Part shown: piece by piece, positions 1-64,000 of the stretch
Position numbering within the stretch: position 1 is the stretch's first letter
How the letters are laid out: the number at the start of each line of letters is the position of its first letter
NCBI RefSeq assembly: GCF_000153185.1
Contig: NZ_CH724152.1
Span: 477,116 to 541,115, forward strand
Direction: 5' to 3'
Length of the DNA: 64,000 nt
Source: Reinekea blandensis MED297
GTDB taxonomy: Bacteria; Pseudomonadota; Gammaproteobacteria; Pseudomonadales; Natronospirillaceae
Notes under the pieces: generated by a model
Told to the model about the DNA's origin: nothing
What the model saw: only the letters and a program-made list of their open reading frames with translations
Database searches by the model: none
Made by a program: the position numbers and the translations under genes

Positions 1-41
1 TTCATTTCATAACAGCAGCGACCTCCCAGCCGGTATTATTC

Positions 42-1058
42 TTAAATGTGAGTGTCGTCAGCGTCTTGGTGATTAATAACGCTTTCCCGGGTGATCAATC
101 GTGGCGCCAACGGAGCGAGGCCGGTCGGTTCGAGAGTACCGTCCATCAGTTTAAGTGCGCGTTCGGCTGCAATCCGGCCAAGTTCGGCGACCGGGTACTC
201 GATGGTGGTGAGTTTCGGGGTCAGGTGGCGGGCAAAGAAAACATCGTCAAAGCCGATGACTGAGACATCATCCGGTACGCGAAGATTATGTTCCCGTAAC
301 GCTTCGATGGCACCAATGGCCATATTGTCGTTGGCGCTGAACAGGGCAGAAAATCGAACGCCATCGGCAAGCAGCTTACAGGTCGCGGCATAGCCGCCTT
401 CAACCTGGTAGTCACCTTCAACGATGGCCGCGGGCTCCAGCGGATGTGGTTGGCGAGCCAGGGCGGCGTGAAAGCCGGCGACTCGCTGTTGCGAGTCCCT
501 TCGGGTCATTGGCCCGGAGAGGTGAGCAATGTGTCGATGGCCTCGTTCAATTAACAGCGATGTCGCCAACTCAGCGCCGAGTTGATTGTCCAGGTACACA
601 CATTGTCCCGCTAACTCGGGAATGTGGCGGTTCATGACGACAATCGGGATGTCTTTGGACAGCGCAATGAGCTCTGCATCGGTGAGCTCATCGACTTGCA
701 ACAGAAGCACGTCACAGCGCTTTTCCCGCAGGTACTCAATCGCTTCCCGTTCGCCGGTCGCGCGGCTGTTGCCCCGGGCAATGATCAGCAGTTTGTCGTG
801 CTGACGAATGACGGCTTCAGCCTCCTGCATGAGCGAGCCAAAAAACGGCCCGGCCAGATCACCGACCACCATGCCAAAGGTTCCGGTGCGGTTGGTCGCT
901 AATGAACGTGCCAGCGTGTTGGGTTTGAAGTTCAACGTCTCTATCGCGTGCAGAACCCGTTCTTGTGTGCGTTTGGAGACACTGCCGCCATTCAGCACCC
1001 GGGAGACCGTCGATTGGGCGACCCCGGCTTGACTTGCGACCTGTTTAATCGTGCTCAT
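42..1058 (-). CDS. LacI-family transcriptional repressor
   Basis: The protein is about 338 residues. An N-terminal LacI helix-turn-helix (TIKQVASQAGVAQSTVSRVLNG) is followed by the hinge segment (NTLARSLATNRTG) and a periplasmic-binding-like effector domain, giving the usual family length. Such proteins repress sugar-utilisation genes until a sugar binds. I start it at the ATG at 1058. A TTG five codons upstream overlaps the GGAG ribosome-binding site that serves this ATG. An operator-like palindrome lies about 50 bp upstream, suggesting autoregulation. The regulated genes are probably to the left, outside the window, because the downstream end abuts the window edge. The effector cannot be named from sequence. 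Confidence 0.93.
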   Translation of the reverse strand: MSTIKQVASQAGVAQSTVSRVLNGGSVSKRTQERVLHAIETLNFKPNTLARSLATNRTGTFGMVVGDLAGPFFGSLMQEAEAVIRQHDKLLIIARGNSRATGEREAIEYLREKRCDVLLLQVDELTDAELIALSKDIPIVVMNRHIPELAGQCVYLDNQLGAELATSLLIERGHRHIAHLSGPMTRRDSQQRVAGFHAALARQPHPLEPAAIVEGDYQVEGGYAATCKLLADGVRFSALFSANDNMAIGAIEALREHNLRVPDDVSVIGFDDVFFARHLTPKLTTIEYPVAELGRIAAERALKLMDGTLEPTGLAPLAPRLITRESVINHQDADDTHI

Positions 1059-1108
1059 CTGTGCTGGCTCCAAACCTTAAAGACGTTGTTATCGTGGCGT
1101 TATCATAT

Positions 1109-1124
1109 TTGGAACCGTTTCCAA
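1109..1124. promoter_or_regulatory. LacI-type operator upstream of the repressor gene
   Basis: TTGGAACCGTTTCCAA is an even-length palindrome with one mismatched base pair on each side of a central CG, the signature of LacI/GalR-family operators. It lies 50-65 bp upstream of the repressor ATG, where autorepression would be expected. The link to this particular repressor is inference. Confidence 0.6.
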
Positions 1125-1212
1125 TATCAAAGCAGCCGACAATGGATGGTGTAGTTCAAAAAGAGCAATCGATCTTTGGCTCTGGTGACCGATCACTGTG
1201 TCATCAGCCAAG

Positions 1213-1884
1213 TCAGGATGAACCACTCAATGGTGTTCGTGCCAATGCCCAGACGGTGACGAACCTGGTGCCGTGTCGTTTCAATGTCCGGGTAATTTCA
1301 GCCACGGTCGAGCCGGTCGTCATGACATCATCAATGATTGCAACCCGCTCTGGTGGTGGGCTTTTAAGAATAAAGCAGTCTTTCAACTCACGCTTGCGCT
1401 CCGCTTTATTGAGCCCTTCCAAAGGGCGGGTTGAGCGTTGTCGGGTCATGTCACGATAGATCGGGAGTTGTTGAGACTTCGATAAAAACTGAACCATGTC
1501 ATCTGCATGATTGAACCCGGAACGGGCTTGTTTGCGATGATGCATAGGTACAGCCAACAGCGCCTGAGGGGTGTGCTGATGGACAGGTGGATGCCATTGA
1601 CGCAGCAGTGCGTGACCCGCCGCCCGGTCGCGTTGGTACTTGTAGCGGTGAATCAGAAACCGGGTCAGACCATCAAATCGCCAGGGAATATGTAATGCGT
1701 CCCAGTCGGGTGCCGATTGCAAACAATGGCCACACAGACCCGTCGTTTGCAACGGTTCGGCACACAAGGCACAACGTTGCCCAAGGTCGGACAGGAACTG
1801 AGAGCAGACCGGGCACAAATGGCCATGAGGTTGGGCTTGGTCGCAACCGGGGCAGCGAAGATTAAAGAGCGTGCCAAGGGTCAT
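1213..1884 (-). CDS. comF: ComF family phosphoribosyltransferase-like protein
   Basis: 223 residues. The N-terminal part carries four paired cysteine motifs (CPGC, CPVC, CALC, CGHC), a double zinc ribbon. The C-terminal half is a type I phosphoribosyltransferase fold with the PRPP loop VAIIDDVMTTGST. ComF/GntX proteins act in DNA uptake or related nucleotide functions; no enzymatic substrate is established. It is divergent from bioB with about 120 bp between the starts, an arrangement common in gammaproteobacteria. The ribosome-binding site is weak, so the start is less certain than the gene. Confidence 0.9.
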   Translation of the reverse strand: MTLGTLFNLRCPGCDQAQPHGHLCPVCSQFLSDLGQRCALCAEPLQTTGLCGHCLQSAPDWDALHIPWRFDGLTRFLIHRYKYQRDRAAGHALLRQWHPPVHQHTPQALLAVPMHHRKQARSGFNHADDMVQFLSKSQQLPIYRDMTRQRSTRPLEGLNKAERKRELKDCFILKSPPPERVAIIDDVMTTGSTVAEITRTLKRHGTRFVTVWALARTPLSGSS

Positions 1885-1906
1885 CCGTGAATCTCGAGTA
1901 GCTGGT

Positions 1907-1912
1907 TATAAT
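1907..1912 (+). promoter_or_regulatory. Possible -10 element for bioB
   Basis: A perfect TATAAT lies about 90 bp upstream of the bioB ATG, in the comF-bioB divergent gap. No good -35 hexamer sits 17 bp upstream of it. A TTGACA at 1947-1952 is nearby but has no matching -10. I found no clear BirA operator. Confidence 0.3.
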
Positions 1913-2003
1913 TTGGCCATATGTAAAGTCATTGAGTTCCATTCAATTGACAAAGGTCGAGGTGCCGTTACCATCGCGGGCACATAGTTCTCAGGGTACT
2001 GCA

Positions 2004-3056
2004 ATGAACGCGTCAACTGAACCGAAACTGCGCCACGATTGGACCACGGCAGAAGTCGTGCAATTGTTTGAACGGCCTTTCAATGACCTGCTGTTTCAGG
2101 CGGCGACGGTGCACCGGGCTTATTTCGATCCGAATGAAGTTCAGGTCAGCACCCTATTGTCGATCAAGACCGGTGCCTGCCCGGAAGATTGCAAGTACTG
2201 CCCTCAGTCCGGCCATTACAATACCGGACTGGAAAAAGAAAAGCTGATGGAAGTGCAGAAGGTGATCGATCAGGCTAAGGCGGCGAAAGCGGCTGGCGCT
2301 TCGCGTTTCTGCATGGGGGCGGCTTATCGCTCACCCACTGAGAAAGATTTTCCCGCCATTCTGGAGATGGTTCGCAGTGTCAAAGACCTGGGTCTGGAAA
2401 CCTGTATGACACTGGGGATGCTCGAAGGCGAACAGGCCGCAAAGCTGGCCGACGCCGGCTTGGATTATTACAACCACAACCTCGATACCTCGCCGGAGTA
2501 CTACGGCGAAATCATTACCACTCGAACGTATGGCGATCGTCTGGAAACACTGCAGAATGTCCGCGATGCCGGGATGAAGATCTGTTCCGGTGGGATTCTG
2601 GGTATGGGCGAGGGAGTTGAAGACCGGGCCGGATTGTTTATTCAGTTGGCCAACATGAACCCACACCCGGAATCGGTGCCAGTGAACATGTTGGTGAAAG
2701 TTGAAGGGACACCGTTTGCTGAAAATGAAGATCTGGACCCTATCGACTTTATCCGGGCGATTGCCGTCGCGCGAATCATGATGCCGACCTCCCATGTTCG
2801 CCTGAGTGCCGGGCGCGAGGAGATGAGCGAGGAAATGCAGGCGATGGCGTTCTTTGCCGGTGCCAACTCGATTTTTTACGGCGAAAAACTGTTAACGACG
2901 GCAAACCCGGAAGCGAACCGAGATCGTGAGTTGTTCACGAAGTTGGGCATCAACCCGGAAAACCGAACCTTTGATGCCGACACTCAGGTGGAAGTCTTCG
3001 ACCCGGCGACCTGTCCTAAGCGAAACAACCATAAGTTTTACGACGCGACCCTCTGA
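2004..3056 (+). CDS. bioB: Biotin synthase
   Basis: A radical SAM enzyme that inserts sulfur into dethiobiotin, the last step of biotin synthesis. The CPEDCKYC motif (CxxxCxxC) ligates the [4Fe-4S] cluster, and the body matches BioB throughout (for example [26 protein letters not shown]). I choose the ATG at 2004, giving 350 residues, close to the 346 of E. coli BioB. The frame is open further upstream to a TTG at 1932, but that extension is not BioB-like. It is the first gene of a co-directional biotin cluster; bioF follows 42 bp downstream. Confidence 0.97.
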
Positions 3057-3098
3057 GTAAATCGAACAAGGCCGGCACGATGTGCCGGTAGTGACTTC

Positions 3099-4253
3099 AT
3101 GAAACAGTTTTCTGATATGTCAGCCGTTCTGGCCGCGCGTCATCGCGACGGCTTGCTCCGCCAGCGGGTTGAGTTGCAATCCGCACAATCGGTGACACCA
3201 ATCATCGACGGCAAACCATTATTGTCGTTTTGCAGTAACGATTACCTCGGGCTGGCCGGCGATGATCGAATCGCACAGGCCATGTCGCAAGCAGTTGAAC
3301 GCTACGGCGTGGGTGCCGGCGCCTCGCATCTGATCGACGGACATCACCATGAACATGAACGGCTGGAACAAGAGCTGGCCGAGTTCTGTGGTCGGGAAGC
3401 GGCGCTGGTGTTCAGCACCGGCTACATGGCCAACATCGGTGTTATTCAGGCACTGCTGACGCGCCATGATACGGTGATTCAGGACCGTTTGAATCACGCG
3501 TCACTGATCGACGGAGGTCGACTCAGTGGCGCGAAGTTTTCGCGGTATGCCCATAACGATTCGGACAATCTGGCTCAGCAACTCGATCGCGCGTCCGGCA
3601 AAAAACTGGTGGTCACCGACGGCGTTTTTTCAATGGATGGTGACAAAGCGCCGTTGGATGACTTGGCTTCGGTCTGTCGAAGTCATGACGCCTGGTTGAT
3701 GGTTGACGATGCGCATGGCTTCGGGGTGCTCGGAACCGAAGGGGCCGGGTTGGTGTCTGAGTTTGGGTTAACCACTGAAGACGTGCCTGTGGTCATCGGG
3801 ACCCTGGGTAAAGCCTTTGGTACATCTGGTGCCTTCGTAGCCGGCGATCAGCTGACCATAGATTATCTGCTGCAGTATGCGCGCTCTTACATCTATACCA
3901 CGGCGTCGCCACCGGCGGTTGCGGCGGCCACGCGCGCATCTCTGGCGATCGTTCGGAACAGCAATGACCGTCGTGCACATCTGACCGCGCTGATACAAAA
4001 ACTACGCGCCGGCATTCAAGCCCTGGGTCTGACATTGATGCCTTCCGAAACACCGATTCAACCCATTCTGATTGGCGAGTCTCATCACGCCATGCAGCTT
4101 AGCCAGGCGCTGAAAGCGCGGGGTATCTTAGTCACAGCCATACGACCACCAACGGTTCCGGAAGGCACTGCCCGATTGCGGGTTACCCTCAGTGCGCAGC
4201 ATTCAGAAGCCCAGGTTGATACCTTGCTGAATACACTGGAGTCTTTGTTATGA
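3099..4253 (+). CDS. bioF: 8-amino-7-oxononanoate synthase
   Basis: A 384-residue PLP enzyme that condenses pimeloyl-ACP with alanine, the first committed step of biotin ring assembly. Visible family features are SFCSNDYLGLA near the N-terminus, GHHHEHERLE, the aspartate region MVDDAHGFGVLG, and the PLP lysine in GTLGKAFGTSGAF. Its stop codon overlaps the next start (ATGA), indicating translational coupling with the hydrolase gene. Confidence 0.97.
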   Translation: MKQFSDMSAVLAARHRDGLLRQRVELQSAQSVTPIIDGKPLLSFCSNDYLGLAGDDRIAQAMSQAVERYGVGAGASHLIDGHHHEHERLEQELAEFCGREAALVFSTGYMANIGVIQALLTRHDTVIQDRLNHASLIDGGRLSGAKFSRYAHNDSDNLAQQLDRASGKKLVVTDGVFSMDGDKAPLDDLASVCRSHDAWLMVDDAHGFGVLGTEGAGLVSEFGLTTEDVPVVIGTLGKAFGTSGAFVAGDQLTIDYLLQYARSYIYTTASPPAVAAATRASLAIVRNSNDRRAHLTALIQKLRAGIQALGLTLMPSETPIQPILIGESHHAMQLSQALKARGILVTAIRPPTVPEGTARLRVTLSAQHSEAQVDTLLNTLESLL

Positions 4254-4888
4254 CCGACGTGTGGTTGCCCGGTTGGCAGTGTTCGCCGACCTGTTTTCAA
4301 CCGTTATGGCAGCGGCTCTATTCGAAGCCACCTCAATGTTTATCGTTTGCCGGGGCACAGAGTCATTGGGCTGAATGGTTGGATGCCCAGGTGTCCGAAC
4401 TGCCAGCGTCGACACGCCTAATTGGCTGGTCGCTCGGTGGCATGCTGGCGGTTGAACTGGCACGGCATTCCGAGCGGGTCACCTCGGTGTTAGTGTTGAA
4501 TGCCAATACCCGCTTCTACGGTGGTGGTGGTCTGTCGGAACCTGTTGCTGAGGGGTTTCGTCTACGCTATGCCCGCTCGCCCAACGCCGCTCGACGTAAG
4601 TTTTCAGCCCTGGTGAATCCTGATCATCCGGAAGATGTTGAGTCGTACCTCCTCGATGGCGATCATCGCCAAACACTGAACTGGCTTTACGATCTGCGAT
4701 TAACGGAACGCTGTCCCTCGGCTACGGTGTCTGTGTTATTGAGTAAGAATGATGCATTGGTGCCGTATCAATCCGCGCATGCCGGTTGGGCCCGGTTGCA
4801 GGCGAACGTGACCGGGATCGCGGGATTTCACGATGTGTGTCGAACGCACTCAAAGGCCGTTGCTCAGTGGATTAAAACGCATGAATAA
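4250..4888 (+). CDS. bioH: BioH-like pimeloyl-ACP methyl ester esterase
   Basis: A 212-residue alpha/beta hydrolase embedded in the biotin operon between bioF and bioC, the position where a pimeloyl-ACP methyl ester esterase is needed to end BioC-primed acyl chain growth. The nucleophile elbow is GWSLGG, as in BioH. A candidate catalytic Asp is in NDALVP and a candidate His in GFHD. It is shorter than E. coli BioH (256 residues) and its cap region appears reduced. It could be one of the alternative esterases rather than BioH proper. It overlaps bioF by 4 bp and bioC by 8 bp. Confidence 0.8.
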   Translation: MTDVWLPGWQCSPTCFQPLWQRLYSKPPQCLSFAGAQSHWAEWLDAQVSELPASTRLIGWSLGGMLAVELARHSERVTSVLVLNANTRFYGGGGLSEPVAEGFRLRYARSPNAARRKFSALVNPDHPEDVESYLLDGDHRQTLNWLYDLRLTERCPSATVSVLLSKNDALVPYQSAHAGWARLQANVTGIAGFHDVCRTHSKAVAQWIKTHE

Positions 4889-5654
4889 ACAGGCCATCGC
4901 GCAATGCTTCAGTCGTGCGGCGGCACAGTATGATCAGTTCGCCCACTTGCAGCGAACGGTCGCCAATCGGATGTTAGCCGGGCTGCCGGGCCTGGCCGTC
5001 CCCTCGGCCCCGATCATCGCGGATCTCGGCACCGGCACGGGCTATTGTCTGCCGTGGTTACAGAGGCACTATCAACCAGCAACCCTGTATGGGGTGGATT
5101 TGTCTGAAACCATGCTGGCCCGGGCGCGACAGCGAACACCGCAGATCACCACCATGCTGGCGGATCTGGAGCAGCCCCCTTTCGCCAACGATCATCTGGA
5201 TCTGGCCGTATCGAGTCTGGCGGTGCAGTGGCTGGCGTCACCAAACCCCTTTATTTCAAGGATGGCCGCGGCGCTGGCACCGGGCGGGCATCTGGTTCTG
5301 GCGACGCTTGGCCCCAAAACCCTGTATGAATTAAAGCAAGCCTGGGCATTGGTGGATGAGGGTGATCATGTTAATCGGTTCCATTCTGCTGTGGACTGGC
5401 TGGACGCGATTTGGGCGTCCGACCTGTCGCTGACACTCTGGCGCGAAGAGCGCCTTGAAGTTCGCTATGATTCGCCTTTGGAACTTCTGCGGGAGCTGAA
5501 AGCGCTTGGGGCTAATCACGTTGAACGACGACAGGGCCAGCGCACTTCGAATCGGATCAAACCGATGCTCTCCGCTTATGACGGGTTTAAACGCCCAGAT
5601 GGTCGCTATCCGGCTACCTGGGAAGTGTTTTATATCATTGCGAGTAAAGTATGA
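4881..5654 (+). CDS. bioC: Malonyl-ACP O-methyltransferase
   Basis: A 257-residue class I SAM-dependent methyltransferase that methylates malonyl-ACP so that it can prime pimelate synthesis. Motif I is ADLGTGTGYCLPWL, and the BioC-typical LQRTVANRML and LVLATLGPKTLYELK are present. I start at the ATG at 4881, which overlaps the end of bioH; an in-frame ATG at 4833 would add 16 non-conserved residues. Its end overlaps bioD by 4 bp. Confidence 0.95.
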   Translation: MNKQAIAQCFSRAAAQYDQFAHLQRTVANRMLAGLPGLAVPSAPIIADLGTGTGYCLPWLQRHYQPATLYGVDLSETMLARARQRTPQITTMLADLEQPPFANDHLDLAVSSLAVQWLASPNPFISRMAAALAPGGHLVLATLGPKTLYELKQAWALVDEGDHVNRFHSAVDWLDAIWASDLSLTLWREERLEVRYDSPLELLRELKALGANHVERRQGQRTSNRIKPMLSAYDGFKRPDGRYPATWEVFYIIASKV

Positions 5655-6370
5655 AGCAGCGTTTCTTTATTGCCGGAACCGATACCGACGTCGGTAAGAC
5701 GCGGGTCAGCGAATCTTTGCTGATCGGGGCACGTCTCCAAGGGCTGAGCACGGTGGGACTAAAGCCGTTAGCTGCAGGCGCGGTTGATATTGATGGTGAA
5801 CAACGCAATCCGGACGCTGTTTGCCTGATGCGTGCTTCCAGCGTGGCGATGCCCTATGACACGGTCAATCCGGTTTTGCTGCACGAACCCATGGCCCCTC
5901 ACATCGCTGCCGACCGGGAAGGTAAACGATTGTCCCTGCAGGCTCTGGCGGGCTATTGCCGTGGCGCGCTGATGTCGGCGCGAGCTGATTTTACGTTGAT
6001 TGAAGGTGCGGGTGGTTGGTATGTGCCGCTGAATCAGCGTGAAACCCTGGCCGGTTTTCCTCAGGCGCTTAACTTGGAAGTCGTCCTGGTGGTCGGGATG
6101 AAGCTGGGCTGCCTGAATCACGCGTTGTTAACGGCAGAAGCCATTCAACGCGATGGGCTGACACTTCGGGGCTGGATCGCCAATTGCCTTGAACCCGACA
6201 TGAATGGGCTAGAGGAAAACATTCAGACGTTACAGCAACGGATTCGGGCTCCGTTGGTTGGCGTGCATCCTTATGTGAAAGAAGGGGAACAGCCGAATGC
6301 GAACTGGGTTAACCCGGCTTTGTTTACCAGTCCCGGGAACCGGCAGAGTTCCGCACAGCCGAACGAGTAA
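5651..6370 (+). CDS. bioD: Dethiobiotin synthetase
   Basis: A 239-residue ATP-dependent carboxylase that closes the ureido ring of dethiobiotin. The N-terminal P-loop FIAGTDTDVGKT is diagnostic, with KPLAAGA and the LIEGAGGWYVPL segment downstream. It overlaps bioC by 4 bp and is the last gene of the operon. bioA (DAPA aminotransferase) is not in this window, so the pathway must be completed by a gene elsewhere. Confidence 0.97.
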   Translation: MKQRFFIAGTDTDVGKTRVSESLLIGARLQGLSTVGLKPLAAGAVDIDGEQRNPDAVCLMRASSVAMPYDTVNPVLLHEPMAPHIAADREGKRLSLQALAGYCRGALMSARADFTLIEGAGGWYVPLNQRETLAGFPQALNLEVVLVVGMKLGCLNHALLTAEAIQRDGLTLRGWIANCLEPDMNGLEENIQTLQQRIRAPLVGVHPYVKEGEQPNANWVNPALFTSPGNRQSSAQPNE

Positions 6371-6423
6371 TCGGCCATGTTGAGTCAAACTTGAGCATAA
6401 CCCCTCAAAAACTACAAATTGTT

Positions 6424-6436
6424 ACAGACAGTCTGT
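6424..6436. promoter_or_regulatory. Short inverted repeat upstream of the small rod-like gene
   Basis: ACAGAC-A-GTCTGT is a perfect odd palindrome in the 137-bp gap after bioD, followed by an AT-rich stretch (6440-6458) that could hold a promoter. It may be an operator. No assignable regulator is apparent. Confidence 0.3.
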
Positions 6437-6507
6437 CAGTTTTGATTAAAATATGATCAAGGCGGAGTCTGTTTCGATTCCGCAGGAACCATTGATGAGG
6501 GTGTTTA

Positions 6508-6744
6508 ATGGTCGGATCGGTCATGAATTCAGGCGTGCAGGGCATTCAGCGAGGGTACGACATGCTGAACCGCAGCGCCGATCAAATCGCGAAAGCGAAT
6601 ATCCCACCAGAACAGGGTGGGCCTGAAGAACTGTATACACCAATGACGGAACAGATCAGCGGTAAAGTACAGGTGCAGGCCAGCGCCAAGGTGGTTGAAG
6701 CCGCGAGCGAAACGCTTGGCACTCTCATCGATATCAAGGTGTAG
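6508..6744 (+). CDS. Small protein resembling flagellar rod/hook ends
   Basis: 78 residues. The N-terminal segment (SGVQGIQRGYDMLNRSADQIAKANI) has the spacing of the conserved N-terminal helix of flagellar rod and hook proteins. The C-terminal segment (SAKVVEAASETLGTLIDIKV) resembles their C-terminal helix, with almost nothing between the two. It may be a short axial-like protein or a divergent relative. It is immediately followed, 13 bp downstream, by an SprA-type HExxH protein and is probably co-transcribed with it. The function is unknown. Confidence 0.75.
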   Translation: MVGSVMNSGVQGIQRGYDMLNRSADQIAKANIPPEQGGPEELYTPMTEQISGKVQVQASAKVVEAASETLGTLIDIKV

Positions 6745-6757
6745 GTGAGTTAACAAC

Positions 6758-7729
6758 ATGTCTACGTTGAGCGGTGTTTTCCCAAATGCGATAACCCCGA
6801 CCTTTGCTCAGTCTTCGGACCCGGCAGAGCAGTCACGCCTGCGTCGACAAAACGAATCCGCCGTCTTTTCACCCATCGAAGCCAGTGAAGAAAGTTCACG
6901 CTCGTCGAGAGGCAGTGGTGAACAGCCCGGTCGTACTACCGCAGAGCAATCGGCCGAGACGGTTGCACGGCTGGCCAGTCGTGAAGCCAATCCGGTTGCA
7001 GAAGAGCGGTCGGAACCCCCTCGCCAAACAGAAGCAGAAGCAGAAGCTGACGTTCGTCAGGTATCTAACCGTGATAATTCTCAGGATTCCTCACAACCCC
7101 GTGAAGCCCTGTCCGAAGCCGAGAGCCAGCGGGAACAGGCGCGTTTGGAAGAAGAGATTGAACTTGTTCGTGAGCTTGCCGCCCGCGATCGGGAAGTCCG
7201 AGCCCATGAACAGGCGCATCAATCAGTTGGCGGTCAGTACGCCGGTGCAATGGAACTGACGTATCGGCAAGGCCCGGACGGTCGACGCTACGCCGTGGGT
7301 GGTGAAGTGTCCATCGACGTCAGCAAAGTGCCGAACGACCCGGAAGCCACGCTTGATAAGGCTGAACAGGTTCGCCGTGCCGCCCTGGCACCTGCAGAAC
7401 CCTCGACTCAAGATCGACAAGTAGCCGCTCTGGCGACTCAGATTACCGTGGAAGCCCAAGCTGAATTGCGACAGATGGAACGTCAGGAAGCTGAGCAGGC
7501 CTCAGAAGAGCGTGCTGAGCGCCAGGCAATTAACGAAGAAACGGAAGAAAAGACAGAAGCTTCCAGCGAGTCAGATAACGAAAAGTCGGAGCAGGTTGCT
7601 CAGGATAATGAAGAGCGTCTTGACGAGATTTTTCAGCGCACTTCCGAAGCCATTGAATCAGCGCTGGATGCCGCCTACCGGCAGCAGCCGCAGCGCGATA
7701 TCGGCTTTAATCTCGACACCACTGTCTGA
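6758..7729 (+). CDS. SprA-related putative metalloprotease (CJM1_0395 type)
   Basis: 323 residues. The first ~140 and last ~90 residues are low-complexity, rich in Glu, Gln, Ser and Arg. The conserved core (about 140-235) starts with RDREVRAHEQAHQSVGG, where HEQAH is an HExxH zincin motif, followed by YRQGPDGRRYAVGGEVSIDV and a run ending near VAALATQITVEAQAEL. From memory this is the SprA-related family, whose members are annotated as putative metalloproteases without a known substrate. A ribosome-binding site (AGGTGAG) precedes the ATG. No signal peptide is seen. Confidence 0.85.
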   Translation: MSTLSGVFPNAITPTFAQSSDPAEQSRLRRQNESAVFSPIEASEESSRSSRGSGEQPGRTTAEQSAETVARLASREANPVAEERSEPPRQTEAEAEADVRQVSNRDNSQDSSQPREALSEAESQREQARLEEEIELVRELAARDREVRAHEQAHQSVGGQYAGAMELTYRQGPDGRRYAVGGEVSIDVSKVPNDPEATLDKAEQVRRAALAPAEPSTQDRQVAALATQITVEAQAELRQMERQEAEQASEERAERQAINEETEEKTEASSESDNEKSEQVAQDNEERLDEIFQRTSEAIESALDAAYRQQPQRDIGFNLDTTV

Positions 7730-7769
7730 TATCGGGTGGGTTCTCAAGGCCTGTTAACAGACTATGGGA

Positions 7770-8525
7770 TCAGAACCGTTTGGTATTCGGCGCTCGGCGA
7801 TAATTCGCAAACACACTGAGTTCCCAAGGGCGCATGGCCAGCACCAGGCCGGTACCGTAAGTGTCATCAATGGGCAGTTTGCCGTCTTCCCGACATAGTT
7901 CATCGAACTCACGAGCGAGCCCGCGCATGCGATTCTGCATGTGCGCATTCGACGTTCGGGTCAGCATGCCCGCCATGAAAATCAGTAACTCACCTGCTTT
8001 GGGGTTGAACTTACAGTTGAAGAACTCGGCGGCGACGTGCTTTTCGAAGTACTTATAGACCGGACCGTTGTGAATCCATCGGAAATCACGTGATATCAGA
8101 TTGCGAACCCGGTTGCCGGGTAACAGCTCGATAATCCCCAGTCGGTCGAGCTTGGCCAGCAATCGCGTGACTTCATGCTCTTCAAACTCATAGGTCGTTG
8201 TAATGTCGTCGAGCTCCCAGCGGTTAATCAGTAGCTGGGCCATCATCAGCAGCTTTTCATTCGCCACCAGTTCCTGTTCGGCTTCCAGTGTCAGTTCGTC
8301 AATGATTAACGAGCCTTCGTTCATGCGGGTCATCAGATAGTTCAGATCCGCATTAGCCAGCGCGCACACCTGCTCAAGACGATCAAGCGTAAAATGACGT
8401 TTGGAAAACATGCGCTTCACGTTAGCCTCACTCAGATCGAGGTGAGCGGCAACATCGGCGTAAGTGATCTTACGTTCGCGAAGGATCTTTTTTAAGGTAT
8501 CGACGAGTTGTGCAGTTTGAGACAT
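7770..8525 (-). CDS. HTH (XRE/Cro-like) transcriptional regulator
   Basis: 251 residues. The first ~60 form a Cro/C1-type helix-turn-helix (KITYADVAAHLDLSEANVKRMFSKRHFTLDRLEQVC). The remainder (about 80-250) is a conserved alpha-helical domain with no recognised ligand motif. It is a single gene, convergent with the SprA-like gene and divergent from the carA leader region. The regulated genes are not evident. Confidence 0.85.
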   Translation of the reverse strand: MSQTAQLVDTLKKILRERKITYADVAAHLDLSEANVKRMFSKRHFTLDRLEQVCALANADLNYLMTRMNEGSLIIDELTLEAEQELVANEKLLMMAQLLINRWELDDITTTYEFEEHEVTRLLAKLDRLGIIELLPGNRVRNLISRDFRWIHNGPVYKYFEKHVAAEFFNCKFNPKAGELLIFMAGMLTRTSNAHMQNRMRGLAREFDELCREDGKLPIDDTYGTGLVLAMRPWELSVFANYRRAPNTKRF

Positions 8526-8750
8526 GACGTTCAGACAGTTGTGGTATCACTATGTGCTACGAATGATGACATCAAATTGCGGTTCGCTCCAGTCAATTTT
8601 GCTTTGTCAGGCCTTGTTTTTGATCAGTGGTCTATTTGGCCAGGTTAGCTTCGTTTGATGTCACGGTCACCGAAATCAACCGAGGCTCACCGACTGAGAA
8701 GGGTCGTCTAATTGTTTAAATAGCGCTCGCATTTGGTTAAAGCGGAGTTA

Positions 8751-8861
8751 ATGGTGGACGGCATGTGTCGCAATCCTGTAAAATCCGCCAAATTTTGGGC
8801 CGCAAACGTCGCCCATAAGGCTCGGCAAAACGACAATTCGTATACTGACCGCATCGAATAA
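8751..8861 (+). CDS. Possible leader ORF 1 upstream of carA
   Basis: A 36-codon ORF in the 486-bp gap before carA. Its ATG is preceded by a good GGAG ribosome-binding site (8743-8746, three bases from the ATG). It begins MVDGMCRNPVKSAKFW and ends two bases before the start of a second small ORF (TAA-AG-ATG), which would allow reinitiation. Coding is unproven and no homolog is recalled. Confidence 0.35.
   Translation: MVDGMCRNPVKSAKFWAANVAHKARQNDNSYTDRIE
8800..8809 (+). promoter_or_regulatory. PurR-like half site
   Basis: CCGCAAACGT matches 9 of the 10 left-half positions of the E. coli PurR operator (ACGCAAACGT), but the right half is not conserved. PurR acts on carAB in E. coli. It is reported as a weak candidate only. 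Confidence 0.2.
8841..8846 (+). promoter_or_regulatory. Candidate -10 for a short carA leader transcript
   Basis: TATACT is a good -10 hexamer. No recognisable -35 lies 16-18 bp upstream. If used, transcription would start near 8853, eleven bases before the second leader ORF and about 50 bases before the terminator hairpin. Confidence 0.35.
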
Positions 8862-8863
8862 AG

Positions 8864-8944
8864 ATGACGGGTCGCGATACCGGCGATCGGTTTTTGACAA
8901 TAAAGCGGGATGGAGGAATCTTCATCTCGCTTTTTTGCGAATAG
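8864..8944 (+). CDS. Possible carA leader peptide spanning the attenuator
   Basis: A 26-codon ORF (ATG at 8864, TAG at 8942) that runs straight through the intrinsic terminator hairpin at 8902-8936. A TTTTT tract (8891-8895) lies just before the hairpin. This is the layout of the E. coli pyrBI leader, where a ribosome following the polymerase through a U-rich pause prevents terminator folding when UTP is low. No strong ribosome-binding site precedes it, though it starts two bases after leader ORF 1 ends. The coding status is inferred from this geometry. Confidence 0.4.
   Translation: MTGRDTGDRFLTIKRDGGIFISLFCE
8902..8936 (+). terminator. Intrinsic terminator / attenuator in the carA leader
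   Basis: AAAGCGGGATG (8902-8912) pairs with CATCTCGCTTT (8923-8933), an 11-bp stem with one G-U pair and a 10-nt loop, followed by six T (8931-8936). No complete gene precedes it on this strand, because the gene upstream runs the other way. A terminator placed 75 bp before carA is therefore best explained as an attenuator of a leader transcript. Confidence 0.7.
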
Positions 8945-9011
8945 TGGCCAGTAAAATTGTCTGTCGGGTCAGAAATTCTCAAATATCCATTCAATCGAAG
9001 GGGAACGGATC

Positions 9012-10142
9012 TTGAGTACGCCTGCCATACTCGCGCTCGAAGACGGAAGTATTTTTAAGGGGATCGGCATTGGTGCCGTTGGTGAAACCGTCGGTGAGGT
9101 TGTATTCAATACAGCCATGACCGGCTATCAGGAAATTCTCACTGACCCATCCTATGCCCGCCAGATCGTCACACTCACATACCCGCACATTGGTAACACC
9201 GGCGTTACCGCCGAAGACGAAGAATCCGACAATGTCTGGGCCGCTGGCCTGGTTATTCGGGATCTGCCATTGCTCGAAAGCAACTTCCGCAGCGAACAGT
9301 CACTCGCTGATTATCTCAAGTCCCGGAACGTCGTTGCGATTGCCGACATCGATACTCGCCGCCTGACCCGGATTCTTCGGGAAAAAGGTGCGCAGAACGG
9401 CTGCATTATTACCGGCGATGCCATCGATGAAGCTCACGCGCTGACGCAGGCTAAAGCCTTCGCAGGTCTGAAAGGCATGGACCTGGCAAAAGAAGTGACT
9501 GTCAAAGAGGCTTACGAATGGACGGAAGGCAGCTGGGCGCTCGGTGAAGGCCATACGCAGCCGGATACTTCCCGCTTCCATGTCGTGGCTTATGACTATG
9601 GGGTGAAGCGCAACATTCTGCGGATGCTGGCCGATCGTGGTTGTCGTCTGACGGTGGTGCCCGCGCAGACACCGGCGAGCGACGTGCTGGCGATGAACCC
9701 GGACGGCGTCTTCTTATCCAATGGTCCGGGCGACCCGGAGCCATGCGACTACGCGATCAACGCGATTCAGGAAATCCTGACAACCGATATTCCGGTGTTT
9801 GGTATTTGTTTGGGGCATCAGCTGTTGGGTCTGGCCTCCGGTGCAAAATCCGTGAAAATGAAGTTCGGCCATCACGGTGCGAACCATCCGGTCGAAACGA
9901 TTGCCGAAAACACCGTGATGATCACCAGCCAGAATCACGGCTTTGCGCTTGATGAAAGCACGTTGCCAGATAACCTGGAAATGACTCACCGGTCGCTCTT
10001 TGATAAGTCATTGCAGGGTATTCAACGTACCGACAAGGCCGCGTTCAGCTTCCAGGGGCATCCTGAGGCGAGTCCGGGCCCGCATGACTGCGCGCCGTTG
10101 TTCGATCAGTTTATCGAGAACATGAACAAACGGAAATCGTAA
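9012..10142 (+). CDS. carA: Carbamoyl-phosphate synthase small (glutaminase) subunit
   Basis: 376 residues. It supplies ammonia from glutamine to CarB for carbamoyl phosphate, feeding arginine and pyrimidine synthesis. The C-terminal class I amidotransferase has the nucleophile Cys in [12 protein letters not shown] and the His/Glu pair in [11 protein letters not shown]. The start is a TTG at 9012 with an AAGGGG ribosome-binding site about 8 bases before it; E. coli carA also starts with TTG. It is the first gene of carA-carB-greA, preceded by the attenuator-like leader. Confidence 0.96.
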
Positions 10143-10239
10143 GTCCGGGTGACAGAACCCTAAGACGCGGTGGTTGCTTGCCAGCCCCGCGCACGAGAAC
10201 GGCTGTTAACGTATAACGAATTGCACATCGTGAGAGACC

Positions 10240-13200
10240 ATGCCAAAACGTACTGACATACAAAGCATTCTGATTTTAGGGGCCGGTCCGATTGTGATCG
10301 GTCAGGCCTGTGAATTCGACTATTCCGGCGCGCAGGCGTGTAAAGCACTTCGCGAAGAGGGTTACCGGGTGATTCTGGTGAACTCCAATCCGGCAACCAT
10401 CATGACCGATCCGACCATGGCCGATGCGACTTACATCGAACCGATCGTTTGGCAGGAAGTCGAGAAGATCATCGCGAAAGAAAAACCCGATGTTCTGTTG
10501 CCGACCATGGGTGGGCAAACCGCACTGAACTGTGCGCTGGATCTGGAAAAACACGGCGTACTGAAAAAGTACGGTGTTGAGATGATCGGTGCCAACGCGG
10601 ATACCATCGACAAAGCGGAAGACCGTGACCGTTTCGACAAAGCCATGAAGGCGATTGGCCTGGAAACACCTAAGTCCGGCATTGCGCACAACATGGACGA
10701 AGCCTGGGCTATCGCTGAAGAGCTGGGCTTCCCATCGATCATCCGTCCGTCTTTTACCATGGGTGGTTCCGGTGGCGGTATTGCCTATAACAAAGATGAG
10801 TTCGAAGAAATCTGCCGTCGTGGTCTTGATTTGTCTCCGACGAATGAGTTGCTCATTGATGAAAGCCTGATCGGCTGGAAAGAATACGAAATGGAGGTGG
10901 TTCGCGACAAAGCGGACAACTGTATCATTGTTTGCTCCATCGAAAACTTCGACCCAATGGGGATTCACACCGGTGACTCCATCACCGTAGCACCGTCGCA
11001 AACGCTGACCGATAAAGAGTATCAGATCATGCGGAACGCCTCGCTGGCGGTATTGCGTGAAATTGGTGTGGAAACCGGTGGTTCGAACGTCCAGTTCGGT
11101 ATTAACCCGGACACAGGCCGAATGGTCATCATTGAAATGAACCCGCGGGTGTCGCGTTCGTCGGCGCTGGCGTCAAAAGCAACCGGTTTCCCGATTGCCA
11201 AGGTCGCCGCCAAACTGGCCATCGGGTATACCCTCGATGAACTTCAGAACGACATTACCGGCGGTGTCACGCCAGCCTCGTTTGAGCCAAGCATCGATTA
11301 CGTCGTCACTAAGATTCCTCGTTTTGCATTCGAGAAATTCCCGCAAGCCAATGACCGTCTGACCACGCAGATGAAGTCGGTCGGGGAAGTCATGGCGATT
11401 GGCCGTAACTTCCAGGAATCCTTGCAGAAAGCACTGCGCGGACTGGAAGTCGGTGCCAGCGGTTTTGATCCGGTTGTCGATGCAGAAGCCGCCAATGCGC
11501 ACGACCTGATTTTCCGTGAACTGCGTGAGGCCGGTCCTGAGCGTATCTGGTACATCGGGGATGCGTTCCGCTCTGGCATGAGCGTGGACGAAGTCTTCAG
11601 CCTGACTAATATTGATCGTTGGTTCCTGGTGCAAATCGAAGATCTGATTCGAGAAGAAACGGCGCTGGCGCAAACGTCGATGAAAGATATCGATGAAGCC
11701 TTCATGCGTCGACTGAAGCGTAAAGGTTTTTCCGATCAACGCATGGCGAAACTGTTGGGCATCAGCGAAATTGAGTTCCGTAAAAAGCGCTGGGCGCTGA
11801 ACGTTCGTCCGGTTTACAAGCGCGTTGATACCTGCGCGGCAGAGTTTGCCTCGGATACGGCTTACATGTATTCCTCCTACGATGAAGAGTGTGAAGCCGC
11901 ACCGACCGATCGCGAAAAAATCATGGTCATCGGTGGCGGCCCGAACCGCATTGGTCAGGGTATTGAGTTCGATTACTGCTGTGTACATGCGTCATTGTCG
12001 GCGCGTGAAAACGGTTTTGAGACGATCATGATCAACTGTAACCCGGAAACGGTCTCGACAGACTATGACACGTCGGATCGCCTCTACTTTGAGCCGGTGA
12101 CTGCAGAAGACGTACTGGAAATCATTGAGCTGGAAAAGCCCAAAGGCGTGATCGTGCACTACGGCGGTCAGACTCCATTGAAATTGGCTCGTGAACTGGA
12201 AGCCGCCGGTGCACCGATTATCGGTACCAGTCCGGATGCTATTGACCGTGCCGAAGACCGTGAACGGTTCCAGGTCATGGTCGATAAGCTGGGTCTGTTG
12301 CAGCCGGAAAATGGCACCGCTCGTTCGCACGATGAAGCCGTTAAAATTGCAGCCCGTATCGGTTATCCGCTGGTGGTGCGTCCATCCTATGTACTGGGTG
12401 GCCGGGCCATGGAAATTGTGTATCGCGAGGAAGAACTGAACCGCTACATGAACGAAGCGGTGCAGGTCTCCAACGAAGCGCCGGTATTGCTGGATCGGTT
12501 CCTGGACGACGCCATCGAAGTCGATATCGACTGCGTCAGCGACGGCGAGCAGGTCGTGATCGGGGCGATCATGCAGCACATTGAACAGGCCGGTGTTCAC
12601 TCCGGTGATTCAGCCTGTTCATTGCCACCTTACAGTTTGCCGGATGAAGCACAGCAGCAGATTCGCGACCAGGTGAAGGCGATGGCGCTGGAGTTGAACG
12701 TCGTCGGTCTGATGAATGTGCAGATGGCCTGGCAGGACGGGAAACTCTACATCATTGAGGTCAACCCGCGTGCCTCACGAACGGTGCCGTTCGTGTCCAA
12801 GGCCATTGGTCAGTCGCTGGCGAAGATCGGAACGCAGGTCATGACCGGCCAGAAGCTGTCGGACATCGGTTTTACCGAAGAGGTGGTACCGCATTTCTAT
12901 TCCGTGAAAGAAGCGGTGATGCCGTTTAACAAGTTCCCGGGCGTCGACCCGGTTCTGAGTCCGGAAATGAAATCGACCGGTGAAGTGATGGGAACCGGTA
13001 AAACCTTCCCGGAAGCCTTTGCCAAAGCGGTGATTGGTGCCGGCTCGACCATGCCGCGCTCAGGTAAGGTCATTATCTCGGTAAAAGACAGTGATAAGGT
13101 GGCGGCCCTGGCGATGGCGACCGATCTGGCCCGTATGGGATTCGATGTCGTTGCAACCAAAGGCACCGCCAAATATTTCACCGAAAACGGCTTGCCGACG

Positions 13201-13452
13201 CAGGCGGTTAACAAGGTGAAGGAAGGCCGTCCGCATCTGGTGGATATGATTAAGAACGACGAAGTGGCGTTTGTGATGAACACCACCGCCGGTCGTCAGT
13301 CGCTGGTTGACAGTGCTGAGATCCGTAAAGGCGCGTTACAGCATAAGGTCTATTACACGACCACTCTGGCCGGCGCTGAAGCCTCTGTGATGGCGATGCA
13401 AATTGCCGGAGAGACGGAAGTGAACCGACTTCAGGACTTGCACGCGAGCTGA
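10240..13452 (+). CDS. carB: Carbamoyl-phosphate synthase large subunit
   Basis: 1070 residues, full length. It has the two homologous ATP-grasp halves typical of CarB: the first begins at [22 protein letters not shown], the second at [23 protein letters not shown]-terminal MGS-like allosteric domain follows ([20 protein letters not shown] onward). It catalyses bicarbonate phosphorylation, carbamate formation and its phosphorylation. It lies 97 bp after carA with no intervening gene visible and is followed by a terminator. Confidence 0.98.
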
Positions 13453-13489
13453 AACTGATCATAATAGACAGCATATTCCAATCTCATTT

Positions 13490-13513
13490 AAAGGCGCGTT
13501 AGGCGCCTTTTTT
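13490..13513 (+). terminator. Intrinsic terminator after carB
   Basis: AAAGGCGC (13490-13497) pairs with GCGCCTTT (13503-13510) around a 5-nt loop, followed by a T run to 13513. It separates carB from greA, so greA may have a promoter of its own or be reached by readthrough. Confidence 0.85.
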
Positions 13514-13601
13514 GTCGCTGTCGGGCAGGTTGTGACCACGTAAGTTCGGAGTTTTCCGTACAGAACCCGAGAGTGATGTAACTGACTAAAAGGACACGCA
13601 C

Positions 13602-14078
13602 ATGCAACGTTATCCGATGACCGTTGAAGGCGAACTGGCGCTGCAGGCCGAACTGAAAGAACTGAAATCCGTCAAGCGTCCGGAAGTGATCGCTGCCATT
13701 GCGGAAGCGCGTGAACACGGCGACCTGAAAGAAAATGCCGAATACCACGCAGCGCGTGAACAGCAGGGCTTTATTGAAGGGCGCATTGCTGACATCGAAG
13801 GAAAACTGTCAGCATCGCAGGTGATTAACGTTCACGATATCCCGAACACCGGGAAAGTCATTTTTGGTACCACGGTTACGTTGCTGAACACCGAAACCGA
13901 TCAGGGCGTTACTTATAAAATTGTCGGTGACGACGAAGCCAACGTGAAGGTGAATAAAATCTCCGTAAACTCGCCGATTGCCCGTGCCTTAATCGGGAAA
14001 GAAGAAGGCGATGTGGTGAATGTAAAAACACCTGGTGGCACCGTGGAATATGAAATTGAACTGGTCGAGCACAAATAA
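13602..14078 (+). CDS. greA: Transcription elongation factor GreA
   Basis: 158 residues, standard GreA length. It opens with the N-terminal coiled coil ([27 protein letters not shown]) that carries the acidic tip DLKENAEYH used to stimulate RNA cleavage by backtracked polymerase. The C-terminal FKBP-like domain ends near [16 protein letters not shown]. Gene order carB-greA is shared with Pseudomonas. A clear ribosome-binding site (AAGGA) precedes the ATG. Confidence 0.97.
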
Positions 14079-14097
14079 GCTCGACGCCTCCGCAGAC

Positions 14098-14124
14098 AAA
14101 GGGTGCCCTGTGCACCCTTTTTTT
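14098..14124 (+). terminator. Intrinsic terminator after greA
   Basis: AAAGGGTGC (14098-14106) and GCACCCTTT (14112-14120) form a strong stem with a 5-nt loop followed by a T run. It also faces the end of the convergent acyl-CoA dehydrogenase gene. Confidence 0.88.
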
Positions 14125-14142
14125 GTGTCTGTTGAGTGGGCT

Positions 14143-15816
14143 CTACGTCAGGTGCCGGCCGCGTTCCAGTATCGCCTCGCAATCGGTGCCGGGCGGTAAC
14201 AGTCCATAAGTTAACCCATGGGCATGAAACCGGGCGTCACAAAACGCATGTGCATGGCTGGTCGGCATATGCCGGAGCATGAGTGATGCCTGCAGCGCCA
14301 GAGCCAGAGATTGCACCAACGATCGCGCCCGGAACTCAAGGTCTTCGGTTTGCGTCAGTTGCTGCTGCAAGCCTTGCAGGTGGTCGTCGAAGTGAGCATT
14401 CAGGCCTTTAGCCAGCTCGATCTCAGCCATGACGGCGGCTAACGAATCCGGATCTCTCTGAATGGCCCGCAGCGCGTCAAGACACTGAACATTACCAGAG
14501 CCTTCCCAGATGGTGTTAATGGGCGCGTCGCGATACAGGCGCGGCATTACCGAGTTTTCCATCACGCCGGAGCCGCCAATGGTTTCCATCGCTTCATAAG
14601 CATGGTTCGGCTGACGCTTACAAACCCAGTACTTGCCGATGGCGGTGGCCAGACGAGCAAAGGCGCCTTCATCGCGATGGCCCTGTGCCTGACCATCCAG
14701 TGCCTGAGCCACCCGAAAAGCGAGTAGGGTGGCGGCTTCGGCTTCCAGTTCCAAATCCGCCAACAGGTTGCGCATCAGCGGTTGGTCGATCAGCTTTTTC
14801 CCGAAGGCGGCCCGATGTTGAGTATGGTGCAGAATCTGTGTCATGTGTTGGCGCATGGCGGCGGCTGAAGACACCAAACAGTCGAACCGCGTCAGTGCCA
14901 CCATTTCCAGAATGTTGGCGACACCGCGTCCCTCTTCGCCAATCAGCCAACCGAAGGCGCCACGCAGTTCGATTTCGGAAGAGGCGTTGGACACATTCCC
15001 CATCTTGTCTTTCAGGCGCAGAAACTGAATCGGATTTTTACTGCCATCCGGTCGCCAGCGCGGCACCAGGAAACAGGACAGACCGACGTCGGTATAGGCC
15101 AGGACCAGAAAGGCATCGCACATCGGTGCCGACGCGAAAAACTTATGACCGATCAGTTCAAACCCATCTTTCGGTGATTCCGGGTCGATCGCCTCGGCCC
15201 GGGTCGAGTTGGCGCGGACATCACTGCCACCCTGTTTTTCGGTCATCGCCATGCCGATGGTCACGCTCTGTTTTTCAAAGTAGGGCACATTGCCAGGCTC
15301 ATACGCACGGTTGAGGATTTTGGGTATCCATTCATCGGCGATGTCCGGTTGTTTCAGCAGCGTAGGCACTGAGGCAAAGGTCATCGTGATCGGACAGCAA
15401 TGCCCAGCCTCGACCTGACTGACCAGATAGCTACCGGCGGCTCGAGCCACATGCGCTCCGGGCTGAGCTTTTTCCCAAGGGCTTCCGGTCAGCCCGTTGG
15501 CTTTCGAGAGCGTCATGAAATCGTGATAACCGGGGTGAAAGGTGACCTCGTCGATACGGTGCCCATACCGGTCATGCGTGGCGAGTGCAGGCCGAACCCG
15601 ATTGGCCTCCATGGCCGCTTGTAAACGCTCGGCTGAACCGACTATGGCGCCCAGTTCCGACAGTTGCCCACTGGCCCAGCCGGCCTGGCCCCGATCAAGA
15701 CATTCGAGCAGCGTCAGATCGGAATCGAACAGATTGATGTTTTCCAGCAGGGGTGGCGTGTTTTCGACTGTGTGAGTCTCGGCAGCCAGTCGTTCCGCCG
15801 TCGGGAAAGTTGCCAT
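14143..15816 (-). CDS. aidB: AidB-family acyl-CoA dehydrogenase
   Basis: 557 residues, close in length and motif order to E. coli AidB (541), a flavoprotein linked to the response to alkylating agents. Shared landmarks are VEAGHCCPITMTFA, GMAMTEKQGGSDVRAN, GLSCFLVPRW, LKDKMGNVSNASSE and NTIWEGSGNVQCLDALR. The FAD-binding acyl-CoA dehydrogenase fold is evident. The physiological substrate of AidB proteins is not established. No alkylation-repair genes are beside it, so the name rests on sequence resemblance only. Confidence 0.9.
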   Translation of the reverse strand: MATFPTAERLAAETHTVENTPPLLENINLFDSDLTLLECLDRGQAGWASGQLSELGAIVGSAERLQAAMEANRVRPALATHDRYGHRIDEVTFHPGYHDFMTLSKANGLTGSPWEKAQPGAHVARAAGSYLVSQVEAGHCCPITMTFASVPTLLKQPDIADEWIPKILNRAYEPGNVPYFEKQSVTIGMAMTEKQGGSDVRANSTRAEAIDPESPKDGFELIGHKFFASAPMCDAFLVLAYTDVGLSCFLVPRWRPDGSKNPIQFLRLKDKMGNVSNASSEIELRGAFGWLIGEEGRGVANILEMVALTRFDCLVSSAAAMRQHMTQILHHTQHRAAFGKKLIDQPLMRNLLADLELEAEAATLLAFRVAQALDGQAQGHRDEGAFARLATAIGKYWVCKRQPNHAYEAMETIGGSGVMENSVMPRLYRDAPINTIWEGSGNVQCLDALRAIQRDPDSLAAVMAEIELAKGLNAHFDDHLQGLQQQLTQTEDLEFRARSLVQSLALALQASLMLRHMPTSHAHAFCDARFHAHGLTYGLLPPGTDCEAILERGRHLT

Positions 15817-15927
15817 GCAGCGTATCCTTATACGGGTCTCGTTATTGTTATCCGACCAGCATAGATCAGTGAATAACCGTTGGGAATGCGCTTGGCGTGA
15901 TCCCGGCTATCGAGCCGGGTGATGGTG

Positions 15928-16551
15928 TCAGCGGTCCATTGCGCCTTTCCCTGCGAAAATTTTATCGCGAAATTTTTCGATTCGGGCGATCCGGGTTTCG
16001 GACTTTTTTGCACCGCCGATGTTGATGATGTAGCTCTTCTGGCGGCCAGGGGTCAGCGCATGAAACGCTTCGGCAAGTTCCGGATCGGCATCCAGCGCTT
16101 CGGCCAACTCATCCGGGAGGGTCAGCTCCCGTTCAACTTTTACAGGCTTAATGCCAGCGTCGGCACAACGCTTTAACTCATCAATGTAAGCCCGAAGAAC
16201 GGGGGCCAGTTTTTTTACCTGTTGGTTGTCGGTAAAGCGCACGACACTGGGGGTTGCGGCGTTTGGACCATTCGGCTCAAGAATACCCTCTGAGTCTTTC
16301 AGCAGTTCGGCATTAAAAAAGCTGAACCGGAAATCCGTCCGAAACGCGCCAAACAGGGCAATGTTGCGACCCGCATGCATATAACAGGGATGGCCCCATT
16401 TCGCCGTCTCTTCAAGCCCGGCCTCGAGGCAAAGCCGACGCAGAGCAGTGAGGCCGTCTAACCAGGGTTTGGTTGAACAGTCAGGGGTATCAAACCGATC
16501 ACAGCGGCCACAGCCTTTGGTAAAGAAATCCTCGGCGTCAGTAATCATCAT
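15928..16551 (-). CDS. DUF1801 / YdeI-OmpD-associated protein
   Basis: 207 residues. The N-terminal part (about 30-95, with EETAKWGHPCYMHAGRNIALFGAF) matches the DUF1801/YdhG-like fold. The C-terminal part (LPDELAEALDADPELAEAFHALTPGRQKSY) is the YdeI/OmpD-associated tail. The function of this two-part family is unknown; frataxin-like metal handling has been suggested for DUF1801. A second, unrelated DUF1801 protein occurs in the cassette array near 31 kb. Confidence 0.85.
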   Translation of the reverse strand: MMITDAEDFFTKGCGRCDRFDTPDCSTKPWLDGLTALRRLCLEAGLEETAKWGHPCYMHAGRNIALFGAFRTDFRFSFFNAELLKDSEGILEPNGPNAATPSVVRFTDNQQVKKLAPVLRAYIDELKRCADAGIKPVKVERELTLPDELAEALDADPELAEAFHALTPGRQKSYIINIGGAKKSETRIARIEKFRDKIFAGKGAMDR

Positions 16552-16627
16552 GGTTTGGGTCCAAGCGTGGATTAGGAAAAGGCCAGCTTACTGCGCGCCC
16601 CTGAGCCGATCAAGCTTCTGAACCGGG

Positions 16628-17167
16628 TTAGGAAGCCGGCTCATCAACGACGCGCATGCTTAACACAACCCGCCCGACACGGAAGCCAAACTTCTTCATT
16701 TCGGTGACATTGACCAGCGTGCGATCACTGACCTGATACAACCAGTCGTCCATGTTAATGGCAATGCTGTTGCCATTGCTCAGTGGTACATCGAGCCGGT
16801 AGTCCATGTTGATTGCGTTGCCGGCATAGACCATGGTGGCTTCACCAATGACATCGCCGGCTGTACCAGTGTAGCTGCCGTCCGCATGGGCGCTGAAACG
16901 CCAGACCCGGGTCTGGACTTCGCCATCGCTCCACTGAAAGACTTCGTCGAGAACACCGCCCTGTTCGTCCCAGGTCGCCTTAATCTCTGCCGTGAAGTAG
17001 CGGGTCACTTCCCCGCGCCGATTCATGACGATGCCCTCGGCAATGAGGTCGTTATTAAAGAACCGGATTGGATCGAACTGGATAGGCGTATCGCGGTAGT
17101 TGCTGACCTGCAATTGAGCGCAGGCGGAAAGAAACATGGCCGAAGCGGCCAGAAGCAGTGTGCGCAT
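16628..17167 (-). CDS. DUF3833 lipoprotein
   Basis: 179 residues. A short signal peptide ends in the lipobox LSAC, so the mature protein should be lipid-anchored. The remainder, beta-rich with NDLIAEGIVMNRRGEVTRYF and DVIGEATMVYAGNAINMDYRL, matches the DUF3833 family as I recall it. The function is unknown; family members are often found beside cyclopropane fatty acid synthase genes, but none is present here. Confidence 0.85.
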   Translation of the reverse strand: MRTLLLAASAMFLSACAQLQVSNYRDTPIQFDPIRFFNNDLIAEGIVMNRRGEVTRYFTAEIKATWDEQGGVLDEVFQWSDGEVQTRVWRFSAHADGSYTGTAGDVIGEATMVYAGNAINMDYRLDVPLSNGNSIAINMDDWLYQVSDRTLVNVTEMKKFGFRVGRVVLSMRVVDEPAS

Positions 17168-17223
17168 GGTCTGAGTCTCTGAACAGATTTAGCAGACTAT
17201 ACGCACCCACGGGTCAGGACAGA

Positions 17224-17544
17224 TCAGGGTAACTCGTCACCGTACTTGTCGTTGGCGGCCTGCAGGGCTTTACCAAAGCCTTTGCGGCTGCTTTCAGCGA
17301 CTTCGTCAAACACAGCTTTTAAGTCGCGTCCGGAGGTAAAGCCGCTGTCCAGGGTGACGGTACGCAGAAAGCTTTCGTAGTCCCGACCCTCGTGAAAATA
17401 GCCACCGGAGGCAACCACATAACGGGCGACAAAGTGTTCACAGTCCCGACATTGCACATACACATGTTGGGCCGATTCGCGTGACAAGATGTTTCTCAGA
17501 TTGCGGGATCCGCAGTTCTGACATTTCTGAATATACACATCCAT
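17224..17544 (-). CDS. Zinc-ribbon protein of unknown function
   Basis: 106 residues. Two cysteine pairs, CQNCGS near the start and CRDC about 23 residues later, form a likely zinc ribbon. The C-terminal half is helical and charged with no catalytic motif. It lies just downstream of the transporter gene on the same strand (21-bp gap), so the two could be co-transcribed. No family name is recalled. Confidence 0.75.
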   Translation of the reverse strand: MDVYIQKCQNCGSRNLRNILSRESAQHVYVQCRDCEHFVARYVVASGGYFHEGRDYESFLRTVTLDSGFTSGRDLKAVFDEVAESSRKGFGKALQAANDKYGDELP

Positions 17545-17565
17545 AGAGCATTCTCATTGTTATTT

Positions 17566-18945
17566 TTAAAGTACCGAAAACCAGTAAAGAGGTCCGATTG
17601 TAAAGGCAATAAAGATACCTAAAGCCGCCAGCAGAATACCCATACGAGCCAGGTCTCTTGCCTGAATGACACCCGAACCAAAGGCAATGGCGTTCGGTGG
17701 CGTCGAGACCGGTAAAATCATCGCTGTCGAGCAGTTCAGGGTGACGGCGAGAATCAGCACCAATAAATAGTTTTGCGGCAAACTGAACGAGACGATCAAG
17801 GGTATCAGTAAGCCGGCAGTAGCGGTATTACTCATCACCGTTCCGAGCACCGCACCGAGCAGCACAATGGCCGCGACCAGAACCGGGTAGCTGCCGGAGA
17901 CCGGAAGAACGCTGACAATAACATCGCCCAGGTTGGTCATATCAATGGCGACGCCCAGCGCAATCCCGCCGGCCACCATGAATAACACGTCCCACGGTAA
18001 TGCACGAAAATCGCTTTGATCGAGCAGCCCGATCCAGAACGAGGCAATAATCGGAAACAGGGCAACGGTGCCGGTGTTGAGCCCGAACTGCCCGCCGATG
18101 AGCCAACCGACGACCGTGATTAAAAAGATACCGATGGACAGCCATTGTTTCGGTTTGAGAGGGCGGTGTTCAACGTCAGGGAGCGTCAGGCGTTCATCGC
18201 CTGCCGGGTAAAATTTCAGTAACGCGACCCAGAGCACCAGCAGCGCTAAAGCCAGAAACGGCAGCGTGAACAGCATCCACTGGCCGAAACTGATGGTAAT
18301 GCCTTTCGCCGCCAGATAACTCATGGCAATGGCATTCGGCGGCGTTCCGATGGGAGTCCCGATGCCGCCGAGGTTACAAGCCAACGGGATGGCCAATACC
18401 AAGCCAACGCGGAACGGCACGTCGGCCCGCATGCGTTTGATCAGCGGTAATACCAACGTCAGCATCATGGCGGTGGTTGCCGTGTTGGACATCCACATCG
18501 ACAGAAAGGCACAGGCGAGAATGATGCCGAGCATGGTTTGCGCCGGCTTGCCTTCGGTCACTTTTAAAATCCAGTGAGCAAAGCGGGCATCGAGTGATGC
18601 TTTCTGCAGGATGCTGGACAGAACAAAGCCGCCCATAAACAAAAGAATGATGTTAGAAAAGAACGGCGCGAAAAACTGACTGTCCGACACCGTCAGACCT
18701 TCAGCAATAATACTGGGAGTCAGCCAGGTCAGCTCAAGCGCGAGAATAATAAAGCTGACAATGAACAACGGAATCCATTCGCTGGCCCAAAGTGTTCCGG
18801 CCAGTAATAGAATCATGACCGTCTTCATCTGCGCGTCGGTTAACCCAATGGTCTCGGCCAATGAAGTCATCGGGATCAGTAATACGATCAACAGGGCAGT
18901 CAGGGCGAAGAAACGGGAACGGTTTTTCAGCAACAGCGGTATCAT
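17566..18945 (-). CDS. DASS/SLC13-family sodium-coupled anion transporter
   Basis: 459 residues with about eleven hydrophobic segments. The inverted-repeat signature of the divalent anion:Na+ symporters occurs twice: MSNTATTAMM with GTPPNAIA in the first half, and MSNTATAGLL with STPPNAIA in the second. These SNT motifs bind sodium and substrate carboxylates. Likely cargo is a C4-dicarboxylate, citrate or sulfate; the sequence does not decide which. Confidence 0.9.
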   Translation of the reverse strand: MIPLLLKNRSRFFALTALLIVLLIPMTSLAETIGLTDAQMKTVMILLLAGTLWASEWIPLFIVSFIILALELTWLTPSIIAEGLTVSDSQFFAPFFSNIILLFMGGFVLSSILQKASLDARFAHWILKVTEGKPAQTMLGIILACAFLSMWMSNTATTAMMLTLVLPLIKRMRADVPFRVGLVLAIPLACNLGGIGTPIGTPPNAIAMSYLAAKGITISFGQWMLFTLPFLALALLVLWVALLKFYPAGDERLTLPDVEHRPLKPKQWLSIGIFLITVVGWLIGGQFGLNTGTVALFPIIASFWIGLLDQSDFRALPWDVLFMVAGGIALGVAIDMTNLGDVIVSVLPVSGSYPVLVAAIVLLGAVLGTVMSNTATAGLLIPLIVSFSLPQNYLLVLILAVTLNCSTAMILPVSTPPNAIAFGSGVIQARDLARMGILLAALGIFIAFTIGPLYWFSVL

Positions 18946-19014
18946 GGACAGGGTCAGGGCTCAGGACAAGGTGGGCAGTATAGATGAATCCCAACCGCTT
19001 CGCCGCGATTCAGA

Positions 19015-19944
19015 TCAAGACTCATCGGTGTCGATTTCCGTGAGTTGTTTACGGCTGACAAATTCGCGTCGTTGCCCACTGAACGGGTCGATAAACGCCA
19101 GCTTCTTCGCCAGCAGTTGCAGCGGCCGGGAAAAGTCATCCGGTGACGGATCCTGCGCAACCGGGTACCAGATGTCATTGACAATGCCGGCCCCTAAATG
19201 CGCCATCTGACAACGCAGCTGATGTTTCCGGCCACTGCTCGGGCGCAGTTCATAGAGATCACCGGTGGAGTGGCGCGCCAGCCGTTTTGCCGAAGTGTGA
19301 CTGTTTGGTGGCGCGTCCAGCACCCGGACAAACATGTTGTCGGTGTTTTCTTTCAGGTGCAGATTAATCTCGAACTGCTCTGGCAGCTCCGGGTTGGGAT
19401 GGCAAAGCGCATGATAGGTTTTTTCAACTTCCCGGCGCAGAAAAAGACTTTGGTAGGCCTCGCGTACCGCTCGTTGCTTGGTGAGCAGCAGGACACCCGC
19501 AGTCGCCCGGTCGAGCCGATGAGCCGGCGTGATCGCCATGTTGCCGGTGCGATTGCGCAAACGGGTGGTGACCGTATGCTTCATGAACTGCCCAACCGGG
19601 GTCGTCGACAGAAAGTGCGGTTTATCGACCACCAGAATCTGTTCGTCTTCATACAGTATGTCGGCGTCGAAAGGGATATCCGGCTCGTTCGGGTTTTCCC
19701 GGAAGTACCAGAAACGCTGACCGGGAATCAGGGGCGCATCGACCGGAACCGGTGAGCCGTCGTCGTAATATACCCGACCGGCGGCAATTTTAGCGGCCAG
19801 GGCTTGCGGGTTCAGATGCGGAAAGCGCGCGACAAAAAATTCCGTGACCGTTTGCCAGGGAATTTCGGTTGGCGTCACCAGTAACGAAGAGGCCACGCCG
19901 TGAAGTGTCTGAGACGACATGTACAGATGATCAGGTCGTTTCAT
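19015..19944 (-). CDS. RluA-family pseudouridine synthase
   Basis: 309 residues. The catalytic motif HRLDRATAGVLL holds the nucleophilic Asp, and KTYHALC plus GRKHQLRCQMAHLG complete the RluA-type pattern. An N-terminal ~90-residue extension resembles an S4-like region. It isomerises uridine to pseudouridine in tRNA or rRNA; the target site cannot be assigned from sequence. It is a single gene, 75 bp downstream of dgt on the same strand. Confidence 0.9.
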   Translation of the reverse strand: MKRPDHLYMSSQTLHGVASSLLVTPTEIPWQTVTEFFVARFPHLNPQALAAKIAAGRVYYDDGSPVPVDAPLIPGQRFWYFRENPNEPDIPFDADILYEDEQILVVDKPHFLSTTPVGQFMKHTVTTRLRNRTGNMAITPAHRLDRATAGVLLLTKQRAVREAYQSLFLRREVEKTYHALCHPNPELPEQFEINLHLKENTDNMFVRVLDAPPNSHTSAKRLARHSTGDLYELRPSSGRKHQLRCQMAHLGAGIVNDIWYPVAQDPSPDDFSRPLQLLAKKLAFIDPFSGQRREFVSRKQLTEIDTDES

Positions 19945-20020
19945 ATGAGATTGTCTTCCAGTACCTAACGAAAGAGCGCCAGTTTACTGCCTATGTTCGC
20001 TGGTTGAAACGGCTGGCGGG

Positions 20021-21349
20021 TCAGCCCGGGCTGGAAATCTGACGGGCCAGATAAGAAGCGTAGTTATCGGTCATGCCCGCGATGTTATCAACCATGCGTT
20101 GGTAGATTTCATACTGACTCATCTGCGGTCCGGGCGCTTCGCCGGACATCAGATCGAAGACGCGTTTGGTGCGGTAAGACAACTGCTTGGCATCGCGTTT
20201 CTGATGAAACTCGAAGCCGGCCTCAATGAAGGTTTCAAGCAACGTCGACAACACGGTGTAAGCACCGATTTCGGTTTCGGTTTTCTGCACATCCATGAAG
20301 ACTTTGTTGAAGGCCAGGTCTTTGGCACGGCCGATGCCATTGCGGATCTGGTCCGGGCAGGAAGCGATCAGGTCGCCCTGGAACTGACCGGAGAGAATGC
20401 TGTCCATCTCCCGGACAAAGGTGGCGACCACCGCATCGACAATGCAGCCAATGGTTTTGCTGCGCAACGCCGATAGTTGCCGCGCCGCAGAAACGTTACC
20501 GCTGTCATCCAGCGCCAGCACTTTGGTGCCCTGAATGTCGAGAAAGATTTCCTCGACGTCGGCAAACTCGATGATGCTCAGCTCGACGGCATCTTCCAAA
20601 TCGATCAGCGCATAACAGATGTCATCGGCCGCTTCCATCAAATAGCTCAGCGGGTGTCTGGCAAAGCGATGTTCATCGATGCGAATGAGCCCGAGTTTAT
20701 GACCCAGTTCCTGCAGAATGCGTTCTTCACTCTGGAAGCAACTGAACTTGCCTTTGTGGTTCGCGCCACTCGCAGTCCACGGATACTTCAACGACGCACC
20801 GAGCGTCGGGAAGGTTAATCGCAAGCCGCCATTGTTCAGGTGGTACTCGGTTTGCGCGAGCGTTCGAAAGCCCTGCGCATTGCCTTCGAACATTTCGAAA
20901 TCACGTTTTTGTGCATCGGTCAGACCAGACAGATACTTTTGATTGTCCGGTCGTTTGAACCAATCCTGAATAGCGTACTCGCCTGCGTGCCCAAACGGTG
21001 GGTTGCCAATGTCGTGCGCCAGACAGGCCGCTTGCACAATGATGCCGAGATCATCCGGTTGAAACCCCGGCGGTAGTTGATCGCGAATGGTTTCCCCGAC
21101 TCGAATGCCCAGGCTGCGACCGACACTGCCGACTTCCATCGAATGGATCAGGCGATTGTGAATGTGGTCGTACTTAGCCAGCGGATGCACCTGGGTTTTA
21201 CCACCGAGCTTGCGAAACGCGCCCGAAAACACAATGCGATCGTGATCTTTGTGAAAATGACTGCGACCCATGTCTTCATGACCCAGGCGTTCATGGCCGT
21301 GTCGTTCGGTTGTCAGTAGCTGGTGCCAGTTCATCCGTTCGGTTGTCAT
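20021..21349 (-). CDS. dgt: Deoxyguanosinetriphosphate triphosphohydrolase
   Basis: 442 residues of the HD superfamily. RSHFHKDHDRIVFSGAFRKLGGKTQV and the metal-binding CLAHDIGNPPFGHAGE are diagnostic of dGTPases, which hydrolyse dNTPs to nucleoside and triphosphate. The length fits the type 2 dGTPases. The start could also be the next in-frame ATG five codons in; neither has a strong ribosome-binding site. Confidence 0.93.
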   Translation of the reverse strand: MTTERMNWHQLLTTERHGHERLGHEDMGRSHFHKDHDRIVFSGAFRKLGGKTQVHPLAKYDHIHNRLIHSMEVGSVGRSLGIRVGETIRDQLPPGFQPDDLGIIVQAACLAHDIGNPPFGHAGEYAIQDWFKRPDNQKYLSGLTDAQKRDFEMFEGNAQGFRTLAQTEYHLNNGGLRLTFPTLGASLKYPWTASGANHKGKFSCFQSEERILQELGHKLGLIRIDEHRFARHPLSYLMEAADDICYALIDLEDAVELSIIEFADVEEIFLDIQGTKVLALDDSGNVSAARQLSALRSKTIGCIVDAVVATFVREMDSILSGQFQGDLIASCPDQIRNGIGRAKDLAFNKVFMDVQKTETEIGAYTVLSTLLETFIEAGFEFHQKRDAKQLSYRTKRVFDLMSGEAPGPQMSQYEIYQRMVDNIAGMTDNYASYLARQISSPG

Positions 21350-21396
21350 GGGGCGGGTGTCCGTCTGTTTGCGTGAATGTCTGAATCGAGGACAGT

Positions 21397-23709
21397 TTAA
21401 AGCGCCTGAAGGGCGGTTGCCAGCGCATCCAGTGTGACCGGCTTGCTCAGATGCCCATCCATTCCTGACGCCAGTATCTCATCACCATAGGTTTCAAGCG
21501 AATGTGCGGTTACTGCCAGAATCGGAATCGGTGACACATGTTTGGCGACTTCAATCTCGCGGATTTTTCGCGTTGCGGTAAAACCGTCCATTTGCGGCAT
21601 TTCGCAATCCATAAGGATGACGTCGTACTGCTCGAAGTGTTCAAAGTATTCACTGACCACCTGTGTGCCATCGCAGGTTTCGGTGACCTGATGACCCAGC
21701 CGTTTTAACAAGCCTGTTAAAACGGTGCGATTGACCGGGTTGTCATCGGCAATCAATATCCGGAGCGTACGGACTTCTGCAGCCTGCGACGGTTCTTTAT
21801 CTGTGAACGGCGGATCAACAATGCGGGTAGGAACCAACAGTTGAACCGTGGTGCCCTGGCCTTCTGTTGATTCCAGTGAAAGGTGACCCTCCATCAAGTC
21901 GACCAGTGACTGTGCGATGTGCAAACCAAGACCGGTGCCTTTGCGTTCTTCTTCTGCATCCTGGCGTACCTGAACGTAGGGTTGAAACAGACTTTTCAGA
22001 TGCGTTTCTGGAATGCCCCGACCGGTATCGTCGATTTGAATGGACAGACTTGGATGACGATAGTCAGCGGTCATCCGGACCTGGCCCTGGTCGGTGTACT
22101 TAATGGCGTTGCCGACAATGTTGAGCAACACCTGTCGCAAACGAACCGGGTCCAGCTCTACCCAGTCGGGCACATGGTCGCTTACCGTCAGTTCGTATTG
22201 AAGTTTCTTCTGTTTAATCTGGCTATTGAGAATCTGGAACACCTGACCCATCAGTTTACGTAGATCCACCGGTTCCGGGCGTAACCGTATTCGTCCGGTT
22301 TCCAGCCGGGATAAATCCAGCAAATCGTTAATGATGGTCAGCAGTGTTGTCCCACTGTGGAAAATTACGTCGTTGAGGTGATGCGCTTCTTTGCCATGCA
22401 GGTGCGCTTCCAAGAGCTGGCTGGTACCGATGATGCCATTCATCGGCGTACGGATTTCATGCGAGACCTGTGCGATCAGGTTCGATTTCGCCTCACTTTC
22501 CGCACGCGCCTGTTTGCGACTGTTGAACAGCTCCCGCATGCGCAAACCCACTGACCAGGTCAACACCAGATTGTGCGCCGCAAAGGCAATTTTCAGATAG
22601 ATCCACAGCATGGACACATCGGCGCGGATGACTCCGAAGGTGGCCAGCGTGACGATGGCGGTCAGTAAACTCCATAGCGACCAGGCGAGAAAAAATGACA
22701 GGGCATAGGGCGACTGTTGATGCCGGTGCTGATGCAAAGAAATCAGTGGGATGACAACAAACGTCAGGATCGCCAACAGCGAACCCAGCGGCAAGATCGG
22801 AAACGCTTTCGAAACCATGCGCCCGGCAATAAAAGACGCCCCGAGGATCATGATGGCATACATGAGCCAGCGAGCACGCGAACGATTCAGACTCAGGTAC
22901 GTCAGCGTGAAAAAAGCCGACGAAATACTGATCAGTGCAATGCTGCTTTGCCCAATCAGGTAAGCAAGGGACGACGAGTAGCGAAACAGGCTGTAGGTGT
23001 ACCCTTCGGCATAGAGAAAAAACAAAAACGCCGAGCCGACGAAGGCAACGTAGCCTAAGTGGCTGAGATCGCGACTGGACAGAAACAGACCCAGATGTAA
23101 CGTCAGGAAGGCGATGTAGATGCCGTAAAACAGCCACTCAATCATGCCGTCCTGGCGGAATTCGATCATCGCCTGCTCGGCCGGGTACAATCTTCCATTC
23201 ACATCGAGGTAACCGACATGTTCAATCTTCACCAGCAGTACAAGAGATTGGCCGTTGGTGTCCGGCAGGGGCGTGTTCAGTTGCGGCAGTGGCAGGTGCC
23301 GACTGTCCTCGTAAGGGCGTGCCGCGCCGATAGTAAAGGTGTCGATAATGCCTTCTGGCGTCAGCCACCATCCGGAAACGTGATTAATACCGCGATTGTT
23401 GAACACAATATACCAGCGTTGAATATCACTGCGGTTGTTCAGCGATAGTTTCAGCCAGTGTGCACCTTCGGTCATGCCCACACTGCCGGCCGGATTGTCG
23501 ATGGGTTGCCAATCGCTGTCCGTTCGCTGCAATGCCTGTTCGATTGAGGTGATTTCGATATCGGGGTTCAGTACCTGCCAGGCACCATTGATCGGAACCG
23601 GGCGATCTTCCAATAGCAATTCCTGACTCCACGCAGGTGAGAGCAGCAGGCAGAAGAGTGCCAATCCAAGGAGCAGAAATTGTCGGTTTTGCCCGGTTTT
23701 TGAATCCAT
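21397..23709 (-). CDS. Hybrid sensor histidine kinase with 7TMR-DISM sensor
   Basis: 770 residues. A signal peptide (1-28) is followed by a periplasmic 7TMR-DISMED2-type beta domain (about 35-175) and a seven-helix membrane region (about 190-390). The HisKA domain has the phospho-His at about 417 (VSHEIRTPMNGIIG). An HATPase follows with its N box near 530 (LLNIVGNAIKY) and G boxes (DDTGRGIP, GTGLGL). The C-terminal receiver carries the phospho-Asp near 701 (VILMDCEMPQMDGF). It probably senses an extracellular ligand; the output partner is not encoded nearby. It is divergent from radA. Confidence 0.95.
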   Translation of the reverse strand: MDSKTGQNRQFLLLGLALFCLLLSPAWSQELLLEDRPVPINGAWQVLNPDIEITSIEQALQRTDSDWQPIDNPAGSVGMTEGAHWLKLSLNNRSDIQRWYIVFNNRGINHVSGWWLTPEGIIDTFTIGAARPYEDSRHLPLPQLNTPLPDTNGQSLVLLVKIEHVGYLDVNGRLYPAEQAMIEFRQDGMIEWLFYGIYIAFLTLHLGLFLSSRDLSHLGYVAFVGSAFLFFLYAEGYTYSLFRYSSSLAYLIGQSSIALISISSAFFTLTYLSLNRSRARWLMYAIMILGASFIAGRMVSKAFPILPLGSLLAILTFVVIPLISLHQHRHQQSPYALSFFLAWSLWSLLTAIVTLATFGVIRADVSMLWIYLKIAFAAHNLVLTWSVGLRMRELFNSRKQARAESEAKSNLIAQVSHEIRTPMNGIIGTSQLLEAHLHGKEAHHLNDVIFHSGTTLLTIINDLLDLSRLETGRIRLRPEPVDLRKLMGQVFQILNSQIKQKKLQYELTVSDHVPDWVELDPVRLRQVLLNIVGNAIKYTDQGQVRMTADYRHPSLSIQIDDTGRGIPETHLKSLFQPYVQVRQDAEEERKGTGLGLHIAQSLVDLMEGHLSLESTEGQGTTVQLLVPTRIVDPPFTDKEPSQAAEVRTLRILIADDNPVNRTVLTGLLKRLGHQVTETCDGTQVVSEYFEHFEQYDVILMDCEMPQMDGFTATRKIREIEVAKHVSPIPILAVTAHSLETYGDEILASGMDGHLSKPVTLDALATALQAL

Positions 23710-23795
23710 TAACTCAGTATAGCAACGACTTTGGCGGTTGCGCTTGAAGTGCGCTTTCGATATAACAACCGCACGATTTACTGGACGGATGCACA

Positions 23796-25181
23796 GTGGC
23801 TAAAACCAAGATTCAATTTGTCTGTACCGATTGCGGTGCCGAGTTTTCCAAATGGCAGGGGCAATGCACGGAATGCAAAGCCTGGAACACGCTGAAAGAG
23901 TTCAAAGAAGCCAAAGGGCCGGCTAACCGTCCGGATTTTCAGCAGGATGCCCGCTTTAAAGGGTATGCCGGCACTCACTCCAAGGTACAGTCATTGAGCG
24001 ATGTGAATCTCGATGAGCAGGCGCGCCTGGTGACGGGGATCGGTGAGTTTGACCGGGTCCTGGGTGGTGGTCTGGTGAACGGCAGTGCCGTGCTGATTGG
24101 CGGGCATCCGGGGGCTGGTAAAAGTACGCTGCTGTTGCAAACACTCTGTCATCTCGCCAAACAGCAGTCGGTGCTGTACGTGACCGGTGAGGAATCGGTA
24201 CAGCAGGTAGCACTGCGGGCCAAGCGCCTGAACTTACCACGGGATGACTTAAAAATTCTTTCCGAAACCAGTGTCGAAGCCATCACTGAAGTATCTAAAG
24301 AGCTCACGCCGCGCATTCTGGTGATCGACTCCATTCAGGTCATGCACGCGCCGGACATCGAAAGTGCGCCGGGCAGTGTCTCTCAGGTGCGCGAGTCTGC
24401 GGCCTGGTTGACCCGGTTTGCCAAACAAACCGGTACGGTGCTGATCATCGTCGGTCATGTCACCAAAGACGGCTCGCTGGCCGGCCCGAAAGTGCTGGAG
24501 CACATGATCGATGCTTCAGTGATGCTGGAAAGCTCGGGCGATTCCCGCTTTCGCACACTTCGCGCCATTAAAAACCGCTTTGGCGCCGTGAACGAGTTAG
24601 GCGTGTTTGCCATGCTCGACACCGGCTTGAAAGAAGTGAAAAACCCAAGCTCGATCTTTTTAAACCGTTCCGATGAATCCTCCTCCGGCTCAATCGTCAC
24701 CGTCGTCTGGGAAGGCACCCGCCCGTTGCTGATTGAGTTTCAGGCATTGGTCGATGGCACCACCATGGGTCATCCGCGTCGGGTGGCCGTGGGGTTGGAC
24801 ACCAACCGTCTGAACATGATGCTGGCCATTCTGAACCGACACGGTGGCGTCTTTACCGGTGACCAGGATGTCTTCATTAACGTAGTGGGTGGCGTACGGG
24901 TGAACGAAACCGCCGCCGACCTGGCCAGTGTGTTGGCGATTCTGTCGAGCCTGCGCGACAAACCGCTGCCGAGCGATTGGGTGGTATTTGGCGAGATCGG
25001 CCTGAACGGCGAGGTCCGCCCGGTGCCCAACGGCCAGGAACGCATTGTCGAAGCGGCCAAACACGGCTTCCGCAAAGCCATTGTGCCGATCGGGAACAAA
25101 CCCCGGAAGCCAATCGACGGCATTACTATCGTACCGGTTAAAAATCTGGATGAGGCGCTGCAACGGTTGCGGGAGGACTGA
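23796..25181 (+). CDS. radA: DNA repair protein RadA
   Basis: 461 residues. The N-terminal C4 zinc finger (CTDCG...CTECKAWNT) is followed by a RecA-like ATPase with Walker A GGHPGAGKSTLL, the RadA-specific KNRFGAVNELGVF motif, and a C-terminal Lon-like domain. It drives branch migration during homologous recombination. The start is GTG at 23796, which gives the canonical MAKTK N-terminus. It is divergent from the histidine kinase gene with an 86-bp gap. Confidence 0.97.
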   Translation: MAKTKIQFVCTDCGAEFSKWQGQCTECKAWNTLKEFKEAKGPANRPDFQQDARFKGYAGTHSKVQSLSDVNLDEQARLVTGIGEFDRVLGGGLVNGSAVLIGGHPGAGKSTLLLQTLCHLAKQQSVLYVTGEESVQQVALRAKRLNLPRDDLKILSETSVEAITEVSKELTPRILVIDSIQVMHAPDIESAPGSVSQVRESAAWLTRFAKQTGTVLIIVGHVTKDGSLAGPKVLEHMIDASVMLESSGDSRFRTLRAIKNRFGAVNELGVFAMLDTGLKEVKNPSSIFLNRSDESSSGSIVTVVWEGTRPLLIEFQALVDGTTMGHPRRVAVGLDTNRLNMMLAILNRHGGVFTGDQDVFINVVGGVRVNETAADLASVLAILSSLRDKPLPSDWVVFGEIGLNGEVRPVPNGQERIVEAAKHGFRKAIVPIGNKPRKPIDGITIVPVKNLDEALQRLRED

Positions 25182-25274
25182 CCATTCGCATCCTCGGTGC
25201 TCCGTTCGAACTCTACCTCGACGGCAACAGGGCCGGGCGTTAAACTGCCGACTCACCTTCGGACAGTGAACGCC

Positions 25275-26303
25275 ATGGCTACTGTGTCCAACGCCATTCT
25301 ACGAGCGCATTATCAGCAAGCTGAATGCAGCGGGTATTTTCGTGAAGATCGTTTGGTTGATGCCGGCCTGAACCTGCAGGCCGTGCAAAACGGGCAGGGC
25401 CGCAGTTCAGCGGATGCCTTCGCCCGTTGGCTGTCGTTACTGTGGCGGGAGAACGACGACGAGTCCGGTGGTTTTTTACCGCAACCGGTAAAAAGCGGGA
25501 CGTTCGCCATGAGCATGCACGCCATCATTACCGCCGGGAACCTGCGTCGTGCCTTGCTGCGCAGCAGTCAGTTCTATCGGTTGGTCAATCCGCATCTGGT
25601 GGTGGATCTTCAGGAGCAGGGCGAAGAAGCGCATCTGGTGTTTCGCCTGGGGCCGGAAGGCGAGCCATCGCACCCGGTGTTCTACGATGCTCTTATCGTG
25701 CTCTGGCTGCGATGGTCGAGTTGGATCATCGACCAGCCTTTGTTGCTGGAACGGGTCAATGTAGCCTTTGATACACCCGAGTACGGCGATGAATATCCCT
25801 ATATGTATCAGTGCCCGGTCTACGTGAATCAATCGGATTGTCGGGTGATTCTGGCAAAACGCTATCTCGACCAACCGCTGGCGCGCTCGCCGGCCGATCT
25901 GGCGGACTTCCTCAGCTTGGCACCGGGCAATCTGCTGGTGCAGTTTCAGCCGCAGGACAGCGTTTCGGCTTCGGTGTTGTCGTTGTTTTCGGAACACGGC
26001 GAGGCGCTAACCGATCAGCAATGGGTTGCCGAGCATCTGGCGGTGTCCGGTGCGACGTTGCGGCGACAGTTAAAACGCGAAGGCACATCGTTTCAGCAGT
26101 TAAAAGATCAGTGGCGGCGTAAAGAAGCCTATCGTCTGCTTAAGCATTCCACGCTGACCTTACCTGACATCAGCACACAGCTGGGTTATTCCGAACTCAG
26201 TGCCTTTTCCCGTGCTTTCAAAACCTGGACCGGACGATCGCCGCGCAGTGTCCGCGATCATCATTCTGCACCGGTTGGCTCGGGTGACCGCGAACCCAGA
26301 TAG
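25275..26303 (+). CDS. AraC-family regulator (OruR/ArgR-like architecture)
   Basis: 342 residues. An N-terminal Arabinose_bd-type domain (about 20-210) is followed by a C-terminal AraC double HTH (QWVAEHLAVSGATLRRQLKREGTSFQQLK and LTLPDISTQLGYSELSAFSRAFKTWTG). This architecture is typical of regulators such as OruR and FadR-like activators of catabolic genes. I use the ATG at 25275; an in-frame GTG at 25197 would add 26 unlikely residues. It is convergent with the HD-GYP gene, overlapping it by 43 bp. Its targets are unknown. Confidence 0.88.
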   Translation: MATVSNAILRAHYQQAECSGYFREDRLVDAGLNLQAVQNGQGRSSADAFARWLSLLWRENDDESGGFLPQPVKSGTFAMSMHAIITAGNLRRALLRSSQFYRLVNPHLVVDLQEQGEEAHLVFRLGPEGEPSHPVFYDALIVLWLRWSSWIIDQPLLLERVNVAFDTPEYGDEYPYMYQCPVYVNQSDCRVILAKRYLDQPLARSPADLADFLSLAPGNLLVQFQPQDSVSASVLSLFSEHGEALTDQQWVAEHLAVSGATLRRQLKREGTSFQQLKDQWRRKEAYRLLKHSTLTLPDISTQLGYSELSAFSRAFKTWTGRSPRSVRDHHSAPVGSGDREPR

Positions 26304-28660
26304 TCGTTGATGTTAATGGCATCAATCTGCTCCGGTCGCAGGTAGGTTTGCGCATATTGCCGGTACAGTCCACTGGTCAGTAAAAACTCAAACGAATCGC
26401 GATCAATGTGCTGTTCTTCGACCATTGAAGACAGAATACTCAACGTCTGGCTCAGTGTTTTCCCCGTTTTATAGGGTCGGTCGCTTGCCGTCAGCGCTTC
26501 GAACACATCAGCCAGCGCCAGCATCCGTTCAGGGATCGACAGTTCCTCGCCCTGCAATTGCCGTGGGTAACCACGACCGTCCATACGTTCGTGGTGCGTA
26601 GACGCGTAGCGGGGCACATTAGAGAGTTCTTTCGGGAACGGCAGCGCTTCGAGCATGCGGATGGTACTGATGATGTGTTCGTTGATTTTAAAGCGTTCTT
26701 CGGCCGTCAGCGTGCCGTAACTGACCAGCAGATTGTGCAGCTCCCCACGGTTGTATAAGTCTTTGGGCACGTTCATACGAATGCCCAGACGCGTCATGTA
26801 GTCGGTGCTGTGTTCACGCGCTATGCGATGTTCTGGCGCATCCCGGAGCAGGTTTTCCCAAACCGGTAACGATTCGGGCGGTGGCGGGAAGCGTTTGGCT
26901 TCCTGATGCGACAGACCAAGGCGGTCGTCAAAGTGTCGCAGCCAGGGCGTTTGCGCCAGTTCCTGCAAGCGTTCCTGCTTGTCTTCACTCATAAACTCAC
27001 TGCCGATGTTGCACTCCGCGATGAACGCGAAATCGTCGGTGAGCTGCTGTTGCCGTTGCCGGCATTCCTCTTGCCATTGTGCACGTTGGTCTGGTGCTTT
27101 CAGGCACTGTTGCAGGTAATGAATCTCGGCATCCCGCCACAGCACTTCGAAGCGTGTGCGGATTTCATGGATGCGGTTGTGAATGGTTTCCAGCTTGGTG
27201 GCTTTATCGACGACAAATTCCGGCGTGGTGACTTTACCGCAGTCGTGTAACCAGGCGGCCACCCGCAGTTCCCGCCAGGCCTCTTCGCCACGCACGTGAA
27301 AATCTTTAAACGGCCCGGTGGTGGCCTGGTCGGCCGACTTAACCAGTTGCAACGCCAGTTCCGGAACGCGGGCACAATGCCCACCGGTGTAAGGCGACTT
27401 CTGGTCAATGGCCTCGGCAATGAGTTGGATAAACGCATCCAGCAGATCACGTTGATCCTGCTCTTGCTTCTTGATGGTCTTCACCATGTTGATGATCGAC
27501 TCGGACAGTTCATCGATTTCAACAATGTGCGAACGAACGCGGCGGACTTTTACATCGCGACGTTCGCGGATTTTTTCGTTCTCGGCCGCAAGCTCCCGTA
27601 CCGGCCGAACAATCGGGTAAGCAAACGCCCAGGACAATGGCAGAATTAACGCCAGCAGCCCGGCGCTGACGGCCAGTGACACGCGTAAACGCGCCAGGAA
27701 GGGTTCATTCACGACGCGTTCGGACACCAAAACGCCAAAGTATCGTGGCTGGCGGGTATTCACCGCCGGAATATCACTGACATAAGCAAAGTAAGGGGTG
27801 CCGTCGATGGTGACAGGCTGCAGACCGGTTTCGCCATTACCGGCCATGTCGACCAGCAGCGCCGCCGGGTCCGGGCCGGCCTCCGGACCTTCATCGGTCC
27901 GCGCCAGCATCTGGCCGTCCTGTTGGAAAATAAACGCATCCCCGTTTCGGCCTTCAAAGCCCTGATCCCGAAGGAAGTCCGACAGCGACGGCAGCAGAAG
28001 GTCGATCCCCAGTACAGAGCGTTGATCCGGCAGTAGGGTCGACAGAGTGACGCCGGGTGTCTGGAGTTGCGCAAAACGGTAAGGCTCAGTCTGATACAGC
28101 CGGTTTTCATTGTTCGCGAGGCGATACCAGGTGCGCAGCCGAGGATCATAGTTGGTCGGTTCGTCGCGTGTGTTAAGTCGATTGAACTCGGCATCGTAAT
28201 GCTGAAACTCACGGACGCGCCCGGTGGGCGTATCGAAGACGCGGACTTCCACCCATTGATCGGTCGGCCCGGCGTTTAACGCTTTACGCGCCATAGCACT
28301 GGCATCGAGATTAATCAGCTCGTAAAAATCCCCCGTGCTGCGGCCAATATAGAGCCCGTAAAACACCGGGTTTTGTGCCAGCGCCTTGGCAAACAACCGA
28401 CGAGTAGTAATCGATTCGTTCGGGTCAGTCAACGCGGGGAACTCAGCAATTAACCTGACGGTATCGGCACTTTGCCGTTCCAGATTAGTCAGTCTCGACA
28501 CCACCGCCGATGCGGTTTGGGTGTAATTGTTGCGGGCCGCCGACAACGCCTGCCGTTGCCCGAAATAGTATTGAAGGCCAATGGCCATGCCGGACAAGAC
28601 CAGTGTGACCAGCATGAAAACCGAGACGGTGGTGAGCTGAATGCTGAAACGATAGTTCAT
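26261..28660 (-). CDS. Cache-sensor HD-GYP-type phosphohydrolase
   Basis: About 799 residues. TM helix 1 (about 5-28), a periplasmic dCache-like domain, TM helix 2 (about 325-345) and a HAMP-like linker lead to an HD-GYP domain. The HD pair is in WLHDCGK (about 472) and the GYP signature in HHERMDGRGYP (about 690), followed by ALADVFEALTASDRPYK. About 215 residues separate these motifs, against about 65 in the neighbouring HD-GYP gene at 59 kb, so a ~150-residue insertion splits the domain. The likely role is c-di-GMP hydrolysis in response to a periplasmic ligand. The start may instead be a TTG at 28672; neither site has a good ribosome-binding site. Confidence 0.9.
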   Translation of the reverse strand: MNYRFSIQLTTVSVFMLVTLVLSGMAIGLQYYFGQRQALSAARNNYTQTASAVVSRLTNLERQSADTVRLIAEFPALTDPNESITTRRLFAKALAQNPVFYGLYIGRSTGDFYELINLDASAMARKALNAGPTDQWVEVRVFDTPTGRVREFQHYDAEFNRLNTRDEPTNYDPRLRTWYRLANNENRLYQTEPYRFAQLQTPGVTLSTLLPDQRSVLGIDLLLPSLSDFLRDQGFEGRNGDAFIFQQDGQMLARTDEGPEAGPDPAALLVDMAGNGETGLQPVTIDGTPYFAYVSDIPAVNTRQPRYFGVLVSERVVNEPFLARLRVSLAVSAGLLALILPLSWAFAYPIVRPVRELAAENEKIRERRDVKVRRVRSHIVEIDELSESIINMVKTIKKQEQDQRDLLDAFIQLIAEAIDQKSPYTGGHCARVPELALQLVKSADQATTGPFKDFHVRGEEAWRELRVAAWLHDCGKVTTPEFVVDKATKLETIHNRIHEIRTRFEVLWRDAEIHYLQQCLKAPDQRAQWQEECRQRQQQLTDDFAFIAECNIGSEFMSEDKQERLQELAQTPWLRHFDDRLGLSHQEAKRFPPPPESLPVWENLLRDAPEHRIAREHSTDYMTRLGIRMNVPKDLYNRGELHNLLVSYGTLTAEERFKINEHIISTIRMLEALPFPKELSNVPRYASTHHERMDGRGYPRQLQGEELSIPERMLALADVFEALTASDRPYKTGKTLSQTLSILSSMVEEQHIDRDSFEFLLTSGLYRQYAQTYLRPEQIDAININDYLGSRSPEPTGAE

Positions 28661-28801
28661 CGTTCGTGCCAATTTGAACAGGTTTCTAAGAGTTTAGTGT
28701 TAAATTTTGAAATTTCCCGGAAGATCGGCAATTTTCTTTCGCTGTTAGGGTTGGCGGGGGCAGGCAGAACGTGAGGGGATGACGCTCGTTTTTATGAACG
28801 C

Positions 28802-29308
28802 CTACCCTTGGAGGCGCGCGACAAACTCGCTTATGCCAGGTATCGAGTGGTTCGGGTCAATATCCTCGTCGACGGGGCAATAAAGCATTCCCTGATAGGG
28901 CATGCCTAAATAGCTAAAGGTCAGCTTGAATACATCTTCAAAGCAGGGTGGCGGGTAATCCCAACTGCCCGTTGCAATCACCGAGCAGTTCAAGCCTTTT
29001 AGCTTCCTACCTAAGTTTTTCTCGATGGTTAGCAGATCGGAAAAACGGTCAAAAAAGATTTTAAGCTGCGCGCTCATCGCGTACCAATACACCGGAGTTA
29101 CAAACACAACATGGTCAAACGAAACCAGTTTCTCAATGAGGGGTAAAAAATCGTCGTGGCGGTTTCGGTGCTCATAGTCGTACACGGAAATGTCGTAATC
29201 ATCTAAGTTAAAGACAGAGACACGGCTCAGCTTTTCAGCGACCAGGTTTGCAAGCTGAACGGTATTGCCCTGTGGCCGGGACGAAGCGATTAGGAATGCT
29301 GTGCTCAA
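28802..29308 (-). CDS. Flavodoxin-fold NAD(P)H-dependent oxidoreductase
   Basis: 168 residues. The N-terminal FMN-phosphate loop ASSRPQGNT and the segment VTPVYWYAMSAQLKIFFDRFSDLL are typical of the NADPH-dependent FMN reductase / NAD(P)H dehydrogenase family. The substrate is unknown. It is the first of a run of small, scattered genes leading into the cassette array, and its composition is somewhat more AT-rich than the operons to its left. No attC site borders it. Confidence 0.85.
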   Translation of the reverse strand: MSTAFLIASSRPQGNTVQLANLVAEKLSRVSVFNLDDYDISVYDYEHRNRHDDFLPLIEKLVSFDHVVFVTPVYWYAMSAQLKIFFDRFSDLLTIEKNLGRKLKGLNCSVIATGSWDYPPPCFEDVFKLTFSYLGMPYQGMLYCPVDEDIDPNHSIPGISEFVARLQG

Positions 29309-29391
29309 GGGGTGTCCTTCTAGGGTGCGAATGAAACATAAAAGTATACGAGTTGAGCTACGTGTGGAATGCCCGGTTTAGGCGAACCGAT

Positions 29392-29817
29392 TCAGTACTG
29401 AGACGCGTACTCAATGATCGCCTTGGCAGGTAGTACGTTATTTGAGCGCAGGATTAACCTCCCGGATGATGAATACAAATGCACTGAAAAATCCCCATCA
29501 GACAGTAACGATTGTGCACCATCAGCATCGATATAATATCCATCTTTATCCGGCTGCCCATGCGCCAACGCCGAGACGTAGATAAGCTGATGGCTTTCAG
29601 CATCGACAGTCTCCAAAACGGCCCATTGGTCGATGTACGACTGGATGCTTTCATCGGAGGCGACAACGATGACCGTCGTCAGGTTCATCTCAGTTCGATA
29701 GTCCTGCGATAGTTCGGACGAGAGTGTGCTCAGGTTATATCGGTTATCGCCTTGTGCGATCTCCACTGCGTGCACAAGCGGCAAGCAAAAAAGGAGTATT
29801 AGAGTGAGTTGTCGCAT
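29392..29817 (-). CDS. Secreted protein, DUF4174-like
   Basis: 141 residues. A clear signal peptide (MRQLTLILLFCLPLVHA) precedes a mature domain. The C-terminal segment (DFSVHLYSSSGRLILRSNNVLPAKAIIEYA) resembles the end of DUF4174 proteins, which have a thioredoxin-like arrangement without the CxxC. The match is from memory and moderate. The protein should be periplasmic. Confidence 0.65.
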   Translation of the reverse strand: MRQLTLILLFCLPLVHAVEIAQGDNRYNLSTLSSELSQDYRTEMNLTTVIVVASDESIQSYIDQWAVLETVDAESHQLIYVSALAHGQPDKDGYYIDADGAQSLLSDGDFSVHLYSSSGRLILRSNNVLPAKAIIEYASQY

Positions 29818-29930
29818 CGTCCCTCGTATGTTCCTGATGATGTTTTTGGGTTAGGCCGGAGGCTCAGTTCAATAGCAGCTGACTACAGCGTTATTAAAAG
29901 CATACTCGCAGCCCTAGCATGGCTTTAGCT

Positions 29931-30173
29931 TCAGGGTCTCCCCCAAGGGGAGTCGTTCGAAAACGTTGAAATATACAGCTTTTCGACTTTGTCTCTTGCC
30001 CATTGAGTCTTTCGTAAGAATTTCAACGAAGACTTAATGGACGGGTCACTCTTAAAGCAGTTAATGTCGATTCTCTGAGCGAGTCCGCTCCATCCGTAGT
30101 GTGCCACCAAACTCGTTACAATCTTTTCGAGTGTGAGGCCGTGTAATGGGTTGTTGGGTTGCTGATCGCTCAT
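29931..30173 (-). CDS. VF530-family protein (DUF2132)
   Basis: 80 residues. [22 protein letters not shown] and the [23 protein letters not shown] segment are characteristic of VF530, a small all-helical family described as DNA-binding. VF530 genes are widespread in marine gammaproteobacteria. Its start-proximal side carries an attC-like site, so it is probably the last cassette of the array. Its 3' side has no recognisable attC. Confidence 0.88.
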
Positions 30174-30218
30174 TATTAGAGATTCACCTTTATAAGTACC
30201 GAGAATTTTTGTTCATAA

Positions 30219-30306
30219 GGTTAACGGATTGGGCAGGGCAACGGTATTGAAATGGCATAATGTTCGTGGTGAGTACGGTGCTTTTAACCATAGTCGCTTG
30301 TTACGT
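30219..30306 (-). repeat. attC-like site (GNAT / VF530 junction)
   Basis: On the minus strand it runs from ACGTAACAAGCG to CCGTTAACC. The GNAT stop codon lies inside the first core. The inner arms pair only partially, so it is a degenerate or weak attC. Confidence 0.55.
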
Positions 30307-30693
30307 AGTTACCACAGTGCCATTTTCGACCTCTTTTTTCACTTTCCAGCCCTGTTTTGTATACAACTGTGGAATGTCTGTAAGTGCATAAAGCATTGGC
30401 GAAACGCTCACCGCGAGGTCAACGAGCTTAGAAGCGATACCCTTACCCCGAAACTCAGGTAGAACATAAAGGGCATTTAACCAAATAACCTCATCATTGC
30501 CATCTGGCTCCAAAAATGAGGTAAACGAGGCACCGCCAATAACCCTACCTTCATGCAGAACCGCAATTGGCCTGGGAATAGGCAACCCAGACCGACACTT
30601 TTCGAATACGCTTAAGTCGTTCCATTCTGAGTTTAATAACCGCAATAACTGTTCAGCTTCGCCTGACTCAAACTCTATTTGAACGATTTTCAT
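30301..30693 (-). CDS. GNAT-family N-acetyltransferase (cassette)
   Basis: 130 residues. The acetyl-CoA-binding motif is LYVLPEFRGKGIASKLVDLA (RGKGIA fits the R/Q-x-x-G-x-G/A pattern), followed by the usual C-terminal LYTKQGWK. The start is placed at the ATG at 30693; an upstream extension of 23 codons runs through the neighbouring attC and is unlikely to be translated. It acetylates an unknown small molecule or protein. Acetyltransferases are frequent integron cargo. Confidence 0.85.
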   Translation of the reverse strand: MKIVQIEFESGEAEQLLRLLNSEWNDLSVFEKCRSGLPIPRPIAVLHEGRVIGGASFTSFLEPDGNDEVIWLNALYVLPEFRGKGIASKLVDLAVSVSPMLYALTDIPQLYTKQGWKVKKEVENGTVVTT

Positions 30694-30707
30694 AAGTAGT
30701 AAGTGCC

Positions 30708-30771
30708 GATTAGAGCATTCGTTTGTAGCAATGGCCGGTCTTTCCGCTGCCATTGCCTGCAATTGTTATGG
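30708..30771 (-). repeat. attC-like site (DUF1801 / GNAT junction)
   Basis: A perfect 8-bp inverted repeat, GCAATGGC (30728-30735) and GCCATTGC (30749-30756), is flanked by the core GTTATG (30765-30770). The distal core is degenerate (GATTAGAGC at 30708). Confidence 0.65.
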
Positions 30772-30777
30772 GGTAGG

Positions 30778-31140
30778 TTAACCACGGACTTGAGCGTTCC
30801 TAAACTTAACCATTTCAATGATTAATTGTTTTGGCAAGGGTTTGTTTAATGGGAACTGGATAGAGCCTTTCGCATACTTGAATTCACTCAGCCGTTCTTG
30901 AAAGGCCTCAATGGTATCCGGATGGGGATAAAACCCAATATGCTTTGCATAGCCTGCAATCATGATTTGTTGTTCGCGCTTGCCACCTTCGATTAACGCA
31001 AATGCGGGTATCTTGTAATTCATATGCTCAGAAACGTGAGGGGCTGCTTCCCAAATATATTCTCGGATTTCTGATAATGCTTCAGATGTCTTTTGTGGTT
31101 GATTCGCGATATAGGCATCGACTTCACTTGATCTTTCCAT
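30778..31140 (-). CDS. DUF1801 / YdhG-like protein (cassette)
   Basis: 120 residues. SSEVDAYIANQPQKTSEALSEIREYI followed by HMNYKIPAFALI, GGKREQQIMIAGYAKHIGFYPHP and GSIQFPLNKPLPKQLI are typical of the small DUF1801 (YdhG, 'iron chaperone'-like) proteins. The ATG at 31140 gives the family length. A longer open frame to 31251 is translated attC sequence. The function is unproven. Confidence 0.88.
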   Translation of the reverse strand: MERSSEVDAYIANQPQKTSEALSEIREYIWEAAPHVSEHMNYKIPAFALIEGGKREQQIMIAGYAKHIGFYPHPDTIEAFQERLSEFKYAKGSIQFPLNKPLPKQLIIEMVKFRNAQVRG

Positions 31141-31172
31141 TGTATTTGACTCTATTACTTTCTTGTAACGTT

Positions 31173-31263
31173 CTTGCGCTGGCGCGAACGATAGCCAGTC
31201 GAAGGCCCGCCTGCGATAGCGGGTTAATAAAAGCGGGCATGTTTCAGCCACGTCTTGTTAAGA
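31173..31263 (-). repeat. attC-like site (31.3-kb gene / DUF1801 junction)
   Basis: The minus strand begins TCTTAACAAGACG and ends GAACGTTACAA. Inner arms GCCCGC (31206-31211) and GCGGGC (31233-31238) are perfect, and a second pair CCCGC/GCGGG nests within. The stop codon of the upstream cassette gene lies in the first core. Confidence 0.7.
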
Positions 31264-31650
31264 TTCGGGGTGCTCGGGCAAATCTACGACAACGGTTTTT
31301 TCCCCACAAACACTGCAACTTTTATGAATACTAAACTTAAACTCAAACAAATATGAGAAGTACTTCGAAAACTTAGCTCCGCCCCAAAATATGAGATAAA
31401 GAAACAGCCCTACACTAAGTACTGCATCAAGAGCTTCTCCAATAAAATCGAACCAGTTGTTAGCGCCTATTTCAGCGGCATGAAATGCGGGTACAAGTGA
31501 AACCCGAGTATTTTCAATCACGAAGCTTACGATCAAGAAAAAAATCAAAAAGATAATCCCAAATACTATGGAACCACCAACAGCATCTGCTGGGTTAATC
31601 CAAAACCTAATCTTTCGTTTAAGCTTATTATTGCAGTTATTACATTTCAT
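31258..31650 (-). CDS. Two-TM protein with split zinc-ribbon cysteines (cassette)
   Basis: 130 residues. It starts MKCNNCNNKLKRK and has a CxxC near each end (CNNC at 3-6, CSVC near 111-114). Between them are two hydrophobic segments (about 27-47 and 75-93). The cysteine pairs could form one zinc ribbon on the cytoplasmic face of a two-helix hairpin. The start lies right beside an attC core with no visible ribosome-binding site. I do not recognise the family. Confidence 0.75.
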   Translation of the reverse strand: MKCNNCNNKLKRKIRFWINPADAVGGSIVFGIIFLIFFLIVSFVIENTRVSLVPAFHAAEIGANNWFDFIGEALDAVLSVGLFLYLIFWGGAKFSKYFSYLFEFKFSIHKSCSVCGEKTVVVDLPEHPES

Positions 31651-31654
31651 AGAA

Positions 31655-31745
31655 TCTTAACATTTTTGTTTTGCGGCGAGGTTACGAGTCCAAAGCCCGC
31701 CGAGTTACCGGTTTTGCGCGCTGACCCAACAATTTCTTGTTAAGT
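31655..31745 (-). repeat. attC-like site (32.0-kb gene / 31.6-kb gene junction)
   Basis: The cores are ACTTAAC (minus strand, matching the RYYYAAC consensus) and GTTAAGA. The outer arms share TAACA...TTGTT pairing, while the inner arms are weaker. The stop codon of the upstream cassette gene is inside the first core. Confidence 0.65.
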
Positions 31746-32075
31746 ACCAAATCGCCGAATTATAGATTTGCAGTTTTCTAAAGTGCATTCTTTAGCCCAA
31801 GTGGTTGCCCGCTCAATATCAGGCTGATGTTTTTCTAGCGCAGATTTAGACCAGTGAATCCTCACTGGACCCACAGGTAAATGATCTACTTCTGACATAA
31901 CACCAGTGAACGCAGCGAAGTCCTCGTCTCTGTCTTCTAAGCCAACTGCAAAACGAAGCTCACTTAGAAGTAACGCACCTTCTAGGTAATCCAGAGTACC
32001 ATCCAGCATCTTCGAAGCAACTTCGACAGACTCCAACCTTTTCTTCTGTATGTATTCTTCCCGGGACATCGTCAT
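31740..32075 (-). CDS. Small protein, possibly DUF2489 (cassette)
   Basis: 111 residues, soluble. Recognisable stretches are SREEYIQKKRLESVEVASKMLDG, EDRDEDFAAFTGVMSEVDHLPVGP and VRIHWSKSALEKHQPDIERA. The pattern resembles DUF2489-type proteins as I remember them, which have no known function. The ATG at 32075 lies six bases from the attC core. A start two codons further in is equally possible. Confidence 0.75.
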   Translation of the reverse strand: MTMSREEYIQKKRLESVEVASKMLDGTLDYLEGALLLSELRFAVGLEDRDEDFAAFTGVMSEVDHLPVGPVRIHWSKSALEKHQPDIERATTWAKECTLENCKSIIRRFGT

Positions 32076-32081
32076 AAAAGT

Positions 32082-32153
32082 ACTTAACACCCGCAGCACA
32101 GGACAACTTGAAGCGCAGCGGAAAGTTGGTCCGAGTGACTGCGTTTGTTATGA
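32082..32153 (-). repeat. attC site (32.8-kb gene / 32.0-kb gene junction)
   Basis: A 72-bp site with cores GTTAAGT (minus strand, perfect GTTRRRY) and TCATAAC. The inner arms GGACAACTT (32101-32109) and AAGTTGGTCC (32123-32132) pair with one extra base on one strand. The outer GCAG/CTGC arms pair too. Unpaired single bases of this kind direct strand choice in attC recombination. Confidence 0.85.
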
Positions 32154-32157
32154 ATAT

Positions 32158-32820
32158 TTAGTCTTCACTTTCGTCTAGCATTGTATGAAGAACCGCTTCT
32201 AGATCCTCCGGAGTAACAACTTCAGCATCTTCTTCTAGTACTGATAGCACAGCATCATGAATACTAACTGCTGTTGGTGACATACCCTCAACCATATCCT
32301 TTAACCTGACGAGTTCTAAGTTGTGCTCGTTTAACTTTTCTTCAAAGAATTCGATAACCTCAGGATTAACTGAACTACTATGCTCAAGGTGGTGTGTAAA
32401 GTTAGCGATTGATGATGCGATATCATCGATTCTGTCGACAGAAGAAGAATGCTGTTCCTTAATGGAACTCACCTCTTTGCTAAGTTCGGCTACATTTTCT
32501 AAAAGTTTTTTTATGAGGGAGCTCTGTTTTTCTAGTTGATTTTCTAACGAAGAAACGGCGCTCCCTAATTCTTTTACTTCAGCCCTGTATTTTTTGCTTT
32601 GTTCTCGCTCTTCTTGCGCTTCTTCACGCCTCTCTTTAAGTTCAGCTCGGATATCCTTTATTTCTGATTCAAACCTGCTATTCGTTTGCCCTAAAGCTTC
32701 ATTCGATTTTTTTAGGCCATCAATACTGCCTTGAAATACCTTATAAATTCCGACAGACGCAATGACAAACAACACTACGCCGGGTCCATACGCGGTAAGC
32801 ACATCTATTATTGGTTGCAT
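32158..32820 (-). CDS. Membrane-anchored coiled-coil protein (cassette)
   Basis: 220 residues. A single N-terminal TM segment (about 12-30, GPGVVLFVIASVGIYKVF) is followed by a long charged heptad-rich helix (about 35-150). The C-terminal tail is acidic. The overall shape resembles small membrane-tethered coiled-coil proteins such as those in phage or stress systems, but no specific family is recognised. An SD-like GGAGAT (the complement of 32825-32830) lies about 4 bases upstream of the ATG. Confidence 0.75.
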   Translation of the reverse strand: MQPIIDVLTAYGPGVVLFVIASVGIYKVFQGSIDGLKKSNEALGQTNSRFESEIKDIRAELKERREEAQEEREQSKKYRAEVKELGSAVSSLENQLEKQSSLIKKLLENVAELSKEVSSIKEQHSSSVDRIDDIASSIANFTHHLEHSSSVNPEVIEFFEEKLNEHNLELVRLKDMVEGMSPTAVSIHDAVLSVLEEDAEVVTPEDLEAVLHTMLDESED

Positions 32821-32845
32821 ATCGATCTCCTTTGCTTGAATTTAT

Positions 32846-32929
32846 TCATAACGCCGCTAGCACGCGCGGCTTTGTAGTGAAGGCGAAGCCGCAACGGAAA
32901 AGCCGTCGCCGTGCCTGGCCTTGTTAAAC
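32846..32929 (-). repeat. attC site (33.2-kb gene / 32.8-kb gene junction)
   Basis: The cores are GTTTAAC and GTTATGA (minus strand). The inner arms CACGCGCGGCTTT (32860-32872) and AAAGCCGTCGCCGTG (32899-32913) pair throughout except for two extra bases on one strand. This is one of the clearest attC sites in the array. Confidence 0.88.
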
Positions 32930-32935
32930 GTTGCC

Positions 32936-33268
32936 CTAGCCCTTGGCATTACTGGCATACTCAATAGCCAGAAGCATAAGAATCTTCAGCGCGAAATCGC
33001 CTACCTGTCTCTGGTAAGCCTGAAGCGAAGTAGACAAACTGGCTTTAAGCTCAGAAACATCTCTTTCACTTATGCTGGCAGGAATCGGCGCATCGAGTCC
33101 CTGCGCCACAACTGTTTTAGACTCTTTGATGAGCGGCATTATAGCTGAGACTGTTTGCGCTACTGTTTCTTCTGAAAAACCCCTTTCTGTAAGGGACTCC
33201 CGCAGCGCGTTTTCTATTTCAAGGTCATTCCGTATTTCCCGACTAGGGAATTCAACAATCTTGCTCAT
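32936..33268 (-). CDS. Hypothetical protein (cassette)
   Basis: 110 residues, predominantly helical, starting MSKIVEFPSREIRNDLEIE. The C-terminal part (DFALKILMLLAIEYASNAKG) is a hydrophobic helix. I see no catalytic or binding motif. The ATG at 33268 lies ten bases from the attC core, as is usual for cassettes; the frame is open for nine more codons into the attC. Confidence 0.7.
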   Translation of the reverse strand: MSKIVEFPSREIRNDLEIENALRESLTERGFSEETVAQTVSAIMPLIKESKTVVAQGLDAPIPASISERDVSELKASLSTSLQAYQRQVGDFALKILMLLAIEYASNAKG

Positions 33269-33277
33269 ATAGATACC

Positions 33278-33358
33278 GTTTAACGCCGCCAACACAGGCG
33301 AGTGTCAGCGAGTCCAGCCTGCGCTTTTTGCGGGCGATTGTGCTTGGCTTTGTTAGGT
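33278..33358 (-). repeat. attC site (33.7-kb gene / 33.2-kb gene junction)
   Basis: Both cores fit the consensus on the minus strand: ACCTAAC (RYYYAAC) and GTTAAAC (GTTRRRY). The arms GCCAA-CACA and TGTG-C-TTGGC pair with one extra base on one strand. The stop codon of the upstream cassette gene lies in the first core. Confidence 0.9.
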
Positions 33359-33775
33359 GATTTCAACGTGCAGCCGCCACTCTGGTGAATTACTTGAGTA
33401 GTTTTCCTTTTCTGAGTATTCACTAATATAGCTATAGCCTTCTCCTCGACCTGCAAGATCATTTAGAAACTCTTGCAGGCTAGATAGAACACAGTTGCTT
33501 CCATAGATTCTTAAGATATCTCTATTATTCCAATCATCCATTGAGAAGTAGTCATTCGTTTTATTTTGGAGAGAGGTAAAAAGCTCTTCTTCTGTCTCAT
33601 CTCGAATGATCTCAATTGATATATCAGACTCTGATAGCATCAAAGTCGGGTTTTTAGAGCTAATAGCTTTGCCGACAAAATCTGCAAATTGATTATATTC
33701 CTCTGGCTTTGCGTACAAAACCAGATCATCAATTAGTCCATTTGAGCGGAACATTTGTCGAGCCTCGATTCTCAC
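33353..33775 (-). CDS. Hypothetical acidic protein, possibly immunity-like (cassette)
   Basis: 140 residues, acidic. The C-terminal half (ILRIYGSNCVLSSLQEFLNDLAGRGEGYSY, then PEWRLHVEIT) has the strand-helix-strand pattern seen in small immunity proteins such as Imm32; this is a weak, remembered resemblance. I keep the GTG start at 33775 because AGGTGA, within the adjacent core site, lies seven bases upstream. An ATG seven codons in is the alternative. Confidence 0.7.
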   Translation of the reverse strand: MRIEARQMFRSNGLIDDLVLYAKPEEYNQFADFVGKAISSKNPTLMLSESDISIEIIRDETEEELFTSLQNKTNDYFSMDDWNNRDILRIYGSNCVLSSLQEFLNDLAGRGEGYSYISEYSEKENYSSNSPEWRLHVEIT

Positions 33776-33784
33776 TATTTATTC

Positions 33785-33893
33785 ACCTAACAGTTTATTA
33801 CTCGGCTACCGCCGATATATCCCTGCGCCGCGTATGCAAGGAATGGATTTGTACCCTACGGCGCTCTAAGTCTCTAATGTAGAGGCGTTGCGA
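33785..33893 (-). repeat. Degenerate attC (or attI-like) end of the array
   Basis: A perfect core GTTAGGT (minus strand of 33785-33791) sits just upstream of the first cassette gene. GCGCCG (33825-33830) can pair with CGGCGC (33859-33864). The far core is poor (GTTGCGA at 33887). It could be a decayed attC or the remains of the attI platform. Confidence 0.5.
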
Positions 33894-33941
33894 ATTGCTT
33901 GTCAATTTCACAAGCATGATATTTAAGCGCGAGCCGAAGTA

Positions 33942-34106
33942 TTACGGACTTTGCTGCGCCTGTAACGCCCAGAAATCGGGGGGAGTAATAAGTTGTTCCT
34001 GATAGCTGTTCGCCGGTTTCCAGTTAAATAAGCTCGCGCACAAGTATTCGGGATATTTCCGGATAAACCAACGCAAAACGACGGCAACCACTAATAAAAC
34101 GCGCAC
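33942..34106 (-). CDS. Possible small ORF or gene remnant beside the array
   Basis: A 54-codon ORF (GTG at 34106) starts with a hydrophobic segment (VLLVVAVVLRWFI) and then RKYPEYLCASLFNWK and SYQEQLITPPDFWALQ. It occupies part of the ~600-bp stretch between the first cassette and the SQR gene, where I see no other coding sequence and no integrase fragment. It may be a truncated membrane protein; coding is uncertain. Confidence 0.3.
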   Translation of the reverse strand: MRVLLVVAVVLRWFIRKYPEYLCASLFNWKPANSYQEQLITPPDFWALQAQQSP

Positions 34107-34320
34107 TTCACCGCTGGCTGTACCCGCTTGGTTACAACAAACCTCGTTTTGAAAAACATGACCTTGTGTTGTTCTTGCAAGACAGGCATCTGTCTTCAGG
34201 AGGCTTGGATATTGTTAGATCTGCATGCTGTTCCTGGTTGGTGGGACTGTCCCCTCTTTAAGTTCTCGAGTTGCCAGGCCTCTTAGACCAACGTCTAGTT
34301 TGCGTTTTTTAAAATATATA

Positions 34321-34334
34321 TTAGATTTATCTAA
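34321..34334. promoter_or_regulatory. BigR/ArsR-type operator-like inverted repeat
   Basis: TTAGAT-TT-ATCTAA is a perfect 6-bp inverted repeat with a 2-bp spacer, in an AT-rich promoter region 46 bp upstream of the sulfide:quinone oxidoreductase fusion. AT-rich repeats of this type are bound by BigR/SqrR ArsR-family persulfide sensors that control such genes. A 10-bp palindrome ATGAATTCAT (34345-34354) lies just downstream. No ArsR gene is in the window. Confidence 0.5.
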
Positions 34335-34379
34335 ATAAGAATTAATGAATTCATACACAGATACATAACCGAGGTGACT

Positions 34380-36050
34380 ATGGATATCCGCCAGATAAAT
34401 GAGCTGTTCAGTGTCTCTGGCCAGCTGCAGGCAGACGATGTTGCCGTGCTGGCCAAAAACGGCATTCAAACGCTGATTATTAACCGGCCCGATGGTGAAG
34501 GGGCCGATCAGGTGTCTCATGACGAAATCCGGGTGCTTGCCGAACAACACGGCATGTCGGTGCATTACTTACCGGTGATTTCCGGTGCGGTCAAAGACGA
34601 AGAGGCGACGCAGTTTAAAGAGCTGCTGAAGTCGTCCGCGCAACCCATCCATGCCTATTGCCGGACCGGGATGCGTTCGGTCACGTTGTGGGCGCTGGCT
34701 CAGTCGCAAGACGGCGTGGGTTTTGAGTCCATTCAAAATGCGGTGGCGCGGTCCGGGTATGACATTTCCGGGTTGGCCGGTCGGCTGACCGGTCTGGCCC
34801 GCAGCGATGCTCACACTCCGAGTTACGATGTGGTCATCGTCGGGGCCGGTGCCGCGGGCATTGCAACCGCCAGCAGTATCCAAAAGCGCGACAGCCGGTT
34901 GAGCATTGCGCTGATCGATCCGGCTGAGTATCACTATTACCAGCCCGGCTGGACGTTGGTCGGGGCAGGCGTGTTTAAACCCGAGAAAACCCGACGATCC
35001 ATGGGCTCGTTGATTCCCAAAGGCGTCGATTGGATTAAATCGGCCGTTGCTCAGTTTGAACCCGAAAAAGACCAGGTATTGTTGGAAGGCTGTCGTCCGG
35101 TGAAATACCGTCGGCTGGTGGTCGCGGCCGGTTTGAAGTTGAACTGGGACGGCATCGAAGGGCTGTCGGAAACCCTGGGTAAAAACGGTGTCACCTCGAA
35201 CTATCGGTTCGACCTGGCGCCCTATACCTGGCAGATGGTTCGCCAGCTTCAGGATGGACGGGCGGTGTTTACCCAACCGCCCATGCCAATCAAATGCGCG
35301 GGCGCACCGCAGAAAGTGATGTACCTGTCGGCCGACCATTGGCGTAAGCAAGGGCGCTTGGGTGCCATGGACATTCAGTTTTTTAATACCGGACCGGGTC
35401 TGTTTGGTGTGGCCGACTATGTCCCGGCGTTGATGGATTACGTGAAAACCTATGGCATCTCGCTGAACTTTCAGCATCAGTTAGTGAAGGTGGACGGCGA
35501 CGCGAAAAAAGCCTGGTTCAAACAGGTGGGTGATCAGGCACGGGATGAACTGGTAGAGGTAGGTTTCGACATGCTGCACGTCACGCCGCCACAACAGGCC
35601 CCCGATTTTATCCGCAGCAGTCCGCTGGCTGACGACGCTGGTTGGGTCGATGTGGATCAGTACTCGTTGCAGCATAAACGCTATGACAACATCTATGGCG
35701 TGGGCGATGTGATGAACGCGCCGAACGCCAAAACCGCCGCGGCCGCGCGCATGCAGGCGCCGGTGGTGGCGCACAATCTGGTGGAATCGCTGCATGAAGG
35801 CCGCCAGGTCAGTCAGTACAACGGTTACGGCAGCTGCCCATTAACCGTTGAGCGCGGCAAGATCGTTCTCGCCGAGTTTGGTTACGGCGGTAAGTTGTTG
35901 CCAAGCTTCCCGAAATGGATGGTCAATGGGCTCAAGCCAACCCGAGCCGCCTGGATTCTGAAAGAACGGCTGCTGCCGGAAATCTACTGGTCGCTGATGC
36001 TCAAAGGGCATGAATGGATGATTGAGCCGTCTCTGGAAGACGTCCGTTAA
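34380..36050 (+). CDS. Phosphatase-like (BLH) / sulfide:quinone oxidoreductase fusion
   Basis: 556 residues. The N-terminal ~110 residues form a dual-specificity-phosphatase-like (DUF442/BLH) domain with the P-loop AYCRTGMRS. From about 120 on it is an FAD/NAD(P) oxidoreductase of the sulfide:quinone reductase group (DVVIVGAGAAGIATASSI, AEYHYYQPGWTLVGAG, MPIKCAGAPQKVMYL, YGVGDVMNAPNAKTAAAA). The expected role is oxidation of sulfide to persulfide at the membrane with quinone as acceptor. The ATG at 34380 has GAGG five bases upstream. It is followed by a terminator, then the cyd genes. Confidence 0.9.
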   Translation: MDIRQINELFSVSGQLQADDVAVLAKNGIQTLIINRPDGEGADQVSHDEIRVLAEQHGMSVHYLPVISGAVKDEEATQFKELLKSSAQPIHAYCRTGMRSVTLWALAQSQDGVGFESIQNAVARSGYDISGLAGRLTGLARSDAHTPSYDVVIVGAGAAGIATASSIQKRDSRLSIALIDPAEYHYYQPGWTLVGAGVFKPEKTRRSMGSLIPKGVDWIKSAVAQFEPEKDQVLLEGCRPVKYRRLVVAAGLKLNWDGIEGLSETLGKNGVTSNYRFDLAPYTWQMVRQLQDGRAVFTQPPMPIKCAGAPQKVMYLSADHWRKQGRLGAMDIQFFNTGPGLFGVADYVPALMDYVKTYGISLNFQHQLVKVDGDAKKAWFKQVGDQARDELVEVGFDMLHVTPPQQAPDFIRSSPLADDAGWVDVDQYSLQHKRYDNIYGVGDVMNAPNAKTAAAARMQAPVVAHNLVESLHEGRQVSQYNGYGSCPLTVERGKIVLAEFGYGGKLLPSFPKWMVNGLKPTRAAWILKERLLPEIYWSLMLKGHEWMIEPSLEDVR

Positions 36051-36074
36051 CAAACACCAACCATTTGGCTAACT

Positions 36075-36103
36075 AAAAACCGCACTCAACAGTGCGGTTT
36101 TTT
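36075..36103 (+). terminator. Intrinsic terminator after the SQR fusion gene
   Basis: ACCGCACT (36079-36086) pairs with AGTGCGGT (36091-36098) around CAAC, flanked by A and T runs, so it may work in both directions. Confidence 0.9.
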
Positions 36104-36210
36104 CGTTTTGGGGCCGGACAAATCGCGCGGAAAGGGTTGGTTAGATCAATTAAAAATTAAATGGGTATTTTATTTACACTTTTACAACAGTTTTGTAGGC
36201 TGAATCGGGT

Positions 36211-36234
36211 ATGATTTGATCTATAGCAAATCAT
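36211..36234. promoter_or_regulatory. FNR/ANR-type operator upstream of cydA
   Basis: TTGATCTATAGCAA (36216-36229) matches the FNR consensus TTGAT-N4-ATCAA with one mismatch. It is nested in a longer inverted repeat, ATGATTTG...CAAATCAT. Its centre is about 42 bases upstream of the start predicted from the TAGAAT at 36253-36258. That is the class II position used by FNR to activate transcription. Confidence 0.65.
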
Positions 36235-36252
36235 GCTAAGCATATACCTAAT

Positions 36253-36258
36253 TAGAAT
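36253..36258 (+). promoter_or_regulatory. -10 element of the cydA promoter
   Basis: TAGAAT is correctly spaced from the FNR-like box for a class II activated promoter, with a predicted start near 36265, about 27 bases before the cydA ATG. No good -35 is needed or seen. Confidence 0.55.
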
Positions 36259-36291
36259 AACAAGCGCACTCAGGCTGGGAAGGAGACGTTC

Positions 36292-37854
36292 ATGACCGAT
36301 ACGCTGCTCGAGCTTTCAAGGCTGCAATTTGCCCTGACGGCGATGTACCACTTTATTTTTGTGCCCCTGACGCTGGGTATGACCTTTATGCTGGCCATTA
36401 TGGAGTCGGTGTATGTCATGACTCAGAAACAGGTCTATAAAGACATGACCAAGTTCTGGGGCAAGTTGTTTGGCATCAACTTCGCTCTGGGGGTTGCGAC
36501 CGGCATCACCATGGAGTTTCAGTTCGGCATGAACTGGTCTTACTACTCCCACTATGTCGGCGACATTTTCGGTGCGCCACTGGCGATTGAAGGGCTGATG
36601 GCGTTCTTCCTCGAGTCGACCATGGTCGGTCTGTTCTTCTTCGGCTGGGATAAACTCTCGCAGGTGAAGCACTTAATTGTTACCTGGCTGGTGGCCATTG
36701 GTTCAAACCTCTCGGCCTTATGGATTCTGATTGCCAACGGCTGGATGCAGCACCCGGTCGGCTCGACGTTGAACACTGAAACCATGCGCATGGAAATGAG
36801 CAGCTTCGCCGAGGTGATCTTTAACCCCGTTGCGCAGGTGAAGTTTGTGCACACCGTTTCCGCCGGTTATGTGACCGCCGCTGTGTTTGTGCTGGCGATT
36901 TCGTCCTGGTACTTACTTAAAAATCGTCATGTCGCGTTTGCCCGCCGTTCGTTTGCCATTGCCGCCAGCTTCGGTCTGGCCTCGGTGTTGTCCGTTATCG
37001 TGTTGGGCGATGAAAGCGGTTATGAACTGGGCGACGTGCAGAAAGTAAAACTCGCCGCCATTGAGGCCGAATGGGAAACGCACGAACCCCCCACGTCCTT
37101 TACCGTCATCGGGTTCCCGAATCAGGAAGCGGAGCACACTGACTTCGCGATCAAAATTCCATGGGCGATGGGCATCATTGCCACCCGCTCGCTGGATGAA
37201 GAAGTCACGGGTCTGAAAGATCTTAAAGAAGAACATCGCGACTACATCGAATCCGGTCTGATCGCTTATAACCTGCTGGATGACGTACGCGACGGCAGCG
37301 CCACACCGGCCGAGCAGCAGCAGTTCGACGCGCATCAGGAGAATCTCGGTTATGCACTGTTGGTTGAGCCGTTTACCACCGACATGAGTAACCCCGGTTC
37401 TGAAGCCATTGATCGGGCGGTCGATTACAGCATCCCGCCAGTGGCGCCGCTGTTCTGGGCATTCCGCATCATGGTGGGTTCCGGCTTCTTTATGTTGGCC
37501 GTCTTTGCCTATGCGTTTTGGGTCAGCGCCAAACACCGAATCACCAAACCGCGATGGTTCCTGAAGGTCGCTCTGTTCACGCTACCATTCCCGTGGATTG
37601 CCTCGGAAGCCGGTTGGTTCGTCGCGGAATACGGTCGTCAGCCGTGGGCCATTGCCGAAATTCTGCCGCTGCATACGGCGGTGTCTAATCTCGCGATCAG
37701 TGACATCGTCATTTCCCTGATCGGCATCACGCTGTTCTATACGCTGATGTTCATCGCCGGTATGTATCTGATGATCAGGTTCTCGAAAAAAGGCCCGTAT
37801 TCGGAAGCGACAGATGCGGATGACGTTCAACCACAACTGCAGGAGGCACACTGA
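36292..37854 (+). CDS. cydA: Cytochrome bd ubiquinol oxidase subunit I
   Basis: 520 residues with nine membrane helices. It binds hemes b558, b595 and d and oxidises quinol. Conserved features are SRLQFALTAMYHFIFVPLT with the heme-ligand His, GWMQHPVG, and a long Q-loop (AAIEAEWETHEPPTSF, then IPWAMGIIATRS) typical of proteobacterial L-type bd oxidases. AAGGAG precedes the ATG. It overlaps cydB by one base. Confidence 0.98.
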   Translation: MTDTLLELSRLQFALTAMYHFIFVPLTLGMTFMLAIMESVYVMTQKQVYKDMTKFWGKLFGINFALGVATGITMEFQFGMNWSYYSHYVGDIFGAPLAIEGLMAFFLESTMVGLFFFGWDKLSQVKHLIVTWLVAIGSNLSALWILIANGWMQHPVGSTLNTETMRMEMSSFAEVIFNPVAQVKFVHTVSAGYVTAAVFVLAISSWYLLKNRHVAFARRSFAIAASFGLASVLSVIVLGDESGYELGDVQKVKLAAIEAEWETHEPPTSFTVIGFPNQEAEHTDFAIKIPWAMGIIATRSLDEEVTGLKDLKEEHRDYIESGLIAYNLLDDVRDGSATPAEQQQFDAHQENLGYALLVEPFTTDMSNPGSEAIDRAVDYSIPPVAPLFWAFRIMVGSGFFMLAVFAYAFWVSAKHRITKPRWFLKVALFTLPFPWIASEAGWFVAEYGRQPWAIAEILPLHTAVSNLAISDIVISLIGITLFYTLMFIAGMYLMIRFSKKGPYSEATDADDVQPQLQEAH

Positions 37855-38996
37855 TGTTGGATTACGAAACGCTGAGAATCATCTGGTGGTTGTTGGTGGG
37901 CGTGCTGCTCATAGGCTTTGCCATTACCGACGGTTTCGACTTAGGCGTCGGTGCGCTGCTGACGCTGGTGGGGAAAACCGATAACGACCGACGCGTGATG
38001 ATCAACACCATTGGCCCGCATTGGGATGGCAATCAGGTGTGGTTCATCACCGCCGGCGGTGCCATCTTTGCGGCGTTCCCGTTCATCTACGCCACGGCAT
38101 TTTCCGGATTTTATCTGGCGCTCATGCTGACGCTGATGGCGTTGTGGATGCGACCGATTGGCTTTGATTACCGCAGCAAACTGACCGATCCGCGTTGGCG
38201 TTCGTTATGGGATTGGGCACTGTTTGCCGGTGGCATTGTGCCCTCCCTGATATTCGGCGTGGCGTTTGGCAACTTATTGTTGGGTGTGCCGTTTGTGTTC
38301 GATGACATGTTGAAGGTCACCTACACCGGCAGCTTCTTTGCGCTGTTGAATCCGTTTGCCATCCTGGCCGGTTTAATCAGTGTCGGCATGTTGCTGTTGC
38401 ACGGCTCGACCTGGCTGCAACTGAAAACCGATGGCGTCATTCGTGAGCGTGCGCGGTTCTTAAGTCTGGTGCTGGGTGTTGTCACACCGGTGCTGTTTAT
38501 TCTGGCGGGGCTTTGGTTGGCGTTTGGTCTCGATGGCTACGTGATCACCTCCGCGGTGGTGACCGATGCAGCCTCCAACCCATTACACAAAACCGTGGTG
38601 GCCGAGTCGGGCGCGTGGATGAACAACTACGCTCAGTACCCGTGGATGCTGGTCGCGCCGGTACTGGGCATTGTGGCACCGGTGCTGGTCAGTCTGTTGA
38701 GTATCCGTGGTCGCAGTGGTTGGGCGTTTATTGGCTCGGCCGGTACGCTGGCGGGCATCATACTGACGGCTGGCTTTTCCATGTTCCCGTTCCTGATGCC
38801 AAGCTCGTCGCATCCGGGCATGTCGCTGACCATCTGGGATGCCTCCAGCAGCCATTTAACCCTGTCGATTATGTTTTATGTGGCGCTGATTTTTGTGCCG
38901 ATTGTCCTCGGCTATACGCTGTGGAGTTTCTGGGTGATGCGCGGTCGCATTAAAGAACAGGACGTGGCCGACGGTCACGGTCACACCATCTATTAA
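37854..38996 (+). CDS. cydB: Cytochrome bd ubiquinol oxidase subunit II
   Basis: 380 residues with eight to nine membrane helices, starting MLDYETLRIIWWLLVGVLL. The signatures FAITDGFDLGVGALL and IGPHWDGNQVWFITAGGAIFAAFP are diagnostic. It forms the complex with CydA. It is followed within 10 bp by the small cydX gene. Confidence 0.98.
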   Translation: MLDYETLRIIWWLLVGVLLIGFAITDGFDLGVGALLTLVGKTDNDRRVMINTIGPHWDGNQVWFITAGGAIFAAFPFIYATAFSGFYLALMLTLMALWMRPIGFDYRSKLTDPRWRSLWDWALFAGGIVPSLIFGVAFGNLLLGVPFVFDDMLKVTYTGSFFALLNPFAILAGLISVGMLLLHGSTWLQLKTDGVIRERARFLSLVLGVVTPVLFILAGLWLAFGLDGYVITSAVVTDAASNPLHKTVVAESGAWMNNYAQYPWMLVAPVLGIVAPVLVSLLSIRGRSGWAFIGSAGTLAGIILTAGFSMFPFLMPSSSHPGMSLTIWDASSSHLTLSIMFYVALIFVPIVLGYTLWSFWVMRGRIKEQDVADGHGHTIY

Positions 38997-39006
38997 GGAG
39001 CGCACA

Positions 39007-39129
39007 ATGTGGTACTTTACTTGGATATTAGGCGTCCTTTTGGCGTGCAGCTTTGGCATCATTAACGCCATGTGGCTGGAGATGACCGAAAACCTGGATC
39101 GGGACGCGGACGTAGAAGAGGACGCGTAA
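39007..39129 (+). CDS. cydX: Cytochrome bd small subunit CydX
   Basis: 40 residues. It opens MWYFTWILGVLLACSFGIIN, the conserved CydX start (MWYFxWILG), with one TM helix and an acidic tail. AAGGAG lies seven bases before the ATG. CydX stabilises the hemes of the CydAB complex. Its position directly after cydB is the standard one. Confidence 0.95.
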   Translation: MWYFTWILGVLLACSFGIINAMWLEMTENLDRDADVEEDA

Positions 39130-39132
39130 CGT

Positions 39133-40776
39133 TTGAACTCTCCAATGGCGGCACTGGAGCCGGACATCTCAGCAGGTCGCTGGGGGCTCGTCGCATTGCA
39201 ACTGAGCCGGTCGCTGCTGCTGTGGTGGTGGTTTTACCGGCTCTCTTCATGGCTCGGGGCTGTTCTGCAGGACGGTCTTGATCAGCCATTTCCGGCGCTG
39301 ACAACGGTGGTTGTCGGCGCCGTTCTGTTTGGGCTGCGTTGGCTTGAAGCCCGCTTGCGCGCCCATCTCGGGCAGCGGGTTCAGCAGGCGTTTTATCAAC
39401 GGTTTTTCTCTGAACTGTCGCATCGTCGCTGGGCGCTGATCCGTTATAAACCGGTGACCGCGTGGCAGGATGTCTGCTTTCGCCATCTGCCAGCGATGGA
39501 AAGTTATCTGCTGGACTACAAAACGCAACAGCGACTGATTGCCATCGTGCCGTTGCTGGTGCTGGGCATTGTGTTTCCGATCAGTTGGTTGGCCGGATTG
39601 ATTCTGCTGGTCACCTTACCGCTGTTGCCATTGTTCATGTGGTTGGTGGGGGCCGGTACCGCCAGTGTGCAGCGTAAGCACATGCAGGTGTTGAATCGCT
39701 TGGGTGGTTTTTTTGCCGACCGGGTTGCGGGGGTGTCGACTGTGCGACTGCTGAATCAGGAAGCCGATCAGTTACAGCGGTTTGACCGGCGCAGTCGGCA
39801 ACATAACGAACGGTTGGCCGACGTGCTTAAAGTGGCGTTTCTGTCGTCGTCGGTGCTGGACTTTTTTGCCACCGTCTCGATGGCGCTCATCGCCGTTCTG
39901 GTTGGCTTCAGTTTGCTCGGGGAAGTGCCCTTTGGTTTTTACGACACCGGCGCCACCTTGTCATCCGGTTTATTTGTGCTGTTGCTGGCGCCCGCTTTTT
40001 TTGCGGAGCTAAAAACGCTGGGTCGCTTGTATCACGTGAAAGCCGAAGCGACCGCCTCGGCGGATCTCTGGCAACACACCTTGAGTTGGGTCGAGCCTGA
40101 GCACGATAAATCGTTGGTAAAACCTTTCAACGCATTAACCATTCAGCACGCTGAGCTGTTTGGGTTTGATGATCAGTATTTGTTGCAGTTGTCGGAGCTG
40201 ACGTTGGTCGCGGGCGATCGGGTTTTGCTCAGCGGTGCCAGCGGGGCCGGGAAAACCGTTTTGCTGGATGGCTTAGCGGGGTTGAGAGATTTCCGTCACG
40301 ACACTCTGACGCTGAATGGTCAATCGGTTCGTTCGTTGTCGAGTCTGCGCGATCAGGTGTTTTATCTCGATCAGCATCCGCCGTTTGTGGAGGGCACCGT
40401 ACGCGACAATCTGATGCAACCGCATGGCTACGATGATGACTGTCGCCGTGCGTTGACACAGGTCGGGTTGGGTGACTGGCTGGCGCAGTTGGACGCCGGA
40501 TTGGATTCGGTGATGGCCGAGCGCACGCCCTTGTCGGGTGGTCAGCAACAAAAGTTTGCCGTAGCCCGGTTGCTGTTGTTCGATGCGCCGGTTGTGTTGT
40601 TGGATGAACCATTGGCGCATTTGTCTGAGCCGGAACAGAGCGATCTGTTACCGCTGTTGGTGCAGGCCACAGAAGGACGAACGTCCGTTTGGATCAGTCA
40701 CCACGATTTGCCATCGGTCGGTTTTAACCGCCACTGGTGGGTGGATGGTGAGCGCGTGATGGAGGTGGCTGAGTGA
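39133..40776 (+). CDS. cydD: ABC exporter subunit CydD
   Basis: 547 residues. An N-terminal ABC transmembrane domain (about 20-310) is followed by an ATPase with Walker A SGASGAGKTVLL, signature LSGGQQQKFAVARLLL and Walker B VVLLDEPLAHLSE. CydDC exports cysteine and glutathione to the periplasm and is needed for cytochrome bd assembly, consistent with its place behind cydABX. A TTG start at 39133 is the likeliest (a GAGGA is about ten bases upstream); an ATG four codons later is possible. Confidence 0.9.
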   Translation: MNSPMAALEPDISAGRWGLVALQLSRSLLLWWWFYRLSSWLGAVLQDGLDQPFPALTTVVVGAVLFGLRWLEARLRAHLGQRVQQAFYQRFFSELSHRRWALIRYKPVTAWQDVCFRHLPAMESYLLDYKTQQRLIAIVPLLVLGIVFPISWLAGLILLVTLPLLPLFMWLVGAGTASVQRKHMQVLNRLGGFFADRVAGVSTVRLLNQEADQLQRFDRRSRQHNERLADVLKVAFLSSSVLDFFATVSMALIAVLVGFSLLGEVPFGFYDTGATLSSGLFVLLLAPAFFAELKTLGRLYHVKAEATASADLWQHTLSWVEPEHDKSLVKPFNALTIQHAELFGFDDQYLLQLSELTLVAGDRVLLSGASGAGKTVLLDGLAGLRDFRHDTLTLNGQSVRSLSSLRDQVFYLDQHPPFVEGTVRDNLMQPHGYDDDCRRALTQVGLGDWLAQLDAGLDSVMAERTPLSGGQQQKFAVARLLLFDAPVVLLDEPLAHLSEPEQSDLLPLLVQATEGRTSVWISHHDLPSVGFNRHWWVDGERVMEVAE

Positions 40777-42350
40777 AAACACGTGCGGCCTTGTCATTAG
40801 TGCTCCTGTTTACGCATCTGGTCAGTGCGGTGGCGTTGCTCGGGTTATCCGGCTGGTTCATTGCCGCTTGCGCGTTGGCGGGTCAGGCCGGTGTACTGGC
40901 GGGGTTTAATTATGTCATTCCGGCGGCCATCATCCGGTTTCTGGCCATCATCCGTTTAGCCTCCGGTTACTTTGAAAAATATCTTGGGCACTTGCATCTG
41001 CTGGACAGTCTGCGACAGATTCGTTTCGATCTGCTGGCGTCTGTGTTCCGTGGCGGGCTCGATATTCAACAGGCCGACAGTGCCCGAACCTTACAACAAC
41101 AGACCGAGCAGTACGCCGCGCTGTGGAGTGCCGTGGTGTCGCCGCTGATCTCGTTAGGCAGCCTGATGGTCGGTCTGGCCGTGCTGCTGACTTTTCTGTT
41201 CCCCAACGTGGCCTGGGTCTGGTGGGCGTTTGTTCTGATCGTGGCGGCGGTGCTGGTCGGGTATCACCAGATCAACAGCCGCTGGACGGCGCAGGCCGAT
41301 GCCGCACAGGCGGAGTACCTTCGCGCTCAACAGCGCTGGTTGCGCACCAGCGTGCTCTGGTCCATGACCGATGATCAGCAAACCCGACAAGATCTGGAAC
41401 GAAAAGCCCTCCTGGCCGGTCAGTACCGCCGACGTCAGCTTAACCTGATGCCGATGACAGAAGCGCTCCTGCAGACCTTGGGATTGGTTTGGACGTTGCC
41501 GGTGTTGATGACGGTAACCCCACAGGGGCTGACGCCGCTGGTGGTGGTCCCGCTGATGATTTTGGTGTCCGTTCGCGACTGGAGTTTGCCGGGGGTGAGC
41601 GCCATTGCACAATCGGCTCTGATGCCCGATCTGTCCCAAACCGACTCAACGCCGTTGACCAACACGGCGAGCCACGCCACTGAGGTGACAGCCCCGGTCA
41701 CCTTAACGTTAACGCAGTTTGCGGGCGAACGGTCGTCGGCCAGTGACTCGGACGGGTTGACCGTTCAACTGACTGGGCCAGGTTTGTATCTGCTGACCGG
41801 GCCGACCGGTTTGGGTAAATCCAGTCTGTTGCAGGGGCTGACCGGTGAGCTGCCATCACGAGGCGAGGCACGGTTAAACGACAACGATTTAACGCAATAC
41901 TCCTCTGAGCAACGCCGACAGCGATTGCATCTGGCGGAACAGAACGGCCATGTGTTTTCCGGAACGTTGCGGGAGAACCTGATGATGAGTGCGCCGCTGG
42001 CCACCGACGACGACTGTTGTCGTGCGCTGGCCCAGGCAGGTCTTCGCGATTGGGCCGAGCCCGATCGTCTGGCGCAATGGCTCGGGGATGGTGGCATCCC
42101 AATCAGTGGCGGTGAGCGCAAACGGTTGTTGCTGGCCCGGGCGGTATTGAATCCGGCGCCGGTGTTGTTGCTCGACGAACCACTGGAAGGGCTGGATCGA
42201 CAGACGCAACAGATGTTGATGCCGACGCTGCGCCACCTGGCGCAGACAAAACTGGTGCTGATCGTCAGCCACATTTCGTTGCCAGACTGGCAGCAACAGA
42301 TGTTGGCGACAACCGGCTCGAGGTTAACGATGAGCCGGTTGCAGGTCTGA
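40773..42350 (+). CDS. cydC: ABC exporter subunit CydC
   Basis: 525 residues. ABC exporter architecture with Walker A GPTGLGKSSLLQG, signature ISGGERKRLLLARAVL and Walker B VLLLDEPLEGLD. Its GTG start overlaps the cydD stop by 4 bp. It forms the heterodimeric thiol exporter with CydD. Near its 3' end, AACCGGCTC (42311-42319) and GAGCCGGTT (42332-42340) form a strong hairpin without a T run. Confidence 0.92.
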   Translation: MKTRAALSLVLLFTHLVSAVALLGLSGWFIAACALAGQAGVLAGFNYVIPAAIIRFLAIIRLASGYFEKYLGHLHLLDSLRQIRFDLLASVFRGGLDIQQADSARTLQQQTEQYAALWSAVVSPLISLGSLMVGLAVLLTFLFPNVAWVWWAFVLIVAAVLVGYHQINSRWTAQADAAQAEYLRAQQRWLRTSVLWSMTDDQQTRQDLERKALLAGQYRRRQLNLMPMTEALLQTLGLVWTLPVLMTVTPQGLTPLVVVPLMILVSVRDWSLPGVSAIAQSALMPDLSQTDSTPLTNTASHATEVTAPVTLTLTQFAGERSSASDSDGLTVQLTGPGLYLLTGPTGLGKSSLLQGLTGELPSRGEARLNDNDLTQYSSEQRRQRLHLAEQNGHVFSGTLRENLMMSAPLATDDDCCRALAQAGLRDWAEPDRLAQWLGDGGIPISGGERKRLLLARAVLNPAPVLLLDEPLEGLDRQTQQMLMPTLRHLAQTKLVLIVSHISLPDWQQQMLATTGSRLTMSRLQV

Positions 42351-42405
42351 GATCACTGAGTGAGTGGTGATCACTGCGCCTGACACTGACCGGGCCAGTT
42401 CGATG

Positions 42406-43371
42406 TCAGCCGGTCAACACCTGCGACTCCTCAGTACTCTGACCCATACCACGCAACAGCGCTGCATCACTGGCCGGCGGTTTTCCGAACAGACGGCTGT
42501 ACTCGCGGTTAAACTGAGTGGCGCTTTCATACCCGACCCGATAAGCGGCGGTCGTGGCATCAAGCTGTTCTACCACCATGAGCCGTCGGGCTTCCTGAAG
42601 GCGTAAATGTTTTCGATACTGCAACGGGCTGAGCGACGTGATGGCTTTAAAATGCTGATAAAAGCCGGAGCGGCTCATGTTCATGCGATCGGCCAGCTCG
42701 TCCATGGAATCCGACGCCTGAAAGTTCGCTTTCAGCCACTGAATCGCCTGGGCAATCTGATGACTGTGACTGCCGCTGAGAATCATCTGTCGCAACCGTG
42801 CCCCTTGTGGCCCCATCAGCAGATGGTAAAACAGTTCTTTCTTAATCAGTGGCGCCAGAATGGGAATGTCCTGCGGGGTGTCCTGAAGTTCCACCAGACG
42901 ATGCACAGACTTCATGATCGACAGCGACATTTCACTGACTCCGATACCGCGCTCGGTTTTTCGCGCCGGAATGGAGGGCAGGCGGGCATCCACCATCAGT
43001 TCACTTAACACCTGAGTGTCCAGCCCGATGATGATGCCGAGGTACGGGTACTCATCGCTGGCTTCGGTGATCTGAGCAACAATGGGCAGATCCACCGACG
43101 TCACCAGATAGCTGTTGGCGTGGTACTCGTAGGCATCTTCTCCCAGTAACACCTGTTTCCGACCCTGGGCAATAAGGCAAAGGCTGGCACCTAAGGTGTA
43201 GCTCACCGGATCGGTCGGATGGGTCCAGCGACTGAAATGCATATCGGGAACATCGCTGTTGAAATGGTTCTGATCACCGGTCCAGAAGGCTGTTTTTTCG
43301 ATAAGCCGCTGATTGAGCCGAAGAAACTCACGATCGTCTCGATTTTTGTGCGGGTGCGATGTCTGTGCCAT
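42406..43371 (-). CDS. AraC-family regulator (AraC_N type)
   Basis: 321 residues. An N-terminal cupin-like AraC_N domain (about 50-200) is followed by a C-terminal double HTH (DELADRMNMSRSGFYQHFKAITSLSPLQYRK and AAYRVGYESATQFNREYSRLFGKPP). Proteins of this group, such as YqhC, activate divergently encoded aldehyde or ketone reductases. It is divergent from the SDR gene 236 bp away, which supports that role. The effector is unknown. Confidence 0.9.
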   Translation of the reverse strand: MAQTSHPHKNRDDREFLRLNQRLIEKTAFWTGDQNHFNSDVPDMHFSRWTHPTDPVSYTLGASLCLIAQGRKQVLLGEDAYEYHANSYLVTSVDLPIVAQITEASDEYPYLGIIIGLDTQVLSELMVDARLPSIPARKTERGIGVSEMSLSIMKSVHRLVELQDTPQDIPILAPLIKKELFYHLLMGPQGARLRQMILSGSHSHQIAQAIQWLKANFQASDSMDELADRMNMSRSGFYQHFKAITSLSPLQYRKHLRLQEARRLMVVEQLDATTAAYRVGYESATQFNREYSRLFGKPPASDAALLRGMGQSTEESQVLTG

Positions 43372-43607
43372 GGCGGATTCTCCATCGTTATATGGTTCTT
43401 ATAGTAGTCCGTCGATCAGCGGTTTGTCCTTGGGTTTGGATAAATAGGCAAGAATTCTGAAGATTCGGTGTCATGGCGGTCAGCGCTGTGGCGTTACAGT
43501 GTGCCGCACTGACGGGGACAGGCGTTTTGCCGAAACCCGATTATCCTGTACTGACCGACGGTGAGAAGTCGACTCGGTGCTGTTCGTGTTCGCTGAGGAG
43601 GTTCAAC

Positions 43608-44354
43608 ATGTACGACCGCATTAAAGACAAAGTTATTATCATTACCGGTGCCAGCAGTGGCATTGGCGAAGCCACCGCACGTCGTCTGGCCGCCGAGGGA
43701 GCTAACGTGGTGGTTGGCGCCCGTCGTGAAGACCGGTTGAAAGCCATTGCCGATTCCGTGACCGGGGCTGAAGTGTTGTTCCAGGCCACCGATGTGACCA
43801 AACCGGAGCAGGTTGAAAGCCTGGTAAAACTGGCGATGGATCGCTTCGGGCGTGTGGATGCGATTTTCAATAACGCCGGCATCATGCCGACTGCTAACCT
43901 GAGCGAGTTGCACCGCGATGAATGGCAGCAAATGCTCGACATTAACATCATGGGTGTTTTGAACGGCATTGCGGCGGTTCTGCCGATCATGAAAGAACAG
44001 AAGTCCGGCCACATTTTGACGACCGATTCCGTCGCCGGTCATGTGGTGTATCCGGGGTCGGCCGTGTACTGCGGAACGAAGTTCGCCGTGCGCGCCATCA
44101 TGGAAGGTTTGCGTCAGGAAGAGCGTGAGAGCAACATCCGTTCGACCATCATTTCCCCCGGGCTGGTCAGTACTGAGCTGTATCAAACCATTGCTGATAA
44201 AGAGTTTGGTGAGCAGTTGCGACAGGCCTCTGAAATTCCAGGTGTTGGTCTGTCAGCCGACGACATTGCCGATGCCGTTGCCTACGCCGTCAGCACGCCC
44301 GATACGGTCGCGGTCAGTGAAGTGCTGATCCGTCCGACCCAGCAGGTGGTCTAA
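43608..44354 (+). CDS. SDR-family NAD(P)-dependent oxidoreductase
   Basis: 248 residues. A classical short-chain dehydrogenase: cofactor loop TGASSGIGEATA, FNNAGIMP, catalytic Ser in TTDSVAGH and the YCGTK (YxxxK) motif. The basic residues in VVGARREDRL after strand 2 suggest NADP(H). GAGGAGG lies just before the ATG at 43608; the frame is open for 45 more codons upstream but those lack SDR features. The substrate is unknown, probably a reactive carbonyl or alcohol given its regulator. Confidence 0.92.
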   Translation: MYDRIKDKVIIITGASSGIGEATARRLAAEGANVVVGARREDRLKAIADSVTGAEVLFQATDVTKPEQVESLVKLAMDRFGRVDAIFNNAGIMPTANLSELHRDEWQQMLDINIMGVLNGIAAVLPIMKEQKSGHILTTDSVAGHVVYPGSAVYCGTKFAVRAIMEGLRQEERESNIRSTIISPGLVSTELYQTIADKEFGEQLRQASEIPGVGLSADDIADAVAYAVSTPDTVAVSEVLIRPTQQVV

Positions 44355-44357
44355 ACC

Positions 44358-44804
44358 GTGCGCCGGCCACTGCCGATTTTCGCCCTTGCGGTCAGCCTGT
44401 TGCTGGCCGCATCGGCGTGGACTCAGGAGACTCTTGTTATGACTCAACCTCAACACCTGCTGCTGCAGTTTGATGGTCAGGAGATCGCAATCGAGCTGGA
44501 TGAAAGCGCGACGGTCGACAGCCTGTTGGCGGCGTTGCCGTTGACGCTGACTTTCGAAGATTACGCGGGCAAGGAAAAGATCGCGCATCCCGACATTCAG
44601 TGGGACACCGCCGATGCCCCGGCCGGGTATGACCCCTCGGTGGGTGACCTGACCGTCTTTGCGCCGTGGGGCAATCTGGCCTTGTTTTATGGTGAACAGA
44701 GTTACGCTCGCGGCCTGGTGTATCTCGGGAAGATTGTCCGCGGTGCCGATCAGGTGAGTACACTTGACCAGGTGGCGCAGGTGACGCTGGTGCTTGCGCC
44801 TTAA
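44358..44804 (+). CDS. Secreted cyclophilin-like-fold protein
   Basis: 148 residues. An N-terminal signal peptide (about 1-23) is followed by a ~120-residue domain (LLLQFDGQEIAIELDESATVDSLLAALP, DYAGKEKIAH, GDLTVFAPWGNLALFYG, LVYLGKI) matching the bacterial cyclophilin-like family of unknown function (TM1367-like). The GTG start lies three bases after the SDR stop, so the two are surely co-transcribed. This AraC-SDR-cyclophilin-like trio recurs in proteobacteria, from memory. Confidence 0.85.
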   Translation: MRRPLPIFALAVSLLLAASAWTQETLVMTQPQHLLLQFDGQEIAIELDESATVDSLLAALPLTLTFEDYAGKEKIAHPDIQWDTADAPAGYDPSVGDLTVFAPWGNLALFYGEQSYARGLVYLGKIVRGADQVSTLDQVAQVTLVLAP

Positions 44805-44834
44805 CGGCCACTATCGCCTTATTAGCCGCTTAAC

Positions 44835-44864
44835 GGGGAAACGGCCTGTTCAAACCGTTTCCCC
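44835..44864 (+). terminator. Strong hairpin after the cyclophilin-like gene
   Basis: GGGGAAACGG (44835-44844) and CCGTTTCCCC (44855-44864) form a perfect 10-bp stem with a 10-nt loop. The T run is broken (GCCTTTCTATCTTT), so it may be a weak terminator. Confidence 0.7.
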
Positions 44865-45014
44865 GCCTTTCTATCTTTAACAGCTTTATCCTCCCTTATG
44901 AATGACCCGTTCGGTCATGCTTCTGATTGAAAACCTTACAAAACGAAAATACCCGCCCGGGAATCGAGAAGACCTGCGTTTGGCTCGAGCCTATATTCGA
45001 CTTAGTCATCAGAG

Positions 45015-45025
45015 CGATACCGGGG
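45015..45025 (+). promoter_or_regulatory. CGATACC motif before the sugar transporter
   Basis: CGATACCGGGG lies 57 bp before the permease ATG. The CGATACC/GGTATCG word recurs in the melR-alpha-galactosidase gap (49423, 49449, 49493), making it a candidate MelR-like binding motif. The TATATT at 44992-44997 could be a -10. Confidence 0.3.
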
Positions 45026-45081
45026 CAACCCGGAGGTTCTGAAAAACAATAAGAGCGAACCCGTATAAGGGGAAAGTCGAT

Positions 45082-45966
45082 ATGTCACAAGTGACGGGAA
45101 ACATCCGGAGTTCATTGATCGGTTTCGGACTGATCTTTCCGGCATTAGTTGGCTTCAGCCTGTTCTACGCCTGGCCGGCCATTCGCGCCATTGCCATCAG
45201 TTTTACCGATTGGAATCTGTTGAGTGAACCGACGTTTGTCGGTTTCGATAACTACATAGAAATGGTTCAGGACGGTCAGTTCTGGAACGGCATGAAACTC
45301 TCCGCCTACTACGTACTGTTAAACATTCCGCTGCAGGTGGTACTCGGTTTGTTTCTGGCGGTGGCGATGGATCGACTGACCCGATCGTTGTTTGTGAAGG
45401 CCACAGTGCTGCTGCCGTACTTGTTGTCGAATGTTCTGGTGGCCATGGTGTGGCTTTGGATGCTCGATCCGATTCTCGGCATCGTCAACTTCTTTCTTGA
45501 TGCCATCGGCATCGGTCGCCAATCGTTTCTGGGCGATCCGGAACAGGCACTGATCTCGGTGGCGGCCATTAACATCTGGCGGCACATGGGCTTGTGCGCC
45601 ATGTTGTTTTTGGCCGGACTGCAAACCATTCCACGCTATCTCTATGAAGCGGCCTCGTTAGAAGGCGCATCCGAATGGAAAATGTTCCGCATGATTACGC
45701 TGCCACTACTGCGCCCGGTGATGGTGTTTGTACTGGTCACCAGTGTCACCGGTTCGTTCCAGATTTTTGACACCATTGCGGTCACGACCATGGGCGGCCC
45801 CATGGATTCCACACGCGTCATTGTTTACTACATCATTCAGAACGCCTTCAGTTTTTACAAGATGGGGTACGCCTCGGCGATGTCCATGACCCTGGCGTTG
45901 GTCATGCTGATTTACACCCTGTTCCAGATGAAAATTATGAGGGCTTCCGAAAGTGACCTTGCTTAA
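45082..45966 (+). CDS. Sugar ABC transporter permease (MalF type)
   Basis: 294 residues with six membrane helices. The binding-protein-dependent transport motif is YEAASLEGASEWKMFRMITLPLLRP (EAA loop, docking to the ATPase). With the next two genes it forms the import complex for an oligosaccharide, probably an alpha-galactoside because an alpha-galactosidase and a MelR-like regulator follow. No ATP-binding gene is in the cluster, so a shared MsmK/MalK-like ATPase elsewhere is likely. Confidence 0.93.
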   Translation: MSQVTGNIRSSLIGFGLIFPALVGFSLFYAWPAIRAIAISFTDWNLLSEPTFVGFDNYIEMVQDGQFWNGMKLSAYYVLLNIPLQVVLGLFLAVAMDRLTRSLFVKATVLLPYLLSNVLVAMVWLWMLDPILGIVNFFLDAIGIGRQSFLGDPEQALISVAAINIWRHMGLCAMLFLAGLQTIPRYLYEAASLEGASEWKMFRMITLPLLRPVMVFVLVTSVTGSFQIFDTIAVTTMGGPMDSTRVIVYYIIQNAFSFYKMGYASAMSMTLALVMLIYTLFQMKIMRASESDLA

Positions 45967-46885
45967 TCCAACCCAAACTCAGTCAGCGTTGAAAAAACGT
46001 TTCAACGTTAAACGCATCAGCCTGTCTCGATTGCTGGCCTGGATCATTCTGATTGTCATGCTGACCATCACGGTGTTCCCTCTGCTGTTCATGACGAAAA
46101 CGTCGTTTGTACCAGCGGAAGATCTCTACACCTCGGCCAATCAGCTTGTACCTGATAACCCGACGCTGGTGCATTACAAAAAAGTTTTTGGCCTGCTGGA
46201 TACCGATGAATCTATCGCCGCGGGTGGTTCCGGTGCCAACATTAATTTCGGGCTGTCGCTGGTGAACTCGCTGATCTTCACGATCTCGATTGTCATCGTA
46301 CAAACCTTTAACAGTGCCATGGCGGCTTATGCCTTCGCCCGGGTTCCGTTTTATGGCAGTCGGGTTCTCTTCGGTGCCTTTGTCGCCTCCATGATGATTC
46401 CGGGTGTCGTTACGCTCATTCCCAACTTTGTCATGGTTCGTGACCTTGGTTTGCTGAACACGCACTTGGGTATGGTGGCGCCGTTTCTGTTAATGCATGG
46501 CTTCGCCGTGTTCTTTATGCGCCAGTTTTTTATCTCTATGCCAAAAGATCTGGAAGAGGCGGCACAGCTCGATGGTCTGAACCCGCTGATGATCTTTTTC
46601 AAGATCGCCTTGCCGTTGAGTATTGGTCCGCTGTTAACGGTGGCCACGCTCACCATGATTAACATGTGGAATGAGTTTCTCTGGCCATTTCTGGTGACCA
46701 CGGAAGACAGCATGAAAACGCTGCCGGTCGCGTTGCAATCATTTAAATCACAGGCTCCCCAGGGCCAGCCCGATTGGGGTGGTCTGATGGCGGCAACCGT
46801 TGTCGCTACCCTGCCAACCTTAGGCATGCTTTTAGCCTTTGGTGGGCGCATCGTCGAATCTGTCCAGTTTACGGGCGGAAAATAA
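45953..46885 (+). CDS. Sugar ABC transporter permease (MalG type)
   Basis: 310 residues, six membrane helices, EAA loop LEEAAQLDGLNPLMIFFKIALPLS. The start is a GTG overlapping the first permease by 14 bp, so the two are translationally coupled. It pairs with the upstream permease in the inner membrane. Confidence 0.93.
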   Translation: MTLLNPTQTQSALKKRFNVKRISLSRLLAWIILIVMLTITVFPLLFMTKTSFVPAEDLYTSANQLVPDNPTLVHYKKVFGLLDTDESIAAGGSGANINFGLSLVNSLIFTISIVIVQTFNSAMAAYAFARVPFYGSRVLFGAFVASMMIPGVVTLIPNFVMVRDLGLLNTHLGMVAPFLLMHGFAVFFMRQFFISMPKDLEEAAQLDGLNPLMIFFKIALPLSIGPLLTVATLTMINMWNEFLWPFLVTTEDSMKTLPVALQSFKSQAPQGQPDWGGLMAATVVATLPTLGMLLAFGGRIVESVQFTGGK

Positions 46886-46906
46886 CAACAATTGAGGATA
46901 CACCCG

Positions 46907-48208
46907 ATGATTACTCGTACTTTAGCACTCGCATCACTGGCCGCCGGACTCGGCGTTATGGCTCAGGCTACTGAAATCCGTTACGTCTTGTGGGATTCCA
47001 ATCAGCTGCCGGCCTATCAACAATGTGCCGCGGATTTCACGGCCGCCAACCCGGACATAACCGTTAAGATTACTCAGTCCGGTTGGGACGATTACTGGAC
47101 CGCGTTGTCGACCGGATTTGTTTCCGGCACCGCGCCCGATGTGTTTACCAATCACCTGGCAAAATATCCGGAGTTTGCCAAGAACAATCAGCTTGTAGAT
47201 TTGTCTGATTGGGTGGCCCGCGATGGCGTTGATACGAGTTTATATTCCGGTGGCCTGTATGACATCTGGGGACGTGACGCCGCGCAGTTCGGTCTGCCGA
47301 AAGATTGGGACACCATTGCCATGATCGTCAACATGGACATGGCCGAAGCCGCCGGCATTACTTTGGAAGAGCTGAACAACATGAGCTGGAATCCACAAGA
47401 TGGTGGCAGCTTTGAACAGATCGTCCGCAAACTGACCATTGACGAAAATGGCAATAACGCACTGTCTGCCGATTTCGATGCTGACAATGTTGCGGTCTAC
47501 GGTTATCAGAACCCCGGCTCCGGCGGCATGATGGGCCAAACCGAATGGGGCCATTTTGCCGTCTCTAATGGCTTTACTTATCAGCCTGAACCTTGGGATG
47601 GCGAGTTCAATTACGACAGTCCGAAGCTGGCTGAAACGCTGGAGTACCTGGCTCGCATGCCGGAAGAAGGTTTGTCTGCCAGCTTCCAGGACACCCGTTC
47701 ATTGGGCTCGGATTCCATGTTTGTCGCCGGCAAAGCGGCCATCGTTCCAAACGGCTCGTGGATGATCAATTACTTCGACAACAATGTGAAAGGCAATTAT
47801 CAGTGGATTCCGTTACCGATTGGCCCAACCGGACAGCGCGCGACCATGTTTAACGGGCTGGCCGATTCCATCTGGACCGGTTCGAAGCACAAAGAAGAAG
47901 CCTGGCAGTGGGTGAAGTACCTGGGCTCTGCAGACTGTCAGAGTGTTGTGGCTGAAAAAGGCGTGGTCTTCCCGGCCATCGACGGGATGGCTGAAAAAAC
48001 CACCCAAGCGCATCAGGCACGAGGCATCGACTCAAGTGCTTTCCTGACCATGGCGAACGCCAACACGTTCCTCGCTCCGATTGCCGACAACGGTGCCCGC
48101 ATTAATGAAGCGATGGAAAACGCTGTTCAAACCATCTTGCTGGGCAAAGACGACGCTCAGGATGCTCTCGATAAAGCGAACAAGAAGATCCTTCGCTATA
48201 ACCGTTAA
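46907..48208 (+). CDS. Sugar ABC transporter substrate-binding protein
   Basis: 433 residues. A signal peptide (about 1-22) with AQATEIRYVLWDSNQLPAYQ at the mature end, then a type I/II sugar-binding fold (PDVFTNHLAKYPEF, GKAAIVPNGSWM). The ATG at 46907 is preceded by TTGAGGA; a TTG start 15 bases earlier coincides with this ribosome-binding site. It delivers the sugar to the two permeases. It is followed by two hairpin terminators flanking a structured element. Confidence 0.93.
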   Translation: MITRTLALASLAAGLGVMAQATEIRYVLWDSNQLPAYQQCAADFTAANPDITVKITQSGWDDYWTALSTGFVSGTAPDVFTNHLAKYPEFAKNNQLVDLSDWVARDGVDTSLYSGGLYDIWGRDAAQFGLPKDWDTIAMIVNMDMAEAAGITLEELNNMSWNPQDGGSFEQIVRKLTIDENGNNALSADFDADNVAVYGYQNPGSGGMMGQTEWGHFAVSNGFTYQPEPWDGEFNYDSPKLAETLEYLARMPEEGLSASFQDTRSLGSDSMFVAGKAAIVPNGSWMINYFDNNVKGNYQWIPLPIGPTGQRATMFNGLADSIWTGSKHKEEAWQWVKYLGSADCQSVVAEKGVVFPAIDGMAEKTTQAHQARGIDSSAFLTMANANTFLAPIADNGARINEAMENAVQTILLGKDDAQDALDKANKKILRYNR

Positions 48209-48228
48209 ACCAACGGGTTGGTTCATCA

Positions 48229-48258
48229 AAATAGCCCTCAAATGAGGGCTATTTGTTT
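48229..48258 (+). terminator. Hairpin terminator after the binding-protein gene
   Basis: AAATAGCCCTC (48229-48239) pairs with GAGGGCTATTT (48244-48254) around AAAT, followed by GTTTGTT. It shares its core with the terminator at 48413. Confidence 0.8.
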
Positions 48259-48277
48259 GTTGATAAACCCCGCCGAT

Positions 48278-48373
48278 AAAAAGGTAGCTCTCAAATGGAA
48301 CGCTGCAAGTATCGTCCTGATACGCTCGACGAAAACCTCCGTGTTTTCGACGTCCATTTGCGAGCTACCTTTT
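48278..48373. other. 96-nt three-way-junction structured element
   Basis: The outer arms AAAAGGTAGCTC (48279-48290) and GAGCTACCTTTT (48362-48373) pair perfectly. CAAATGGA (48292-48299) and TCCATTTG (48353-48360) continue the stem after a single mismatch, giving 20 of 21 pairs. Inside are two hairpins: GTATC-gtcct-GATAC (48309-48323) and CGACGAAAAC-ctccgt-GTTTTCGACG (48327-48352, one mismatch). It carries no coding ORF. It could be a small RNA, a palindromic mobile unit (REP/MITE-like) or an mRNA 3' structure. No second copy is visible in this window. Confidence 0.6.
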
Positions 48374-48412
48374 CATCGTCTTGAGCTCGGTAGTAACTTT
48401 GTCATTAGTCTG

Positions 48413-48436
48413 AAAGCCCTCAACTGAGGGCTTTTC
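48413..48436. terminator. Bidirectional hairpin terminator before melR
   Basis: AAAGCCCTC (48413-48421) pairs with GAGGGCTTT (48426-48434) around AACT, flanked by A and T runs. Its core is nearly identical to the hairpin at 48231-48252. It likely terminates the convergent regulator gene and the transporter operon. Confidence 0.75.
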
Positions 48437-48452
48437 GCGTTGGTGAACTCAC

Positions 48453-49322
48453 TCAGCGATACCGGTTACGAAATTCTTTCGGCGTGCATTGCTCATATTG
48501 GCGGAACACAATGTAAAAGCGGTTGTTGCTGTTAAAACCGACGGTCAGTGCAATGTCCATGATCGAGCGTTCGGTATCGCGCAGCAGATCCTTGGCGGTC
48601 ATCAGCCGCATGCGATTAATGTATTGTTTCATTGGAATTCCGATCAGGTTTTTGAACATCTGCATTGCGTACTTTGGATGCAGATGGACATGCTCTGCCA
48701 CATCGGTGACGGCGATCGGTTGTTTGTAATTGCTCGCAATGAACTCGAGCATGGCCTGAATTTTCTGTGACTGAGAGGTGCGTTTTTCTTTAACGGAGTC
48801 ATCACTGTCAATGACCGGTTCGACCAGTTGTTCAAGACCGTAGGCACTGGCTCGTTTCAGCATCAACTGCAGTTCATCATTGACCACCGCTTTCAGGGCA
48901 TCGTCGTTACGATTAAATTCGTCAACTAAGCGGCGCATTTGGTCGATGGGCATCGGATACTCGACCCGGCTGTGCAGTACCGCCTGCGAAACAATGTCGC
49001 GATAGAGTCGCTGCAACTGGCTCCAGGCAATGATGGTTTGCATGGGAATGTAGGCAATGAACATTTCACGACACTTTCCCGGATTGGTGAGCTGATGAGG
49101 TATGGCCGCCCAGAATAACCCGAGGTGGCGTTCCGGTAATCGGAAGAACTTTCCGTTGATGTCATATTCGACACCGTCGCCATAAGGAATGTTGACCTCA
49201 ATGTGGCTGTGCCAGTGTGCCTGAGCCATACACTCCGGTTCGCGCTCTTCAACATAGATGTTGTCCTGCACAAACAGCGGATTAACCGGATCATTGGGTT
49301 GGTAGACTTTTTCTTCCTGCAT
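48453..49322 (-). CDS. MelR-like AraC-family regulator
   Basis: 289 residues. An N-terminal cupin-like domain with HWHSHIEVNIPYGDGVEYDINGKFF and LGLFWAAIPHQLT aligns well with E. coli MelR (HWHGQVEVNVPF, LFWACTPHQLT). The C-terminal AraC HTH (VTDVAEHVHLHPKYAMQMFKNLIGIPMKQYI, MDIALTVGFNSNNRFY) follows. MelR activates melibiose genes. Divergent orientation to the alpha-galactosidase and its place after the transporter support control of the whole cluster. Confidence 0.92.
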   Translation of the reverse strand: MQEEKVYQPNDPVNPLFVQDNIYVEEREPECMAQAHWHSHIEVNIPYGDGVEYDINGKFFRLPERHLGLFWAAIPHQLTNPGKCREMFIAYIPMQTIIAWSQLQRLYRDIVSQAVLHSRVEYPMPIDQMRRLVDEFNRNDDALKAVVNDELQLMLKRASAYGLEQLVEPVIDSDDSVKEKRTSQSQKIQAMLEFIASNYKQPIAVTDVAEHVHLHPKYAMQMFKNLIGIPMKQYINRMRLMTAKDLLRDTERSIMDIALTVGFNSNNRFYIVFRQYEQCTPKEFRNRYR

Positions 49323-49422
49323 ATCTGTACCCGAATCTCACAGAATGAATCTCGGCGTTTGAGTTACGCCTGGCCGGACCCTGACGGCCGCCAGAACCCA
49401 ACCATAACAAACAGAAACGCTC

Positions 49423-49455
49423 CGGTATCGGTAATCTTACTTTTCGAAGATACCG
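49423..49455. promoter_or_regulatory. Inverted GGTATC/GATACC repeat in the melR-alpha-galactosidase gap
   Basis: CGGTATC (49423-49429) and GATACCG (49449-49455) form 7-bp inverted arms 19 bp apart. A further CGATACC follows at 49493. The position is suitable for control of both divergent genes. The assignment to MelR is inference. Confidence 0.35.
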
Positions 49456-49572
49456 AAACGTTTTCCGAGAGGACGATCACGCCGATACCCCTTAGATTAG
49501 CAGCAAGATTTTCATTGTGTGAGCGAAACGCTGTGACTGCACAGGTTCGACTCAATCGTTTTGGAGTATGTT

Positions 49573-51699
49573 ATGTCCGACTGGCTTCACCTCACGTCTG
49601 AACACTGCAGTGCCGTTTTGTGCAGCGAACGCGGTGGTATACCCAAACTCGTCTATTGGGGCGCTCGGTTGTCTGCGGACAGTGACCTGTCTTCCCTTGA
49701 TCTATTGAACGGGTTACCGCACCCGGCCGGGTATCTGGATGCAATTCCAACCCTCAGTCTGGTGCCGGAAATCGGCCACGGCTTCCATGGCGAGGCCGGG
49801 CTGTTGGGCCACAGTCAGCGCCAGCGTTGGGGCGGTCAGATGACGTTGACGAGTATGCAGAAAACCGCCAAAGGCGAAGCGGAAATTGTCTGTCGTGACC
49901 CGATTGCACAGTTGTCCCTGACCCTGTCGGTTTGCCTGGATCCGGTGTCGGATGTTCTGACTTTGCAGGCTGAACTGAAGAACGAAGGCGAACAGGCCTT
50001 TCAGTTGGATCATCTCGGATTATCCGTTCCCATGCCGGTGCGTGCTGCCGAGCTGATGACGTTTCATGGTCGCTGGATCCAGGAGTTTGTGACCAAACGA
50101 CAGCGGTGGCCGGAGTCTAAGGTTGTGCGTGAGAGCCGACGCGGTAAAACCGCTCACGACTCGTTCCCGGCCCTGATTGCCGGCGAGTCCGGCTTCAGTG
50201 ACACTCAGGGGGAAGTCTGGGGGCTGCACCTGGCCTGGAGTGGAAACCACCGGTTAGTCGCGGAACAGCTTTTCGACGGTGATCGGCACATTCAGCTCGC
50301 GGAGTGGCTGTATCCGGGTGAAATCGAGTTAGCGCCCGGTGATTCGTATCAGACGCCGACAATCGTCGGAAGCTGGTCCCAGAATGGATTGAATGCCTTG
50401 TCGCAGCGTTTTCACCGGTATTTGCGTCAACAGGTTCTTGACCCGAGCGTCGCGGAAGTGCCGCGTCCGGTGCATCTGAATACCTGGGAAGGGATTTATT
50501 TTGATCATACGCCTGAGCATCTGTTGCGCATGGTCGATCAGGCCGCCGACATGGGCGTTGAACGCTTTATTCTGGATGACGGCTGGTTTGGTGCCCGTGA
50601 CGATGATCATGCCGGTCTTGGCGACTGGACGGTGAACATGCAGAAACATCCGGGCGGATTGCATTATCTGATCGATGCCGTCAAAGCGCGCGGTATGGAG
50701 TTTGGTTTGTGGTTTGAACCGGAAATGGTCAACCCGGACTCTGATTTGTATCGCGCGCATCCGGATTGGGTGCTTCAGGTGGAAGACTATGAACAGCTGT
50801 TGGGTCGTTACCAGTACGTGCTGGATTTATCCCGACCGGAAGTCTCTGAGTATCTGTGGAATTCCATCGATGCCATTCTGACTGAGTACGATATTCGCTA
50901 TATCAAATGGGACATGAACCGCGATTTGGTGCAGCCGGGCAGCGGTGGCGTTGCCAGTGTGCATCGTCAAACGCAGGCGCTGTATCAGTTGATGGCTCGC
51001 ATCCGTGAAGCGCACCCTCATGTCGAAATTGAAAACTGTTCATCCGGCGGCGGCCGTATCGATTACGGGCTGATGCAGCACACGCAACGGATCTGGTTGT
51101 CGGACTGCATCGACGCGCTGGAACGACAGCGTATGCAATACGGCGCTTCGCTGTTTTTCCCACCCGAAGTACTGGGATCACATTTAAGCAAAACGCCGGC
51201 ATCCACAACCAACCGAGTCCTCAATTTGGGGTTTCGGGGCATCACGGCGTTGTTCGCGCATTTCGGTATCGAACTGGATTCGAGCACCTTAACGGCATTG
51301 GAACGCGAGGAGGTTCTGGCGCTGGTCAATCTCTACAAAGATAAGCGGGCTTTGATTCATCATGGCGACTTTTATCGGTTGCCGACGGGTGTGGACAGCG
51401 TGCAAGCCTATGGCACCGTTGCGGAAAACGGTGAGGAAGCCTTGTTTGCCGTTGCCACGTTGAGCTTGCCTGAAACCATGCGTTTACCGCCACTGCGTTT
51501 GCTGGGGCTGGATGCCAAGACGACCTACCGGCTCGAGTTCTGGATTCCGGAAGGGACCGCGGCCCATTGCACAGAAAAATCGCCATTGCAGATTGAAGGG
51601 GCGGGGGAGTTTACCGGCGAGCTTTTGATGCAGCTGGGTGTTCAGTTACCGATTATGCATCCGCAATCGGCCATGCTGATCAGTCTTACAACCGTTTAA
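49573..51699 (+). CDS. Alpha-galactosidase (GH36)
   Basis: 708 residues. It cleaves terminal alpha-galactose from melibiose, raffinose and related sugars. The nucleophile Asp is in IKWDMNRDL (about residue 448) and the acid/base Asp in WLSDCIDALER (about 512). Between them is ENCSSGGGRID, all typical of GH36. GGAG lies seven bases before the ATG at 49573; a TTG four codons upstream overlaps it. No signal peptide is seen, so it acts on imported sugar. A strong terminator follows. Confidence 0.96.
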   Translation: MSDWLHLTSEHCSAVLCSERGGIPKLVYWGARLSADSDLSSLDLLNGLPHPAGYLDAIPTLSLVPEIGHGFHGEAGLLGHSQRQRWGGQMTLTSMQKTAKGEAEIVCRDPIAQLSLTLSVCLDPVSDVLTLQAELKNEGEQAFQLDHLGLSVPMPVRAAELMTFHGRWIQEFVTKRQRWPESKVVRESRRGKTAHDSFPALIAGESGFSDTQGEVWGLHLAWSGNHRLVAEQLFDGDRHIQLAEWLYPGEIELAPGDSYQTPTIVGSWSQNGLNALSQRFHRYLRQQVLDPSVAEVPRPVHLNTWEGIYFDHTPEHLLRMVDQAADMGVERFILDDGWFGARDDDHAGLGDWTVNMQKHPGGLHYLIDAVKARGMEFGLWFEPEMVNPDSDLYRAHPDWVLQVEDYEQLLGRYQYVLDLSRPEVSEYLWNSIDAILTEYDIRYIKWDMNRDLVQPGSGGVASVHRQTQALYQLMARIREAHPHVEIENCSSGGGRIDYGLMQHTQRIWLSDCIDALERQRMQYGASLFFPPEVLGSHLSKTPASTTNRVLNLGFRGITALFAHFGIELDSSTLTALEREEVLALVNLYKDKRALIHHGDFYRLPTGVDSVQAYGTVAENGEEALFAVATLSLPETMRLPPLRLLGLDAKTTYRLEFWIPEGTAAHCTEKSPLQIEGAGEFTGELLMQLGVQLPIMHPQSAMLISLTTV

Positions 51700-51740
51700 C
51701 CAGGGTCATGCGCGCCGACTGCACCGTGCGCGTGTTTTCA

Positions 51741-51764
51741 GGGGGCTTTGAGCCCCCTTTTTTT
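51741..51764 (+). terminator. Intrinsic terminator after the alpha-galactosidase
   Basis: GGGGGCT (51741-51747) pairs with AGCCCCC (51751-51757) around TTG, followed by seven T. It lies between convergent genes. Confidence 0.93.
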
Positions 51765-51776
51765 ATGCGAAGTGCC

Positions 51777-53222
51777 TTAGCTTTGCCGCACCAGCTTTTG
51801 CATCGCTTCCGACAGTTGCTGAACTTTTTCAGCCTGTTCGGTCAACAGGCGCTGGCTGTGTGATAGCTGTTCGGCCGCTTGCGACTGCTGCGTGCTGATG
51901 TCGGCCAGTTCGGTCGACGATTGCGCCATCTCACGAACGTCTTCTGTTTGCTTGGTGATTTCTTCAGCAACGCTGGTGATCGATTGGTTGATGCCGTTAA
52001 CGGAGGTGACGACCTGTTGCAGTTTTTCGCGCGCTTCGTTGACGACCGCTACGCCGGCATCCACACCCTGAACCGAACGCGCCAGCAGCTCGCGGATCTC
52101 ATCTGCTGAGGCTGTTGAGCGTTGGGATAACCCGCGTACTTCATCGGCGACCACCGCAAAGCCGCGACCGGCTTCACCGGCGCGGGCCGCCTCGATGGCT
52201 GCGTTTAACGCCAACAGATTGGTCTGTTCAGCAATGCCGGTAATCATCGATGTTGCGGTTTCAATGGCCTGGTTGTTGGCCTTAATTTGGTCGATGGACT
52301 CGACGACCTTTTCCATGGTGACGCTGCTGGCATCGGACAGACTGGACGCCGTACTGGCTTCACTGGAAATCTTTTCAACCAGCTGACTGCCGTCGCTTAA
52401 TGAATCGGACACTTCTTTCAGTCGTTCGTTAAAAAACGCCGACGAGGCTTCGAGTTCGGATGAACGCTCGTTAATCTGACTGCTGTTGAGGGCGACATCG
52501 GACTGGACCTGACGTAACTCACCGGAAGTGTTGACCAAGATTTCAACCGTTTCCTGGGTCTGTTCTATCAGGGTTTTCAGGGTTGCCGATCCGGCTTCCA
52601 GGTCCTGTGCAACGGCCTGGGCTTCGTTGGTGGCCTGCTCGGCGGAGGCCATAGCGCGTATGCGCAATACCTGGCCGTAAAACTGAGTGATGGTGACGAT
52701 GACCAGAGGCAACAGGAAACCGGATATTTTATCGACCCGTAACGCATCCGCTGGCAGTTCCACGTTTGGAATGGTGATCGAGGACGAAAATTCTCCGACG
52801 AGGAAGTACACCAGTGCGGCGAGAACCACCAATGCCCAAACGGCGTTGGACCGACGATTACCGACCAGGAACACCATGACAATGTTCACCATGGTCCAGA
52901 GAATGTGATGTGAGGCAATGCCGCCGGTTTGCAGAATCATGTTCAGGGAATGGCCGTATACACCGAAGAAAAACAATTGCATGACTGCCGTGACCGGCGC
53001 ACCCAAACGCAACAGAACGGCACTGCTGATCGACGTGATGCCAACCAGAATGGCGGTCCAGACCAGCGGTTGAACCTCCAGTCCACGCCATTTGAAAAAG
53101 CTGTAAACAAAAATCAGGATGCCGAAGAAGGTATAGAACAACAGGATGTTCAAGCGCTCTTCCTGAGCAGGCTCAACGGCCGATGGTGTGAAAAAACGCA
53201 TGTAAAGGCTAATGGGATTCAT
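51777..53222 (-). CDS. Methyl-accepting chemotaxis-like protein with polytopic N-terminus
   Basis: 481 residues. Six hydrophobic segments in the first ~200 residues replace the usual periplasmic sensor, and there is no HAMP domain. The C-terminal signalling tip is canonical ([45 protein letters not shown]). It probably senses something within or across the membrane. No chemotaxis genes adjoin it. It is divergent from the beta-oxidation operon. Confidence 0.92.
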
Positions 53223-53409
53223 AAGTATCGAGGTTGGTCATTTCTTTTGTAATACAGACATTATAGGCATTTTGTCGGGGAACTTTAGCATTTGTTGAAG
53301 TAAAGTCGGATAACGATCTCTCAGGTCAAATAGGTCGATCAGAATTGTCATTGAGTGTTCCCCAGCACCTGCTATCGTCGCTGAGACAATAAAAATAAGA
53401 GGGAAGCTG

Positions 53410-54624
53410 ATGAACGACGCGCTCATTTTCGATGCCATTCGCACACCGCGCGGTAAAGGCAAACCGGGTGGTGCTCTGCATGAGGTCAAGCCCATAAAAC
53501 TGGTTGCAGACCTGATGAACACCTTGACGGAACGAAACCCACTGGACACCGCCGCCATTGATGATGTGGTTCTTGGTTGCGTTTCTGCTATCGGCGACCA
53601 GGGTGGCGACGTTGCGAAAATTGCCAGTTTGTACGCCGGTTGGGACACCAACATTGCCGGGGTAACCTTAAATCGGTTTTGTGCCTCCGGTGCCGAAGCC
53701 GTCAACTTGGCGGCCATGAAGGTTCGTTCGGGTTGGGAAACATTGGTGGTCGCCGGTGGATTCGAATCGATGTCCCGTGTACCCATTCTCAGTGACGGCG
53801 GCCCTTGGGCGCTGGACCCGGAAACCAACGCAAAGACCGGTTTTCTGCCGCAGGGCATTGGTGCCGATCTGATCGCTACTTTAGGCGGTTACGATCGTGA
53901 TCGTTTGGATCAATTTGCCAGTGAGTCGCACCGACGCGCAGAAGCGGCCTGGCAACGAGGGGCTTTTCAGCGCTCGGTGGTACCGGTGGTCGATGACAAT
54001 GGCCATTTCATTTTAAACAAAGATGAACTGGTGCGCGGAGATACCACGCCGGAAACGTTGTCCGCGTTGAAACCTTCTTTTCAGGGCATGGGCGAGATGG
54101 CCTTCGATGTGGTGGCTCGTAACAAATATCCGCAGGTTGAACAGATTCAGCATCGGCATCATGCCGGTAACTCATCCGGATTGGCCGACGGTGCCGCCTT
54201 GCTTCTGGTCGGTAATGAAGCGCAAACGAAACGATTCAATTTAACGCCCCGGGCACGCGTCGTCAGCACGGCATTGGTCGGGACGGACCCAACCATCATG
54301 TTGACCGGTCCGATGCCGGCTGCGGAAAAAGCGCTCAAGGTTGCCGGTCTGACCAAGCAGGACATCGACCTTTGGGAAATCAACGAAGCCTTTGCATCGG
54401 TAACGCTGCGATTCATGGAGGACTTTGAGCTCGACCCAGCCACCGTGAACGTGAACGGTGGGGCCATTGCCATGGGGCATCCGCTTGGTGCAACGGGGGC
54501 CATGTTGATTGGTACGTTGATGGATGAACTGGTCGTGCAGAATAAACGCTATGGCCTGGTTGCTATGTGTGTGGGTGGTGGCATGGGTATCGCCACCATC
54601 ATTGAAAATCTGGAACGGGGGTGA
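53410..54624 (+). CDS. Acetyl-CoA C-acyltransferase (thiolase)
   Basis: 404 residues. The active-site Cys lies in LNRFCASGAEAVNLA (about 95), the His in NGGAIAMGHPLGATGA and the second Cys in CVGGGMG. It performs the thiolytic step of beta-oxidation. It is the first gene of a four-gene operon; its stop overlaps the next start region. Confidence 0.95.
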   Translation: MNDALIFDAIRTPRGKGKPGGALHEVKPIKLVADLMNTLTERNPLDTAAIDDVVLGCVSAIGDQGGDVAKIASLYAGWDTNIAGVTLNRFCASGAEAVNLAAMKVRSGWETLVVAGGFESMSRVPILSDGGPWALDPETNAKTGFLPQGIGADLIATLGGYDRDRLDQFASESHRRAEAAWQRGAFQRSVVPVVDDNGHFILNKDELVRGDTTPETLSALKPSFQGMGEMAFDVVARNKYPQVEQIQHRHHAGNSSGLADGAALLLVGNEAQTKRFNLTPRARVVSTALVGTDPTIMLTGPMPAAEKALKVAGLTKQDIDLWEINEAFASVTLRFMEDFELDPATVNVNGGAIAMGHPLGATGAMLIGTLMDELVVQNKRYGLVAMCVGGGMGIATIIENLERG

Positions 54625-54626
54625 GT

Positions 54627-56744
54627 ATGGAACACATCAGAATTGAACAGGATCACCATGGCATTGCCCACCTCATTCTCGATCGGCACGAAGGTTCAGC
54701 GAACCTGATGGACCCGGCGTTTACTGAAGCGTTTGTTCAGGCGGTTGATCAGTTGGAAACACTGGAATCCTTAACCGGTGTCTTGGTTGAGTCGACCAAA
54801 ACGACATTTTTTGCCGGTGGTGATCTGACCTTGTTGTCACAGGTTACCGAAGCCAACGCGCAGGATGTCGAAGCCTTGCTGGACTCCCTGAAGGCAAGTT
54901 TCATCCGGCTTGAACGACTGGGCAAGCCGGTCGTCGCATGTTTGGAAGGCAGTGCTTTAGGCGGTGGATTTGAACTGGCCTTGGCCTGTCATCATCGGAT
55001 TGCATTGAATCATCCAAAGGTAAAAATCGGTCTGCCGGAAGTGAATCTGGGCTTGCTCCCCGGTGCGGGTGGCATCAGCCGGGTGACGCGGTTGCTTGGG
55101 CTGGAAAAGGCCATTCCATTTTTAACAGAGGGGCGAACCCATTCTGTCGCCTCGGCGCATGCGCAAGGGCTCATCCATGAGCTGGCAGACAGTGCCGAAG
55201 CTCTGAAAGCGCAAGCCATCGATTGGATAAAAGCCAACCCGTCACCACGGGCACCCTGGGATGAGAAAGGCTTTAAGTTACCCGGCGGAAAGCCGAACTC
55301 ACCGAAAATCGCCCAGATGTTGTCCATTGCCCCGGCGATGATCCTTAAGAAAACCCAGGGCTGTTATCCGGCCGCGAACGCGATTCTTTCGGCGGCGGTT
55401 GAAGGCGCGACGCTGTCGATTGAAGCGGCGGGCCGAATCGAAACCCGGTACTTCATGCCTCTGGCGTTAGGCCCGGTTTCGAAGAGCCTGATCGGCACGA
55501 TGTTCTTCGGCAAAAACGCGATTGAAAGTGCCGCCCGTAAACAGCTGGACGGCAACCGTCAGTTTAACCGCATTGGTGTGGTGGGTGCCGGGATGATGGG
55601 TGCCGGCATTGCCTGGGCTTGTGCATCCAAAGGTTTGCCGGTGGTGCTGGTCGATACCGAACAATCCCGTGCCGAGCAGGGCAAAGGCTATTCAGAACGG
55701 TTGGTTGCCAAACGGTTTGAGCGGGGCCGGCTCAGCGCCGAAGAAGGGACGGCTTTGTTGAATCGGATCACCCCGACAGAGTCCATGAGCGAACTGGCTG
55801 AATGCGATCTGGTGATTGAAGCGGTCTTTGAAGATCGTGCATTGAAAGCGGATGTTTATCAGCTCATTCAGTCTGTGGTCAGTCCCGAAACCATCATTGC
55901 GTCCAATACGTCCACATTGCCCATCAGTTCGCTGGCGGGCATGGTGGATCGTCCTGATCAGTTTATCGGTCTGCATTTCTTTTCGCCGGTCGACAAAATG
56001 CCGCTATTGGAAATTATTCGTGGTGAGCAAACATCTAAGTCGACGGTTAATGCAGCGTTGGCCTTCAGTCATCAGATCACTAAAACGCCGATTGTGGTGA
56101 ACGACGGTCGGGGCTTTTACACCTCACGTGTGTTTAAACAGTTCACCTACGAAGGCATGGCGATGTTGGCCGAAGGTGTTCCGGCGGCTGCCATTGAAAA
56201 CGCCGCATGGCTGGCCGGCTACCCGGTCGGGCCGCTTGCCGTCAGTGATGAAGTGACGCTGACGTTGATGGACCGAATCCGCACCCAAACCCGAAAAGAC
56301 CTGGAAACCGAAGGTAAGACTTATCAACCGCACCCGGGCGATGCGGTGATTGATCGCATGCTCGAATTGAATCGTGTCAGTAAAGCCGGCGGTGCCGGTT
56401 TTTATGAGTATCCGGCATCGGACAAAAAGACGCTTTGGCCAGGACTCGTTGAGCACTTTGGTGGACAGCAGGCGGTGGATGTCACGGTGTTAAAAGAGCG
56501 TTTTCTGTTTGCGCAAACGATCGAATCCTTACAAGCCATGAAAGAAGGCGTCGTAACCTCGGCCAATGAAGCCAATATCGGCTCCATTCTTGGCTTGGGT
56601 TTTCCGGCCTGGACCGGTGGTGCTTTGAACTACGTCAAACATTGGGGGCGCAGCGGTTTTATGCAGCGAGCGGAGGTGCTTGAAGCGCAATACGGTACGC
56701 GATTCTCCGTTCGGGGATTGGAATCCATTTTAAAACGGTTATAG
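54627..56744 (+). CDS. Bifunctional enoyl-CoA hydratase / 3-hydroxyacyl-CoA dehydrogenase
   Basis: 705 residues. The N-terminal crotonase domain (about 1-190) has GSALGGGFELALACHHRIA and GLPEVNLGLLPGAGG. It is followed by an NAD-binding dehydrogenase (GVVGAGMMGAGIAWACA, about 315) and C-terminal HCDH domains (GLHFFSPVDKMPLLEI, VVNDGRGFYTSR). This is the FadB/FadJ arrangement. I use the ATG at 54627, with GGGGGTG just upstream; a GTG two codons earlier overlaps the thiolase stop. Confidence 0.94.
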   Translation: MEHIRIEQDHHGIAHLILDRHEGSANLMDPAFTEAFVQAVDQLETLESLTGVLVESTKTTFFAGGDLTLLSQVTEANAQDVEALLDSLKASFIRLERLGKPVVACLEGSALGGGFELALACHHRIALNHPKVKIGLPEVNLGLLPGAGGISRVTRLLGLEKAIPFLTEGRTHSVASAHAQGLIHELADSAEALKAQAIDWIKANPSPRAPWDEKGFKLPGGKPNSPKIAQMLSIAPAMILKKTQGCYPAANAILSAAVEGATLSIEAAGRIETRYFMPLALGPVSKSLIGTMFFGKNAIESAARKQLDGNRQFNRIGVVGAGMMGAGIAWACASKGLPVVLVDTEQSRAEQGKGYSERLVAKRFERGRLSAEEGTALLNRITPTESMSELAECDLVIEAVFEDRALKADVYQLIQSVVSPETIIASNTSTLPISSLAGMVDRPDQFIGLHFFSPVDKMPLLEIIRGEQTSKSTVNAALAFSHQITKTPIVVNDGRGFYTSRVFKQFTYEGMAMLAEGVPAAAIENAAWLAGYPVGPLAVSDEVTLTLMDRIRTQTRKDLETEGKTYQPHPGDAVIDRMLELNRVSKAGGAGFYEYPASDKKTLWPGLVEHFGGQQAVDVTVLKERFLFAQTIESLQAMKEGVVTSANEANIGSILGLGFPAWTGGALNYVKHWGRSGFMQRAEVLEAQYGTRFSVRGLESILKRL

Positions 56745-56809
56745 CCAACCTGAAGGCAATTTTGCTAAGTCCGAAAAAAGACGCAACCCGACAATAATAA
56801 GAGGCAACA

Positions 56810-57958
56810 ATGAAAGCACGCAGTGTTTACGACAGCTATCACGACATGTTCCGAACCGATGTACGTAAGTTTCTTGAGACCGAAGCCATTCCGCATCTGG
56901 AGGCCTGGGAAGCTCAGGGTCATGTCGATCGCAGCATCTGGGAAAAAGCCGGTGAGTTAGGGTTTTTGTGTCCGACCATGCCCGAAGAACTTGGCGGCGT
57001 CGGTGGTGATTTTCGTTTTAATTCGGTCATCGATGAAGAAATTTATCGTGCCGGTCTCACCGGTATTGGCTTCGGCTTACACTCGGATATCGCGGCACCT
57101 TACATTTTGCATTACGGTTCAGAAACCCAAAAAGAAACCTACCTGCCGGCCATGGCGCGCGGCGAAAAAATCGCCGCCATTGCTATGACCGAGCCGGGTA
57201 CCGGCTCGGATTTGCAAGGCATCAAAACCAATGCCGTGTTGAAAAACGGTCGTTGGATTCTCAACGGCAGTAAGACGTTCATCACCAATGGCTATATGGC
57301 CGACGTGGTGATCGTGGTGGCAAAAACCGATCCGGAAGCCGGCTCGAAAGGCTTCAGTCTGTTCCTGGTCGACGCCGATACCGCTGGTTTCGAGAAGGGG
57401 CAGCCGCTGAAAAAGGTCGGCATGAAAGCGCAGGATACCTGCGAACTGTTCTTTAACGACTGCTCACTCGACGAGACACAGTTGCTCGGGGAACGCGGAC
57501 AGGGGTTGCGGTATTTGATGCAGGAACTGCCACAGGAGCGGCTCAGCGTTGCCGTCGGTGCTGTGGCCCATGCGCGCAGCCTGGTCGATCAGACGCTGGC
57601 GTACGCGAAAGAACGCAATGCCTTTGGTAAGCCCATTGCTGCGTTTCAGAACACACAGTTCAAACTGGCCGAACTCGACAGCGAAGTCACCATGATGCAG
57701 GTGTTCATTGACCAGTGCCTGGCGTGGCATGTCGAAGGTGAGTTGGATGCCGTCATGGCCGCCAAAGCTAAGTATCTGTCGACCGATCTGCAATGCAAGG
57801 TCGCCGACGAGTGTGTTCAGCTACACGGTGGCTATGGCTACATGTGGGAGTATCCGGTCGCCCGAGGTTGGGCCGACGCGCGGGTGCAACGCATCTATGC
57901 CGGCACCAACGAAATCATGAAACTGATCATCAGTCGTGACCTGCTGGAACGGTCATGA
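56810..57958 (+). CDS. Acyl-CoA dehydrogenase
   Basis: 382 residues. Flavin-dependent first step of beta-oxidation: AIAMTEPGTGSDLQGIKT and WILNGSKTFITNG near the substrate and FAD, ERNAFGKPIAAFQNTQFKLAELD and a C-terminal YEYPVARGWADARVQRIYAGTNEIMK-like segment (written YMWEYPVARGWADARV, then RIYAGTNEIMKLII). Chain-length specificity cannot be told. It overlaps the next gene by 4 bp. Confidence 0.94.
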   Translation: MKARSVYDSYHDMFRTDVRKFLETEAIPHLEAWEAQGHVDRSIWEKAGELGFLCPTMPEELGGVGGDFRFNSVIDEEIYRAGLTGIGFGLHSDIAAPYILHYGSETQKETYLPAMARGEKIAAIAMTEPGTGSDLQGIKTNAVLKNGRWILNGSKTFITNGYMADVVIVVAKTDPEAGSKGFSLFLVDADTAGFEKGQPLKKVGMKAQDTCELFFNDCSLDETQLLGERGQGLRYLMQELPQERLSVAVGAVAHARSLVDQTLAYAKERNAFGKPIAAFQNTQFKLAELDSEVTMMQVFIDQCLAWHVEGELDAVMAAKAKYLSTDLQCKVADECVQLHGGYGYMWEYPVARGWADARVQRIYAGTNEIMKLIISRDLLERS

Positions 57959-58971
57959 AACCTCTTACTGGCTATACGTTGCTGGACTTCAGTCCGTTGT
58001 TGCCCGGACCGTGGGCCAGTGAACAACTGCGGCAACTGGGGATGCGGGTGATTCGTATTGAATCGCCCAGGCATCCTGATCTGTTGCGAACCTACCCCAA
58101 TGCGTTTCGTGATATTAACGCCGACAAGGAGACCTGGGTGCTGGATTTGAAAGCGCCCGGTGCGGTCGATGAAGTTAAAGCGCGATTGCCCGATATCGAT
58201 GTGATTTTGGAAGCATTCCGGCCCGGTGTCATGTCGCGCCTCGGATTAGGCTATGACCAATTGATAGCCGACTTTCCTGAACTGGTGTATTGCTCATTGA
58301 CCGGTTATGGACAATCGGGCCCGCTGGCGAACACCGCCGGCCACGATCTGAATTTTCAGGCACTGGCCGGATTACTCAGTTATCAGGGTGGTACCGAACC
58401 TGTGCCAACCTCGGTTCAGGTCGCGGATATCGCCGGTGGCAGTTACCCGGCTATGGTCGGTATTCTGTCGGCTTTGCTGGCGCGCGAGCGCACCGGGCAA
58501 GGTCAGTATATTGATATCAGCATGGCTGATGGCGCGCTTGCTCTGAACGCCATGGCGGCCAGTGAAACGCTCGGCGGACAGGCGCCGCCGCAAGCCCGAG
58601 CCGGGGTGCTGAACGGCGGTGGTTTTTATGGCTGTTATCGCTGCCGTGATGGCCGGTATCTGGCCTTTGGTGGGCTGGAACCGAAGTTTTTTAGCGTCTT
58701 GTGCGAAGGCTTGGAACGCCCTGATTGGGTAAGCCGGTTTGCCGATTTTTCCCCGGCCACACAACAGGCGTTGCGTGAAGATTTACAGGCCCTCTTTGTA
58801 ACGCGTGACCGTGCGGATTGGTTGCGTCGCTTGCCCGAGGATTGCTGTTTATCGCCGGTGCTCGATTTACGACAGGCGTTAAGTCATCCTCAGTTTGTGG
58901 CGCGTGGTGCAATAACCGACAGCGGTAAAGTGTCAGTGCCGGTACAGTTTCGTGAACGTCCGTCGTCCTAA
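57955..58971 (+). CDS. CaiB/BaiF-family protein, alpha-methylacyl-CoA racemase-like
   Basis: 338 residues, shorter than type III CoA-transferases (~400) and close to alpha-methylacyl-CoA racemase. The segment PLANTAGHDLNFQALAGLLS parallels the racemase GHD motif, and DISMADGALAL and EAFRPGVMSRLGLGYDQL are family landmarks. It would make 2-methyl-branched acyl-CoAs available to the upstream dehydrogenase by epimerising C2. A CoA-transferase role is the alternative. Confidence 0.88.
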   Translation: MKPLTGYTLLDFSPLLPGPWASEQLRQLGMRVIRIESPRHPDLLRTYPNAFRDINADKETWVLDLKAPGAVDEVKARLPDIDVILEAFRPGVMSRLGLGYDQLIADFPELVYCSLTGYGQSGPLANTAGHDLNFQALAGLLSYQGGTEPVPTSVQVADIAGGSYPAMVGILSALLARERTGQGQYIDISMADGALALNAMAASETLGGQAPPQARAGVLNGGGFYGCYRCRDGRYLAFGGLEPKFFSVLCEGLERPDWVSRFADFSPATQQALREDLQALFVTRDRADWLRRLPEDCCLSPVLDLRQALSHPQFVARGAITDSGKVSVPVQFRERPSS

Positions 58972-60083
58972 TCGGCTAACGTCGTGACGAGGTTTTCGAT
59001 TTCGGTACGGTGAGACGTTAACGCGGCGACACAGTCAGGGTCGAGCTTACCGGCGTCCACCAGTGCGTCGAGTTCTTTCAGTGCGTCTTCAACCGGCCAC
59101 GGGTCTTTGTAGGGTCGCCGGCTGGTCAGCGCATCGAAGATATCGGCGACGGTAATGATGCGACCGACAATCGAAATCTCATCGCCTTTGAGCCCGGCCG
59201 GATACCCTGAGCCGTCGAGCATCTCATGATGGTGCGCCACAATGTCGAGCATCAGTTGCGAATCGTTCAGGCTTTGCAGTTGATAATCGCTGAGCACTTT
59301 TTGGATGATCGATACCCCCTTATCGACATGCGTTTCGATTTCTTTGCGTTCATCCGGGTCAAGGTGACCGGGTTTTAACAGAATGCTATCGGGCACGCCA
59401 ATTTTGCCAATGTCATGCAGTGGCGCAAACAGGAAAATATGTTCGATGGTCTCATCGCTCAGATGGTATTTTTCTTTAATGTGCCGCGCGATCAGACGGG
59501 AAAGATACGCCATTCGGTCCAGGTGCCGACCGGTCTCGAAATCCCGTAGGTGGGCAAAGTCCCGCGCAGCCTTAGCCGTCGCGAGCAGTGATCGGACCGC
59601 TGCGATCTCTGACGTGACCAACATGATGACCAGATTCCCCAGCAACAATAAATCCCGCTGCACTCGGTCGGTAAACGCACTTTCAGTGCAGGAGTCAAAA
59701 AAGAGGAAACCGACAAAGTTGCCAGCGGCGTACATCGGAATGGTAAATGAGGATTGATAGTCCTGATCGAGAAGCCAGTCTGAATGTTCGACACCGTGAC
59801 CAACACTCTCCGCAATACGGTCAATGACCCGGGTCTCCCTGCGTTCGAACAATTTTTTTAACGACTGGCTTTTCGACAGCTTATATTCATAGCCCTCGAT
59901 GGCCTGACCTTTCTTGGTACTGTTGACGAAGGTTTTCAGTAAATCGGTTTTCTCGTCGTAGATGGCACAGGCAATGCGGTCAACGACAGGAACTTTTTCA
60001 ATGATGCTGTTATGCAGGCTCTCTAACCGAGTCGTCAGGGAGTCTTCGTTCGCGAGGATGTTCAGAAGTTCGTTATCAGGCAT
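58968..60083 (-). CDS. GAF/HD-GYP c-di-GMP phosphodiesterase-like protein
   Basis: 371 residues. A GAF-like sensor (about 30-160) is followed by a canonical HD-GYP domain: LHDIGKIGVPDSILLKPG, HHEMLDGSGYPAGLKG, ITVADIFDALTSRRPYK. It should hydrolyse c-di-GMP. It is convergent with the racemase-like gene (4-bp overlap). The diguanylate cyclase gene lies just upstream on the same strand. Confidence 0.93.
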   Translation of the reverse strand: MPDNELLNILANEDSLTTRLESLHNSIIEKVPVVDRIACAIYDEKTDLLKTFVNSTKKGQAIEGYEYKLSKSQSLKKLFERRETRVIDRIAESVGHGVEHSDWLLDQDYQSSFTIPMYAAGNFVGFLFFDSCTESAFTDRVQRDLLLLGNLVIMLVTSEIAAVRSLLATAKAARDFAHLRDFETGRHLDRMAYLSRLIARHIKEKYHLSDETIEHIFLFAPLHDIGKIGVPDSILLKPGHLDPDERKEIETHVDKGVSIIQKVLSDYQLQSLNDSQLMLDIVAHHHEMLDGSGYPAGLKGDEISIVGRIITVADIFDALTSRRPYKDPWPVEDALKELDALVDAGKLDPDCVAALTSHRTEIENLVTTLAD

Positions 60084-60243
60084 TGGGCACGCTCACTTTG
60101 TGTGTGACCTTTGCGGTCGACGAATCGACCACTTCCTGAGGCAGTCTAGCTAAAACTGTCGATTCTACCCAAAATGAATAAGGTGCCCGTTGTTTTGGTG
60201 ACCAATGGCCGGTGTTTGAGAGAGAGTCGTCCGGCCGCAGCGC

Positions 60244-61191
60244 TTATTTGGACGGCGATTTTGGCAGGGTACCATCAAACAGAACAACGCAGTTGCGACC
60301 GCGGGATTTGGCGCGATACAAGGCAATATCCGCTTCTTTGTAAAGCTGCTCAAACCCAGTTGCATTTGTTCGGGTCGTGACGCCAAACGACAAACGCAGC
60401 ACGACCGGCTGATTTTCAATAAGAAAGGGAGACGACTCGACCGCTAAACGGATGCGATCACAGACGTCCACGGCCGATTCCTGCTCTGTTTCACGCAGAA
60501 AGATGGCAAACTCATCACCACCAATGCGCCCTAACGTGTCGTAGGGGCGAAGATGCGATGACACCACATCGGCCACATGAATCAGTGCCTGATCGCCAAC
60601 CTGATGACCGTAACGATCGTTAATGGGTTTGAATAAATCGAGGTCGAGCAGGGCAAAGGAAGCGGGTGTTTCATAGCGTCGGCAGCGATCGAGTTCCCGT
60701 TCAACGGTTTGAATAAACCCACGCCGGTTGGCCACATGCGTCAGCTCATCGGTTTGCGCGATTTCACTTAAAGTTTCGACAGAGCTCTCTAACTGTTGCA
60801 ACGACAGTTTCAGTTTAGTGATGTCCTTCATCTGAACCATCAGTTCATTGGCATCGTTCAACTGTTCCGAGATCAGAAACCATCGACCATCGTACAAATC
60901 GACTTCAAAATGCCGGAACTGACGAGTGCGCCGCACAGTTCGGGTATACGCTAAAAAGGGGCCAACGTCGGGGCTGTCAATTTTGGTGCCGATGCGATGC
61001 GCATGGCAATGTCGGATCAGCGCATCAAAGGTAATGCCGAGCAGGTCTTTAATGGGTGTCCGGTATAAGTCCGCAAAGGCGGGGTTGCAGTAGATGAGCT
61101 GATCTTCACTGGAATAGACGGCATACCCATCCCGACTGTCGTGGATAAAGTCATACAGCAGCACTGACTCGGAGCGTGAGACATCGGGCAT
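60244..61191 (-). CDS. PAS-GGDEF diguanylate cyclase
   Basis: About 315 residues. A PAS-like domain (about 10-125) is followed by a GGDEF domain with an intact active site (GRIGGDEFAIF) and an RxxD inhibitory site (RPYD) five residues before it. It synthesises c-di-GMP and should be product-inhibited. I use the ATG at 61191; an upstream open frame to 61287 has no PAS-like sequence. It is paired with the HD-GYP gene downstream. Confidence 0.92.
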   Translation of the reverse strand: MPDVSRSESVLLYDFIHDSRDGYAVYSSEDQLIYCNPAFADLYRTPIKDLLGITFDALIRHCHAHRIGTKIDSPDVGPFLAYTRTVRRTRQFRHFEVDLYDGRWFLISEQLNDANELMVQMKDITKLKLSLQQLESSVETLSEIAQTDELTHVANRRGFIQTVERELDRCRRYETPASFALLDLDLFKPINDRYGHQVGDQALIHVADVVSSHLRPYDTLGRIGGDEFAIFLRETEQESAVDVCDRIRLAVESSPFLIENQPVVLRLSFGVTTRTNATGFEQLYKEADIALYRAKSRGRNCVVLFDGTLPKSPSK

Positions 61192-61340
61192 AGAGTTTTC
61201 GTGTTGAGTGTTGGCCTGAACGGAGTGTAGTGCACTTTTCTGCGAGATGAACGTAAAAACAGTGTACGAACGTAAGGAAATGGCCAAATGGTCGGGCGAT
61301 GGGGAAGCATCAGATCTTCTGGTGCGGCTTCTCCCCGTAA

Positions 61341-61372
61341 AAAAGCCAGCGGTCTGACGACGGCTGGCTTTG
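61341..61372. terminator. Intrinsic terminator between the GGDEF and DUF4382 genes
   Basis: AAAAGCCAGC (61341-61350) pairs with GCTGGCTTT (61363-61371) around a 12-nt loop. A-rich and T-rich flanks suggest it can work on both strands. It terminates the DUF4382 gene, which ends at 61394. Confidence 0.75.
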
Positions 61373-61393
61373 ATTTGTTGTGAGTCGAACAGA

Positions 61394-62272
61394 TCAGTCG
61401 ACGGTCACTTCGGCGTTAGCAATCGATTTAAACATCAGATCGTCGTCGGCTTCTAAATCTTCAAGGTCGGCATTACACGTCAGTGCAACCGTATAATCAC
61501 CGACGGTCAACGGTGCGGTTTCATATTGATAGCGGCCGTCGGACTCTTGGTAAACGACCGGCGTCGTGGTCACCGCTTGCGCGCCTTCGGAACCGTAATC
61601 GTCTGGCGTGACATTTTCGCCTTCAAATACATAGATTACGTTGTGCGTGAGCGGATCATTGTCTGAGCAGTTGGTGGTCAGCAGACTCGTGTCAGCAATG
61701 ACTCCGCTGAGCGTTCCGGCTTCGGTGTTGTCGACTATTCGCAGGACGGGCTTCAGTGCGTAACCGTTATTGGTTTCGGCGTTGCCGCGCAGAACTATTG
61801 ATTGGCGGACATCAAAGTCGATGGTGTAACTGGCGCTGCCGTTGGCGGGCACGACGATGTCGGAGTTCAGTTTCAGACCGGTCTGGGCGCCACTGGGAAT
61901 GGTCAGCTCATACTGACCGCTCGTTTCATCCAGCACGATGTATTGGTCCAGCTCACCATCATCGTCGGTATGCAGGTTCAGCCGGACCTTGTAGCGGCCA
62001 GCGGCGACTTCTTCGTCCTGAAACAGGTCGAATGTTTCACCCGACTGCAAGGTTAACAGATCGATTTTCTCCGGTGTTTCCAGGTCGTAATCGACCCAGC
62101 CACCGTCTTCAAAGTTCAGTGACACACCTTTCACGGTGACAACCACTTCCAGCGCTTCGTCAACCGGAGCATCGGTCAGTTTGAGCGACAGTGAACCGGT
62201 TTCACCATCGTCGATCAGATTACACCCGGCCAGGGCGGCGGTGCAGGACAAGGCAAGTAACGTCTTTTTCAT
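61394..62272 (-). CDS. DUF4382 lipoprotein
   Basis: 292 residues. The signal peptide ends in the lipobox LAGC. The N-terminal DUF4382 domain (GSLSLKLTDAPVDEALEVVVTVKGVSLNF, then IDLLTLQSGETFDLFQDEEVAAGRYKVRL) and an acidic beta-rich C-terminal domain (from about 180) make a surface or periplasmic protein. The function is unknown. Confidence 0.88.
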   Translation of the reverse strand: MKKTLLALSCTAALAGCNLIDDGETGSLSLKLTDAPVDEALEVVVTVKGVSLNFEDGGWVDYDLETPEKIDLLTLQSGETFDLFQDEEVAAGRYKVRLNLHTDDDGELDQYIVLDETSGQYELTIPSGAQTGLKLNSDIVVPANGSASYTIDFDVRQSIVLRGNAETNNGYALKPVLRIVDNTEAGTLSGVIADTSLLTTNCSDNDPLTHNVIYVFEGENVTPDDYGSEGAQAVTTTPVVYQESDGRYQYETAPLTVGDYTVALTCNADLEDLEADDDLMFKSIANAEVTVD

Positions 62273-62591
62273 AGCTCTCTCCAGCTGTTGTGCATGACTG
62301 CGGCTTGCAGCCTGGGGGCTTCAAGCCGGCCCCGAAAAACTGTGACCAAGTATAGTCGCCTGAAATGACCGCGCAGCGAACTGAACCCCGTTCAAAAGCA
62401 GCGTTGGGTTTTCAGCGAGACGGCGTTCTCACTGTGAAAATTCATGGCGCTCAGAGTGTGAAACGGTTGGCAGGTTGGCACATCCATGCACATGGTGGAT
62501 AAAGGTGTTGTGGAATGGCCATGGCGTGGATGAAGGACGCGTTGATAAGCGTTAGGCTGTTCACCATCGTCCTCACTGATGGAGCTGATGC
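62273..62591. promoter_or_regulatory. 319-bp divergent gap before the GH32 gene
   Basis: It contains promoters for both flanking genes by position, but no hexamer pair stands out. A tandem GGTTGGCA repeat lies at 62465-62480. No gene is visible. Confidence 0.25.
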
Positions 62592-64000
62592 ATGAGCCAG
62601 CATGACCGTTACCGCCCTCAGGTGCATTTCACCCCGCCGGCCAACTGGATGAACGACCCCAATGGCTGCCTGGTTCACAATGGCGTTTATCACCTCTTTT
62701 ACCAGTATCACCCGGGCAGTCTGCAATGGGGGCCGATGCACTGGGGCCATGCCACCAGTACCGATCTTTTGCACTGGACTCATCAGCCGGTGGCGCTGTA
62801 CCCGGATCCGCAACTGGGGATGGCATTTTCCGGGTCGGCGATCAATGACCGGGAAAACGTCAGTGGCCTGTTCGATGACGAACACGGCCTATTGGCGTTT
62901 TATACCGCGCATCGGGACTCCCCGGATGGGCAGGATGCCTTGCAGCAACAGTGCCTGGCTGTCAGTTACGATCAGGGACAGACCTGGATTCCTTATGAAG
63001 GCAATCCGGTTGTGCCGAACCCCGGTGTTAAAGATTTTCGCGACCCGAAAGTGTTTTTTCACACGCCCAGTCAGCATTGGGTAATGGTGGTGGTCGCCGG
63101 GCAGCAGGTGCACTTCTATCGATCCGGTAACCTTCGTGATTGGCAGTTCAGTGGGACCTTCGGTAAATATCAGGGGCACGACTCGGTGGTTTGGGAATGT
63201 CCGGATCTGCTTGAGTTATCTGATGAACAGGGCAACCGACACTGGGTGCTCTTTGTCAGTGGCGTCACTCCGGCCGATGAGCCGTTTCCGCCGATGCAGT
63301 ATTTTGTTGGTCATTTCGATGGCCATACCTTTACCGAAACCCAACCGCATTCTGATGTGAATCGTGTGGATGCCGGTGCCGACTTTTATGCCGCACAATC
63401 GTTTCACGGGACCGTTGATCACGATGGCCGGTCGATATGGATTGCCTGGGCTAATCACTGGACCTATGCCAACGATACGCCGGCGGATTCCTGGCGTGGC
63501 CTGATGTCGTTACCTCGTGAACTGTCCCTGGTCACCCGCCACGGTCAGTTGTGTCTGCGCCAGCAGGTGGTTCGGGAGTTTACCGCACGACTGACAGAGG
63601 CTGTCCGGCACGTCGGCTCGGGCAGATGGATGCTGCCAGTACCAAACAACGCTCAATGGTTTCAACTGAGCATTCCCGCCACGACGCGAAACACCATTCA
63701 GTTTGTGCTCAATAACATCGATGGCGACCGATTGTGTTTGCAATGGCAGCCTGAACTGAAAACCCTCACACTCGATCGGACCGGCATTGCCAGTTCAGCG
63801 TTTCATGAGCGGTTTAACCAACCCTGTCAAGTGGATCTGAGTACCGCCATGACTGACGAGATCGGCTTGGAGGTCTGCTTGATTGTCGATCGGTGCAGTG
63901 CAGAGGTGTTCGCGTTGAATGGGCAGGTGGCGATGACCTGTCAGCTGTTCCCCGAACAACCTTTTGACCGCGCAGAGTTGATTGCGGATGACAACGTCTT
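62592..64000 (+). CDS. GH32 beta-fructosidase (3' end beyond window)
   Basis: About 469 codons are present. The GH32 signature motifs are all visible: nucleophile in NWMNDPNG (about residue 22), RDP in FRDPKVF, acid/base Glu in WECPD. It hydrolyses sucrose, inulin or levan-type fructosides. There is no signal peptide, which favours an intracellular sucrose- or oligofructoside-hydrolase. The ATG has GGAG about seven bases upstream. A typical GH32 of this size would end shortly past the window. Confidence 0.93.
   Translation, partial: MSQHDRYRPQVHFTPPANWMNDPNGCLVHNGVYHLFYQYHPGSLQWGPMHWGHATSTDLLHWTHQPVALYPDPQLGMAFSGSAINDRENVSGLFDDEHGLLAFYTAHRDSPDGQDALQQQCLAVSYDQGQTWIPYEGNPVVPNPGVKDFRDPKVFFHTPSQHWVMVVVAGQQVHFYRSGNLRDWQFSGTFGKYQGHDSVVWECPDLLELSDEQGNRHWVLFVSGVTPADEPFPPMQYFVGHFDGHTFTETQPHSDVNRVDAGADFYAAQSFHGTVDHDGRSIWIAWANHWTYANDTPADSWRGLMSLPRELSLVTRHGQLCLRQQVVREFTARLTEAVRHVGSGRWMLPVPNNAQWFQLSIPATTRNTIQFVLNNIDGDRLCLQWQPELKTLTLDRTGIASSAFHERFNQPCQVDLSTAMTDEIGLEVCLIVDRCSAEVFALNGQVAMTCQLFPEQPFDRAELIADDNV

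Follow-up and report, generated by a model that had tools for sequence, protein, structure and literature searches.

How does an array of gene cassettes come by its contents when no integrase gene lies beside it, and can such an array still exchange cassettes? A run of short genes in a 64-kb stretch of the Reinekea blandensis genome (the whole stretch analysed, hereafter the window) raises this question. The open reading frames of the window include seven cassette genes between 30301 and 33775, all on the minus strand, in keeping with the seven or eight short co-oriented genes noted in the first-pass annotation. The abrupt drop in GC content against both flanks described there is equally evident, with a value of 0.431 over 30280-33810, whereas 1047 overlapping windows of equal size elsewhere in the 64 kb average 0.547 and never fall below 0.512. 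Nor had any integrase been visible: profile searches of the genome placed no TIGR02249 or PF00589 match inside the window, and no intI trace above chance was seen at either flank of the array.

Recombination sites were searched for with covariance models, as the first-pass annotation had advised, in place of a home-made scan for fold and core that returned far too many matches. The model R1, trained on 35 attC sites from outside the window, yields six matches in the 64 kb, all inside the array and all on the gene strand, and none elsewhere in the window up to an E value of 10; its training sites were chosen by a scan demanding arm pairing, and the arm-pair counts of R1 sites are therefore partly built in. 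The strongest matches are the three sites already singled out as near-consensus, at the same positions and each with E < 2e-7. These are the attC sites of cassette 1 (33278..33358, minus strand; 48.0 bits, E 2.9e-8), cassette 2 (32846..32929, minus; 44.4 bits, E 1.8e-7) and cassette 3 (32082..32153, minus; 45.2 bits, E 1.2e-7, fold z -3.66). The cassette 2 site is 97.4% identical over 78 bp to a site on a Halomonas plasmid, and its type also occurs on plasmids of other genera. Cassettes 4 and 5 carry attC sites of a long type (31655..31745 and 31163..31263, both minus), which score weakly with R1 (E 0.069 and 0.092) and clearly with R2 (E 3e-4 and 2.8e-5); DNA 82% similar to the former is found at C4:389.7k, and DNA 80-83% similar to the latter at C2:267.5k and C2:304k. 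The attC of cassette 6 (30716..30771, minus) has a broken crossover box, and it is weak with both models (R1 15.0 bits, E 0.48; R2 E 0.77) because its R' box is without GTT, while its hairpin has a z of -3.93. The array breaks off at half an attC (TAACAAG, 30282..30306, minus; E 0.23-0.26 in an unfiltered search of 4601 bases). The attC array proposed in the first-pass annotation is thus real, and its number is not: instead of at least seven sites, one per gap, there are six covariance matches plus one half site, and the outermost attC, placed at 30219, comes down to this half. Bottom-strand folding is better than that of dinucleotide shuffles for two of the six sites (z -3.7 and -3.9) and no better for the other four, and the lowest-energy fold of the two long sites is not the attC hairpin. 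An Rfam search over 28000-36000 gave no match. With six attC sites and no intI in the window, the array is a CALIN by the published definition of at least two attC and no nearby intI (PMC9024848), as had been assigned; CALINs average almost six attC each according to the same source.

The main feature of the array, overlooked in the first-pass annotation, is its other end, where an attI-like leader with a likely promoter lies instead of an attC. This leader (33786..33943, minus, 158 bp), likely comprising Pc and attI, can be aligned with leaders that adjoin full-length intI genes. It scores 84.1 bits with the leader profile R3, of which it is itself a row, and its independent support is the alignment and not this score. 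The profile was needed because the window leader, when searched as DNA across 22 genomes of the family, recovered, beyond itself, only a copy at C4:128k and two weak matches in G005. Comparison of motifs with the other leaders places the attI core GGTAGC-N7-TAAACTG^TTA at 33788..33810 (minus), with the crossover ahead of cassette 1; the core is identical at the C4:128k array and departs by one to four substitutions at five intI-linked leaders. Judged by sequence, through its alignment with intI-linked leaders, the head of the array carries an attI beside cassette 1. A putative Pc, read from the sequence at 33876..33905 (minus), consists of TTGACA, an 18-nt spacer and TACATT. The -10 element is poor and the call depends on the conserved TTGACA, whose first five letters never vary across an alignment of 15 leaders and whose sixth hardly does. 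We take it as a likely cassette promoter. Of the parts of a complete integron, intI is missing here and attI is present by sequence.

Ordinary cassettes are without attI and Pc. This matters for a further origin of the array, in which an integrase put cassettes into a non-attI site (attG) and no integron ever stood at the locus. Such insertion, published as an origin of cassettes outside integrons and reportedly put forward in this role by Loot et al. in 2024 as cited in PMC12444791, would leave chromosomal sequence at the array head; the head found at 33786-33943 is a leader with attI and a likely Pc that aligns with those of true integrons, and we regard an attG origin as very improbable.

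The search of the full genome for intI, also advised at the outset, located two full-length genes on other contigs, C2 and C10 (383 and 372 bits), as well as incomplete copies at C4:94.7k and C7:654k. Both full-length IntI proteins align with VchIntI (2a3v) over almost the whole length, with active-site motifs present as judged by eye. A trace of possible integrase activity is seen in cassette 2 (32849..33284, minus), which shows 0 differences in 436 bp from cassette 2 of the integrase-less array at C4:128k of the same genome (G000), 380 kb away. The identity ends at the R' box on either side and is not seen in the DNA beyond. Since the leaders of the two arrays share just 76% identity over 156 bp, cassette 2 moved long after the arrays parted. 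The identical cassette is a sign that IntI acted here in trans, and recently, although a third source for both copies could account for it as well. Movement as a unit cut at the attC crossover points is seen for one of the seven cassettes, and because just one in seven has another copy in the genome, exchange in trans may be rare.

We consider it probable that the array is an integron without its intI gene, fed in trans by an integrase encoded elsewhere in the genome. An intI gene would once have adjoined the array and since been lost, a loss inferred from relatives because no intI trace lies beside the window leader; attI, the likely Pc and seven cassettes are what the sequence retains. An IntI from elsewhere in the genome would recombine cassettes in and out of the array, the likeliest source being the intI at C2:271713, whose leader falls into the same broad clade as that of the window (support 96/79, slightly below the mark of the program), and Pc would drive the first cassettes. 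The first-pass annotation had left the choice between a stranded fragment and mobilisation from elsewhere: the two full-length intI genes and the identical cassette favour the latter, and the retained attI and likely Pc mean that the former is better worded as an integron lacking intI. Alternatively, the array may be a dead relic, frozen since a loss of intI long ago, with the shared cassette derived from an older duplication or from gene conversion. A broken crossover box, a last attC that is half gone and six of seven cassettes without a copy elsewhere in the genome would all suit such a relic, but not the absence of any difference over 436 bp between arrays with 24% divergence in their leaders, and an identity that ends at both R' boxes is not what gene conversion predicts; we therefore hold this reading to be unlikely.

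According to the first-pass annotation, a lack of attC hits together with the same gene order and identical spacers in distant relatives would indicate fixed genes; the attC matches are significant, and the stretches of about 20 kb around the right flank gene in three relatives of the same genus (G002, G003 and G005) contain no match to the cassette proteins of the window. An attempt to reconstruct an empty site did not succeed: among seven genomes searched, G001 alone, apart from the own genome, has a match to the left flank gene (HD-GYP-like as judged by eye; 49% over part of its length), and the DNA preceding the right flank gene has no likeness in the relatives compared.

The pattern extends well beyond this locus. 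R3, whose 15 training rows match it by construction, gives 87 leader matches in eight genomes (seven of one genus, taken as Reinekea from one named member, and one of a sister genus), of which 77 were examined, with ten weak or partial matches left out (one in G000, three in G002, one in G004, three in G006 and two in G008). Genomes of the genus hold 6 to 18 leader matches each and 0 to 3 intI matches that pass the family cut-off; in the own genome 16 leader loci were examined, the window array among them. Beside the 77 leaders, intI is full-length in five cases (one with an internal stop), a relic in eight and not detected in 64, one leader having only 426 bases upstream for this search and at least one (L174) lying close to a contig end. 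An attC occurs within 2.6 kb downstream of 65 leaders, namely 47 of 57 in relatives (all outside the R3 training set), 14 of 16 in the own genome and all four other intI-linked leaders; R1 training rows are among the attC counted at intI-linked or broken-intI leaders (L016, L019, L073, L076, L077), and the attC results at the remaining own leaders hold with R1 alone. Among the 57 leaders of relatives, attC sites lie within 1.4 kb downstream of 43 and upstream of one, and all 158 attC matches share the strand of their leader. Some leaders have decayed, as 12 of the 77 show no attC within 2.6 kb downstream and 16 of the 64 orphan leaders are without an exact CTGTTA at attI.

Leaders group by genome (18 changes, where 200 shuffles gave no fewer than 44), and five copies in the sister genus (G008) have one intI deletion junction in common. 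Some integrase-less platforms therefore multiplied within genomes after the loss of intI, as the five G008 copies show. The promoter-plus-attI leader might itself be the dispersing unit, copied without intI, perhaps as an attI-type cassette that IntI moves or within larger repeats. Besides the multiplied leader families and the common G008 junction, one pair of loci speaks for this: C4:116k and C7:408k share 90.5% identity over 580 bp up to exactly the crossover, with different cassettes beyond. Excision and insertion of attI-ended cassettes by IntI1 (PMC12901181) provides a precedent. Yet the G008 and G005 copies, in the stretches compared, have no left boundary in common, and neither target duplications nor terminal repeats were seen there. 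MITE-flanked integron mobilisation units have terminal inverted repeats bracketing the intI-less array. A search for an intI breakpoint shared by the relics found none, and their differing truncation points fit many separate deletions. A dispersing leader seems to us rather doubtful. It is compatible with trans feeding and would account for the arrival of the platform.

The genus harbours many such platforms, most without detectable intI, and the retained Pc and attI would let each receive and express cassettes without an integrase of its own. The usual picture of an integron joins a single integrase to one attI and one array; in these genomes attI and promoter have separated from the integrase and multiplied. 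A distributed integron, in which one or two integrases serve many scattered promoter-attI platforms, the window array among them, that spread integrase-free, and in which selection acts on the landing-and-expression site as its unit, is conceivable, though we lean somewhat against it.

From the CALINs of PMC9024848, which it resembles in its attC sites and the lack of a nearby intI, the array differs in that attI and a likely Pc are retained. Outside class 1, according to that source, descriptions of attI sites are poor and such sites go undetected; the attI-keeping state would therefore be invisible to its tool. The Xanthomonas CALINs away from the ilvD integron (PMC12444791) are likewise integrase-less arrays at other chromosomal places, and CALINs are there considered mobilisable in trans; they occupy seven distinct loci over the species compared, whereas a single genome here has as many as 18 matches to promoter-attI leaders, and these leaders group by genome. 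The integron remnant of Treponema phagedenis (PMC3607928) has also retained attC and lost intI, but it is a single syntenic locus that its authors read as static, and trans feeding does not figure in the sections of that paper considered here. Delta-attI-type cassettes of class 1 and 2 integrons (PMC12901181) similarly carry attI away from its intI; there it is the 3' site of a cassette in mobile integrons, whereas here a whole promoter-bearing leader heads chromosomal arrays. Should trans feeding hold true, the view of CALINs as degraded integrons would need revisiting, more cassettes would be expressed per cell than assumed, and the activity of integrase-less arrays would be directly testable in marine bacteria.

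As to the cargo, all on the minus strand, family searches assign no family to the gene of cassette 1 (33353..33775, 140 aa), and none over any cut-off to those of cassette 2 (32936-33268, 110 aa) and cassette 5 (31258..31650, 130 aa, membrane-like by eye). A pattern scan of a named genome collection, sensitive to close relatives only, found no relatives of cassette 2. Cassette 3 (32158..32820) encodes 220 aa with weak coiled-coil matches only and a hydrophobic N-terminal stretch judged by eye, possibly a membrane anchor; its coiled-coil matches to defence proteins were put down to low complexity. The gene of cassette 4 (31740..32075) is weakly DUF2489-like (Pfam, 23.2 bits, below the cut-off of 27, longer frame 31740-32099). 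Cassette 6 carries a DUF1801 gene (30778..31140; Pfam E 2e-11, longer frame 30778-31251), and blastn with this cassette (362 bases) matched no plasmid record. Cassette 7 encodes a GNAT acetyltransferase (30301..30693; Pfam Acetyltransf_1, E 9.6e-10, longer frame 30301-30762).

Seven genes, all pointing leftward, lie between positions 33775 and 30301 of the window, in a stretch with a GC content of 0.431 versus a mean of 0.547 elsewhere in the 64 kb. A covariance model for attC sites (R1), trained on 35 sites from intI-adjoining arrays, some of them interrupted, in Reinekea blandensis MED297 and its relatives (the window being excluded), returned six sites up to an E-value of 10 in the 64 kb, every one inside the array and on the gene strand. 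In the 35-site alignment the stems are 93.3% paired (versus 21 to 37% in slid versions) and covary heavily, with 114 cells altered on both sides versus 32 in shuffles, figures tempered by the choice of training sites through a scan demanding arm pairing. A wider model (R2, 116 sites) recovered the identical six sites in the window; since a duplicate of the 32846-32929 attC is among its training rows, R2 gives no independent support for that site. In the attC at 30716, the crossover box no longer has its GTT, and the DUF1801 and GNAT genes therefore probably travel jointly or stay put. Past the GNAT gene there is only half an attC site. Adjoining this broken array end is a gene of the VF530 DNA-binding family (29931-30173; Pfam E-value 7.3e-36), which was left out of the cassette count since no attC was matched after it.

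The DNA upstream of the first gene can be aligned with integron leaders, i.e., the likely cassette promoter (Pc) and attI at the head of an array. The window leader (33786-33943, minus strand) is composed of AATTGACA, 18 bases and a -10-like hexamer, followed after ∼65 bases by the attI (GGTAGC-N7-TAAACTG^TTA), which abuts the first cassette. The same layout is found next to full-length intI genes on contig C2 of R. blandensis and in the same-genus relatives G004, G005 (two, one with an internal stop) and G006, which argues that the array has retained its attI and a likely cassette promoter without intI. In the 430 bases that precede the flanking gene, which we take to be rhodanese and sulfide-quinone-reductase-like, tblastn found no trace of intI.

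A DNA search of the R. blandensis genome brought up a second array (C4:128k); neither there nor in the window array was intI detected within 1.5 kb of the leader. Counted from attI, the second cassette of the window (33284-32849) and that of the C4:128k array show no difference over 436 bp; the identity starts at the R' box GTTAAAC and ends at the following R' box, with none comparable outside. Given this identity versus the 76% likeness of the two leaders (over 156 bp), the arrays appear to have separated long ago and cassette 2 to have moved recently, as a single unit cut at attC points. The simplest reading would be integrase action in trans, and the mobilisation in trans of CALINs (attC clusters without a nearby integrase), read as degraded integrons, is already described in the available text of PMC9024848 and PMC12444791. 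Two full-length intI genes are present in R. blandensis (C10:31330-32271 and C2:271713-272648), both exceeding the family cut-off and both encoding proteins that align to VchIntI (2a3v) across nearly their whole length. The motifs taken here as R, K, HxxR, H and Y are in position in both, as read by eye from the alignments. A third source for both copies of cassette 2 is also possible. The DNA search of the genome found no copy elsewhere of the other window cassettes, and among segments of at least 150 bp shared between 19 array stretches, cassette 2 is the sole cassette, the others being leaders. Sixteen plasmid records match; the best place listed is, for 15 of them, the 32849-32926 attC (97.4% for a Halomonas plasmid and between 80 and 94% for the other 14) and, for the remaining one, cassette 3's attC; no window cassette gene is among the match places listed for these records.

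A sequence-only leader model (R3; 15 rows, five with full-length intI, one with broken intI and nine orphans including the window) was run on 24 genomes with E-values up to 0.01. It matched in eight of them: all seven in the set that belong to Reinekea, a genus placed in the Saccharospirillaceae and including both R. blandensis (G000) and Reinekea sp. G2M2-21 (G005) (17, 9, 9, 6, 6, 18 and 8 matches in G000 to G006), and one sister-genus genome, G008 (14 weak matches, 21 to 33 bits). The other 16 genomes gave no leader match up to this E-value. TIGR02249 matches above the cut-off number 2, 0, 1, 0, 1, 3, 1 and 0 in the same eight, and two of the three in Reinekea sp. G2M2-21 contain stops. We examined 77 of the 87 leader matches. 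An attC lies at most 2.6 kb downstream of 47 of the 57 leaders of relatives, 14 of the 16 in R. blandensis and all four further intI-linked leaders, whose sites are partly model training rows. As a control, an attC within 1.4 kb was found downstream of 43 of the 57 leaders of relatives versus upstream of one, and none of the 158 attC matches there is on the strand opposite to the leader. Of the 77 leaders, five adjoin a full-length intI (interrupted by an internal stop in one case), eight adjoin an intI relic and 64 have no intI that tblastn detected at E-values up to 1e-4 in the stretch of up to 1.5 kb before them. TTGACA, or a form of it that differs in the last letter, occurs in 73 of the 77, and 48 of the 64 orphan leaders have an exact CTGTTA.

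In a tree of these 77 leaders, grouping is by genome (18 genome changes versus at least 44 in 200 shuffles). The window leader is sister to the C4:128k leader (support 100/96) and belongs with the C2 integron leader to a wider clade of 14 (96/79); deep forks are unsure, given short leaders and several long branches. G008 carries five copies at five places (L154, L158, L159, L160 and L163), with more than 1.4 kb in common at 86 to 94%, including a gene that we presume to be nucleotidyltransferase-HEPN-like. All five share the same intI junction, at about codon 11 by eye, where two other copies retain intI; all five thus descend from one ancestor already without intI. The gene, nucleotidyltransferase-HEPN-like by eye, stands in intI's place in the five; an addiction module that keeps or spreads these platforms is a possible role for it. 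Within R. blandensis, a stretch of 580 bp is 90.5% alike between C4:116k and C7:408k; it stops precisely at the crossover, past which the cassettes differ. The intI relics terminate at differing points, and comparison of the copies turned up neither a shared outer boundary nor a repeat or target duplication. Deletion of intI took place more than once, and a form that carried the deletion was also copied. IntI itself is a candidate agent for the copying, because IntI1 excises and inserts cassettes ending in attI, according to the available text of PMC12901181. In Reinekea sp. G2M2-21, several of the multiplied leaders (L143, L149 and L152) have a RadC-like gene (by eye) upstream.

Loss of intI has already been published for Treponema (PMC3607928, as far as its available text goes). 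A literature search on CALINs with attI/attG, orphan, multiple or dispersed attI, integrase-less arrays and integrons in Reinekea, covering titles and abstract starts with subscription papers mostly outside its reach, found no report of intI-less multiplied promoter-attI platforms, which is not proof of novelty; in the available text of the sole Reinekea paper that it returned, the genus appears in supplementary figure legends only.

The orphan leader L093 (14767-15200; G000:C2:304.8k) is 75% like the C2 integron leader over 415 bp, a likeness that reaches the first intI codons (by eye) and is followed by the end of another gene, and seems to be a snapshot of intI loss. The second full-length intI (L007/L014, G000:C10:29296-33339) lies near a contig end, adjoining another PF00589 match and accompanied by a topoisomerase-like gene (by eye); contig C10, which terminates in the second cassette, may be a mobile element or plasmid. 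At L157 (∼70-1250, G008), an attC match (552-612) between a nucleotidyltransferase-like gene and an intI relic precedes the leader, and cassettes therefore seem to have entered the far side of this leader too. Finally, a large intI-linked array of the same genus (L073, G006) has 37 R1 attC matches along 20 kb; many of them are near-identical sites of 75 bases, alongside other types.
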